Position numbers and translations under genes: made by a program. From positions 1 to 38,282 of the forward strand of contig JACQPY010000010.1 of assembly GCA_016207275.1 (NCBI GenBank): DNA of 38,282 nucleotides, in the 5' to 3' direction. The notes beneath the pieces are model-generated. The model did no database searches, was not told the origin of the DNA, and saw only the letters and a program-made list of their open reading frames with translations. Every line of letters begins with the position of its first letter. Position 1 is the stretch's first letter. Below are positions 1 to 38,282 of this stretch, in pieces. The stretch comes from Candidatus Kerfeldbacteria bacterium (lineage in GTDB: Bacteria > Patescibacteriota > Patescibacteriia > SBBC01).

Positions 1-13
1 GAGCGGCAACTCA

Positions 14-47
14 AGTCGTATAAAGGTGGGTTAGCTTTTAAAAGACT
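14..47. repeat. hairpin insertion after the tRNA-Tyr D-arm
   Basis: AGTC (14-17) pairs with GACT (44-47), and the AT-rich stretch 19-26 pairs with 35-42 with small mismatches, leaving a short loop. It lies between the D-loop-like sequence and the anticodon stem, where a tRNA has only one linking base. Confidence 0.4.
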
Positions 48-55
48 CCTGACTG

Positions 56-108
56 CCCCGCCACCATCTAAAGATTTTAGAGAAGGCGGGGTGCCGCCTT
101 CGGCGGCA
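56..108. repeat. 53-nt double-hairpin insertion in the tRNA-Tyr anticodon
   Basis: CCCCGCC (56-62) pairs with GGCGGGG (85-91), enclosing TCTAAA/TTTAGA (67-72/76-81). It is followed at once by TGCCGCC-TTC-GGCGGCA (92-108). Removing 56-108 restores a perfect CTGTAAA anticodon loop on a 5-bp stem. The site, between anticodon bases 34 and 35, is where some bacterial group I introns sit, but 53 nt is far too short for a group I intron. Confidence 0.7.
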
Positions 109-141
109 TAAATCAGGTGGCCACCGGCCTTCGAAGGTTCG

Positions 142-180
142 TCAGGTCATTCGACCTGACGCCCCGTCGCATGACGGGGC
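142..180. repeat. 39-nt double-hairpin insertion in the tRNA-Tyr T-loop
   Basis: Two adjacent perfect hairpins: TCAGGTC-ATTC-GACCTGA (142-159) and GCCCCGTC-GCAT-GACGGGGC (161-180). They split GGTTCG from GAATC, so they fall inside the T-loop near positions 57/58. The first hairpin recurs at 603-620, also inside a T-loop. Confidence 0.7.
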
Positions 181-223
181 GAATCTCGGAGCGACGCTGA
201 GCGTAGTCGAGCAGTTGCGAAGA

Positions 224-274
224 TCCCGCGCCCGAGGACGCCGAGCTTTGTCGAGAGGGACGAGAGGTGCGGGA
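224..274. repeat. TCCCGC...GCGGGA inverted repeat
   Basis: TCCCGCGCC (224-232) pairs over 9 bp, with one G-U, with GGTGCGGGA (266-274). It has the same outer ends as the inverted repeats around tRNA-Thr and tRNA-Pro. Upstream, 186-212 contains the imperfect CGACGCT...AGCGTAGTCG palindrome. Confidence 0.5.
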
Positions 275-403
275 CTACTCCACTTACCAGTTGCAAAATA
301 TCGAAATAAATAGTACAATAAGTTTTCCCCGTGAGCCGCGGCTCCTCCACGTAAGCTTGCCGTAAAGTCCCGCACCATGAGCCGGTGTAGCTCAGCGGCA
401 GAG

Positions 404-510
404 TCCCGCACCATCCTGGGCCAGCGTAGCTCAGGGGTAGAGCAGCGGTTTTGTAAACCGCAGGTCGTGGGTTCAAATCCCTCCGCTGGCTCCACCAGGA
501 TGGTGCGGGA
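404..510. repeat. 16-bp perfect inverted repeat flanking tRNA-Thr
   Basis: TCCCGCACCATCCTGG (404-419) and its exact reverse complement (495-510) directly abut the tRNA-Thr gene, so in RNA they extend its acceptor stem with TCCA as a bulge. TCCCGCACCAT is also present as a direct repeat at 368-378. Confidence 0.85.
420..494 (+). tRNA. tRNA-Thr(TGT)
   Basis: Complete cloverleaf: acceptor 420-426/484-490 (7 bp), D-stem GCTC/GAGC, anticodon stem GCGGT/ACCGC with loop TTTGTAA (anticodon TGT, 452-454), T-loop TTCAAAT (472-478) on a stem with one T-T mismatch, discriminator T491, and an encoded CCA (492-494). It decodes ACA/ACG-type threonine codons. It lies inside an inverted repeat within a broken tRNA-like shell, and just upstream of rpmG as in many bacterial tRNA-Thr/tRNA-Trp clusters. 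Confidence 0.93.
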
Positions 511-524
511 TAAACAGCAGGTCG

Positions 525-542
525 TCCCGCCGAATGGCGGGA
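525..542. repeat. GAAT-loop hairpin replacing a T-arm
   Basis: TCCCGCC-GAAT-GGCGGGA is a perfect 7-bp hairpin between the variable-loop sequence AGGTCG and an acceptor 3' strand. The segment 519-542 matches 1417-1440 at 23 of 24 bases, where it occupies the same place in another tRNA-like shell. Confidence 0.65.
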
Positions 543-578
543 TTTCCGGCTCCACCGGCAAGATTTTGGGAACTTCGG

Positions 579-662
579 GATGAAGCGGTGGTTGGGGGTT
601 CATCAGGTCATTCGACCTGATGCCCGATCGGAATGATCGGGCAAATCCGACCATCGGCTCCA
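579..662 (+). pseudogene. tRNA 3' half with T-loop split by two hairpins
   Basis: A T-arm GTTGGGGGTTC (591-601) and AAATCCGAC (643-651) is followed by CATCGGC, T and CCA (652-662), a standard tRNA 3' end. The T-loop is split by 602-642: ATCAGGTC-ATTC-GACCTGAT (602-621) and GCCCGATC-GGAAT-GATCGGGC (622-642). The acceptor strand matches the 5' strand at 381-387, so this may be the true 3' end of that shell, or the remains of another gene. I cannot identify an anticodon. Confidence 0.45.
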
Positions 663-691
663 GGAATAATCCTTAAGAAATAACTTCTTCC

Positions 692-853
692 ATGTCGCAA
701 GATAATTTAGTCGGTCTGGCGTGCAGTCAGTGCAAGCGGGTCAACTACTTCACTACCCGGAACAAAAAAAAGGTTAAGGCCAAGCTGTCGTTGAAAAAGT
801 TCTGTCCGTGGGACAAGAAGCACACGCTCCACACCGAAGCCAAATTGAAGTGA
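692..853 (+). CDS. rpmG: 50S ribosomal protein L33
   Basis: A 53-residue protein reading MSQDNLVGLACSQC... and ending in HTLHTEAKLK, the standard L33 end. L33 is a small zinc-ribbon protein of the large ribosomal subunit near the E site. The first cysteine pair is present (C11, C14). In the second, C38 is present but the partner position holds Asp (CPWD, 38-41), so the zinc site has at most three cysteines. The family has both zinc-binding and cysteine-free forms; this looks intermediate. The gene lies between tRNA-Thr and tRNA-Trp, a common bacterial order. No clear Shine-Dalgarno sequence precedes the ATG (TAACTTCTTCC). Its length is normal and the identification is secure. Confidence 0.93.
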   Translation: MSQDNLVGLACSQCKRVNYFTTRNKKKVKAKLSLKKFCPWDKKHTLHTEAKLK

Positions 854-890
854 TCATTGTTTGAAATTAATTGTGTGCGAGATTAAATTT

Positions 891-928
891 GAGGGGGTAG
901 TGTCAGTGGTTAGCACGGCGGTCTCCAA
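891..928 (+). pseudogene. tRNA 5' half broken in the anticodon loop
   Basis: GAGGGGG-TA, a D-arm GTGT/GCAC (900-916) and GGCGGTCTCCAA look like acceptor, D-arm and anticodon stem-loop of a second CCA-anticodon (Trp-like) tRNA. The sequence breaks after the anticodon loop exactly where the 17-bp inverted repeat around the real tRNA-Trp begins. I found no convincing 3' half downstream. Confidence 0.4.
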
Positions 929-1099
929 TCCAGCGCCAGTTCGCTAGAATACATTTTAATAAGCATTGCGCTTTGGTGGTGGGGGATTAGTTCAGTGGTA
1001 GAACGCAGGTCTCCAAAACCTGACACGGGGGTTCGATTCCCTCATCCCCTGCCACGGGAGCACAACGCGCCAGAACGCATTGAGCGAACTGGTGCTGGA
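929..1099. repeat. 17-bp inverted repeat around tRNA-Trp
   Basis: TCCAGCGCCAGTTCGCT (929-945) pairs along its full length (one G-U) with AGCGAACTGGTGCTGGA (1083-1099). Unlike the Thr and Pro cases it does not abut the tRNA: 35 nt and 28 nt separate it from the gene. Confidence 0.75.
981..1054 (+). tRNA. tRNA-Trp(CCA)
   Basis: Acceptor GGGGGAT/ATCCCCT (981-987/1044-1050, first pair G-U), D-stem GTTC/GAAC, anticodon stem CAGGT/ACCTG with loop CTCCAAA (anticodon CCA, 1013-1015), T-arm with loop TTCGATT (1032-1038), discriminator G1051 typical of tRNA-Trp, and encoded CCA (1052-1054). It follows rpmG, the usual place ahead of secE/nusG in many bacteria, although those genes are not here. Confidence 0.95.
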
Positions 1100-1201
1100 C
1101 GAATCTCGGGCCAACAAAGTGAGCGAAGATTTCGCACACGACCATCGGGAGTGATGGGGGACTAGTGCCCCGCCATCGGTTCATGGTCTCCTTGCAAGGG
1201 C

Positions 1202-1275
1202 GCGGGGTAAACTCAGTTGGTAGCGCCCCGTAGAACGGGGCTCAGCGCACGGCTTGTCCCGTGAAACATAACCTA
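1202..1275 (+). other. tRNA-like 5' fragment with internal hairpin
   Basis: GCGGGGT (1202-1208) followed by ACTCAGTTGGTAG resembles an acceptor strand and D-arm. GCCCCGT-AGA-ACGGGGC (about 1225-1241) then interrupts, and CACGG...CCGTG (1248-1263) may be an anticodon stem. ATCCCGC at 1487-1493 could pair with 1202-1208 with one G-U. This would be a third enclosing layer around the Pro shell, but the reading is tentative. Confidence 0.25.
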
Positions 1276-1318
1276 CACGTGGCTCGTTCTGTCGGGGATT
1301 AGCGCAGTTGGTAGCGCG

Positions 1319-1416
1319 TCCCGCCCCAGGTCGGGGTATAGCGCAGTTGGTAGCGCGCACGGTTCGGGTCCGTGAGGTCCCGGGTTCGAGTCCCGGTACC
1401 CCGACCTGGGGCGGGA
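1319..1416. repeat. 20-bp perfect stem enclosing tRNA-Pro
   Basis: TCCCGCCCCAGGT (1319-1331) is the exact reverse complement of 1404-1416. It continues without a break into the tRNA acceptor stem (1332-1338/1397-1403), giving 20 contiguous base pairs. The TCCCGC...GCGGGA ends match those around tRNA-Thr. Confidence 0.85.
1332..1404 (+). tRNA. tRNA-Pro(CGG)
   Basis: Perfect cloverleaf: acceptor CGGGGTA/TACCCCG, D-stem GCGC/GCGC, anticodon stem CACGG/CCGTG with loop TTCGGGT (anticodon CGG, 1365-1367), T-stem CCGGG/CCCGG with loop TTCGAGT, discriminator A1404. The next bases are CCT, not CCA, because they belong to the flanking inverted repeat. The 3' CCA would have to be added by the CCA-adding enzyme, unlike the Thr and Trp genes nearby, which encode it. 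Confidence 0.93.
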
Positions 1417-1519
1417 AGGTCGCCCCGCCGAATGGCGGGACATCCCCGACAGAGCGAACAGACGAAATCGGGACCGTCAGGAGGCCATCCCGCATTCCTC
1501 GAAACACCATCCATTATTC

Positions 1520-2218
1520 ATGACGTTACACCATAACCTCCCCCAGCACGTGGCCATCATCATGGACGGCAACCGGCGCTGGGCACGAAAGCACCGCCAA
1601 CCAGCCTTTGAAGGACACCGCGCCGGTTACCGAACGCTCAAGCGCATCGGCGACGTGGCCCTGGAACGCGGCATCAAGTATCTGACGGTCTGGGCTTTTT
1701 CGACCGAGAACTGGCACCGGGCCAAGCGCGAGGTGCAGTTCCTCCTCAATTTCGTCGAGTGGGTTCTCCGCGAGGAACTAGTCGAGTTTCACCGTAAAGG
1801 CGTGCACCTCGTGGTGACCGGTCGTCTGCACGAGTTGTCGGCCAAGCTCCAAAAGCTGATCAGCGACGCCATGAATTTGACGCGGGATAATACTCGCGGT
1901 GTCTTGAACGTGTTGCTGAACTACGGCGGTCGAGCGGAAATCGTTGATGCCGTCCGCGCGATCGTTCGCGCTCAGCCCGACCCTGATTCGGTCAACGCCG
2001 AGCTGATTGCCAGCCACCTTTACCATCCCGAGATCCCGAACCCCGACCTAATCATTCGGACCAGCGGCGAGTTGCGGTTGTCCGGCCTGATGCCCTGGCA
2101 GGCCGAGTATAGTGAACTGATCTTCGTTGAAAAACTTTGGCCTGATTTCACCGCTCGTGATTTTGACGCTTGTCTGGCTGAATTCGCGCGGCGCGATCGG
2201 CGCTTTGGCACAAAGTAA
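1520..2218 (+). CDS. uppS: isoprenyl transferase (undecaprenyl diphosphate synthase)
   Basis: A 232-residue cis-prenyltransferase. It condenses isopentenyl diphosphate onto farnesyl diphosphate to make the C55 lipid carrier for peptidoglycan and other wall polymers, at the inner face of the membrane. The N-terminus has the diagnostic HVAIIMDGNRRWA (catalytic Asp16). AFSTENWHR is the conserved FSxENWxR motif. RTSGELRLSGLMPWQAEYSEL followed by a PDF motif is the C-terminal substrate-binding block. Length is normal (about 230-260). The ATG at 1520 puts the DGNRRW motif at the usual distance. No Shine-Dalgarno is seen; AAACACC (1502-1508) lies 11 nt upstream, a string shared with several leaders in this window. 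Confidence 0.95.
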   Translation: MTLHHNLPQHVAIIMDGNRRWARKHRQPAFEGHRAGYRTLKRIGDVALERGIKYLTVWAFSTENWHRAKREVQFLLNFVEWVLREELVEFHRKGVHLVVTGRLHELSAKLQKLISDAMNLTRDNTRGVLNVLLNYGGRAEIVDAVRAIVRAQPDPDSVNAELIASHLYHPEIPNPDLIIRTSGELRLSGLMPWQAEYSELIFVEKLWPDFTARDFDACLAEFARRDRRFGTK

Positions 2219-2221
2219 AAA

Positions 2222-2507
2222 CCGAGGGGCGTAGTACTGGTCAGTTGGTTGGCGCGGCTGACCACTATTCGGCGTACCCATGTGGGCGACAACAAGCCGT
2301 TGATAGTTTGCACTACGCACACCTCGGGTGAAGGCTAACTGTTCTTACGACTTGGTTGGACCGAGCTCGACGTTCCAATTCCAGCCGGTTATGTAGCTAG
2401 CCAGGAACCTACCCCGGGTGGGCGAGCCAGCGAGTGTCTCCGCTGTTTCGCTTCGCTGGCGCTGGCCTCCCGTGAGACCGCTGATGGGATTTCGCCCACG
2501 TCGGGGT
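2222..2507. ncRNA. candidate structured RNA, family unknown
   Basis: The gap from 2219 to 3016 has no convincing gene but much pairing. Domain 1 (2222-2327) is closed by CCGAGG/CCTCGG and CGTAGT/ACTACG. It contains GGTCAG/CTGACC (2239-2244/2258-2263), and ACTAT/ATAGT with CGGC/GCCG stacked beneath CCCA-TG-TGGG. Domain 2 (2411-2507) is closed by ACCCCG/CGGGGT and TGGGCGA/TCGCCCA (2419-2425/2492-2498), with GCCAGCG/CGCTGGC inside. A rho-independent terminator follows at 2882-2917. I looked for RNase P, tmRNA and SRP core motifs and did not find them. Strand is presumed + from the terminator. Confidence 0.45.
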
Positions 2508-2881
2508 ATTTAAGACACGAGCAATGGCGAGGTAGTCACGGTTCGTACCCTGATGGCGAGTGCGCCCCGTGGAACAGGAGTGACGGGTCGACGCCGGTTA
2601 AGACTGTCGGATGCGAGCCTGCAGAATCACCGTGGCCCACCCGCAGTAGACATGTGAATGATTGACCGGGGGTTTCCGACACATGGCTGCGGATGCGACC
2701 GTTGTTACCACGATGGTTGCCGAGCTGATTCCGTCTACCTCGCCGAAATTGAAAGGACGTCTTATTGTATCGGTTAGGGAGATGGTGTCAAGTCTTCTGA
2801 AGACGCTTGCTTCGCGCCGGGCGAAATTTGAGGCTCCTCGAAGACTCGGAGCGAACACCTGGGCCTTTCGAAGATTCAAGG

Positions 2882-2917
2882 CGAAACTCCGCTTACAGCG
2901 GAGTTTCGGTTTTTATT
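2882..2917 (+). terminator. rho-independent terminator
   Basis: CGAAACTCCGC (2882-2892), loop TTACA, GCGGAGTTTCG (2898-2908), then GTTTTTATT: an 11-bp perfect stem with a T-tract. It ends transcription from uppS or the structured RNA before the methyltransferase gene. Confidence 0.85.
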
Positions 2918-3016
2918 CGGTTCTGGTACAATGGAGGAGTGACGAATTCAGGGGTGCAATCACCAGCTCGTCGTGGTGCACCGTGGCGGCTGTGGCAGAA
3001 ACTTAAGCTCTGGGCC

Positions 3017-3610
3017 ATGAACACAAGTGTTAACGAGTGGAACGAACTCTACCGCGCGTTATCAGCGCGGCAGCTGCCGTGGGAAAGCGGCGCGCCGTCA
3101 CCGACGCTGGTCCGATTGGTGCAAGATCGAACCATTCATGGTCGCGTGCTTGATCTTGGCTGCGGCCTTGGCACGCACAGCATTTGGATGGCGACGGAAG
3201 GACTGTCAATCGTCGGGGTTGACGTTTCAGAAGCGGCGATTCGGCAGGCTGAGCACCGGGGTCGAACTGCCGGCGTGACGGTCGCCTGGCTGGTGGCCGA
3301 CGGGAAAAATCTGCCGTTTGACAACAACTCGTTTAACGCCGTCTTCGATCGCGGCACGTACCACCACCAAGGCATAGATAAAGAACGGTACGTCCGCGAA
3401 GTGATGCGGGTGCTCAAGCCGGGCGGGTACTACCTCCTGCTCGCTTTTCACCCGTCGATGCACTGGCCGAAGAGCGTCCGGGAAGACGAGGTTCGGCGGA
3501 TGTTCGAGCCAGCTGGCGAAGTCGTCTGGCAAGGAGAGGAAACGCACCTTCAGCCCGACGGCATTCGAGTGCGGTTGCTGGCCGTCCTGATACGAAAACA
3601 TCATGCCTGA
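3017..3610 (+). CDS. class I SAM-dependent methyltransferase
   Basis: 197 residues from ATG 3017, a normal size for a single Rossmann-fold methyltransferase. Motif I is VLDLGCGLGTHSIWMA, followed by an acidic strand end VGVDVSEAAI (motif II), an ADGKNLPFD region (motif III) and VMRVLKPGGYYLL (post-motif III), all in order. The substrate cannot be told from sequence. The frame stays open upstream to 2807 but would run through the terminator, so ATG 3017 is preferred. TACAAT at 2927-2932 may be its -10 element. The 3' end overlaps rarA by 8 bp, so the two are probably translated from one message. Confidence 0.85.
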   Translation: MNTSVNEWNELYRALSARQLPWESGAPSPTLVRLVQDRTIHGRVLDLGCGLGTHSIWMATEGLSIVGVDVSEAAIRQAEHRGRTAGVTVAWLVADGKNLPFDNNSFNAVFDRGTYHHQGIDKERYVREVMRVLKPGGYYLLLAFHPSMHWPKSVREDEVRRMFEPAGEVVWQGEETHLQPDGIRVRLLAVLIRKHHA

Positions 3611-4892
3611 CCTGTTTGACGCAAAACTCGACCGCGATCTTGCTGCCCATGCGCCGCTGGCTGACCGGATGCGGCCGCGGACGTTTGCCGAATTCGTCGG
3701 ACAAGACGAGGTCGTCGGCCCTGGCACGATCCTGCGAAAAGCCGTGGAACATGACGAACTGTTCTCAATTATCTTTTGGGGTCCGCCGGGTTCAGGTAAG
3801 ACCACGCTGGCCGCCATTGTCGCGGGCATCACCAAATCGGCCTTTGAGCAGGTGTCGGCAGTGGCCAGCGGTAAAGACGAGCTGCGGCGCATCATCAAAG
3901 CGGCGCACGATCGGCGCAAGCTGCACGGCACGCGGACGATCCTGTTCATTGACGAAATCCACCGCTGGAACAAAGCGCAGCAGGATGCGCTGCTGCCGTA
4001 TGTCGAGCAGGGGATTGTCACCCTGATCGGGGCGACGACCGAGAATCCGAGCTTCGAGGTGATTTCGCCGCTGCTTTCCCGTTCGCGCGTGATGGTGCTG
4101 AAACGGCTGGAGCCGGAACATTTGCAGCGGATCGTTGAGCAGGCGTTAGGCGATGCCGAACGTGGTTTGGGGAAGTTCACCATCAAGGTCGAGCCGAAGG
4201 CCATGCGCCTACTGACGACTGCGGCGAACGGTGATGCCAGGACTGTGCTCAATGCGCTGGAAATCAGCGTTACGGCGACTCGGCCTGACGTCAAGGGTCT
4301 GCGGCTGGTGACCTTAAAAACCGCGGCCGAGGCTTTGCAGCACCGCGCCCTGCTCTACGACAAAAAGGGCGAGGAGCACTACAACGTCATCAGCGCCTTT
4401 ATTAAGTCGATGCGCGGGAGCAATCCCGACGCCACGCTCTACTACCTCGGTCGAATGCTCGAAGCTGGTGAAGATCCGCTGTTCATTGCCCGGCGGATGG
4501 TCATTTTTGCCTCGGAAGACGTCGGCGTGGCCGATTCGCAGGCCCTGCCGTTGGCAGTCTCGTGCATGCAAGCCGTTGATTTAGTCGGCCTGCCCGAGTG
4601 CGCCATTAACCTGTCGCACGTGGCCGTGTACTTGGCTACCGCGCCGAAGTCGAATGCCACCTACGCCGCCTATGGTCAAGCGCTGGCCGATGTGAAGGAA
4701 ACGCTGAACGAACCGGTGCCGCTGAATCTGCGCAATGCGCCGACCGATTTGATGAAGGAACTGGGGTACGGGAAAGGGTATAAATATTCGCATGATTTTA
4801 AACCCGGAGCGGCCGCCGGCGAGCAGCAGTACTTGCCGGACAAGCTTAAAGATCGGCAGTACTACCAACCGTTGAAGAAGAAAAAGTCGTGA
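3603..4892 (+). CDS. rarA: replication-associated recombination protein A (RarA/MgsA AAA+ ATPase)
   Basis: 429 residues, the usual length. RarA is a clamp-loader-like AAA+ ATPase that acts at stalled replication forks. The N-terminus LADRMRPRTFAEFVGQDEVVG is typical. Walker A is GPPGSGKTT (60-68), Walker B FIDEIHRWNKAQQDALL (115 on), sensor 1 GATTENPSFEV, and the arginine-finger region LLSRSRV. The C-terminal tetramerisation part has RGSNPDATLYYLGRMLEAGEDPLFIARRM. It ends in a lysine-rich tail. It starts inside the end of the methyltransferase gene and overlaps the next gene by 4 bp (GTGA), forming a tight operon. Confidence 0.95.
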   Translation: MPDLFDAKLDRDLAAHAPLADRMRPRTFAEFVGQDEVVGPGTILRKAVEHDELFSIIFWGPPGSGKTTLAAIVAGITKSAFEQVSAVASGKDELRRIIKAAHDRRKLHGTRTILFIDEIHRWNKAQQDALLPYVEQGIVTLIGATTENPSFEVISPLLSRSRVMVLKRLEPEHLQRIVEQALGDAERGLGKFTIKVEPKAMRLLTTAANGDARTVLNALEISVTATRPDVKGLRLVTLKTAAEALQHRALLYDKKGEEHYNVISAFIKSMRGSNPDATLYYLGRMLEAGEDPLFIARRMVIFASEDVGVADSQALPLAVSCMQAVDLVGLPECAINLSHVAVYLATAPKSNATYAAYGQALADVKETLNEPVPLNLRNAPTDLMKELGYGKGYKYSHDFKPGAAAGEQQYLPDKLKDRQYYQPLKKKKS

Positions 4893-5176
4893 AACGCTAT
4901 TTGATGACTGCGGCGGTTCTGCTGGTGCTGGCCTCGGGATTCACGACCTGGCGGGAGAACTGCACGGGCGGCTGCAGCTTTGAGCTGCTGGTGCTGGGAT
5001 GGCCGGTTTTTCTGCGAACGCCCGTCGTGCCTGACAGTCCAGTCCGGCCGGAGTTCTTTTTGATCCAGCTGGTGGTCAACCTCATTTGGACCGCGGCTGT
5101 ATCGGTCGGCGGTTGGGCCGTGATCGACACGTTCGGGCGCTGGCAGGATCGTCGCCGGCCGCCACCGGTGGCGTAA
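4889..5176 (+). CDS. small membrane protein of unknown function
   Basis: 95 residues starting with GTG at 4889, overlapping the rarA stop, so probably translationally coupled. It has an N-terminal hydrophobic segment (about 4-18), two cysteines in a CTGGC motif (about 25-29) that could form a disulfide outside the cell, a second hydrophobic segment (about 58-82), and a basic proline-rich tail. This suggests two membrane passes with a short external loop. I do not recognise a family. Confidence 0.6.
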   Translation: MKRYLMTAAVLLVLASGFTTWRENCTGGCSFELLVLGWPVFLRTPVVPDSPVRPEFFLIQLVVNLIWTAAVSVGGWAVIDTFGRWQDRRRPPPVA

Positions 5177-5184
5177 CGTCCGCC

Positions 5185-5213
5185 TTTACCAGCAGCGGTT
5201 TTTGTGCTATACT
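5185..5213 (+). promoter_or_regulatory. sigma70-type promoter
   Basis: TTTACC (5185-5190), 17-bp spacer, TATACT (5208-5213) with an extended TG two bases before the -10. It lies just upstream of the gene starting at 5240, giving a leader of about 20 nt. Confidence 0.7.
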
Positions 5214-5239
5214 GGTGATGAGAAAATAAAACAAAGACC

Positions 5240-5980
5240 ATGACGTCACTAATCCGGAAGCTCGCAACCATTGGGGTGAGTGAGTTTGTGTTGGTTTTTC
5301 TGCTGGTGGTCGCCCTGGGCGGGGTGTTAGCGTTGGCCACGGCTAACGTCAACTTTCAGGTAGTCATCCTGCCCCCGCCGCCGCCCACCATTACTTCGAT
5401 CCTCGGCGATCCCCAGACGCGGGCAGTGCTGGTCATCGGCACGTCACTGCCAAACGCCACGGTTCGCGTGTACGCATTTAGTGATCCGATCTTCGTCGAG
5501 ACAACGGCCGACGCCGAAGGCGTGTTCCTGGCCGCATTTAGCGAGGATGCCCTGCCGCCAGGCACGCACCATTTTTCGGCGGTGACGGTTCTGACCCAAC
5601 AACAAAACACCGATCCGACTCCGAAAGTCGCCGTTACGGTGGCGGCTGATTACACGGTCGAACCGGCGGCGGGAAGCGAATCGCCGACCGTGAAAATCGG
5701 CAACGCCGATCCGGCCACCAGCCAGTTCCTCCGCACCATCATTCGCAACCAGCAGGCAGCGCGGACTGCTGTACTGGCCGATGTCCCGCAGGAAAATGAG
5801 CTGGCCAACCGGGCACGTTTGATTCAACTCGGCCTGTTCACGGTCATTGCTCTTGAAACCGTTTTGCTGATGATCAAGCGCGCCCGCCGCAAAGCCCAGC
5901 AAGGCCGCAGCTTTTGGCACCTCGGTCGCGGATTCTACCGCCTGCACGACGATGGCGCTCAGCGCCGGGCTGCCCGCTGA
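5240..5980 (+). CDS. membrane-anchored Ig-like surface protein
   Basis: 246 residues. A hydrophobic segment near the N-terminus (about 13-38) serves as signal or anchor. The middle (about 50-140) is a beta-rich Ig-like domain of the kind seen in bacterial wall proteins: PTITSILGDPQTRAVLVIG, then NATVRVYAFSD and TADAEGVFLAAF. A second hydrophobic segment (about 198-213) precedes a strongly basic cytoplasmic tail. The N-terminal VNFQVVILPPPPPTI linker is proline rich. It has its own promoter and ends face to face with the - strand cluster. No precise function can be assigned. Related parts appear in Patescibacteria surface proteins. Confidence 0.6.
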   Translation: MTSLIRKLATIGVSEFVLVFLLVVALGGVLALATANVNFQVVILPPPPPTITSILGDPQTRAVLVIGTSLPNATVRVYAFSDPIFVETTADAEGVFLAAFSEDALPPGTHHFSAVTVLTQQQNTDPTPKVAVTVAADYTVEPAAGSESPTVKIGNADPATSQFLRTIIRNQQAARTAVLADVPQENELANRARLIQLGLFTVIALETVLLMIKRARRKAQQGRSFWHLGRGFYRLHDDGAQRRAAR

Positions 5981-5992
5981 CGTTGCCTCACC

Positions 5993-6340
5993 TTACCCGA
6001 ATAGCTTGGTGCGGATGACTGTGCCCACAACGACCGCCAGGGTGACGGCCACGATCGAGACGAGAACCAGTCCGATGGTGAACTGGACGATTTGTTTAAA
6101 GCGGGCGTATGAATCGGTGTAGGTTGTTTCGCGCCGTCGAGCGTACCGGGCAAAGTTGGTTTGGGGGTAGCGGGTCAGGTAGATCGGCAGGCTGATGAGA
6201 TGGATGGTTATCCCGAGCGACACCGCCGCAATCCAACGGCGGAGCGATGGCCGCTGGTGAGCAATCAGGCGGTCACGAGCATCCAGCAAGGTCCACCGAA
6301 TGCGACGTAAGCGACGGTGGATTGATTGACTGCGTTCCAT
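5993..6340 (-). CDS. small basic membrane protein, unknown function
   Basis: 115 residues, last gene of the - strand cluster. The N-terminal 35 residues are arginine rich (RRLRRIRW, RPSLRRW). They are followed by a hydrophobic segment (about 37-54), a hydrophilic stretch with YARRRETTYTDSYARFKQ, and a second long hydrophobic segment (about 86-109). This gives a two-pass protein with cytoplasmic basic ends. It begins 5 bp after the stop of the large secreted protein upstream, so the two are co-transcribed. No known family recognised. Confidence 0.5.
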   Translation of the reverse strand: MERSQSIHRRLRRIRWTLLDARDRLIAHQRPSLRRWIAAVSLGITIHLISLPIYLTRYPQTNFARYARRRETTYTDSYARFKQIVQFTIGLVLVSIVAVTLAVVVGTVIRTKLFG

Positions 6341-6345
6341 GGCTG

Positions 6346-8355
6346 CTAGCTGGCCACCACGCTGACGACCATGTTGAGGTTATAGTCGCTGGCAACTGGC
6401 TGCTCCTCGGGAACGGTTTGCGAAATACTGGTACTGGTTAAATCCCAGTAGCAGTTGGTTCCAGCCGATGCGCCGGCCGTAATCAGCGTGACGGAGTTGG
6501 TCACGCCTTCGTTGAAGGCAGTCGATGACCCGAGCGTCAAGCCGGTGGTCGTGCAGCCGGTCTGGGGCGTGATGGTCGCGCCTGAAGCGTTGACCGTCAT
6601 CTGCCCGCCGACCGTGTCAGTGTCGCCGCCGTCGCCGGCATTGGCGGTCGGATCGTTGAAGTCGTAGTCCGTGCCAGCGCTGTCCCAAACCGCGGTCGTA
6701 GCCGAGGCGGCGACGGACAACGTCCAGGTCGCCGTGGCGGTGGTATTGGTGACGCGGATTTTTTGCGATGAAACACCAAAGGTACCGGTTGCGGTTTGCA
6801 CGGCGAAGGAGAGTGTCAGGGCGTTCATGACCAGCGAGGGACTGGCCACTGACGCGCCGCTAGCGTCAACAATGTCAACGGACAGCGAGCCGCTGACGGG
6901 AATAAACTTGTGATAAGCGAAATCCGCGGCAAAGCCGGTAATCGAAGACGTCGTCGCTTCAAGCGTGGCATTGCTCGGTTCGGTTGAGGACCACGTCAAG
7001 TTTGTTCCGTCAAAGGTGAGCTTCTTGGCAAAGAGATCAGAGGCCGTGTCAACGCCAATCCACATCAACTCGGCGTCGTTGAATGGATTCAGTCGAATGC
7101 GGTGCAGCTTGTCGTCGCCGCTGGCCGGCTGGCTGTTGCAGGCGGTGGTGCAGTCGGTCTGCAGCGCCCAGCCGTTTGTTGAGTCCCACACAACCCAGTC
7201 AAGACCGGCGGCATTGGCGTCGTCGTACACAACGATGCCGCGCGTGGCACTGCCGCTGGTCAGCCAGCCGGCGGCATTGCCGCTGGTGCCGGCGCCGGTG
7301 GTGTCGACGGCGGCGTCGAGCGTGCAAATGACGTTGGCAGCGCACGGCGCCGCCGTGTCGATCGAGGCGGGAAAAGCCGAACCAGTCCAGACCGCCGCTT
7401 CCATGTCATTGCCGCTGTCAGAACCAGTATGCACGAGAATGATGTTGTTCGAGTTCGGGTCGGCGCTTAGTTCCAAATCATCGCTCTGTTCGGCAAAGGT
7501 GGTGTTGGTGGTGACCGAGCCCCAGCTGCCGGCGGCGCCGGCGCCGCGCGTAACATACGTGACGTCGGCCGTGGCCGCATTGCCCCAGGCGATTAGGAGC
7601 TCGCCGGAAACCGACTCGAATTCCAGGTCAAACGACCAGGTCGTCAGCGACGTGGCGGCGGCCAGCGTATCGACGCCGGTAGAAAGCGCGGCGCTCGGCT
7701 CCGTTTTCCAAACATTGTTCGTTCCGTCCCAGTAGTTCGCGGACAGGTCAAGGTTGGCGTCGCCCCAAACCATGGCGAGATCACTAGAGCCGCCTAAGGA
7801 CACCATGGCCAGCCCCTGGATGACTCCCGAAGTTCTAACCGCGTCGTAGTTCGTCGGCCCGACCCAGCTGGAGCCGGTCCACCGGCGGTAGGCGATCTCG
7901 TTGGTGGAACCGGTGTTCGTGCCGTAAACGACCAGCGCCTCGCCTGAGCTTTGTTCATAGGCAATATCAAACCGCGGCAAATTACCGTCGCCGACCGTGA
8001 CGTTCCACTCGGCCGACCAGATGCTGCCGTTCCAACGCTGGATGTAGAGCGCACCGTCCGTCGTCTGGATGCCGGCGATCATTTCATCCGCCGTCGGCGA
8101 AGCCTTGATAACGACATGTCTGATAGTGGCGGCCGCTGTTACCGTGTTTCCTTCGCTCCCAAAGGCACCGCTGGCCCAATCGCGGGTGCGAGGTGTCGTT
8201 ACCGTTCCTTCGCCGTAGACGATTTTGCCGTCGCCTTGGGCGATGGCCTGGGTCTGCGGCCCGACCGGAATCCACGGCAGGATTAACCCCCAAAGGTTGA
8301 GGACTCCCATGAACACGGTCACGAGCACGCCGATGGCAGTTGAACGATGGAGCAT
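6346..8355 (-). CDS. secreted surface protein with C-terminal WxL-like domain
   Basis: About 669 residues from ATG 8355, chosen because it gives a clean signal peptide (basic MLHRS, hydrophobic core, cleavage near QAIAQ) and starts 2 nt after the previous stop. The body has repeated beta-strand units with WNGSIWSAEWNV, RRWTGSSWVGPTNYD and VVWDSTNGWALQ, resembling a beta-propeller or exo-sialidase-like surface repeat. The last 170 residues match the two smaller proteins at 10271 and 12364: VDIVDASG, an ATWTLSVAAS motif, DYDFND, then a distal WDLTSTSISQTVPEEQP. These two W-x-L motifs recall the WxL wall-binding domain of Gram-positive bacteria. This probably binds peptidoglycan or the partner DUF916-like proteins. 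Homology to WxL is inferred. Confidence 0.6.
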   Translation of the reverse strand: MLHRSTAIGVLVTVFMGVLNLWGLILPWIPVGPQTQAIAQGDGKIVYGEGTVTTPRTRDWASGAFGSEGNTVTAAATIRHVVIKASPTADEMIAGIQTTDGALYIQRWNGSIWSAEWNVTVGDGNLPRFDIAYEQSSGEALVVYGTNTGSTNEIAYRRWTGSSWVGPTNYDAVRTSGVIQGLAMVSLGGSSDLAMVWGDANLDLSANYWDGTNNVWKTEPSAALSTGVDTLAAATSLTTWSFDLEFESVSGELLIAWGNAATADVTYVTRGAGAAGSWGSVTTNTTFAEQSDDLELSADPNSNNIILVHTGSDSGNDMEAAVWTGSAFPASIDTAAPCAANVICTLDAAVDTTGAGTSGNAAGWLTSGSATRGIVVYDDANAAGLDWVVWDSTNGWALQTDCTTACNSQPASGDDKLHRIRLNPFNDAELMWIGVDTASDLFAKKLTFDGTNLTWSSTEPSNATLEATTSSITGFAADFAYHKFIPVSGSLSVDIVDASGASVASPSLVMNALTLSFAVQTATGTFGVSSQKIRVTNTTATATWTLSVAASATTAVWDSAGTDYDFNDPTANAGDGGDTDTVGGQMTVNASGATITPQTGCTTTGLTLGSSTAFNEGVTNSVTLITAGASAGTNCYWDLTSTSISQTVPEEQPVASDYNLNMVVSVVAS

Positions 8356-8357
8356 GT

Positions 8358-8720
8358 TCAAATGGCCATCACCGAGGTTAACTCCTGCCACCTGCCGTCA
8401 GGCGATTGCTCAACAGAGACGGTGCTGACGATGTGCGGCCCGACTGATTGGCGGCGACGCTGGAGGAATTGTTGGTAGGCAGTCAACAGCTCATGCTTGA
8501 CATCCAGCTGTTCTCCGTGGACGTTCTCTCGCCGGGCTTGGAGCTGGTAGGCCGGGGCGTCGGGGGAGACGTTGCTGAAGAGGTCGATGATACGTTCTTG
8601 CTCATCGACGATAAGAATCCGAACCGGCATGATCGTCATCGAGAATGTCACGGTCGCCGCCTGCGTAAAGCAGGGGACGAAACTGATGATGGTAATAACC
8701 AAGAGGCTTGTGAAACGCAT
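8358..8720 (-). CDS. small secreted protein, unknown function
   Basis: 120 residues with a clear signal peptide (MRFTSLLVITIISFVPCFTQA-A, cleavage near 21). The mature part is short and charged (DEQERIIDLFSNV, RRENVHGEQLDVKHELL) with a possible helical stretch 70-95 (LLTAYQQFLQRRRQS). It sits between the DUF916-like/LysM gene and the large WxL-like gene and is probably an accessory member of the same surface complex. AAACACC occurs in its leader (8744-8750). No family recognised. Confidence 0.55.
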   Translation of the reverse strand: MRFTSLLVITIISFVPCFTQAATVTFSMTIMPVRILIVDEQERIIDLFSNVSPDAPAYQLQARRENVHGEQLDVKHELLTAYQQFLQRRRQSVGPHIVSTVSVEQSPDGRWQELTSVMAI

Positions 8721-8771
8721 ACACCAACATACGGGTAGCAGTTGGTGTTTGTTTTTGCTTGAGCCGCAAGG

Positions 8772-10160
8772 TTACGATTTCCGGCGGCGCGGTCGCTGGC
8801 GGTTTGGCGGTGTTCGGGATACCTTATTGGCTGACGAGGGCTTGCTGACTCGAGTGGTTGGCGGAACCAGGAGGTGCGATCCGCGCTTGAGTTCGAAGGG
8901 GGGTTTGAGCTTGTTGGCTGCAGCCAGGAGCTTCCATGAGACGTTTCGCGCCCTGGCCAGCGTTTGGATGGTGTCGTTTGGTTTTATTGTGTACCGTACC
9001 CATGTCTTCTCGATGAGCTGGCGACGCTTGGCGATGAGCCAGAGCACCAGCCCGAGGGCCAACAGCAGTCCTAGGCCAGCGGCGTAGACGGCCCAAGCCA
9101 TCGGTGACGGCGCCAGGAAAAACCCGACCGTCGGCCCGGTGATGGTAGTCTGATTTGTAGTTTTTTTGCCGAGCTCGGCCATGGGGTTGGAATCATACGA
9201 TACAGTCGCGTGTGAGCGGTACCAGCCGCCCCAGAAGGTCGGGGGCAGCTCGAAGTTCCAGGCGGAGGTTGTCTCCCGTAGGATGGCGTACTCACCGCCG
9301 TGTTCTTTGATCATCCAACCGAATAGGTTCTTGGTGGTCACCTTGACCGTGGCGTCAATCGAAACATTGCCGTCGTTGCGAACAACCGGGTGGAGAATCT
9401 TTCCGCCCGGCGGACGGGGGAGGACATCGAGTCTGACGATACGTAACGTTCGAATGACGTCGCCCGGGACGGTAAGAGCGACGCGAATGCCGGTTCGAGT
9501 GGAAATGGCAATGCCCTGGTCGGTGCCGCTGGTGTCTTTTTTTTCCTGGATCAGGATGCAGCCGTTGTGCTCACCAACGCCAGCGGTCGTCGGCACCGTG
9601 ATGGTAAAAGGAAGCAGGATCTTCTTTTCCGGGTCGATGGTGATCACCACCGGCTGTCGCGGATCGGTTTGCGCGTCAAGCTCGGCTTTGTCCGGGGTTC
9701 CATCACCGTCGGTGTCAGCCTCGCGGGGGTTGGTCTTGAGCGCCGCCTCGTCAGCGCTCGTGATCCCGTCGCTGTCTTCGTCCCGGTTTGGTGAGAGCGA
9801 TTCGGCTGTGTCTTGATCTTGGCCCGGCCAGCCGAATGTAATCCAAGCACCGACATCGTCGCGAGGTTCTGACAGCTGCTCGCAGGCGTATCCTCCGTCA
9901 GTTGAAGGCGTCGAGTCGGCCGCGTAGACCATCAGCGTCTTAGCGGCCACTTCGTTGTTAATGACATCAATACCCTCGACTTGAGTTGTCCCGGGTGCAA
10001 GCGTGTGGACGAAGATGTCGGTGGTGCGAGGATTGTCCGGACGCGGGTAAGCCGGTCGGCCGCCCGTGCCGCCGTAAGTGATAGCGAGAGCTGGCGATGC
10101 CATCAGCCACAGCGCCAAGATGAACTGTAATTTCAGCCGAAGCATTCGTGAAGGGTGCAT
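8772..10160 (-). CDS. DUF916-like ectodomain, transmembrane helix and LysM domain
   Basis: 462 residues. Signal peptide (LQFILALWLMASPALA). The ectodomain has the layout of WxL-partner DUF916 proteins: LAPGTTQVEGIDVINN, then KTLMVYAADSTPS, then LPFTITVPTTAGVGEHNG, then a GIAISTRTGIRVALTVPG strand. Inserted at about 120-165 are two calcium-type Dx[DN]xDG loops (DEDSDGITSADEA, DTDGDGTPDKAEL). A membrane helix follows at about 352-373, then a basic stop and a LysM domain (RYTIKPNDTIQTLA...LKRGSHLLVPP, about 388-436) that would bind glycan, unusually placed after the helix. It likely holds surface proteins near the wall. DUF916 assignment is by pattern, not by search. Confidence 0.65.
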   Translation of the reverse strand: MHPSRMLRLKLQFILALWLMASPALAITYGGTGGRPAYPRPDNPRTTDIFVHTLAPGTTQVEGIDVINNEVAAKTLMVYAADSTPSTDGGYACEQLSEPRDDVGAWITFGWPGQDQDTAESLSPNRDEDSDGITSADEAALKTNPREADTDGDGTPDKAELDAQTDPRQPVVITIDPEKKILLPFTITVPTTAGVGEHNGCILIQEKKDTSGTDQGIAISTRTGIRVALTVPGDVIRTLRIVRLDVLPRPPGGKILHPVVRNDGNVSIDATVKVTTKNLFGWMIKEHGGEYAILRETTSAWNFELPPTFWGGWYRSHATVSYDSNPMAELGKKTTNQTTITGPTVGFFLAPSPMAWAVYAAGLGLLLALGLVLWLIAKRRQLIEKTWVRYTIKPNDTIQTLARARNVSWKLLAAANKLKPPFELKRGSHLLVPPTTRVSKPSSANKVSRTPPNRQRPRRRKS

Positions 10161-10190
10161 AGGTAGCGGCGTGGTGTTTGTTCAGGTGGT

Positions 10191-10219
10191 AGTATACATC
10201 AGGCCGCTGCGACTGCCAA
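10191..10219 (-). promoter_or_regulatory. sigma70-type promoter for the 10160 gene
   Basis: Read on the - strand: TTGGCA (10219-10214), 17-bp spacer, TATACT (10196-10191). Predicted start near 10184, leader about 24 nt containing AAACACC. Confidence 0.8.
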
Positions 10220-10223
10220 CGAT

Positions 10224-10250
10224 AACAAAAACCCGGGCGTGAGGCCCGGG
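10224..10250 (-). terminator. rho-independent terminator after the 10271 gene
   Basis: On the - strand CCCGGGC-CTCAC-GCCCGGG (10250-10232) followed by TTTTTGTT. It lies just beyond the stop of the 234-residue WxL-like gene and just before the next promoter, so it separates two transcription units. Confidence 0.88.
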
Positions 10251-10270
10251 CCGCGTCTACAGCTAGCGGT

Positions 10271-10975
10271 TTAAGAGGCGACGATGGAGAGCACCATGTT
10301 GATGTCATAATCGGAAGCGGCTGGCTGCTCTTCCGGAATCTTCTGGCTGACGGAGACGCCGGTCAGTTTCCAGTCGCCGATGTCGTTCGAAAGGGCGGCG
10401 GCGGTCAGGACCGTGATGCTGTTGGTCGTACCCTCAAGGAACGCGGTTGACGAGCCTTTGGTAATGTTGGTCGTGACGCAGGAGTTACACTGACCAGTTG
10501 CCAGCGTGCCGACTGACGGATCAACGGTCATCTGACCGCCCAACGCGTCGGTATCAACGGCGCTGTCAGCGCAACCGGACGTACCGTTATCATTAAAGTC
10601 GTAGTCCGTGCCGACGCTGTCCCAGATCGCGGTCGTGGCTGAAGCGGCCAGCGAGGCAGTCCAACCGTTGTCGGCCGCATCAGGGTTGGAGACGTAGATG
10701 TTCTGTGTAGCCGAGCCGAACGTGCCGGTGATGGTCTGGCAGGCAAAACTGAACGTGGCGGTGGACATCACCACTGACGGACTGGCCACCGTGACGTAGC
10801 TGCCGTCAACGATGTCGACGGCCAGCGTTCCGGCGTTGATGGTTTGCTGGAAGTTGGAAGTCGAGCTGGCGTAGACGAAGGTGCCGGCGCCTGCCACCAA
10901 TACCAAAATCCCTACGGTCGCAATGACCGCCCGGAGGTTCAACTTCCAGAGAAGCAGGTGAGAAAGCCGGCCCAT
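10271..10975 (-). CDS. small WxL-like surface protein
   Basis: 234 residues. An N-terminal signal anchor (LRAVIATVGILVLVAGAGTFVYA, about 13-36) is followed by one domain. It starts NFQQTINAGTLAVDIVDGSY, has a first tryptophan motif GWTASLAASATTAIWDS, the signature DYDFNDNG, and ends with a distal WKLTGVSVSQKIPEEQP and NMVLSIVAS. It is clearly related to the C-terminus of the 6346-8355 protein and to the 12364-12990 protein. Two paired cysteine groups (CADS, CNSC) may form disulfides. It has its own promoter and terminator, so it is expressed apart from its neighbours and could be the abundant pilin-like or coat-like subunit of the set. WxL membership is inferred. Confidence 0.6.
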   Translation of the reverse strand: MGRLSHLLLWKLNLRAVIATVGILVLVAGAGTFVYASSTSNFQQTINAGTLAVDIVDGSYVTVASPSVVMSTATFSFACQTITGTFGSATQNIYVSNPDAADNGWTASLAASATTAIWDSVGTDYDFNDNGTSGCADSAVDTDALGGQMTVDPSVGTLATGQCNSCVTTNITKGSSTAFLEGTTNSITVLTAAALSNDIGDWKLTGVSVSQKIPEEQPAASDYDINMVLSIVAS

Positions 10976-11029
10976 AGGTTTTTGGTGTTTTTCTGTGTTG
11001 AAGACTGATTACTAACGTTTCTAGAAGCC

Positions 11030-11058
11030 AGTATAGCATAAAAAATAGGCCTTGTCAA
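11030..11058 (-). promoter_or_regulatory. near-consensus sigma70-type promoter for the 10975 gene
   Basis: On the - strand TTGACA (11058-11053), 17-bp spacer ending in TGC, TATACT (11035-11030). The -35 overlaps the stop codon of the upstream gene. It is the strongest promoter match in the window. Confidence 0.88.
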
Positions 11059-12320
11059 CGTTTTTTATGGCCCCGGGAGCCAGATTTAGGATTCGACCGT
11101 TTTGGCACGCCAATGACCTGGCCGGCAGTCAGTCGGTACGGCGGGTTGAGCCGGTTGAGCCTTGCTAGCTGCTGCCAGGCCACGCCGAAGCGGTCGGCAA
11201 GCGCGCTAATATCCTCGTACGGTTTAACGGAGTACGGCACTGACCCGCGACGCGATTGCCCTCGCCGCTGTCGAACCAGCAAGGCGCCGAGGCCCAGTGC
11301 GAGTAGGGCCACGACGGCCCACAGTGACCAGTGGATGCTGGTGACATGCAGGACGCGGCTGGTGATTGACTGCGAGCGGCCGTCAACGTCGTAGGTCACC
11401 GTGGCTTGCAAGCGCAGCCGTCCGAAGAAGGGCTTTTTGAGAGGAAAGTTGATGACCAGCTCGTCGTCGCGCAGTACCTGGCCAGGCCGTTCGATGATTT
11501 GCTGCTGCGCGGTCCACCGGTTGATGATGGCAATCCGGCTGCGGTGGTCAAGGCTGACGCTGCTCGGGTTAGTAACGCCGAGCGTGATGGTGAAGTAACC
11601 CGGTTGGGCGGCCGGGCCAATCGTAAATCTCGAAATGCGCAACGTTTTATTGACGGCGCCCGGCACGGTCTGGTAGATGCGAACGCCGACGCGGGTGGTA
11701 ATCTGAACGCCTGATTCCGTGACGCTTGCCGCTGGTTGCTTTTTTTGGATGACGACGCCGCCGGTGTACTCGCCAGCCGACAATCCCGGCGGGGTCGAAA
11801 TGACGAACGGCAAGGAAATCTCCTGGCCGCCGTCGAGCGTCAGTTCGTGGCTGGTAACGCCACGGCACCAGGTGATGAGTTCAAGCTTTTGAGCGGGCGT
11901 CAGCCGATTGGATTGAGGTCCGCTCCCATCGAGCGGTGATCCGCACCAGTCGAGGATGCTGGTGCCAAGGCGATCAGCAAAAGTCGGTCGTTCGCGGGGG
12001 TAGAGCCGCGCCCACGATCCAACGCCGATCATCGTCTCTTCCAGCTGCTTCAAGGCAAAGCCACCGTCCGAGCTGGGGGTTGCATCAGCCGGATAGACTA
12101 CGGCGTCGACCGGCTCAGTTCCGCCGTTGGAAACAATGACCGCATCTTCTTTGACGGTTCCCGGCGCTAAGGCGTAGATGAACCAGTTTTGGCTGTTCGG
12201 GATGGCCGGATCAGGAATGGCCGGCCGGCCGCCTAAGCCGCCGTACTCCAAGCCGCGGAGGTTTAACGGCCAGCTCAGCAGGACAGCCGCGATAATAGTG
12301 ATTAAAAAAAATCGCTGCAC
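11055..12320 (-). CDS. DUF916-like ectodomain, transmembrane helix and LysM domain (second copy)
   Basis: 421 residues, paralogue of the 8772-10160 gene. Signal peptide MQRFFLITIIAAVLLSWPLNLRG. The ectodomain has YGGLGGRPAIPDP, FIYALAPGTVKEDAVIVSNGG, VDAVVYPADATPSSDGGFAL, then LPFVISTPPGLSAGEYTGGVVIQ and ITTRVGVRIYQTVPG. It lacks the calcium-type repeats of its sister. A membrane helix at about 331-347 is followed by RRGQSRRG and a LysM domain (PYSVKPYEDISALADRFG...LTAGQVIGVPK). It follows the 12364 WxL-like gene by 43 bp and is probably transcribed with it. Confidence 0.65.
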   Translation of the reverse strand: MQRFFLITIIAAVLLSWPLNLRGLEYGGLGGRPAIPDPAIPNSQNWFIYALAPGTVKEDAVIVSNGGTEPVDAVVYPADATPSSDGGFALKQLEETMIGVGSWARLYPRERPTFADRLGTSILDWCGSPLDGSGPQSNRLTPAQKLELITWCRGVTSHELTLDGGQEISLPFVISTPPGLSAGEYTGGVVIQKKQPAASVTESGVQITTRVGVRIYQTVPGAVNKTLRISRFTIGPAAQPGYFTITLGVTNPSSVSLDHRSRIAIINRWTAQQQIIERPGQVLRDDELVINFPLKKPFFGRLRLQATVTYDVDGRSQSITSRVLHVTSIHWSLWAVVALLALGLGALLVRQRRGQSRRGSVPYSVKPYEDISALADRFGVAWQQLARLNRLNPPYRLTAGQVIGVPKRSNPKSGSRGHKKR

Positions 12321-12363
12321 GTTGTCAGCATACCAAGAAAATCAGCGACCGGACAGGGCCGCG

Positions 12364-12990
12364 CTAGCTGACGGTCAGGACCAGGGTGACGGTGTAGGTT
12401 CCTGGCGGTTGGGTGGCGGGAATGGTGTTGGACAGCGTGATGCCGGCTAGATCCCACCGACCGGGCTGGCTGGCCGAGGTGCTCCCTTGGAGAATAGTCA
12501 GGCTGTCGCGGGTGGCTTGGAGAAAGGTGTTCGAGCTGCCGAGCGTGACGCCGGTGGCGGTGTAGCTGTTCGTCGGCGTAATCGTTCCGGTGCTCGGGTC
12601 GACGGTCATCACGCCGTTGGCCGCCGTGGCGTTGTTGAAGTCAAAGGTGTCGCCGCCGCTGGTCCACAGGGCCGAGGGAGCGGAGCCGGCGACCGACAGC
12701 GTCCAGGCGGCCGCCGGTGCTTGGCGTCCGTTACTCAGTCGGATTTTTTGCGACGAAGTACCGAGCGTGCCCGAACCCGTTTGTTGATCAAACGAAAACG
12801 TCACCGCGCCGAAACCGACGGTCGGACTGCCGACGCTGTTGCCCGAGCCGTCGACAACGTCGACGCCAAGCGTCCCGGCGTTGATTGTTTGCGACAGCTG
12901 CGTGGTGTTGGCCGCATAGGCAAGATCCGCGAAAGGCCAGATAGCCACCGCGGTACTCAAGATGCTAATCAGGAGCGTGCGTCCGAGCAT
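12364..12990 (-). CDS. small WxL-like surface protein (third family member)
   Basis: 208 residues. Signal peptide (LLISILSTAVAIWPFADLAYA). The mature domain begins QLSQTINAGTLGVDVVDGSG and has AAWTLSVAGSAPSALWTSGGDTFDFNNA, the distal RWDLAGITLSNTIPATQPPG, and ends VTLVLTVS. It is homologous in order and spacing to the 10271 protein. It is the first gene after the 13034 promoter and probably forms an operon with the DUF916-like/LysM gene behind it. This gives one WxL-like plus one DUF916-like pair, repeated at 10271/8772. The leader has AAACACC 5 nt before the ATG and no Shine-Dalgarno sequence. Confidence 0.6.
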   Translation of the reverse strand: MLGRTLLISILSTAVAIWPFADLAYAANTTQLSQTINAGTLGVDVVDGSGNSVGSPTVGFGAVTFSFDQQTGSGTLGTSSQKIRLSNGRQAPAAAWTLSVAGSAPSALWTSGGDTFDFNNATAANGVMTVDPSTGTITPTNSYTATGVTLGSSNTFLQATRDSLTILQGSTSASQPGRWDLAGITLSNTIPATQPPGTYTVTLVLTVS

Positions 12991-13033
12991 GCTCAGGTGT
13001 TTATTTTTGTAGTTTTTTTAGTTCGACACCTTC

Positions 13034-13062
13034 ACTATAGCAAAAAAATTGATATTCGTCAA
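13034..13062 (-). promoter_or_regulatory. sigma70-type promoter for the 12990 gene
   Basis: On the - strand TTGACG (13062-13057), 17-bp spacer ending TGC, TATAGT (13039-13034). Predicted leader about 37 nt. It is divergent from pilT. Confidence 0.85.
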
Positions 13063-13157
13063 TGGTTTTGGACTTGGGGCATCTGGCGGGGAAGTAACCC
13101 CGGATGAAACAGGTTCTAGGCGCAGCCGGTCGTCTATGGTAAGGTGGGCGTAGGCCT

Positions 13158-14207
13158 ATGACGCTCCAGGAACTATTGATCAAGACGGTGGAGGCCAAAG
13201 CGTCAGATCTCCACCTGGTCGTCGCTGAACCGCCGACAGTTCGCGTCGACGGGGAACTCGAAGCCCTGCGCGGGTATCCGAAGCTTTCGCCTGACGACAC
13301 CCGGTCGCTGATTTATTCGATCCTGACGCCGGAACAGATCAAGCGTTTTGAAAACGAGCAGGAGTTTGACACCTCGTACGACCTGCCAGGCGTTTCTCGT
13401 TTTCGCATCAACCTTCATTACGAGATGCGGAACGTCGGGGTGTCGATTCGCGCCGTCCCGCACCGCATTCCGTCGCCCAAGGATTTGGATTTTGACGAGA
13501 CGATTTACGAGCTGACCCACATCAACTCCGGCCTGGTGCTGGTGACGGGTCCGTCGGGATCCGGGAAGTCAACCACCATCGCCGCCATGATCGACATCAT
13601 CAATGCCGAGCGTCGCGCCCACGTCATTACCATCGAAGACCCGATTGAGTTCGTCTTCACGCCGCAGCAGAGCATCATCGAGCAACGCGAGGTCGACATT
13701 GACACCCGTTCATTTTCGGCCGCGCTCAAGCGCGTCTTGCGGCAGGATCCGAACGTCATCTTCGTCGGGGAAATGCGCGATCTGGAGACGTTTCAGGGGA
13801 CGCTGACCGCGGCCGAGACCGGGCACCTCGTCCTGTCAACGCTGCACACGCCCAACGCCGCCCAGACGGTCGACCGCTTCATTGACATGTTTCCGCCCCA
13901 CCAGCAGAACGAAGCGCGATTGCAGCTGTCGAGCGTGCTGCGGGCGATCATTGCCCAGCAGCTCGTACCCCAAGAAGGCGGGGGACGCGTGGCGGTTCGC
14001 GAGGTGCTGGTGAATACTCCAGCAGTCGCCAACCTGATTCGGGAAAATCAGATTGCCCAGATTCCGTCGGTCTTGCAAATGAGCACCAAAGAGGGGATGC
14101 GGACGATGGACATGGCCCTGCGCCAAATCTACCTGGCCGGCCGGATCAGCGAACTGACCGCCCGCAATCGGATGCTTGATCCGGAAAAGTTGACCACGTA
14201 TTTTTGA
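13158..14207 (+). CDS. pilT: PilT-type twitching motility ATPase
   Basis: 349 residues, normal for PilT. It is a hexameric cytoplasmic ATPase that powers type IV pilus retraction. The N-terminal domain has SDLHLVVAEPPTVRVDGEL; the RecA-like core has Walker A GPSGSGKST (131-139). An Asp box, VITIEDPIEF, follows (about 157-165). Walker B lies near DPNVIFVGEMRD (197-208) and the His box near TGHLVLSTLHT (221-231). GEMRD is typical of PilT rather than PilB. The C-terminus MDMALRQIYLAGRIS is also characteristic. No other pilus gene is adjacent. Patescibacteria commonly carry type IV pili for host contact. Confidence 0.93.
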   Translation: MTLQELLIKTVEAKASDLHLVVAEPPTVRVDGELEALRGYPKLSPDDTRSLIYSILTPEQIKRFENEQEFDTSYDLPGVSRFRINLHYEMRNVGVSIRAVPHRIPSPKDLDFDETIYELTHINSGLVLVTGPSGSGKSTTIAAMIDIINAERRAHVITIEDPIEFVFTPQQSIIEQREVDIDTRSFSAALKRVLRQDPNVIFVGEMRDLETFQGTLTAAETGHLVLSTLHTPNAAQTVDRFIDMFPPHQQNEARLQLSSVLRAIIAQQLVPQEGGGRVAVREVLVNTPAVANLIRENQIAQIPSVLQMSTKEGMRTMDMALRQIYLAGRISELTARNRMLDPEKLTTYF

Positions 14208-14241
14208 GGTTGGAATAAGCTAGAAGCGAGAAATAAGAACT

Positions 14242-14574
14242 ATGCATGATGAGCAGTGGAAAGAGACTGTCGGCCGGATTCAAGATACCTTTCGGGTTTT
14301 GAGCCACGAGGTGGTCCGGGGTGATGAGGTTAGCGGCGACGTCGAGTTCATTGAGTTCGAGTCGCCGCAGGGGCGGATGAAGGTCGAGCGAACCAGCAAG
14401 CCCCGTATTGTCGGCAAGACCGCGCTGGGCTCAAAGCGCATCGGCAGCTCGGTCAGCGTCCACTACGAGTATTCGCCGACCGATCGGGTGCACACGGTCA
14501 AGGCCTACCGCTGGAACGACGTTAAGGGCGACTGGGATGAGGTGACGGCGCCGACGGGAGGAGCAAGTGGGTAG
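14242..14574 (+). CDS. conserved-looking small protein, unknown function
   Basis: 110 residues, 34 bp after pilT. Charged and soluble, with no signal or membrane segment. It has a helical N-terminus (WKETVGRIQDTFRVLSHEV) and a beta-rich centre (VSGDVEFIEFESPQGRMKVERTSKP, VSVHYEYSPTDRVHTVKAYRW). I do not recognise a family. It could be a small nucleic-acid or chaperone-like protein; placement after pilT on the same strand may mean co-transcription only. Confidence 0.55.
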   Translation: MHDEQWKETVGRIQDTFRVLSHEVVRGDEVSGDVEFIEFESPQGRMKVERTSKPRIVGKTALGSKRIGSSVSVHYEYSPTDRVHTVKAYRWNDVKGDWDEVTAPTGGASG

Positions 14575-14633
14575 GCAGTCGAGCCGCGGGCTGACTGCCG
14601 AGGCGATACTTCAGCCTGGCGAGAGTCGCTAGC

Positions 14634-15839
14634 ATGCAGCGGGTCTTGCGTTTCCCAGAGGGATTCCTCTGGGGAGCGGCGACATCGGCTCACCAAGTCG
14701 AAGGCGACCAGGATAACGACTGGACGGCGTGGGAGAAGCTAGGCCGGATCAAGGACGGCTCGGTTTCTGGCGCGGCCTGCGAGCACTGGACCCGCTACCA
14801 GGCTGATTTTGACCTGGCCAAAGAGCTCCATCATACGGCCCACCGTTTTTCCGTTGAGTGGAGCCGAATTGAGCCGCGGGAAGGGGAGTGGAATGAAGCG
14901 GCTTTAGCTCACTACCGCGACGTGGTCCGCGCGCTCCGCCAACGGCAGATCGAACCGTTCGTCACGCTCTGGCATTTTACCAACCCGCGGTGGTTGGCCG
15001 AGCGCGGCGGTTGGGAACATCCCGATACGCCGCGACTGTTTGCCCGATACGTTGGTCGGGTCGTTGAGGCCCTGCCGGACGTACGATTTTGGATAACCGT
15101 CAACGAACCGAACGTCTACGCTCTACTGAGCTACTTCGTTGGTGAGTGGCCGCCGGAGGTGCGATCGTGGCGACGAGCGCTCAACGTGCTGCATCGACTG
15201 GCGGCGGCACACGCCCAAGCGTGGCGGGCAATCAAGGCGGCGCAGCCCGATGCTCAAGTTGGATCAGCGCTTAACCTCGTTGATTACCGATCAGAGCGCC
15301 CGCATAACGTTCTCGATCGTGTAAGCACCTTAATCAGCGATCGAATCTATAACCATCGATGGTTGCGGATGACGGCAAGTTATGAAGACTTCATCGGCGT
15401 CAACCACTACCTGCAACAGCGAATCCGGTTCGGCAGCGTGCGTCGTCCGATTATTGCTGCGCCGCAGGAGCAGCCGTTGACAGACTTTGGCTGGAAAATG
15501 AATCCGCCGTCGATGTATCGCGTGCTCCGCTTGGCCGGCTCGTATGGCAAGTCTCTTTATGTTACGGAGAATGGTTTAGCCGACGCCCATGACCGTTGGC
15601 GTCAACGTTTTATTCGTGACTACTTAGGTTACGTCCATCGTGCTCTTCAGGATGGGGTGGATATTCGCGGGTACTTTCACTGGTCGCTGCTCGACAATTT
15701 TGAGTGGCGCGAGGGGTTTTCCAAGCGCTTCGGGTTGGTGGCCGTTGATTTTACGACCCAGCGACGTTCGATTCGACCGAGCGCGCGGTGGTTTGCTGAA
15801 GTGTGTCGAAAGAATGCTTTGGTTTTGCCCGATGCCTGA
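14634..15839 (+). CDS. glycoside hydrolase family 1 (beta-glucosidase/beta-glycosidase)
   Basis: 401 residues, slightly shorter than typical GH1 enzymes (about 440-470). Retaining TIM-barrel glycosidase. The N-terminal signature FPEGFLWGAATSAHQVEG is complete. The acid/base glutamate is in TVNEPN (E158) and the nucleophile in YVTENG (E312). The C-terminal substrate-binding WSLLDNFEWREGFSKRFGL is intact. No signal peptide, so it is cytoplasmic. It probably acts on short beta-glucosides or related sugars. The stop overlaps the mutM start by 8 bp. ATG 14634 gives MQRVLRFPEGF, the expected distance to the first motif. Confidence 0.92.
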   Translation: MQRVLRFPEGFLWGAATSAHQVEGDQDNDWTAWEKLGRIKDGSVSGAACEHWTRYQADFDLAKELHHTAHRFSVEWSRIEPREGEWNEAALAHYRDVVRALRQRQIEPFVTLWHFTNPRWLAERGGWEHPDTPRLFARYVGRVVEALPDVRFWITVNEPNVYALLSYFVGEWPPEVRSWRRALNVLHRLAAAHAQAWRAIKAAQPDAQVGSALNLVDYRSERPHNVLDRVSTLISDRIYNHRWLRMTASYEDFIGVNHYLQQRIRFGSVRRPIIAAPQEQPLTDFGWKMNPPSMYRVLRLAGSYGKSLYVTENGLADAHDRWRQRFIRDYLGYVHRALQDGVDIRGYFHWSLLDNFEWREGFSKRFGLVAVDFTTQRRSIRPSARWFAEVCRKNALVLPDA

Positions 15840-16746
15840 ATTGCCCGAAGTTGAGACGATTCGGCAAGGACTAAGCCACGTTCTCGTCGGCACGAAAATC
15901 GTGCGGGTGGAGGTGCGGTTACCAAAAATGGTGAGCATCGGGTCTTCGCTACCAAGCCAGTACCGCACGAACCGTCGGGACCGGGCGCAGCACTTTGTTC
16001 AGATGCTCAGGGGCAGGAAGGTTCAGAGGATCGAGCGTCGGGCAAAGCTCCTCCTCATTGAACTGAGCGGGAAGTGGTACCTCGTAGTGCACCTGAAAAT
16101 GTCCGGGCAGCTCGTGTGGCGACCCCGCTCTGGACGTCTACTGGTCGGTGGACACCCAATTCCCGGAGGAACGGAGCTTTTGCCGAATCGGTACACCCGC
16201 GTCGTAGTCACAACCACTCACGGCCAGTTGTTCTTCAATGACCAGCGGCAGTTCGGCTACATGAAGATTATCGGTGGAGTGCAACTCAGTGAGTGGATGG
16301 AAGCACACCGGTTTGGCCCTGAACCGCTCGATCCTCACTTTCAGTTCTCCCACTTCCGCAGGATTTTGCGGAAGCATCAGGCAAAACGCATCAAGCCTAC
16401 ACTGCTCGACCAAACCGTCATCGCGGGAGTCGGAAATATTTACGCCGACGAGACTTGCTTCGATGCGCGGGTACGTCCCACGCGGCGGATTCGAACGTTG
16501 ACGAAACGTGAGCAGCAGCGGTTATTTCGAGGCCTGCGGCGAGTGCTACGTGCAGCCGTTCGGCACCGCGGGACAACTGCTCGTTTTTTCCGAACGGTCA
16601 CCGGCGAGAAGGGCCGCATGAATCGTTTCTTGCGGGTCTACGGTCGAGCCGGTCGATCCTGTCGGCGAGGAGATGGTGGGGTTATTAAAAAAATCGTCCT
16701 GCAAGGCCGCGGGACGCACTTTTGTCCTGTTTGCCAGCCCCGTTAG
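15832..16746 (+). CDS. mutM: formamidopyrimidine-DNA glycosylase (Fpg/MutM)
   Basis: 304 residues starting MPELPEVETIRQGL, with catalytic Pro2 and Glu3, so ATG 15832 is certain. It removes oxidised purines such as 8-oxoguanine and cuts the abasic site. ARAKLL-type Lys (K72) and VVHLKMSGQ are present. The helix-two-turn-helix has TLLDQTVIAGVGNIYADE. The C-terminal zinc finger is altered: SCRRGDGG carries C277 but Gly280 where the second cysteine belongs, while CPVC (298-301) is intact. It may bind zinc poorly or use another ligand, as some Fpg/Nei relatives lack zinc. It overlaps the GH1 gene by 8 bp, and its stop lies in an inverted repeat. Confidence 0.93.
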   Translation: MPELPEVETIRQGLSHVLVGTKIVRVEVRLPKMVSIGSSLPSQYRTNRRDRAQHFVQMLRGRKVQRIERRAKLLLIELSGKWYLVVHLKMSGQLVWRPRSGRLLVGGHPIPGGTELLPNRYTRVVVTTTHGQLFFNDQRQFGYMKIIGGVQLSEWMEAHRFGPEPLDPHFQFSHFRRILRKHQAKRIKPTLLDQTVIAGVGNIYADETCFDARVRPTRRIRTLTKREQQRLFRGLRRVLRAAVRHRGTTARFFRTVTGEKGRMNRFLRVYGRAGRSCRRGDGGVIKKIVLQGRGTHFCPVCQPR

Positions 16747-16803
16747 AGGCAGCAAAAAAATTCTGTGCCGAGAAAAAGATATTCGGGGCTGCCTCTAACG
16801 GGG
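16738..16803. repeat. 16-bp perfect inverted repeat at the end of mutM
   Basis: CCCCGTTAGAGGCAGC (16738-16753) and its exact reverse complement (16788-16803) surround a 34-nt loop. The left arm contains the mutM stop codon. It could act as a two-way transcription stop between convergent genes, but no T-tract follows either side directly. A small palindromic insertion is the alternative. Confidence 0.7.
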
Positions 16804-16814
16804 TCAGCGCTAGG

Positions 16815-17255
16815 CTAGGGAAGCAGGAGCCAGAGGATGAGGGTGGTGGCCAAACCAACCAGCGCACCAACCACGGCTTCCAACGGCGTGTGACCGATCC
16901 GTTCAATGATGTGGTGGGGAAACTTCGGTTTTTCTTTGGCCGGTAATTCGTTAATCAGTCGGTTTAAGATGCCGGCGTGTTCGCCGAGATACATGCGAAA
17001 ACCGATCGCGTCGCGAACGATGATAAACGAGAAAATCGCGGCAATGGCAAACGCCGCTGAGTAAATTCCTTCGACGATGCCAACCACGGTCGTTAAGGAG
17101 GTAACGAGAGCGGTGTGCGACGAGGGCATGCCGCCGTAGGTATTGAGCAGGCGAAGGTCAAATCTGCCAGTTTTAGCAGCTTCAACCATGACTTTCGCCA
17201 ATTGCGCTACCAAACCGGCGACCAGTGGAATCAGTATGATTTTTGGCAGCTCCAC
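16815..17255 (-). CDS. divergent PAP2-family membrane protein (DUF212, YuiD-like)
   Basis: 146 residues from GTG 17255; the frame is open further upstream to 17366. It is a membrane phosphatase-like protein: LIPLVAGLVAQLAKVMVE helix, then GRFDLRLLNTYGGMPSSHTALVTSL with the PSSH motif typical of this family, then RDAIGFRMYLGEHA, and LGHTP-like RIGHTPLEAVVGALVG near the end. TATAGT lies 7 bp before the GTG (17267-17262), so the transcript may be leaderless, although no good -35 is visible. The substrate of this family is not settled. It ends the surface-protein gene set but may not belong to it functionally. Confidence 0.85.
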   Translation of the reverse strand: MELPKIILIPLVAGLVAQLAKVMVEAAKTGRFDLRLLNTYGGMPSSHTALVTSLTTVVGIVEGIYSAAFAIAAIFSFIIVRDAIGFRMYLGEHAGILNRLINELPAKEKPKFPHHIIERIGHTPLEAVVGALVGLATTLILWLLLP

Positions 17256-17271
17256 GCCATCACTATAGCAC

Positions 17272-17293
17272 AGCCCCGCCGAGTGGCGGGGCT
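17272..17293. terminator. GC-rich hairpin between two - strand genes
   Basis: AGCCCCGCC-GAGT-GGCGGGGCT, a perfect 9-bp stem, lies between the Ig-like gene and the PAP2-like gene. There is no T-tract, so it may be a weak terminator or an RNA processing element. Its form resembles the GAAT-loop hairpins of the tRNA region. Confidence 0.45.
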
Positions 17294-17313
17294 GGAGTCG
17301 TTGTGGATTGACG

Positions 17314-18351
17314 TTACAGTTTCGGTTGCGTGCTCGAGCGTTGCCAGTTGTACCAGGAGGCAGCAATGATACCGCTCAGTAGGATGAGGTATGGTAGGGC
17401 TGGATAGACCGGGTAACAGCGGTACTGGAAGTACAGCCACAGGGCGGCGATGGTGAGGACGAGGGGCGCGACCCACCACCAGGTTGGTCGAGCGGCGCGG
17501 ATCGGGTACAGACTGACGACCAGCAGGATGAGGTAGCCGACGAACAGCCAGATCCATGTTGGTTTTGGCCAGGGCTGACAGGCGGCTGGTTCAGGTGTGG
17601 TCGTGGTCTCGGCCGCATTAACGTTACCGGCGTTGATGTTGTCATTGGCGTTGGTCGCGGCTGTGCCGCCGCCGGTATTGACGTTACTGGTGGATATGTT
17701 GGTGTTGGCGTTTTTGTTGGCGTTGGTTGTGGCGTTGACGTTGGTGGCCGGTGCGGTGGTGACGGTAACATCGATGCTCGAAACTTCGTCGCCACTGCGG
17801 GCCGCCACCCGACCGGCCCCTTCTTTAGTGGCCGTGAATCGAGCAGAACTGTCGCTCAGTGCGGTGATCGTACCGACGCCGCCTTCAACTGTCCACTGGA
17901 CGACGACGTTGGAGATTTTATTATTGAAGGCGTCAAAGGCTTCGGCCGTGAATGTCCGCGAAGCGCCGTTGACAACGAACTCAGGATTAGAGTTGGGGTT
18001 AACCGTCAGGTCAGCAATCGAGCCGGGAATAACCGTAACCTGGGCGTCGGCGGTCAGACCGGCGTAGGTGGCGGTAACGACCCAGCTACCGGCTCGGCCA
18101 CCGGTATACACGTTGGCTTGCAGCTTTCCTGAAGGGTCAGTCGTTGAAAAGACCGTGTTGCTGGTCAGATCCGTCGTGGCGCCGCTGGCGTCGCGACCCG
18201 GCGTTGTGAAAGTTTGGGTCTGGCCGGCGGCGACCAGTGCTTCGGCTGGGTTGATCGAGAAGCTCGTGATTGGGCCGACGGCCTGGGCACGAGCAGCTAA
18301 GCTGAGTAATAGCACAAGAGCGGCAAACCCTCCAAGGAGTTTGGTGCGCAT
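17314..18351 (-). CDS. Ig-like surface protein with Asn-rich linker and three membrane helices
   Basis: 345 residues. Signal peptide (KLLGGFAALVLLLSLAARAQA). Two beta-rich Ig-like (invasin/Big-type) domains follow: INPAEALVAAGQTQTFTTPG...YTGGRAGSWVVTATY (about 35-110) and NPNSNPEFVVNGASRTFTAEAFDAFNN (about 117-200). A low-complexity linker (about 204-255) is made of NVN, NAN and NTN repeats. The C-terminus has three hydrophobic segments (about 265-285, 293-309, 316-332). It starts 15 bp after the sortase stop, so it is probably in the same operon. It may display Ig domains at the surface from a membrane base. Confidence 0.65.
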   Translation of the reverse strand: MRTKLLGGFAALVLLLSLAARAQAVGPITSFSINPAEALVAAGQTQTFTTPGRDASGATTDLTSNTVFSTTDPSGKLQANVYTGGRAGSWVVTATYAGLTADAQVTVIPGSIADLTVNPNSNPEFVVNGASRTFTAEAFDAFNNKISNVVVQWTVEGGVGTITALSDSSARFTATKEGAGRVAARSGDEVSSIDVTVTTAPATNVNATTNANKNANTNISTSNVNTGGGTAATNANDNINAGNVNAAETTTTPEPAACQPWPKPTWIWLFVGYLILLVVSLYPIRAARPTWWWVAPLVLTIAALWLYFQYRCYPVYPALPYLILLSGIIAASWYNWQRSSTQPKL

Positions 18352-18366
18352 AGGGTAGTGAGGTGG

Positions 18367-19047
18367 TTAGGGAGTTAGGTAATCAGGTTGTGCAGTGACG
18401 ATTGGTTCGGCGAACAGGACGAGGCGTTGCTTGGTGGAAAAGACGGGTGTACAGGTGAAGACGGTCAGCTGCGGTTTGGACGTATCGTTCAGGATTTCGA
18501 CGGCATTCGGATTGACGATCCGCCGACCGAAAACGCGGTAGTCGTACTCGGCGCCCTTCCAGTAGACGATAATGAGGTCGCCGGTGACGAGCTGGTCGAG
18601 TAAGTAGAGGGTGCGCGGCCCAGCCAGATACTGGAAGCGGTGGCCAGTCAAGACGGTATTGCCGCCGCGATCCGGAGATGAGGTTTGGGGCAGACGCCAG
18701 ATGCCTCGCCATAAGGCACGCTCGTCCTGCCCGTCGATAATCTCGACATCGACGCCGATCTTCGGGATCACGAGCCGGTTCCCGGCCGGCAGTGGTTTGG
18801 CTGCGTCAGAAACGTTTGGCAGGAGGTTCGTACCAGCCAGCCTGGTAGCGTAAGGGAAGCTCGGTTCGAGTTTGAAGGTATGGTACAGAATCCACGGCGC
18901 AAACGGAATGGCCAGGATAGTCGTACCGAGGAGCAGCGAAGCGAGCGACAGGACCAGGCGAGTCGGCCGACGACGTCGCCACCACCAGGAGCGTGGTCGC
19001 GGCGAGTTCAAAGATCGTCGCGAGCGCGGGCCTTCGCCTGGCACCAT
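18367..19047 (-). CDS. sortase
   Basis: 226 residues. A cysteine transpeptidase that cleaves LPxTG-like signals and joins surface proteins to the wall or to each other. A basic N-terminus (WWWRRRRPTR) and a membrane helix (about 31-52) give a type II anchor. The catalytic triad is visible: H136 in LTGHRF, C199 in LTVFTCTP, and R208 in STKQRLVL. The TLTTC-like motif is VFTC here. Length and order suit class D/E-like sortases, but the class is uncertain. It is directly downstream of two substrates carrying LPATG and LATTG. Confidence 0.92.
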   Translation of the reverse strand: MVPGEGPRSRRSLNSPRPRSWWWRRRRPTRLVLSLASLLLGTTILAIPFAPWILYHTFKLEPSFPYATRLAGTNLLPNVSDAAKPLPAGNRLVIPKIGVDVEIIDGQDERALWRGIWRLPQTSSPDRGGNTVLTGHRFQYLAGPRTLYLLDQLVTGDLIIVYWKGAEYDYRVFGRRIVNPNAVEILNDTSKPQLTVFTCTPVFSTKQRLVLFAEPIVTAQPDYLTP

Positions 19048-19065
19048 GACCGACTCGGTCGTGCT

Positions 19066-19722
19066 TTAGACTCGGCGCGTTCGGCGCAACCCGATCAGGC
19101 CGGCGCCAACCAAACCAGTACCGAGCAAGGCCAAGAAGGCGTCAAGCTGTCCCACGCCGGTGGCCGGCAGCTCATCTTCGGCCCCGAGCACTTGACCTTC
19201 GTCCGTGGCCTCGGTAGTAGAGTTCTTGCGCTCGGTGGCGGTACCCTGAACGACCGGGATATTGACCGTGGTGGTGGCTCGGACCGTGACTGGATCGTGG
19301 TTTGAAGCCGACACCGTAGCGACGTTGGTGTACTGTCCGTTGGCGGCAATGCTGTTGATGACCCGCGCGGAGTACGAGGTGGAAACGGTTTGACCCGGCT
19401 CAAGGTTGCCGAGAAAGGTGTAGTCAAAGGTGTTCTTGCCGTTGGTGGTGACTTCAAAACCGATGGGTAAAATGTCGGCTAACTTGAGGCCGAGAGCGGC
19501 ACTAGTACCAGCATTCTTGACGGTCACCGTGTAGGTCACGATGTCGCCCGGTTTTGCCGTGGCTAGGTCGGCGGTTTTTGTTACCTCGAGGACCGGTTTG
19601 GTAAGCGCCACCGGCTGTTCGGGACTCGGGCCAACGACCTCCTGGGCGTAGGCCGTTATGGCTAGTGCCATCGAGGCCGCTACGGCCGCGACGGTGGCTG
19701 TTCGGACAATCGCTCGCTTCAT
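19066..19722 (-). CDS. sortase-anchored DUF11 surface protein
   Basis: 218 residues. Signal peptide (TATVAAVAASMALAITAYA). One DUF11 domain (about 45-155): LEVTKTADLATAKPGDIVTYTVTVKNAGTSA, then LADILPIGFEV, ending VRATTTVNIPV. The C-terminal sorting signal is LPATG (185-189), a hydrophobic helix and RRTRRV. A good Shine-Dalgarno (GGGAGGA) precedes the ATG. It overlaps the short palindrome CCCTAA-T-TTAGGG, which could limit ribosome access. It lies between the giant adhesin and the sortase. Confidence 0.85.
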   Translation of the reverse strand: MKRAIVRTATVAAVAASMALAITAYAQEVVGPSPEQPVALTKPVLEVTKTADLATAKPGDIVTYTVTVKNAGTSAALGLKLADILPIGFEVTTNGKNTFDYTFLGNLEPGQTVSTSYSARVINSIAANGQYTNVATVSASNHDPVTVRATTTVNIPVVQGTATERKNSTTEATDEGQVLGAEDELPATGVGQLDAFLALLGTGLVGAGLIGLRRTRRV

Positions 19723-19822
19723 ATGCCTTATTTCCTCCCTAAATTAGGGGATTATGTTATTGCGTCTCCGGTGGGGGACCGGCAAGTTTAGCCTACCAGA
19801 TCCCCCCGCGGTTGCCAAATGG

Positions 19823-22800
19823 TTAGTCTAGTGGTTGTTCCTGGCGGCGGCGAAGACCGATCAGACCAAACCCGATCAGGGTGGCGCCGAGCACCGCAAT
19901 GGCTAGGTCGAGCGGGCCAGCGCCGGTCGTCGCCAGGCCGAGAACCTTGGGTTTTGTGACGGTGATGGTTGTCCGGGCTTCTTGCGGCGGAACGTCATTA
20001 GCCGCGACGACCGCCACGTTTTCATAGTCGCCCTTCTTGGCGTCAGACTCAACGCGGACGTCAACATTAATAACGCGGTTGCGACCGGCCTGAAGCGTGC
20101 CGATCTCCCAGGTCATCGTTCGGCCCGTGCCGTGGACGAAGGACAGGTCTTTGGGCAGCGTGTCGCTGACGACCACGTTGTCCGCTCCGCCGTCGCCGAC
20201 GTTTTTGACCGTAATGGTGTAGGTGAGGATGTCGCCTGGCTTAGCTGATTTCTTGTTGACCGTTTTGGCGATGGTCAGTTCAGGTGAGACCGCGGCTAGC
20301 ACAATCGGGACTCGGACTTCGACCGGCGCGGTGGCCGTGACCTCGCTGGTGTTGTCGCCCTTGGCTTTGGCCGAGTTGTTGTACGTGCCGGCCGCTTGCG
20401 TTCCGCTGATGTTGACGAGGTAGGTGACCGTCGCTGATTGACCAGGCGCTAGGTTACCAACCGTGAACGACTTGGCGGTTGAGCCGTCAACCGCGAAGGT
20501 GAAGCCGCTTGGCAGCGTGTCAGTCAGCACTACGTTCTTGGCCGTGTCAGTGGCCGTGGCTTTGTTGGTGACGGTCACGGTGTAAGTCACCGGCTGTCCC
20601 GGGTTGGTGAAGGTGGTGACGCTTGAGGTCTTGGCAATCGTCAGATCAGGCGCAGACGTAACCGTGACGCTGGCCGAGGCCGAGATGGCCGGATCGGTTT
20701 CGGCCGAGTCAATCGTGGCAGTGTTGGTGATGACCGTGCCGTTGGCGATCGGGCTGGCGGCTCGCGTGACGAAGTGGACCTCGCCGAACGCACCAGGGGC
20801 TTGGCTACCAAGGTTCCAGGTGATGGTATTGGTTGTGGCGTTGTACACCCCGCCGTCAGCGACCGAAACGAAGGTTGAGCTTGCGGGAATCGGATCTGAG
20901 ATCACGACGGCTGTGGCGTTGGCATTGCCGCTGATGCTCCAGCTCACGGTCCAGGTGACGTCTTGGCCTGCCGGAACGGTGGTTGGATTCGCTGATTTTT
21001 GTAGGCCCAGGACCGGTCGGACATCATTATTGGTGACGGTGCAAGACTTGACGTCGCCTAGGTTGAGGGAGACGTTTCCTTGACTATCGCAGTCGCCAGT
21101 GAAGGTAGCAACGTATCCGGCTTGGTTGGTTTCGCTAACCGTATAGCTGCCCGCATTGAAGCCGTTTTGCACACCACTGGTTACCGGCGCAGCGCCCACA
21201 AACAGTGGGAAGTCCGACACCTGTTTGCTGCCACCCTGATCGTTCACGACCACCTTGGTGACCGTTAGCTTGGGCTGAATATCGTTATTGGTGATGGTGC
21301 AGGACTTGACGTCGCCCGGGCTTAGGGTGATGGAACCGTTTGCAGCACAGTCGCCGCTGATGGTTGCGCTGTAGCCAGGGATGAACGCCTCGCTGACGAC
21401 GTACGAACTAGCGTTGAAGCCGTTCTGAACACCGCTCGTTACTGGCGTGAAATCAACAAAGAGTACGAAATCGGCAACCTCTTTCGTCCCACCATTATCG
21501 TTGACAACAACTTTGGTGACGGTCAGCTTCGGCTGGACGTCGTCGTTGGTGATGGTGCAGGTCTTCGTCTCACCGACGCTGATCGTGCCGGAACAGTCAC
21601 CCGAGAGGGTTTTGGCATAGCCGGCCATGGGCGTTTCATCAACGCCGTAGGCGCCCTGGATGAGCGTGACGGTCGTGCCTGGGGCTTCAGCACCAGGGAA
21701 TGACGCCGCCGGTTGGACGTTCGTACCCGTCACGTTCATGGTGAAGTTACCGGCAACCTTCGTCCCACCGTTGTCATTCACGACATGCTTGATGACCGTG
21801 AGCTGCGGGGCGATGTCATTGTTGGTGATTTCGCAGATCTTTGTTTGGCCAAGGGCAATCGTTCCGGCGCAGTCAGGGGAGAGCGTTTTGGCGTAGCCAG
21901 CTGGACCGGTTTCGTCGACGCTATAAGACCCGAGGTCGAGCTCGACCAGCGTGCCCCCTGGGTTTCCCGGGAAGCTTGAGGGCAGAGGGTTTCCAGCGGT
22001 AACGTTCATGGTGAAGTCCGACTCGACGTTGTTGCCGCCGTTGTCGTTGACGATGGTTTTAATAACCAGGAGGTGCGGCGTTTGGGCGGTGTTCGTGACC
22101 GTGCAGTACTTCGTCTCGCCGACATTGATTGAGCCAGTGCAATCACTCGAAAACACTGGATCGAAGCCGTCAAGCGAATCCTCGGTCACGCTGTACGCGC
22201 CCTGATCGAGCGTCACCAGCGTCCCGCTGTCAGAACCTGGGAACGAATCTGGTGAAGCGTTGGCGCCACTTACGTGCATGGTGAAGTCACTCGGCGAGGC
22301 GTTGCTACCGTTGGAGTTGATGACGATCTTCGTGACCACCAGACGCGGCTGGATGTCGTCGTTGGTGATGGTGCACGTTAGATTCTCGCCCTCGTCGAGC
22401 GTGACCGTGTCGCCAAGCTCCTCCGGGCATCCTTCGTCGCCAGTGATGGAGACGAATTCGTAGCCAGCCAGACCAGCCTCGTTAATTTCAATGTCAGTAT
22501 TTGCATCAACTGGGGTTGGGTTACTGGAATTGACGGTCTGACCATCAATTTCAAGCCCGAAGTCATTCGGACCGGAATTCCCGCCGTTGTTGTTGATGAC
22601 GTTCTTGATGAGCGTGATGGTCGGGGCAATGTCGTCATTGGTGATGGTGCAGGTGATGTCTTCGCCCTCGTCGAGCGTGACCGTACCGCCAAGACCCTGC
22701 GGACACTTCGTATCCCCGGTCAGAGAGACGAAGTTGTAGCCAGCCAGCCCGGCCTCATTCAAGGCAACCGGGGTGTTGGCGGCCACCGGCAGCGGCTGTC

Positions 22801-25186
22801 CAGAGCTGACAGCGGTTCCACCAATGGTTAGCCCGAAGTCATTCGGACCGGCATCCCCACCGTTGTTGTTGATGACGTTCTTGATGAGCGTAATGGTTGG
22901 GGCAATGTCGTTGTTCGTAATGGTGCATTCCTTGACGTCGCCAGGGTTGAGCGTGATGGAACCGTTTGCAGCACAGTCGCCGCTGATGGTGGCAGCGTAA
23001 CCCGATTGATTCGTCTCGCTGATAATATAATCGTCGGCGTTAAAGCCGTTCTGCACGCCGCTCTGGACTAGCGTGGCATTGACGAACAGCGGAAAGTCGC
23101 TCACTCCGGCATTGCCACCGTTGTCATTGACGACACGCTTCGTGACCGTGAGTTTCGGCTGGATGTCGTCGTTGGTGATGGTGCAGGTTTTTGTTTGCCC
23201 AGCCACGACCGTGACGCTGGAGGTGGCTTGACCATCACAGACAATATTCGTCTGCGTGTATCCAGTCGGTAGGCCACTCTCATTTACCTGGTATGTACCT
23301 GTCAGGAGAATTTTGTCCGTTCCGGTCGCGGATCCAGGGAAGGGCGTAACCATGTCAACGCCACCTTGTTTGATGTGCATGGTGAAGTTGGAGGCCGTGG
23401 CGGTGCCACCATTATCGTTCATGACTGTCTTAATCACTCGCAGCGTGCCGGTTTCACGGGTGTTGGTGAACGAACAGGTGACGGCTCCGCCTGCTAGTAC
23501 ACTGACCGAGAAGCTCGTACCAGGACCGGAGGTTTGGTTTGAGCAGGTCCAGCTCGACGAGTAATTCGGGATCGGGTCCTCGTTGACAGTGTAGGTGCCG
23601 TCAGGGAGCGAGAGCGGAATGCCGCCGGGATTATCTTGACTGCCTCCCTGGAGATCCCAAGTCCAAGCTTGCGGGTTAGTCCGGTCGATTTGACCATTGC
23701 CATCGTCATCGAAGTATTTGTTGACCGCCAGGTCACCGTTGCAGGGAGTCGTGACGACGGTCCGAACACTGTTGCTGGTAACGCCGCCTGGAAATTGGTC
23801 GGCGTAGATCTTGGCGGTGTTATCGATATTCGTGGTCGTGCAAACCGGCAGCTGGTTAACCGTCACTTGGTACGTGACCTGTCCTGACTCGCCGGGTGAG
23901 ACGACTTCGCCGTCCCACGACAGCAGCTTGGTGGCTGGGTCGTAGCCAGCCGGATTGGGGCTGCCGAAGACGGCGTGGTCGTAGCCAAAGTCAATGCCCT
24001 GGGCGTCGGTGTCGTTAGTGACCGACTGCGTGTTGCTGCCGTTGACGTACGTCGTGTTCGGCGGGGTAACGTCGTCAATCCGCGCGCCGCCGCCAGTGCA
24101 GTTCGCCGTGCCGGTGTTGGCGTAGTTAATGGTGTAGGTCAACGTATCGCCGGGCAGGGCGGTTTGCTGGTTGACCGCTTTGGTGATCGTGAGTTCGCAC
24201 TGGCCGAGGACCGTGGTGTTTTCGGTGTCAGATACAGGATCAAGGAGTGGGGCCGTCACCGAAACAGCATTCGTGCCGGTGCCAACTTCAACGCCGCGAG
24301 CGTTGAATGTCAGCGTTCGGGTGCCGCCGTCTTCGGTCTCTTCGGTAACGACGATTCCGTTCCAGGTGATCGTGCGGCTATCACCGCTGACTGACGACGG
24401 AGCCGGATTCCCGCTGCCGTTGACGTAGACGAGGTTCGTTGGCAGTTGATCGACAACGGTCACTGTTTCATCCTGTTCGCCGCTGTTCGTCACGACGATC
24501 GTGTAGGTCGTGGTGTTGTTGAGTTGAATCGGGTCGGGGTTGTCGGACTTGGTCACCGTGAGATCGCGAATGACAATCTTCGTAACCTGGATCGGAACCT
24601 CTTTATTGCCGATTGATTCTTGTTGCACACCCTGGACGAGGCGGGCATGAAGTTGGGCACCGCTCCATTCGCCGGCATCCTGTCCAAGCAATCCAAACCA
24701 CTTCAACTGGACAACAGTAGTGGCGCTCGCCGTTGTAAACGTCAGGTCGTACGTCTTGGTGTTCGGGAGACCGGCGCTCGTGGTCGGTGCTGATAGGCCG
24801 ACACCGGTTGCACTTCCATCCCAAGTTCCGGGAGTATTGAAATTCACATAGCCATCGCGCCCAGGGCTATCTTGGAAGTCATGTTGAATCCGAACACTGT
24901 ATGCCGTGCTGGGGGTTAGATTGGTAATCGTCAGTCGGAAGGGGACATTCTCTCCTTCGGCGTAGCAGTGTCTGCCACCACCACTACAGATGTTGCCAGT
25001 CGTAAATGAAGCATCTTTTCGTTGACCTTCGAGAGTGTATTGGATACTGTCGGCGTACGCCGCTTTCGGCGCCACCAACGCCCCGACCAGGCTGACATTC
25101 AAAATCGTGGCTACCCCGACAAAGACGTTCAGGGTTTTCCATGCTTTTTGTCTGAACGTTTTCTTTTGGATGAAATTGATGGTCAT
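19823..25186 (-). CDS. giant sortase-anchored repeat adhesin (DUF11 and prealbumin-like domains)
   Basis: About 1,787 residues from ATG 25186, preferred over the first ATG (25207) because AAAGGA lies 6 nt upstream. Signal peptide (TLNVFVGVATILNVSLVGALV...AAYA). Order: an N-terminal beta domain, two DUF11 domains (about 215-335 and 340-490), a Dx[DN]xDG-containing unit (NKYFDDDGNGQIDRTN), then ten units of about 75-95 residues in all. These units have the pattern LTVTKxVxNDNGG...GYxxTxSGDCxxxGxITLxPGxxKxCTITNND. Three DUF11 domains, the sorting motif LATTG (near residue 1,758 counted from 25207), a helix and RRR follow. The units resemble the SpaA/prealbumin-like folds of Gram-positive pilins and adhesins, which often form isopeptide bonds. 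It is the likely main surface fibre of the cell. Confidence 0.85.
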   Translation of the reverse strand: MTINFIQKKTFRQKAWKTLNVFVGVATILNVSLVGALVAPKAAYADSIQYTLEGQRKDASFTTGNICSGGGRHCYAEGENVPFRLTITNLTPSTAYSVRIQHDFQDSPGRDGYVNFNTPGTWDGSATGVGLSAPTTSAGLPNTKTYDLTFTTASATTVVQLKWFGLLGQDAGEWSGAQLHARLVQGVQQESIGNKEVPIQVTKIVIRDLTVTKSDNPDPIQLNNTTTYTIVVTNSGEQDETVTVVDQLPTNLVYVNGSGNPAPSSVSGDSRTITWNGIVVTEETEDGGTRTLTFNARGVEVGTGTNAVSVTAPLLDPVSDTENTTVLGQCELTITKAVNQQTALPGDTLTYTINYANTGTANCTGGGARIDDVTPPNTTYVNGSNTQSVTNDTDAQGIDFGYDHAVFGSPNPAGYDPATKLLSWDGEVVSPGESGQVTYQVTVNQLPVCTTTNIDNTAKIYADQFPGGVTSNSVRTVVTTPCNGDLAVNKYFDDDGNGQIDRTNPQAWTWDLQGGSQDNPGGIPLSLPDGTYTVNEDPIPNYSSSWTCSNQTSGPGTSFSVSVLAGGAVTCSFTNTRETGTLRVIKTVMNDNGGTATASNFTMHIKQGGVDMVTPFPGSATGTDKILLTGTYQVNESGLPTGYTQTNIVCDGQATSSVTVVAGQTKTCTITNDDIQPKLTVTKRVVNDNGGNAGVSDFPLFVNATLVQSGVQNGFNADDYIISETNQSGYAATISGDCAANGSITLNPGDVKECTITNNDIAPTITLIKNVINNNGGDAGPNDFGLTIGGTAVSSGQPLPVAANTPVALNEAGLAGYNFVSLTGDTKCPQGLGGTVTLDEGEDITCTITNDDIAPTITLIKNVINNNGGNSGPNDFGLEIDGQTVNSSNPTPVDANTDIEINEAGLAGYEFVSITGDEGCPEELGDTVTLDEGENLTCTITNDDIQPRLVVTKIVINSNGSNASPSDFTMHVSGANASPDSFPGSDSGTLVTLDQGAYSVTEDSLDGFDPVFSSDCTGSINVGETKYCTVTNTAQTPHLLVIKTIVNDNGGNNVESDFTMNVTAGNPLPSSFPGNPGGTLVELDLGSYSVDETGPAGYAKTLSPDCAGTIALGQTKICEITNNDIAPQLTVIKHVVNDNGGTKVAGNFTMNVTGTNVQPAASFPGAEAPGTTVTLIQGAYGVDETPMAGYAKTLSGDCSGTISVGETKTCTITNDDVQPKLTVTKVVVNDNGGTKEVADFVLFVDFTPVTSGVQNGFNASSYVVSEAFIPGYSATISGDCAANGSITLSPGDVKSCTITNNDIQPKLTVTKVVVNDQGGSKQVSDFPLFVGAAPVTSGVQNGFNAGSYTVSETNQAGYVATFTGDCDSQGNVSLNLGDVKSCTVTNNDVRPVLGLQKSANPTTVPAGQDVTWTVSWSISGNANATAVVISDPIPASSTFVSVADGGVYNATTNTITWNLGSQAPGAFGEVHFVTRAASPIANGTVITNTATIDSAETDPAISASASVTVTSAPDLTIAKTSSVTTFTNPGQPVTYTVTVTNKATATDTAKNVVLTDTLPSGFTFAVDGSTAKSFTVGNLAPGQSATVTYLVNISGTQAAGTYNNSAKAKGDNTSEVTATAPVEVRVPIVLAAVSPELTIAKTVNKKSAKPGDILTYTITVKNVGDGGADNVVVSDTLPKDLSFVHGTGRTMTWEIGTLQAGRNRVINVDVRVESDAKKGDYENVAVVAANDVPPQEARTTITVTKPKVLGLATTGAGPLDLAIAVLGATLIGFGLIGLRRRQEQPLD
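21030..23730 (-). repeat. tandem coding repeats of the giant adhesin
   Basis: About ten units of 220-285 bp. Recognisable anchors are the GTCGTTGGTGATGGTGCA-type strings (coding CTITNDD) and the NDNGG codons. Neighbouring units are very similar in places, for example the two TITLIKNVINNNGG units (about 22330-22900), which suggests recent duplication. Confidence 0.8.
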
Positions 25187-25221
25187 AAACATTCCTTTGT
25201 TATGCAATGCAAGAAAAGCCA

Positions 25222-25235
25222 GTGTCGCGCGACAC
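25222..25235. promoter_or_regulatory. 14-bp perfect palindrome in the adhesin leader
   Basis: GTGTCGCGCGACAC, 36 bp before the chosen adhesin start. Its position fits an operator or a leader hairpin for the - strand gene. I see no clear -10/-35 pair nearby. Confidence 0.45.
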
Positions 25236-25410
25236 CCGGTTGGGGCGTAGTGTCAAGGCAGTACTGGCTGTCCTCCGTATGGCCGTTAGCATGTAAATAA
25301 ATTGTGTTGAGTTGACATGGGTGAGCTTAGGATAGGTGAGCTGCGACAAGTCAAGATTTTAGCTGGTGTTATTGATATGGTTCAGGGGTAGGAACGTGAT
25401 AGCAAACGAA

Positions 25411-25490
25411 AAAGCCAGCAAAACTGGATAAGTTTTTGCGGCACAAGCAATCAGGCTGCTCATGCTGACTTATAAAGTTTTGTTGGCTTT
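25411..25490. ncRNA. long inverted repeat, possible small RNA or terminator
   Basis: AAAGCCAGCAAAACT (25411-25425) pairs over 15 bp (one G-U) with 25476-25490. ATAAGT/ACTTAT pair inside. On the - strand the stem is followed by TTTTTCGTTT, a plausible terminator tail, so a short - strand transcript upstream of the adhesin gene is possible. Confidence 0.4.
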
Positions 25491-25499
25491 CTACCCCTC

Positions 25500-25884
25500 C
25501 GGAGAGCGGTGCAAAGGTGCGGTTTGTAAGGCACGTGTGCCTGTCAAACGAGCTTTGAGGAATAACCTCCTCAGGTACTAACGAGCGAATCTGGCTGATT
25601 TTTTGTGCTTTTTTAGGTCTTTATTCGTAACTATGCCGCACGTTAATGAGCTATTTCAGGTAGTCGCACTTTACAAGAATAAGGCGGCTCGCGTCAACCC
25701 TTCTCTGACACTAGGTCTACAGTGTACAGCTGAACCAGAAAAATTAGCAAGGATGATAAGGAAAACAACGTGGGTGAACATGTTTTCACCACGTTATCCA
25801 CAGTTTGAGATTTTTGCAGTGACTTTGGTAACTAGCCAGATGGTGGGGATAACGGGTTGACAGGAGTATACTGAAATCAGAGGT
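25500..25884 (+). other. gene-poor region with hairpins and a DnaA box
   Basis: 25530-25556 forms GTTTG...CAAAC around AGGCAC-GT-GTGCCT. GAGG-AATAA-CCTC follows, and a run of T lies near 25600. AACGTG(G)GTGAA...TTCACCACGTT is an inverted repeat at about 25768-25796. TTATCCACA (25794-25802) is a perfect DnaA-box match overlapping it. An open frame 25633-25860 exists but resembles nothing known, and I do not call it. TATACT (25867-25872) may be the -10 for pcm, with a poor -35. Confidence 0.45.
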
Positions 25885-26502
25885 ATGAAAGCCGTTCTTG
25901 AGCAGTTGAAAGAGCGGGGAATCCTCAAAAGTCCCTCCATAATCAGGGCTTTTGAGGCGGTTGACCGAGCGGGCTTTGTCAAACCTGAGTTCATTACGGA
26001 TGCTGGTTTGAACGAGCCGTTGCCGATTGGCTTCGGACAGACCATTTCTCAACCTTTAACCGTGGCTTTCATGCTGGAGTTACTCCAGCCGCAGCCGGGG
26101 CAGAAGGTTTTGGACGTCGGTTCTGGCTCGGCCTGGACGACCGCCTTACTGGCCGAGATCGTCGGCCTGAACGGCAAAGTCTACGGCATTGAACGGATTC
26201 CGCAGCTGAAGTCGTTCGGTGAGGCCAATTTGAAACGGGCCGGCTACTCGAACATTGAGCTGGTGGCCGGTGACGGCGCGCGCGGGTTGTCCGAGTTCGC
26301 CCCGTTCGATCGGATTCAGGTGGCGGCAGCAGCCGGCGAGGTGCCACCGGCCTTGCTTGAGCAGCTGGCGGTCGGCGGTCGGCTGGTGATCCCGCTCGGT
26401 GAATACGTCCAGGACGTGACCTTAATTGAGAAACAAGCGCGCGGCGACTATCGCGAGCAGCGGTTCCCTGGTTTTCAATTTGTGCCGCTGGTTACCGAGT
26501 GA
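25885..26502 (+). CDS. pcm: protein-L-isoaspartate O-methyltransferase
   Basis: 205 residues, the usual length. It methylates isoaspartyl residues in aged proteins using SAM so that they can be repaired. The family signature GFGQTISQPLTVAFMLELL is present with the conserved Ser55. Motif I is VLDVGSGSAWTTALLA, then VYGIERIPQL and VAGDGARGLSEFAPFDRIQVAAAAGEVPPALLEQL with GGRLVIPLG. An in-line Trp replaces the usual Tyr in GSGSGY. ATG 25885 follows a partial AGAGG ribosome site. It is first in a + strand run leading to UMP kinase. Confidence 0.92.
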   Translation: MKAVLEQLKERGILKSPSIIRAFEAVDRAGFVKPEFITDAGLNEPLPIGFGQTISQPLTVAFMLELLQPQPGQKVLDVGSGSAWTTALLAEIVGLNGKVYGIERIPQLKSFGEANLKRAGYSNIELVAGDGARGLSEFAPFDRIQVAAAAGEVPPALLEQLAVGGRLVIPLGEYVQDVTLIEKQARGDYREQRFPGFQFVPLVTE

Positions 26503-26520
26503 GTGTGGTAGGATAACAAA

Positions 26521-26958
26521 ATGAACATCGTCATCGTCAGTGGATATTTCAATCCAGTTCACCGCGGTCACATTCGTTTGCTGCGTCAAGCGCGTCAGCT
26601 CGGCGACAAACTTATCGTTATTGTCAACAATGATGTGCAGCAGCGGCTGAAAAAAGGAAAAATTATCATGTCTGAAGCTGAGCGGATGGAAGTCGTCTCG
26701 GCGATGCGCGATGTTGACGAGGTGGTTTTGTCGGTTGATCAAGACCGGACTGTTTGTCGGACGCTAGAATTGGTGGCTGGCCGATACGCCGGTAGTCGAA
26801 TTATTTTTGCGAACGGCGGTGACCGCTCGTCGACGAGAGAAATTCCTGAGACGGCAGTATGTGAGCAGCATGGGATTGTCATGCGATTTGGCGTCGGCGG
26901 TGGAGACAAGCCGCAGTCAAGCAGCAACATTAACCAAGCACTCGGCCTTGAGCGGTAA
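26521..26958 (+). CDS. cytidylyltransferase-like nucleotidyltransferase (RfaE/GlycerolP-CT type)
   Basis: 145 residues. A small Rossmann-type nucleotidylyltransferase. It begins MNIVIVSGYFNPVHRGHIRLL with the HxGH motif (H14-H17) and continues LGDKLIVIVNNDVQQRLKKGKIIMSEAERMEVVSAM, where EAERMEVV is the second motif. The set resembles glycerol-3-phosphate cytidylyltransferase and the ADP-heptose synthase nucleotidyltransferase domain. The exact substrate is unknown; a role in activating a sugar or polyol phosphate for surface polymers is likely. It starts 18 bp after pcm. Confidence 0.85.
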   Translation: MNIVIVSGYFNPVHRGHIRLLRQARQLGDKLIVIVNNDVQQRLKKGKIIMSEAERMEVVSAMRDVDEVVLSVDQDRTVCRTLELVAGRYAGSRIIFANGGDRSSTREIPETAVCEQHGIVMRFGVGGGDKPQSSSNINQALGLER

Positions 26959-26984
26959 GCCAGATTTGCCTTTCCTGGAGTAGT

Positions 26985-28019
26985 ATGTCTCGTCGCTGGG
27001 CTGCACTTCGCGCAACACTATCGTTGGTCGTGCCGGTGGTGCTGGTGGCCGCAGCCGCTGCTTGGTTTTTCGTTGAGTTGCAGCCGGTCGGTCGGGCGCG
27101 GACCGAGACGGTGGCGTTCACGGTTCAGCCAGGCGCCGGCGTGCGGGAAATCGCTCGTCAGCTCGAAACAGCCGGTCTGATTCGCAATCGTTACGCCTTT
27201 GAAATTGCGGTCTGGTTAAGCGGGCAGTCCAAAAATCTGCAGGCCGGCACATTTGCCTTGACGCCGTCGTTGAGCGCCACGGCTATTGCCCGACAGCTGG
27301 CCGGCGCCGGTGGTCCGCGGGAGGTGACGGTCACCACCCTCGAAGGTTGGACCAACCGTCAGATTGCCGCCCACCTTGAGCAGCAGGGTTTGGGAACGGC
27401 TGAGGCCTTTCTGGCGGCCGCCAGCGTAACTGATTCGCGGGAAATTTTGCCGGACGATCGGTTTGATTTTTTGGCCGGGCGTCCGGCCGCGGCCACGCTC
27501 GAAGGCTACCTCTTTCCTGATACCTACCGTTTTTTTCCGACTGCCAGACCGGCCGACGTCATCAAAAAGATGTTGATCAATTTTGGCGTCAAGCTCGCGT
27601 CGGTGCAAAGCGATTTGCAGCAGAGCGGCCGCGCGCACTTCGACGTTGTCCGGCTGGCGTCAATCGTGGAGCGTGAAGTCCGGACCGACCGCGACCGGCG
27701 CATGGTCGCTGACATTTTTTGGCGACGACTGGCCGACGGCATTGCCCTGCAGTCTGATGCCACGGTTAACTACGTGACGGAGAAGAACGCCTTGCAACCG
27801 ACAATCGCCGATACGGAAGTGAATTCACCGTACAATACCTACCGTTACCGCGGCTTGCCCCCAGGTCCGATCGGCAATCCTGGTCTGTCGAGCATCACCG
27901 CAGTGCTTAAGCCGGAGCCAAACGACTACTTGTACTTTTTGACTGACGCTGGTGGTACCGTCTATTATGCCAAGATCTTCGAGGAACACCTGGCCAACAA
28001 GCGGAAATACCTTCAATGA
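26985..28019 (+). CDS. mltG: endolytic transglycosylase MltG (YceG-like)
   Basis: 344 residues. A membrane-anchored lytic transglycosylase that cuts nascent peptidoglycan strands and sets glycan length. The N-terminal helix (about 11-30) is followed by a LysM-like subdomain (VQPGAGVREIARQLETAGLI). Then come TLEGYLFPDTYRF, LASIVEREVRTD with the catalytic Glu229, and VADIFWRRLADGIALQSDATVNY. The final signature is SPYNTYRYRGLPPGPIGNPGLSSI. Nothing is missing. Its last 4 bp overlap the UMP kinase start. Confidence 0.95.
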   Translation: MSRRWAALRATLSLVVPVVLVAAAAAWFFVELQPVGRARTETVAFTVQPGAGVREIARQLETAGLIRNRYAFEIAVWLSGQSKNLQAGTFALTPSLSATAIARQLAGAGGPREVTVTTLEGWTNRQIAAHLEQQGLGTAEAFLAAASVTDSREILPDDRFDFLAGRPAAATLEGYLFPDTYRFFPTARPADVIKKMLINFGVKLASVQSDLQQSGRAHFDVVRLASIVEREVRTDRDRRMVADIFWRRLADGIALQSDATVNYVTEKNALQPTIADTEVNSPYNTYRYRGLPPGPIGNPGLSSITAVLKPEPNDYLYFLTDAGGTVYYAKIFEEHLANKRKYLQ

Positions 28020-28687
28020 CTGAGCCGCTGGTCATTTCTTTAGGCGGGTCGGTCGTGGTGCCGGAAGATATCCATAAGCAATTCATCCGCCGGTTTGCAT
28101 CTTTTGTTCGTCGGCTAGCTAGGGATCGACGAGTTGGCGTGGTTTGTGGCGGTGGCTATCCATCGCGCCAGTACGTTCGGGCTGCCCGACGCCTTGGCGT
28201 CAATCGAGTTGAAGATCTTCACTGGATCGGCATTCGCGCCACCCAGTTAAACGCCGAGCTGGTGCGTGCAGTCTTACAGGTCCGCCAACCCGTGGTGACG
28301 GATTACCAGGCGCGGCGCCAGTCGGGTCAGCGGATAGTGGTGGGAGCTGGCGCCCGTCCCGGTGTTTCAACGGATTTCGATGCAGTTCTGCTCGCCCTCA
28401 GGCTCGGTGCCCAAGCAGTCTTTAACGTGACCAACGTCGACGGCGTCTACACCGCCGACCCCCGCCGGTATCGGCGGGCGGAGCGACTCACCAAACTGTC
28501 GTGGGCTGACTACCGAAAGCTGTTCGGTTCAACCGTCCGGCCCGGCGCACATTTTCCGTTCGACCCGGTCGCTGCCCGGGCGGCGGCGCGGGCCAACATC
28601 AAGGTGGTGGTTTTGTCGAAAGACTTACTAAACCTGAAGAAAGCCGTGGCGGGTGAACCTTTCCGCGGTACGCGGCTTGGGGCTTGA
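28016..28687 (+). CDS. pyrH: UMP kinase, archaeal type (amino acid kinase family)
   Basis: 223 residues. It phosphorylates UMP to UDP for pyrimidine nucleotide synthesis. The N-terminal LVISLGGSVVVP holds the phosphate-binding loop; VVCGGGYPSRQYVRAARRLGV, VVGAGARPGVSTDFDAVLLALRLGAQAVFNVTNVDGVYTADPRRY and a C-terminal VVLSKDLLNLKKAVAGE are typical of the short archaeal-type enzyme also found in Patescibacteria. ATGA overlaps the mltG stop, so expression is coupled. It ends 9 bp before the convergent recombinase gene, which suggests that the recombinase module was inserted next to it. Confidence 0.88.
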   Translation: MTEPLVISLGGSVVVPEDIHKQFIRRFASFVRRLARDRRVGVVCGGGYPSRQYVRAARRLGVNRVEDLHWIGIRATQLNAELVRAVLQVRQPVVTDYQARRQSGQRIVVGAGARPGVSTDFDAVLLALRLGAQAVFNVTNVDGVYTADPRRYRRAERLTKLSWADYRKLFGSTVRPGAHFPFDPVAARAAARANIKVVVLSKDLLNLKKAVAGEPFRGTRLGA

Positions 28688-28696
28688 TTAGAAAAT

Positions 28697-30040
28697 TTAT
28701 AATTGCGGCCGAAGGACAGCGATAATTCTGTCCTTGGCTTGCTGTTTCGTGATTCGGTACGGCGATTCCCGGGCGTTTTCCGAAAAAACGAGGACGTTGT
28801 ATGGGCCGAAATCACTCGTTGGGATCGCAAAAAAAGTTTCGATCGTATCCTGGCGATCGAACACCAGGCCGACGCCGATAATCTGGTCGTAGATTCGTAA
28901 GGATTCGGGAATGGTAAAATGCCAATACCCGACGGTCGGTCGATCCTGTCGGATGCTGAATACCAACGGGAAGGTCGCGGTTGGCCAGGCGTCAAGTTGT
29001 TCGGCCACGGTTGAGGCATGAATCAATTCCGCGATTTCCGTGACGAGCTGGCGTTCAACCACTCTAATCAGACGTCGTCCTTTGTATTTTTGCGCCGGCA
29101 GCATGAGCTGGAGTCGTTTTTGGGCGGCGAAGAAAACGGCCGGGGAGACCGTGGCGGGAAAGGCACTAAGACAAATCACCCACTCGCTTCGCGGGTTAGC
29201 GCGCCGTCGCTGCTTCAGCCGTTTCCAGCTCTTATTATAGATTCGCGTACCGATGTACGTTTCGTTGCGGAGGATGCGCATGATTGCTCCACTTTGCCAG
29301 TGGCCGCCGCTGGGAGAGGGGATCCGGCGTTGCTTGAGCAGCTGCGCGATGCGGTTCGGCCGCAGTTCTTGCTCGACAAACAGGTGAAAAATGGTTCGTA
29401 CCGCCGCTGACGTTCCGTCGTCGCGAGGTCGAAATTTTACCCGCTGATTCGAGATTTGCTTGTGCTCACCGGGCTTGAGGACGCAGACGAACTTTTGTTG
29501 TTCGTTGAGTAAGATACGCTCCATGCCGTAACACGGGGAGCCGCCGGCCGAAAATCCGTCTTTGGAGATTCTTACGCAACCATGCCAGACCCGATCGCTC
29601 AACTTGGCGCTGTGTTCGGCCGCGCCGAGGCGCTGCATCATCGTCAGCATGTAGTCTATGGCATCGGGCTGCTTCGGAAGTTGGCCGCGATCGATGTACC
29701 ACACCCGCCGCCCGCGCAACCCCCACTCGTATTCAAGGTGCCCGGCTTCGTTCGGGTTTTGGAATCGACCCATCCGTGAAACGTCAAGAAAGAGCACCCA
29801 CTTGAATACTTTGGCGGGGTCGAGGATCCAGTCCTTGATAAGGTTCTGGAATCCAGGCCGGTCAGCCGTTAACCCGGACTCCCCGGCGTCTTCCTCCTCG
29901 TGAACGATCTCGACGTTATGCTCTTCGGCCCAGCGCCGGACGCGTTCCCGTTGAATCGGAATGGAATTTTCCTGGGCCTGCTCGCGGGAATGACGGTAAT
30001 AGGCGACCGCTTTTTGCCGTTCGTCAATCAGCAGACCCAT
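28697..30040 (-). CDS. serine recombinase (resolvase/recombinase family)
   Basis: 447 residues. The N-terminal resolvase domain (about 10-150) has AVAYYRHSREQAQENSIPIQ with nucleophile Ser18, and GESGLTADRPGFQNLIKD. The recombinase domain (about 170-290) has GSPCYGMERI, RTIFHLFVEQELRPNRIAQLL and GAIMRILRNETYIGTRIYNK. The expected four-cysteine zinc ribbon is absent. In its place is a C-terminal part (290-447) with FAAQKRLQLMLPAQ and several beta-like stretches. It probably catalyses integration and excision or inversion. It starts 9 bp after a ParB-like gene and is co-transcribed with it. Confidence 0.9.
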   Translation of the reverse strand: MGLLIDERQKAVAYYRHSREQAQENSIPIQRERVRRWAEEHNVEIVHEEEDAGESGLTADRPGFQNLIKDWILDPAKVFKWVLFLDVSRMGRFQNPNEAGHLEYEWGLRGRRVWYIDRGQLPKQPDAIDYMLTMMQRLGAAEHSAKLSDRVWHGCVRISKDGFSAGGSPCYGMERILLNEQQKFVCVLKPGEHKQISNQRVKFRPRDDGTSAAVRTIFHLFVEQELRPNRIAQLLKQRRIPSPSGGHWQSGAIMRILRNETYIGTRIYNKSWKRLKQRRRANPRSEWVICLSAFPATVSPAVFFAAQKRLQLMLPAQKYKGRRLIRVVERQLVTEIAELIHASTVAEQLDAWPTATFPLVFSIRQDRPTVGYWHFTIPESLRIYDQIIGVGLVFDRQDTIETFFAIPTSDFGPYNVLVFSENARESPYRITKQQAKDRIIAVLRPQL

Positions 30041-30049
30041 GCTGATCGG

Positions 30050-30916
30050 TTAGCGGTATAACTTGAGGATGCGGTAGAGCTCTTGTAACGCTTTTTCCTC
30101 ATGATCGCTGAGCGGCACTCCGGCCGAACGCTTGCCGGCCAGCTGTTGCAGCATTTTCTCGATGAGCAGGGAAAAGCCTGACGTCGAGCAGCGGCGCTCG
30201 AGGTCGGCCACGGTCATCTCCTGGTTCTTGAGATAGCGATAAATCTCCTGTTCGTTGGCGCTGGCCCGGTTGAAAATCGAGCCGAGTATCCGAAATTCCT
30301 TTGAACTCTTGATGATTTTCCGCTGCACGCGATCAAACAGATTGACGATGATGTCGCCGACCTCAATGTCTTGTATCTTTCGCATTTTCGGTTTCAGGCG
30401 GACAAATTCGTTTCGGTAGGCCGAGGAGAGCCCGTATTTTTCCATCAAGGACAGGTGTTCGAGCTTGAGATGGCGCAAATCCATGGCTTGCCGGACCGTT
30501 GACTCGGACAAATTGACGCAGTCACCGACTTCTTTGTAGGTCTTCAGCTTCCGGGCTTCTTGAATTTGCACTAAGGCCTCGGCTCGCTCCAGCGGTTTCC
30601 AACCCCGACGGACATTTTGGAAGTGGTAGCGCATCAGAGCGAAATCCCCTTTGTGCAGTTGAGCATAGACATGACACCAAATAGTCTTTTGACCGATCTT
30701 CTTGGCAAAGCGGTATCGGCGATGACCGTCCATAATGGTGTACTTCTGTTCATCAACCTTTTGCACCAAAACGGCATTGCCGGTACCCAAAGTCTTCATC
30801 GAAACCAGCAGGGGATTATCGTCATCTTCAGAACCAAAGTTCTCTCTCGGTTGGTTCGGGTCTTCCTGGATTTGTTCGATCGGGATTTCCGCAAACAGGG
30901 AATTCATGTCTTTCAT
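30050..30916 (-). CDS. ParB/RepB-like DNA-binding protein
   Basis: 288 residues. The ParB N-terminal domain (about 9-105) has IPIEQIQEDPNQPRENF and the CTP-binding signature YTIMDGHRRYRFAKKI (GHRR 64-67). A helix-turn-helix follows (TYKEVGDCVNLSESTVRQAMDL, about 127-147). The C-terminal half is unlike chromosomal ParB. There is no ParA nearby, so this is more likely a regulator, accessory recombination factor or element-borne partition protein than the main segregation protein. Met4 is an alternative start. The upstream region is AT rich with a fair promoter. Confidence 0.8.
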   Translation of the reverse strand: MKDMNSLFAEIPIEQIQEDPNQPRENFGSEDDDNPLLVSMKTLGTGNAVLVQKVDEQKYTIMDGHRRYRFAKKIGQKTIWCHVYAQLHKGDFALMRYHFQNVRRGWKPLERAEALVQIQEARKLKTYKEVGDCVNLSESTVRQAMDLRHLKLEHLSLMEKYGLSSAYRNEFVRLKPKMRKIQDIEVGDIIVNLFDRVQRKIIKSSKEFRILGSIFNRASANEQEIYRYLKNQEMTVADLERRCSTSGFSLLIEKMLQQLAGKRSAGVPLSDHEEKALQELYRILKLYR

Positions 30917-31130
30917 AGAAAAATTTTATTGATAATTAACAGCCGAACTTATCGTCTTTTAAAAATTTTGTCAAAGATGCCGCGTTTTTGGCTAACATTA
31001 AATAATAACTAAAAATAACCTGTGGGGCCGCTTGGTTGTGAACTTATGGTCTGTGGAAAACCTTTCTAAACGCAAAAAAAGACGAAAAGGTTAAAATTAG
31101 CCATTTCCGCAAGTTCGAATCTCTTTACCG
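30917..31130. other. AT-rich intergenic region before a composition break
   Basis: Rich in A/T runs, unlike either side. It holds the parB promoter and TGTGGAAAA (about 31052), close to a reverse DnaA box. At about 31,110-31,140 the sequence changes to GC-rich DNA of different character. I see no gene here. Confidence 0.5.
30946..30974 (-). promoter_or_regulatory. probable promoter of the parB-recombinase pair
   Basis: On the - strand TTGACA (30974-30969), 17-bp spacer, TAAGTT (30951-30946). The -35 is perfect and the -10 weak. Confidence 0.6.
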
Positions 31131-31134
31131 TGTT

Positions 31135-31660
31135 TCATCGGGAGACGGCTTTCCCGCCTCGCTCTCGAAGCATCTGCAAGCCTGTCATCGTCGGTCCCTC
31201 TGGCACTGGCCGGCTGGGCAACTTCATTGATTGGGGTTCTGTCGTCGGGTGCGACACTGGGGACCGAATGGCTGAGCGCGCACGGGCTCTCGCCATTCCC
31301 TGTCGCGTACGCCTCGCCACCTCGGTGAAGGCGTTGAAGAGCGACCAGGCCGTGCGGGGCCTGAACTCCTCGTGTCGTGGCTCGTCCCAAGCCTCGATGA
31401 CCTTGGGGAGCCGAGATGCGGGCAGGACATTGGCCTTCACCGCCTCGACCATGAGGTGATGCGCGTACGCCGGTGGCAGCTCGCGGACCTTCATGGCCGC
31501 GATCTCGTCGTCGATCCGCTCCCGCATGGACTGCGACAGCATCCGGTAGATGAGGTCGGGCACGTCACCGAAGACGTGGGTGGCGTCCTTTGAGCTCATC
31601 TTGAGCTCCCCGCTGAACGCGAGGTTGTCGTAGCGGAAGACGCGCGCCCCCGAAGTGCCA
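31135..31660 (-). pseudogene. 5'-truncated DUF932 gene
   Basis: The frame reads back from about 31660 as VFRYDNLAFSGELKMSSKDATHVFGDVPDLIYRMLSQ..., continues MKVRELPPAYAHHLMVEAVKANVLPASRLPKVIEAWDEPRHEEFRPRTAWSLFNAFTEV and ends in a natural-looking basic tail (LQMLRERGGKAVSR). It matches the centre of the DUF932 protein at 33153-33947 closely but lacks its first 110 or so residues. DUF932 proteins occur on plasmids and phages and have no settled function. The best in-frame ATG is at 31599, but that would leave only a fragment. Confidence 0.7.
31346..31655. repeat. DUF932 coding repeat, copy 1
   Basis: About 310 bp, near-identical over long stretches to 33328-33640 (for example GGGGAGCCGAGATGCGGGC). 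Copy 2 has a 6-bp insertion. The identity starts abruptly at the CAGG(C/G)CGTGCGGGG... edge. Confidence 0.8.
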
Positions 31661-32111
31661 GGTTCTTGACGGAACTCGGCTGGCCCGCTACCGTAGGTAC
31701 TGGGGTGTAGCTTCCCTCCAAAGTCCCAAAATCGCGCAGTTCTGCTTGGAGCTCAGCGATTCTTACAAGAGCACGTCCCCGTCCAGCTCGTTTCCATCGG
31801 TTCTTCCCTTATCGGCTCCCTGCAGTCCACGCGGAACCCGCCGATAACCAAGCAGCGGACGGGGATCGCCACCCGGTTCGAGCGTCCATTGCCGCTCGCC
31901 CACGGGTCTAGTCTCAGCGACCCCGTCCTTTTTGTTGTCTCCCAACAAAATAGCACACGGCGTGATCGGCCACGATTTTCCTTTCATTTGCCGCCGATAT
32001 CCGGCGCTCTAACCCGTGAGACTAGGACTAGGAGGAACGCTGGGGCTTCCAACCCCGGCGACAGCCAGGGAGGGCAAGCTTGGCCGACGTACCAGTAGGG
32101 TGGGCCTTGCA
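31661..32111. other. intergenic, no gene recognised
   Basis: No reading frame here looks real. ACGGGT/CTAGTCTC (31902-31915) and ACCCGT/GAGACTAG (32012-32025) are reverse complements with their halves swapped, around a mildly AT-rich stretch (31922-31990) that probably holds the promoter for the next genes. AGGAGG occurs at about 32029 without a good start after it. Confidence 0.35.
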
Positions 32112-32471
32112 ATGGAGCCCGAATTCCTGCGGGGAATGTCCGATGTCGAGTTGGTCGCAATCGTCGGGGGCAACTACCCCCCCGAACTACGCAAGAGAGT
32201 CGAGGAAGGTGAGCTCCACAGCGAGACCGTACGAGGAGCGGCATTCCACATGCTCATCACACAGTTCACCTACCAAGTTCAAGGATCGCGGGCACGCGGC
32301 ATGACGCTCTTTGATGCCATCGACCAGAGGGTTCGACAGCGGCTCAGCGTCTTCCCGAAGCTCTACGTGGACCCGCACACCCACGAGATGACGCGCGGAG
32401 ACGCGCTCCTCGACCTCTATGAAGCCCTTCGCGACGGCAGGATCACTTGGCCGCCGCAACTGAAGCAGTAA
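32112..32471 (+). CDS. hypothetical protein
   Basis: 119 residues from ATG 32112 (MEPEFLRGMSDVELVAIVGG). Acidic, soluble and helical, with ELRKRVEEGELHSETVRGAAFHMLITQFTYQV and LYVDPHTHEMTRGDALLDLYEALRDGRI. It lies 37 bp before a sigma-like gene on the same strand. I do not recognise it. Codon use is strongly G/C-ending, unlike the left part of the window. Confidence 0.55.
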   Translation: MEPEFLRGMSDVELVAIVGGNYPPELRKRVEEGELHSETVRGAAFHMLITQFTYQVQGSRARGMTLFDAIDQRVRQRLSVFPKLYVDPHTHEMTRGDALLDLYEALRDGRITWPPQLKQ

Positions 32472-32508
32472 CCCTGAGCCGATCACGGGCATCGCTCGGA
32501 ACGAAACG

Positions 32509-33051
32509 ATGACGACTCGAAAGACCTACGCCGGCAACCAGGAGCTCGGTGACGCCATGATCGGACGGGCCTATCTGGCCATCGAGCACTCGCTCCTCGA
32601 CAGCGTCCGTTCGCAGCGCCGATATGAGGCCCACGTTACGAGGTCCCTCGATGCGGACCCCGACCCAATTGCACCTCTGCCCCCGCCCCCATTCGCTCTG
32701 CCCGAGAATGAGAGGCGCTTCGAGGACGACGATTGGATGGCCTTCCTAAAGCCGTGGTTCGAGCGCGCAATGAACGATCTCTCGACCGTACATCGCACGC
32801 TGTTCGAGCTCAGGCTGCGTGACAATCTCTCGTTCCCCGAGATGCTTGCACTCTTGCCGGAACAGCAGCGTCCGAAGGGGAGGTCGCCAGAGAATACGCT
32901 GCGCAGTCGATACGAGGCCGCACTTCGGGAGTTTCGGTCAAACCTCCGACAGCACTTGAGCAAAGACATCGCGCTGCGCCGCATACCGTCAGATGAAGCA
33001 GAAACGTTGGAGGCGTTGCTTCATCAGTTGAAGTTGTCCACTGATCGCTGA
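32509..33051 (+). CDS. sigma-70-like protein
   Basis: 180 residues. The C-terminal half has LSTVHRTLFELRLRDNLSFPEMLALLPEQ, then ENTLRSRYEAALREFRSNL, matching the layout of sigma-70 region 4 (a helix, then a helix-turn-helix). The N-terminal half (IGRAYLAIEHSLLDSVRSQRRYEAHV) could be a degenerate region 2, separated by a proline-rich linker (PLPPPPF). It may be an ECF-like sigma factor or a DNA-binding regulator of the accessory region. A promoter-recognition role is inferred only. Confidence 0.5.
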   Translation: MTTRKTYAGNQELGDAMIGRAYLAIEHSLLDSVRSQRRYEAHVTRSLDADPDPIAPLPPPPFALPENERRFEDDDWMAFLKPWFERAMNDLSTVHRTLFELRLRDNLSFPEMLALLPEQQRPKGRSPENTLRSRYEAALREFRSNLRQHLSKDIALRRIPSDEAETLEALLHQLKLSTDR

Positions 33052-33109
33052 GGGTTCCGGGGCTACCCGCCCCAGGCAGTGAGCGATCGTAACAGAGAGG
33101 AGTATCGTC

Positions 33110-33187
33110 ATGTCGAGCTTCCGTTTCTTCTTCAACTTCGTGGTTGCATTCTTCAAGAGGGCGTTTGGCTTCGCGGGACGCGCCTAG
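33110..33187 (+). CDS. 25-residue phenylalanine-rich peptide
   Basis: MSSFRFFFNFVVAFFKRAFGFAGRA, translated from ATG 33110 and preceded by a strong ribosome site (AGAGAGGAG, 7-9 nt upstream). Seven or more phenylalanines and four basic residues make an amphipathic, membrane-active-looking peptide. It follows the sigma-like gene by 58 bp on the same strand and overlaps the end of the opposite DUF932 frame. It could be a toxin-like peptide, a leader peptide or chance. Confidence 0.4.
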   Translation: MSSFRFFFNFVVAFFKRAFGFAGRA

Positions 33188-33947
33188 CTCTCCCGTGGAC
33201 CCCGCCGACTGCCACGCCGCACAGAACCCCAACAACCACCGAGTCCACATGCTCAGGAGCGACGACCATGACCAGACGCAGGAAGCCAAGCTCCCCCTTC
33301 CCCCGCCCGCTCAGCGGGCGGGTCGCCCAGGCGGTGCGGGGAACGAACTCCTCGTGCCGCGGCTCTTCCCACGCCTCGATCACCTTGGGGAGCCGAGATG
33401 CGGGCAGGACGTCGGCCTTGACCGCCTCGACCATCAGGTGGTGCGCGTGCGCCGGCGGCAGCTCGCGGACCTTCATGGCCGCGATCTCGCCGTCGATCCG
33501 CGCCCGCATGGACGAAACCTGCGAGAGCATCCGGTAGATGAGGTCCGGCAGGTCGCGGAAGACGTGGACCGTGTGCTTGCGGTGCATCGTCACCTCACCG
33601 GAGAAGGCGAGGTTGTCGCAGACGAAGGTGCGTGTCCCGGCCACGAGCCCGACCGAGAGCGAGCGGTCGTAGGAGTTCCGCAGGCCGATGGCGAGGGCGT
33701 AGTCGTCCGCCGCCTTGCCGTTGGTGCAGGTCAGGACGCCGAACATCTGGGCTCCCTCCCGCGCCAGAGCGAAGGCCGAGGTCTGCACCTTGAGGCCGAA
33801 CCTGGGCACATGGAGCTCGACCTCCTCGAGAAAGCGGCCGTACGGCACCGGGTGGTAGGACTCGGTGACCTCGGGAACGGGGACTGAGGCGAGGTCGGCC
33901 TTGCTGGCCTCCCAGCCGCCGCGGTGAATGACGAGCGTTCTGGACAT
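33153..33947 (-). CDS. DUF932 family protein, 3' end replaced
   Basis: 264 residues. Shine-Dalgarno GGAGAGGA precedes the start MSRTLVIHRGGWEASKADLASVPVPEVTESYHPVPYGRFL. The family core runs AFALAREGAQMFGVLTCTNGKAADDYALAIGLRNSYDRSLSVGLVAG, CDNLAFSGEVTMHRKHTVHV and LPASRLPKVIEAWEEPRHEEF. After RTAW (about 33330) homology with the other copy stops, and a tail of different character (GRGKGELGFLRLVMVVAPEHVD) reads through to 33153. The natural C-terminus has probably been lost by a rearrangement. A short - strand frame ending ...RARKVI (stop 33969) lies just upstream and may be the end of another gene. Confidence 0.75.
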   Translation of the reverse strand: MSRTLVIHRGGWEASKADLASVPVPEVTESYHPVPYGRFLEEVELHVPRFGLKVQTSAFALAREGAQMFGVLTCTNGKAADDYALAIGLRNSYDRSLSVGLVAGTRTFVCDNLAFSGEVTMHRKHTVHVFRDLPDLIYRMLSQVSSMRARIDGEIAAMKVRELPPAHAHHLMVEAVKADVLPASRLPKVIEAWEEPRHEEFVPRTAWATRPLSGRGKGELGFLRLVMVVAPEHVDSVVVGVLCGVAVGGVHGRARRVPRSQTPS

Positions 33948-33968
33948 CTCTGGATTCCTCTCCGGGGG

Positions 33969-34758
33969 CTAGATGACCTTGCGGGCGCGCAGTGAGACCA
34001 CCCCGCGCTCGGCCACGATGGTGGGCGACTGTAGACGACGTTCGAACCTGGCTCCTCGAGAAAGCCCAAGGATTCTGGTTACCGAGGCTCGATGGCGCGC
34101 TCACGGAGGATACTATGCCACGAGACGCTGAAGCTGCATAGAGGGGTGGAGGCGCGAGACCCAACGACCCGCCCCTTACGCCGCTTCGTCTTCTTCCTCG
34201 AAGAACCGATCAGCCGCGTAGAGATCGTAGTACAGCGACTCGACGGCGCTTCGACACTGCCTACTGGGAGGACCGCCAGGTGAGCTGGGACGCCTATGTC
34301 GAGGTGCTGCGGCAACCGCTATGTAGACGGCCATGCAAATCCGCGTGATTCTGACGCGAGGGTCGCCAGCACGACTTGCCCTTCCCCCGGGTCACCCTTC
34401 GAGCCGAAGGCGCTTCAACCTGTGCCCAGGGCGCTCTGCATGCGATCACAGGGACGCGCTGGTCGGCAACGAAGCCAGAGTCGCGCGAGTCGAGGATTCG
34501 CCTGCCGTGACTTTCCTGCGGATCGCTGTCTGGCCATGGCTCCGATCATCCTCCTTTGCCTCCCGACGACGCGGCTCATCCGCGTACGTTCGGGCGGGCA
34601 GGCTATCGGAGCCCGGCTCGGTCAACCGGCAAGAATTTTCGGAACCCGCACCCTTCACCGATTCCCCGGCCGTCTGACGCTGCCTGAGGTCCCCGGAGAG
34701 CGTGCCGCTGAGGTTGTCGGCGATCCACTGGGCCGCGTCGGGACCGATGGCGGCACCA
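33969..34758. other. intergenic or decayed region, nothing recognised
   Basis: Several overlapping frames exist but none has a ribosome site, plausible composition and a known pattern. The - strand frame from about 34080 to 33969 (LSRGARFERRLQSPTIVAERGVVSLRARKVI) could be a gene remnant. Confidence 0.3.
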
Positions 34759-35262
34759 CTACAACTCCACTAGCTCTAAGGTCCGCTTAACTTCATCAAT
34801 GATCTGTCGCTCTTTAGCCGCGGAAGCTCTTGTTTCGCCTTCGAGGCGCGTTAGCGCGGTCTCGAGATCGCCTCTTAGTGCAGTACCGAACGCCCTCGAT
34901 GCCTCTGCGATCGCCTTCGCTGCGGCTTCCCGGGTCTCGAAGCGGTATTGCACTGCAATCTCCGCGGTGGTGCGGTTTTTCTCGTAAACGCTGAGCAGCA
35001 GTGCGCGCTGGCGGTGGTCGAGTTTTAGCAAGGCTTGATGGAGGAGACCAGTAAGGTGACCTATGGCCAGGTCCACGGCTCGCTCTTCGCGCCAGCTTTT
35101 CCACGAGCCCCACGCAAAGAGGAGCGTCGACGCGCCGAGAAACAAGGCCGGCGTCACGACGCTACTTCTCCTGCCAGAGCTGATTGGCAGCCAAGCGGCA
35201 ACAAGCCCTAGACCAAGCAGGAGGGCTGGAAGTAGGCGGGCGTGCCGGTTAAGGATTCTCAC
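34759..35262 (-). CDS. membrane protein with sigma-region-4-like C-terminal helix-turn-helix
   Basis: 167 residues from GTG 35262, chosen because it overlaps the preceding stop by 14 bp; the frame is open to 35313. Two hydrophobic segments (ALLLGLGLVAAWLPI and VVTPALFLGASTLLFAW) are followed by a soluble part. That part reads LLHQALLKLDHRQRALLLSVYEKNRTTAEIAVQYRFETREAAAKAIAEASRAF, which has the spacing of a sigma-70 region 4 or LuxR-type helix-turn-helix. A charged helical tail follows. A membrane-tethered regulator is possible. I know no family for it. Confidence 0.5.
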   Translation of the reverse strand: MRILNRHARLLPALLLGLGLVAAWLPISSGRRSSVVTPALFLGASTLLFAWGSWKSWREERAVDLAIGHLTGLLHQALLKLDHRQRALLLSVYEKNRTTAEIAVQYRFETREAAAKAIAEASRAFGTALRGDLETALTRLEGETRASAAKERQIIDEVKRTLELVEL

Positions 35263-35545
35263 GGCGGAAAACGCGGCCACCAAAGTCAAGCAGGTACCCC
35301 CATCCGAAGCCACCTAGTAGAGCACTGGGGGCTGTGCACGGGTCTCCGAGGACCCATGCCACCACACCTCCGACTCCCGCATATACAGCATAGGTCACCA
35401 GCGCCACCCTCGGGGTGCGCCGCCATGAGGGATACAGCACCAGTTCAAGGATTTCGACTCGGGCCCGGCGAGCGCCGAGACGCACCCCTGCTCCAAAGAT
35501 TGACCACAAGGCGAGCGCCAACGGTCCCAGTGGCTCGTGTGTCAT
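35249..35545 (-). CDS. small membrane protein, unknown function
   Basis: 98 residues (MTHEPLGPLALALWSIFGAGV...). Two hydrophobic parts (about 6-18, and 46-64 with AVYAGVGGVVAWVLG), a basic middle (RLGARRARVEILELVLYPSWRRTPR) and a glycine-rich end (GGFGWGYLLDFGGRVF). Its stop overlaps the start of the next gene by 14 bp, so the pair is translationally coupled and may form a membrane complex. No family recognised. Confidence 0.45.
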   Translation of the reverse strand: MTHEPLGPLALALWSIFGAGVRLGARRARVEILELVLYPSWRRTPRVALVTYAVYAGVGGVVAWVLGDPCTAPSALLGGFGWGYLLDFGGRVFRRENP

Positions 35546-35590
35546 TCCCACAGGATATCAGAAACCGCCGCAGCCATGCCACGAGAGAAG

Positions 35591-35600
35591 AAGGGTCTTC
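35591..35600. repeat. IS target-site duplication, left
   Basis: AAGGGTCTTC, identical to 37636-37645, each directly abutting an IS end. Ten bp fits the 8-10 bp typical of ISAs1 elements. Confidence 0.85.
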
Positions 35601-37635
35601 CAGGTCCCCGTCAAAGTCGTGATGGGTCTGGGCGGGGTGGTCGACCGGGTGCGTTCGCCGGTGGTCTTCGGGGTGGTACTGTGGCCAGATCTTGGCCGAT
35701 GGGCGCTCGGAGGCGGCCTCGGGAGCATGGCTCCGCCCGGGGGAAGGCGGGTGAGGTGTCCGGTGCGACGCGCGGTGACGCTTACAGGCCGAGCGCGTTC
35801 AGTGCCAAGCGCGGTCGCTGGGCGAAGTGGCGCAGGCCCCGCGGCACCGACGCAAACCCGAGCAGGCGCAGGATCGCGATCGCCAGGTTACGCAGGATCG
35901 CCATCATCCGCGGTCCCTGGCCGGTGCGGACCTGGCTGCGGTCCTCGTCGAAGGTCACGTCGCGCACCCAGTGGCTGCGGTTCTCGATTGACCAGTGGCC
36001 GCGGACCAGCTCCAGCAGTCGCTGCGGTGAGGCCTGCTGCGGGCTCAGGCTGGTGATGATCGTCGCGTCGTCGTGCCGGACCTTGCCGGTGTGGGTCTCG
36101 GTGGTGAGGCGCTCGATGTGACCCACCTGGCCGCAGTGGGGAAGTCCAGGTAGCCATTGAGTTCGGTGGAGGTCCAGATGCGACGGGTCTCCAGCCGGCC
36201 GTGGCCCTTCTCGACGGTTTCATGCTGAGGGGGGAAAAGCCCGCTGCTCGTCGAACAGGGTGTCGATGTCCTGTTTGAGCTGCGGCTGGTTGTCCTTGAC
36301 CGTGAAGCAGTAGTGCGCCTGCTTGTCCTCCACCAGGTAGCGTGCCAGCTCCTGCTGGGTGTGCAGGGCATCCGCCGTGACGCAGGTGCCTGCCAGCGGC
36401 ACTGGCCGCAACAACTCGGGGGCGACCGGGATCTCGTTGGTCTTCTGGTCCACCTCGCGCTGGGCGATGGTGATGCCCGAGGACTGCACCACCAGCGACA
36501 GCAGTTGGACCTGGCTGCGATCCTGACGCCGGGCGCCGCGCAGCGTCTTGCCATCCAGCGCCACCGCGTCGCCCTCCCGCAGGCTGAGTCCGGTCAGCCA
36601 CGGGCCGACGATCGCATCCACCGCCGCGGCGTCGATCCGCTGCAGGAAACGACGCAGCGTCGGCTCGCTGGGTGGCTCGAACCGGCCGGTGCGCGGATGG
36701 CGCCGGCAGCGCAGACGTTCGCGTTCCGCCGGGGTGCATTGTCGCGCCCACTGCGCCATCGCCTCCAGGCTGCGCGCGCCGCACACCGTCGCCAGCACCG
36801 CGATCGCGAGCAGGCTCAGCTTGCGGTGCCGCATCCCCCGGCGCTGCCGCGGATCGGGAACCTGGCGCAACGCCTCGAACAGCGACCTTAGGGCCTTCTC
36901 ATTCAGTTTCATCTTCGCCACCCTCCGGGTTGGTGGGGGATCGGGGCGGGGATCCCCCAGCACCGCGCGCGCCCCCGGCCTGAGCTCGCGCACCAGCACC
37001 TGCTTGGGCCGCCCGTGGTGCTTCCACCCGCTGCGGCACCGTGCGAACCCGCGCGTCGCCCCCAACGGCTGCCAGCCGGCCGCCCGGTAACAGGTGCCCG
37101 CATACCGCGCCGGATCGACGAACGTCTCCGCCAGCACAATCGGGTGCCCCCACACCCGCTCCCAGTCGGCCGACAGGCGGCGGGTACACAACCCCAACAC
37201 CCGCGACGCCAGGTTGGGCACCCTCACCCCGGGCAGGATCAGAAAGCGCACGTTGTTGGCCACCAGCGGTAAGCGCTGCCAGGCCACCGTCGGATGCCAG
37301 CCGATCCACGCATCGCGCGCCCGGCACTTGAACGCCGCCGCGGCCCACACCAGCAGCGCCAGCCAACCACCGTCCGCCTCGGCCACGTAGGCCAACGACT
37401 CCCCGACCACCCCACGGAATCCCAGATAATGGTGCGCGCGCAGCAGCGCCTGGAACGGTGCCACCTCGCGACGTTCGCGGGGCCGCACCGTCACCCGGCG
37501 CAGCACGTCGAACACGGGCAGCGAGCAGGCCTCGGGCATCAGGCTCAAGAGATAGCAGGGTCAGGGCAGAATGTCCAGACCTCGGCTCAAGGCCCCGGGT
37601 CCAAACGCACTACCGACCACAATGACGGAGCCCTG
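35601..37635 (-). mobile_element. ISAs1-like insertion sequence, 2,035 bp, with DUF4338 fusion
   Basis: Imperfect 20-bp terminal inverted repeats: CAGGTCCCCGTCAAAGTCGT (35601-35620), and the reverse complement of 37616-37635, CAGGGCTCCGTCATTGTGGT; 15 of 20 match. A 10-bp target duplication flanks it. One gene (35782-37548, - strand) fills it. The left end leaves about 160 bp non-coding. Joining the flanks after removal gives an open frame (MPREKKGLPGIVWVDSCGEN...), so a small gene may have been interrupted. Confidence 0.88.
35782..37548 (-). pseudogene. DUF4338 (DruA-like) - DDE transposase fusion, two frameshifts
   Basis: The N-terminal 200 residues are DUF4338: FQALLRAHHYLGFRGVVGESLAYVA, then WLPLV-like RLPLVANNVRFLILPGVRVPNLASRVLG, and HPIVLAETFVDPARYAGTCYRAAGW. 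An ISAs1 transposase follows from MKLNEKALRSLFEALRQVPDPRQRRG (ATG 36912), with VALDGKTLRGA (first Asp), VTADALHTQ (second Asp) and, in the last frame, RGHWSIENRSHWVRDVTFDED (Glu). The frame shifts at a C-run near 36226-36231 (one C too many) and again near 36134-36140 (one C too few). So the last residues of the first frame are FPPSA, whereas the natural reading is FPPQHETVEKGHGRLETR. Total length is conserved. DruA is a component of Druantia defence; here it is part of an IS. Confidence 0.85.
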
Positions 37636-37645
37636 AAGGGTCTTC
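37636..37645. repeat. IS target-site duplication, right
   Basis: AAGGGTCTTC, the partner of 35591-35600. Confidence 0.85.
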
Positions 37646-37875
37646 CGGGAATCGTGTGGGTGGATTCATGCGGTGAAAACGAGCCAAGCGGCGGTCGCTG
37701 GGCGTCCTGAGCCCGTCCTGCCTGCGTCCGGCGCTCTCATGCTTGACTCCGGCCAACGGCAACGGCTCCCTTTGAGGGAAAGTCCATTCCGACCCGCAGT
37801 TGACGCCTGCAGGGGCGCTTCACGGCCCGGAACAGCCCGTGATTCCAGCCACACCAAAGCCGGAAGCCCCGAGAA
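37646..37875. other. intergenic, no gene recognised
   Basis: GC-rich DNA with no convincing frame apart from the possible 3' part of the IS-interrupted small frame (ends about 37710). An A-rich purine tract (37871-37889) serves the terminator described next. Confidence 0.35.
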
Positions 37876-37924
37876 GAAAAAGAAAGAAACGCCAGCCCTG
37901 GCCTTCAGTGTGCCCGGGCTGGCG
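37876..37924 (-). terminator. rho-independent terminator for the 72-residue gene
   Basis: On the - strand CGCCAGCCC (37924-37916) pairs with GGGCTGGCG (37898-37890) and is followed by TTTCTTTCTTTTT. It lies 36 bp beyond the stop at 37961. Confidence 0.82.
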
Positions 37925-37960
37925 TGGTGACTGAGCTGCCGCCGTTGACCCGGCGGTTCC

Positions 37961-38179
37961 TCAGCGTGGGCTCTTCGAGCTCCTCTTCGAGTACAGCCTC
38001 GAGAGCATCCGGTGGACCAACCCACCGTCAATGCCCCTCTCTCGCGCAGGACCGGCGGCGATCCCCCCGTAGAGCTTCGAGAGTACGCGGTGGATGAAAT
38101 CCTCGTTGACCGCCTCTTCCGACACGTCCTCTGCGGGATGCGGCTCGATCCCGGCCAGGTTCTTCAGCTCGTTGTTCAT
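37961..38179 (-). CDS. small protein with an internal repeat, unknown function
   Basis: 72 residues from ATG 38179, preceded by a strong ribosome site (GGGAGGCAAG). It begins MNNELKNLAGIEPHPAEDVSEEAV. Two related motifs follow: DFIHRVLSKLYGG and GLVHRMLSRLYSK, both of the form [IV]HR[VM]LS[KR]LY, separated by 17 residues of GIAAGPARERGIDGG type, then a basic tail KRSSKSPR. It is framed by terminators on both sides, so it is a single-gene unit expressed by itself. The form (acidic leader, repeated core, small size) recalls a modified-peptide precursor, but no maturation gene is seen. Confidence 0.6.
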   Translation of the reverse strand: MNNELKNLAGIEPHPAEDVSEEAVNEDFIHRVLSKLYGGIAAGPARERGIDGGLVHRMLSRLYSKRSSKSPR

Positions 38180-38224
38180 CGTCTTGCCTCCCTTTCGACC
38201 CTCTCTGAATTGTGCACGGCACAC

Positions 38225-38259
38225 AAAAACCCGAACCGCCCTTGCGGGAGGTTCGGGTT
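38225..38259 (-). terminator. rho-independent terminator of a gene beyond the window
   Basis: On the - strand AACCCGAACC (38259-38250) pairs with GGTTCGGGTT (38237-38228) and TTTTGTGTG follows. It ends a transcript entering from the right. Confidence 0.8.
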
Positions 38260-38282
38260 GCACATGAAGCTTCACTTCATCA

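Follow-up and report, generated by a model that had tools for sequence, protein, structure and literature searches.

Intact tRNA genes on hairpin stems within interrupted tRNA genes of the same isotype in Patescibacteria, and their probable origin by serial insertion

Rickettsia palindromic elements, which are known mainly from protein genes, are small palindromes lying within the genes of a reduced bacterium, and the REP sequences associated with RAYT/Y1 (IS200/IS605-like) transposases are GC-rich hairpins found in extragenic DNA. Genomic islands that use tRNA genes enter the target gene and restore it (PMC4383910), and the tRNA fragments left by such islands have also been described (PMC9897764). 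In archaea, more than one intron may occur in a tRNA, and tRNA introns are capable of transposition and related to split tRNAs (reviewed in PMC10714607). Our searches of the open-access literature turned up no account of same-isotype tRNA genes nested in one another, the arrangement that we report here.

The window analyzed, a stretch of 38,282 nucleotides from a Candidatus Kerfeldbacteria bacterium (contig JACQPY010000010.1, positions 1 to 38,282; genome G000), starts with a tRNA cluster in the order Tyr, Thr, rpmG, Trp and Pro. ARAGORN and Rfam identify three intact tRNAs in it, namely Thr(TGT) at 420-494, Trp(CCA) at 981-1054 and Pro(CGG) at 1332-1406, and all three sit on an inverted repeat with fragments of a same-isotype tRNA alongside. 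The Thr locus (381-662) is composed of the following features:

381-403, forward strand: layer-1 tRNA-Thr shell, 5' part, comprising the acceptor 5' strand and D-arm (GCCGGTGTAGCTCAGCGGCAGAG), its last element being the D-stem 3' strand
404-419, forward strand: left arm of the perfect 16-bp Thr stem, touching the 5' end of tRNA-Thr
420-494, forward strand: intact inner tRNA-Thr(TGT), layer 0 (ARAGORN; Rfam tRNA, 70.7 bits), with TCCA encoded at 491-494
495-510, forward strand: right arm of the perfect 16-bp Thr stem, touching the CCA end of tRNA-Thr
511-524, forward strand: layer-1 Thr shell, 3' side of the anticodon (TGT) and variable region (TAAACAGCAGGTCG), matching the intact inner Thr of G003
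525-542, forward strand: plain hairpin TCCCGCC-GAAT-GGCGGGA, 7 bp, replacing the T-arm of the layer-1 Thr
543-554, forward strand: layer-1 Thr shell, acceptor 3' strand and TCCA, the end of the first shell
555-580, forward strand: right arm of an older Thr insert (..CAAGATTTTGGGAACTTCGGGA), with counterparts in the insert right arms of G003 and G001, and a diverged one in G042
581-600, forward strand: layer-2 (older) tRNA-Thr shell, 3' part as far as the T-loop
601-643, forward strand: two plain hairpins (601-622 and 621-643) within the T-loop of the layer-2 Thr
643-662, forward strand: layer-2 Thr shell, 3' end (AAATCCGACCATCGGCTCCA)

The preliminary description of this DNA had placed a tRNA-Thr with an encoded CCA on a perfect 16-bp inverted repeat, which ARAGORN, Rfam and the repeat itself (404-419/495-510) bear out, and no spacer separates the stem arms from the mature tRNA ends. 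It was also correct in that the outer Thr stops at its D-arm and resumes with the 3' side of a TGT anticodon arm (381-403 and from 511 on). The single shell that it drew over 381-662 stands as a broken outer Thr at 381-554, but 581-662 belongs to the 3' half of a second, older Thr shell. The RNA of 379-554 folds with -98.8 kcal/mol (z = -7.2 against shuffles).

The order of these layers is observed in relatives. In the sister genus, G003 has a perfect Thr(TGT) shell, interrupted at TTTTG^TAAA, with a different intact Thr(TGT) inside it. Layer 1 of the window matches the inner Thr of G003 and layer 2 its outer Thr, the latter match including the right arm CAAGATTTTG.GAACTTCGGGA that precedes TAAA/TGAA; the window genome has thus gone through one further round. 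Deeper nesting is seen in G006 (locus L132), where one Ala(CGC) is carried by a hairpin within the D-arm of a second, intact Ala(CGC) and this second copy is held in turn, on its own 16-bp stem, within the anticodon of yet another Ala, and in G041, where Thr copies of two types enclose each other by turns (A in B in A in B), an identical arm sequence occurring at two levels. This alternation, together with the identity of inner copy and shell in the Ile locus of G002 and a layer-1 3' half in G001 that is a chimera of two layers, indicates that layers recombine. In the Thr anticodon, inserts of similar appearance are shared by families f1, f24, f36 and f40. A two-hairpin insert is found in the layer-1 Thr D-arm in two different families (G042, locus L056, and G001, locus L033), the stem differing by a matched substitution (GATTCGC/GCGAATC versus GATCCGC/GCGGATC), and may represent either conserved structure or transfer.

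The remaining loci of the cluster are comparable:

25-289, forward strand: tRNA-Tyr(GTA) gene in pieces, at about 25-55, 109-141, 182-187 and 275-289, with hairpins splitting the anticodon at 34|35 and the T-loop
891-928, forward strand: tRNA-Trp shell, 5' part, stopping in the anticodon loop (..GGTCTCCAA)
929-945, forward strand: left arm of the Trp stem, 17 bp, 94%
981-1054, forward strand: intact inner tRNA-Trp(CCA) (ARAGORN, Rfam)
1083-1099, forward strand: right arm of the Trp stem, the Trp shell continuing at 1100 in the T-loop (CGAATC)
1201-1224, forward strand: older tRNA-Pro 5' fragment
1291-1318, forward strand: tRNA-Pro shell, 5' part, its acceptor complementary to 1441-1450
1319-1331, forward strand: left arm of the Pro stem, running into the inner acceptor stem (20-bp perfect repeat 1319-1338/1397-1416)
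1332-1406, forward strand: intact inner tRNA-Pro(CGG) (ARAGORN, Rfam)
1405-1416, forward strand: right arm of the Pro stem
1417-1450, forward strand: tRNA-Pro shell, 3' part, with AGGTCG, a hairpin (1423-1440) replacing the T-arm, and the acceptor 3' strand

A possible additional tRNA-like remnant (GAGGGGCGTAGTACTGGTCAGTTGGTTGGCGCGGCTGACC ... CACCTCGG) follows uppS at 2221-2340. GC-rich hairpins of any kind number 9 in the window against 3.6 expected, a count on which we base no strong claim.

To assess how widespread the arrangement is, a single procedure was applied to G000 (27 tRNAs) and to five further genomes, one sharing its genus, two its family and two its order: 250 bases on each side of every tRNA, with other tRNAs masked, were aligned to tRNAs of all amino acids, and scores of at least 14 were taken as strong. 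The isotype match is a plain observation, with 98 of 113 strong flank matches in the six genomes naming the amino acid of the tRNA that they flank (about 5% by chance). Since the control of diverse bacteria consisted of 4 tRNAs only, this agreement in amino acid is the real control. At least one same-amino-acid fragment flanks 77 of the 130 tRNAs in these genomes of the order, and complementary blocks of at least 9 bp between the 60-base flanks were found at 10/27 tRNAs of G000 and 13/35 of G007, compared with 0.6-2.5% in shuffles. In other families of the class, sampled mainly at a single locus, 16 of 56 tRNAs at this locus have same-amino-acid flanks, and the nested pattern is present in at least nine of these families, including in the interiors of long contigs. 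A Thr anticodon pattern was run over 381 genomes of the class, of which, the search being noisy where the DNA is AT-rich, we kept only matches enclosing a tRNA; a T-arm-to-T-arm pattern over the relatives was overly strict and of no use. Where the preliminary description had taken absence of the outer halves from close relatives as grounds for refutation, we found the opposite, as they occur throughout the order and recur across the class; the same distribution rules out an oddity of a single locus. One match to a viral contig was taken to be due to chance, the contig having no tRNA and, judging from translations, ORFs that are not Patescibacteria-like, and matches to phages showed only ordinary tRNA similarity.

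The geometry of insertion is likewise directly observed. The outer fragments end preferentially in three regions, around positions 20-25 (D-loop and D-stem 3' strand), 33-37 (anticodon loop) and 54-59 (T-loop). Many of the inserts are precise, and measured inserts span 30-196 bp, with plain hairpins of 30-63 bases, tRNA-bearing inserts of about 100-200, and no gene inside. Target-site duplications are rare: an 8-bp repeat GCCTCCCT resembling such a duplication surrounds a tRNA-bearing Asp insert (L015, around 1473-1600), and a plain hairpin in the Trp shell of G046 has GTCTC repeats. Inserts were then removed in silico by script from pieces picked by eye, with edges uncertain by one or two bases, and removal was clean in 8 of the 12 cases tried, ARAGORN calling a tRNA with unchanged anticodon: Ile(GAT) of G002, Thr(TGT) of G003, G046 and G264, Asp(GTC) and Asn(GTT) of G000, Tyr(GTA) of G001 and Ala(CGC) of G006. 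Of the remaining four, the Pro of G003 yielded an undetermined anticodon and three yielded no tRNA call. The Asn shell on contig C15 of G000 has a sister elsewhere in that genome (L071/L105, G000:C11:165470), a lone tRNA-Asn 3' half that has an adjacent hairpin but lacks the T-loop insert.

We propose, with a probability of roughly 0.64, that tRNA-bearing hairpins have been inserted serially into tRNA genes of the same isotype, and that the resulting shells then decay. Short, gene-free hairpins, whose loop is either short or a complete tRNA gene, would enter tRNA genes in the D-loop or D-stem 3' strand, at anticodon positions 34-37, or in the T-loop. Where a working tRNA gene has a single copy, a plain hairpin in it would be expected to be lethal, and working genes would mainly keep those inserts that carry, and presumably rescue function by, an intact tRNA of the same isotype. 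The inner copy would probably take over as the working one and the interrupted copy would become a shell, which could take plain hairpins at no cost, recombine with inner copies and decay; rounds of this kind repeated on the innermost copy would generate nested shells, the oldest being outermost. Plain hairpins are found mostly in shells, as such survivorship predicts, the D-loop of the G001 Tyr being the one exception seen. The copy might have arisen through single-strand transposition, through homing-like repair of a break from a sister copy, or through capture of foreign DNA. We raise as an idea a homing-like break at a tRNA loop that is repaired from a sister shell holding the insert, which would explain the same isotype, the same site and the repeated arms. 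Of the three readings offered by the preliminary description, a mobile element combined with decay by insertion fits best, and a maturation scaffold, though conceivable, is not needed.

The foremost alternative, which we regard as unlikely, is that these loci encode functional composite precursors with outer and inner cloverleaves folded jointly, from which the inner tRNA would be cut out and the stem-held outer halves joined in the manner of split or intron-containing tRNAs, or which would serve as processing scaffolds. In accord with it, the G046 unit folds into two complete cloverleaves, one placed in the anticodon of the other (z = -6.7), and eight shells are intact after insert removal. 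The recurrence of similar inserts at the same Thr site across families also speaks for it; inserts so shared are long-lived for junk, a point that, like the intactness of several shells, counts against the main reading and makes a functional or spliced role conceivable. Furthermore, tRNA-Tyr is seen only as interrupted genes in both members of the genus, the pieces at 25-289 being the sole tRNA-Tyr sequence found in G000 and the only tRNA-Tyr detected in G001 (L033, 776-892) having a plain hairpin in its D-loop. However, both assemblies are incomplete (that of G001 is 80% complete), Cys and Ile(GAT) are also missing from G000, and assembly gaps may account for the absences; missing isotypes were rejected as proof of splicing for G000 and G001, where other tRNAs are missing too. 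Many shells, moreover, have lost essential parts: the Thr shell of the window has neither a T-arm nor the 5' strand of the anticodon, and the Pro shells are missing the anticodon arm. Since nearly every isotype was seen as an intact copy in G007 (6 contigs), shells are not needed for decoding. Archaeal multi-intron, transposing and split tRNAs (Thermoproteales, Caldivirga) are similar in having several precise inserts in the D, anticodon and T regions and halves on complementary stems, but archaeal introns hold no tRNA, whereas the inserts here are bacterial and comprise a full same-isotype tRNA, visual inspection of the Thr, Asp and Ile junctions revealed no bulge-helix-bulge motif, and many shells are not restorable. 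A specific form of this idea, in which nested genes give one cloverleaf-in-cloverleaf transcript that sets the inner tRNA free and whose outer halves are, for at least some tRNAs, spliced back together independently of a group I intron, appears distinctly unlikely.

It is improbable that the loci are remnants of classical integrase islands, in which case an island would have split and restored the tRNA gene and then eroded, leaving the displaced fragments in place. Islander-type islands do target tRNA genes, break in loop regions, restore function through the insert and leave displaced fragments (PMC4383910; PMC9897764), and at many of our loci extra 3' halves lie downstream, with displaced 3' ends beside hairpins also found at a superoxide dismutase-like gene (L068). 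But such islands carry an integrase, span kilobases and leave one displaced fragment and no 5' half outside, whereas the inserts here are gene-free and about 0.1-0.2 kb (no integrase gene was found within the measured inserts of 30-196 bp), dozens of loci show one and the same form, and a whole inner tRNA, on a complementary stem touching its mature ends, is flanked by both retained halves and nested serially.

Still more doubtful is a tandem duplication of tRNA genes followed by insertion of REP-like palindromes and gene conversion, with nesting arising secondarily. The chimeric layers attest to recombination, and palindromic repeats were found outside tRNA genes too, one of them, a CYTG-CCCCG hairpin, directly after a Y1/RAYT-like gene (L064, 1615-2235, G000:C2); tandem duplication, however, yields copies side by side and not one copy in the loop of the other on a complementary stem. 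The hairpins resemble REP sequences in being GC-rich, in the short CYTG foot of one subset and in mostly duplication-free, precise insertion, but differ in lying inside tRNA genes with a tRNA as loop. Y1/RAYT genes are present in G000 (2), G003 and G007 and were not found in G002, G005, G006 or G008; as G002 and G006 nonetheless have nested tRNAs, the case for RAYT as the sole mover is weakened. Rickettsia palindromic elements carry no tRNA, and on the features tested the loci belong neither to the islands nor to the REP/RAYT systems, and probably not to the archaeal introns. An artefact of short-read metagenome assembly is barely credible, since, although several G000 contigs start near tRNA loci, nested loci lie deep within long contigs (857 kb in G007, 698 kb in G042 and 744 kb in G046) and layers are common to independently assembled genera.

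These comparisons suggest that serial insertion of tRNA-bearing hairpins is an undescribed kind of insertion, in which the disruption of a tRNA gene and the delivery of a substitute for it coincide. If this is right, an insertion system hits essential RNA genes and every accepted hit leaves a fossil record, from which a layered history of tRNA replacement can be read. tRNA finders may miss or misread genes in this lineage, and two questions become testable, namely which factor cleaves or copies the DNA of tRNA loops and whether these bacteria are capable of tRNA splicing.

The CYTG-CCCCG hairpins gave 20 matches against 2 in the control, and 11 of the 16 genuine examples read in G000 are in tRNA loci, many of them inside tRNA sequences; other hairpins (TCCCG..CGGGA) are without the CYTG foot. 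The tRNA pattern is also seen on a protein gene: at L068, around 1500 (G000:C6:9751), a gene whose product resembles an Fe/Mn superoxide dismutase C-terminus is followed downstream by two displaced, diverged copies of its 3' end (..WNVLKLIP* and ..WSVLKLLP*), and hairpins of the same kind interrupt both copies near a shared Trp codon pair.
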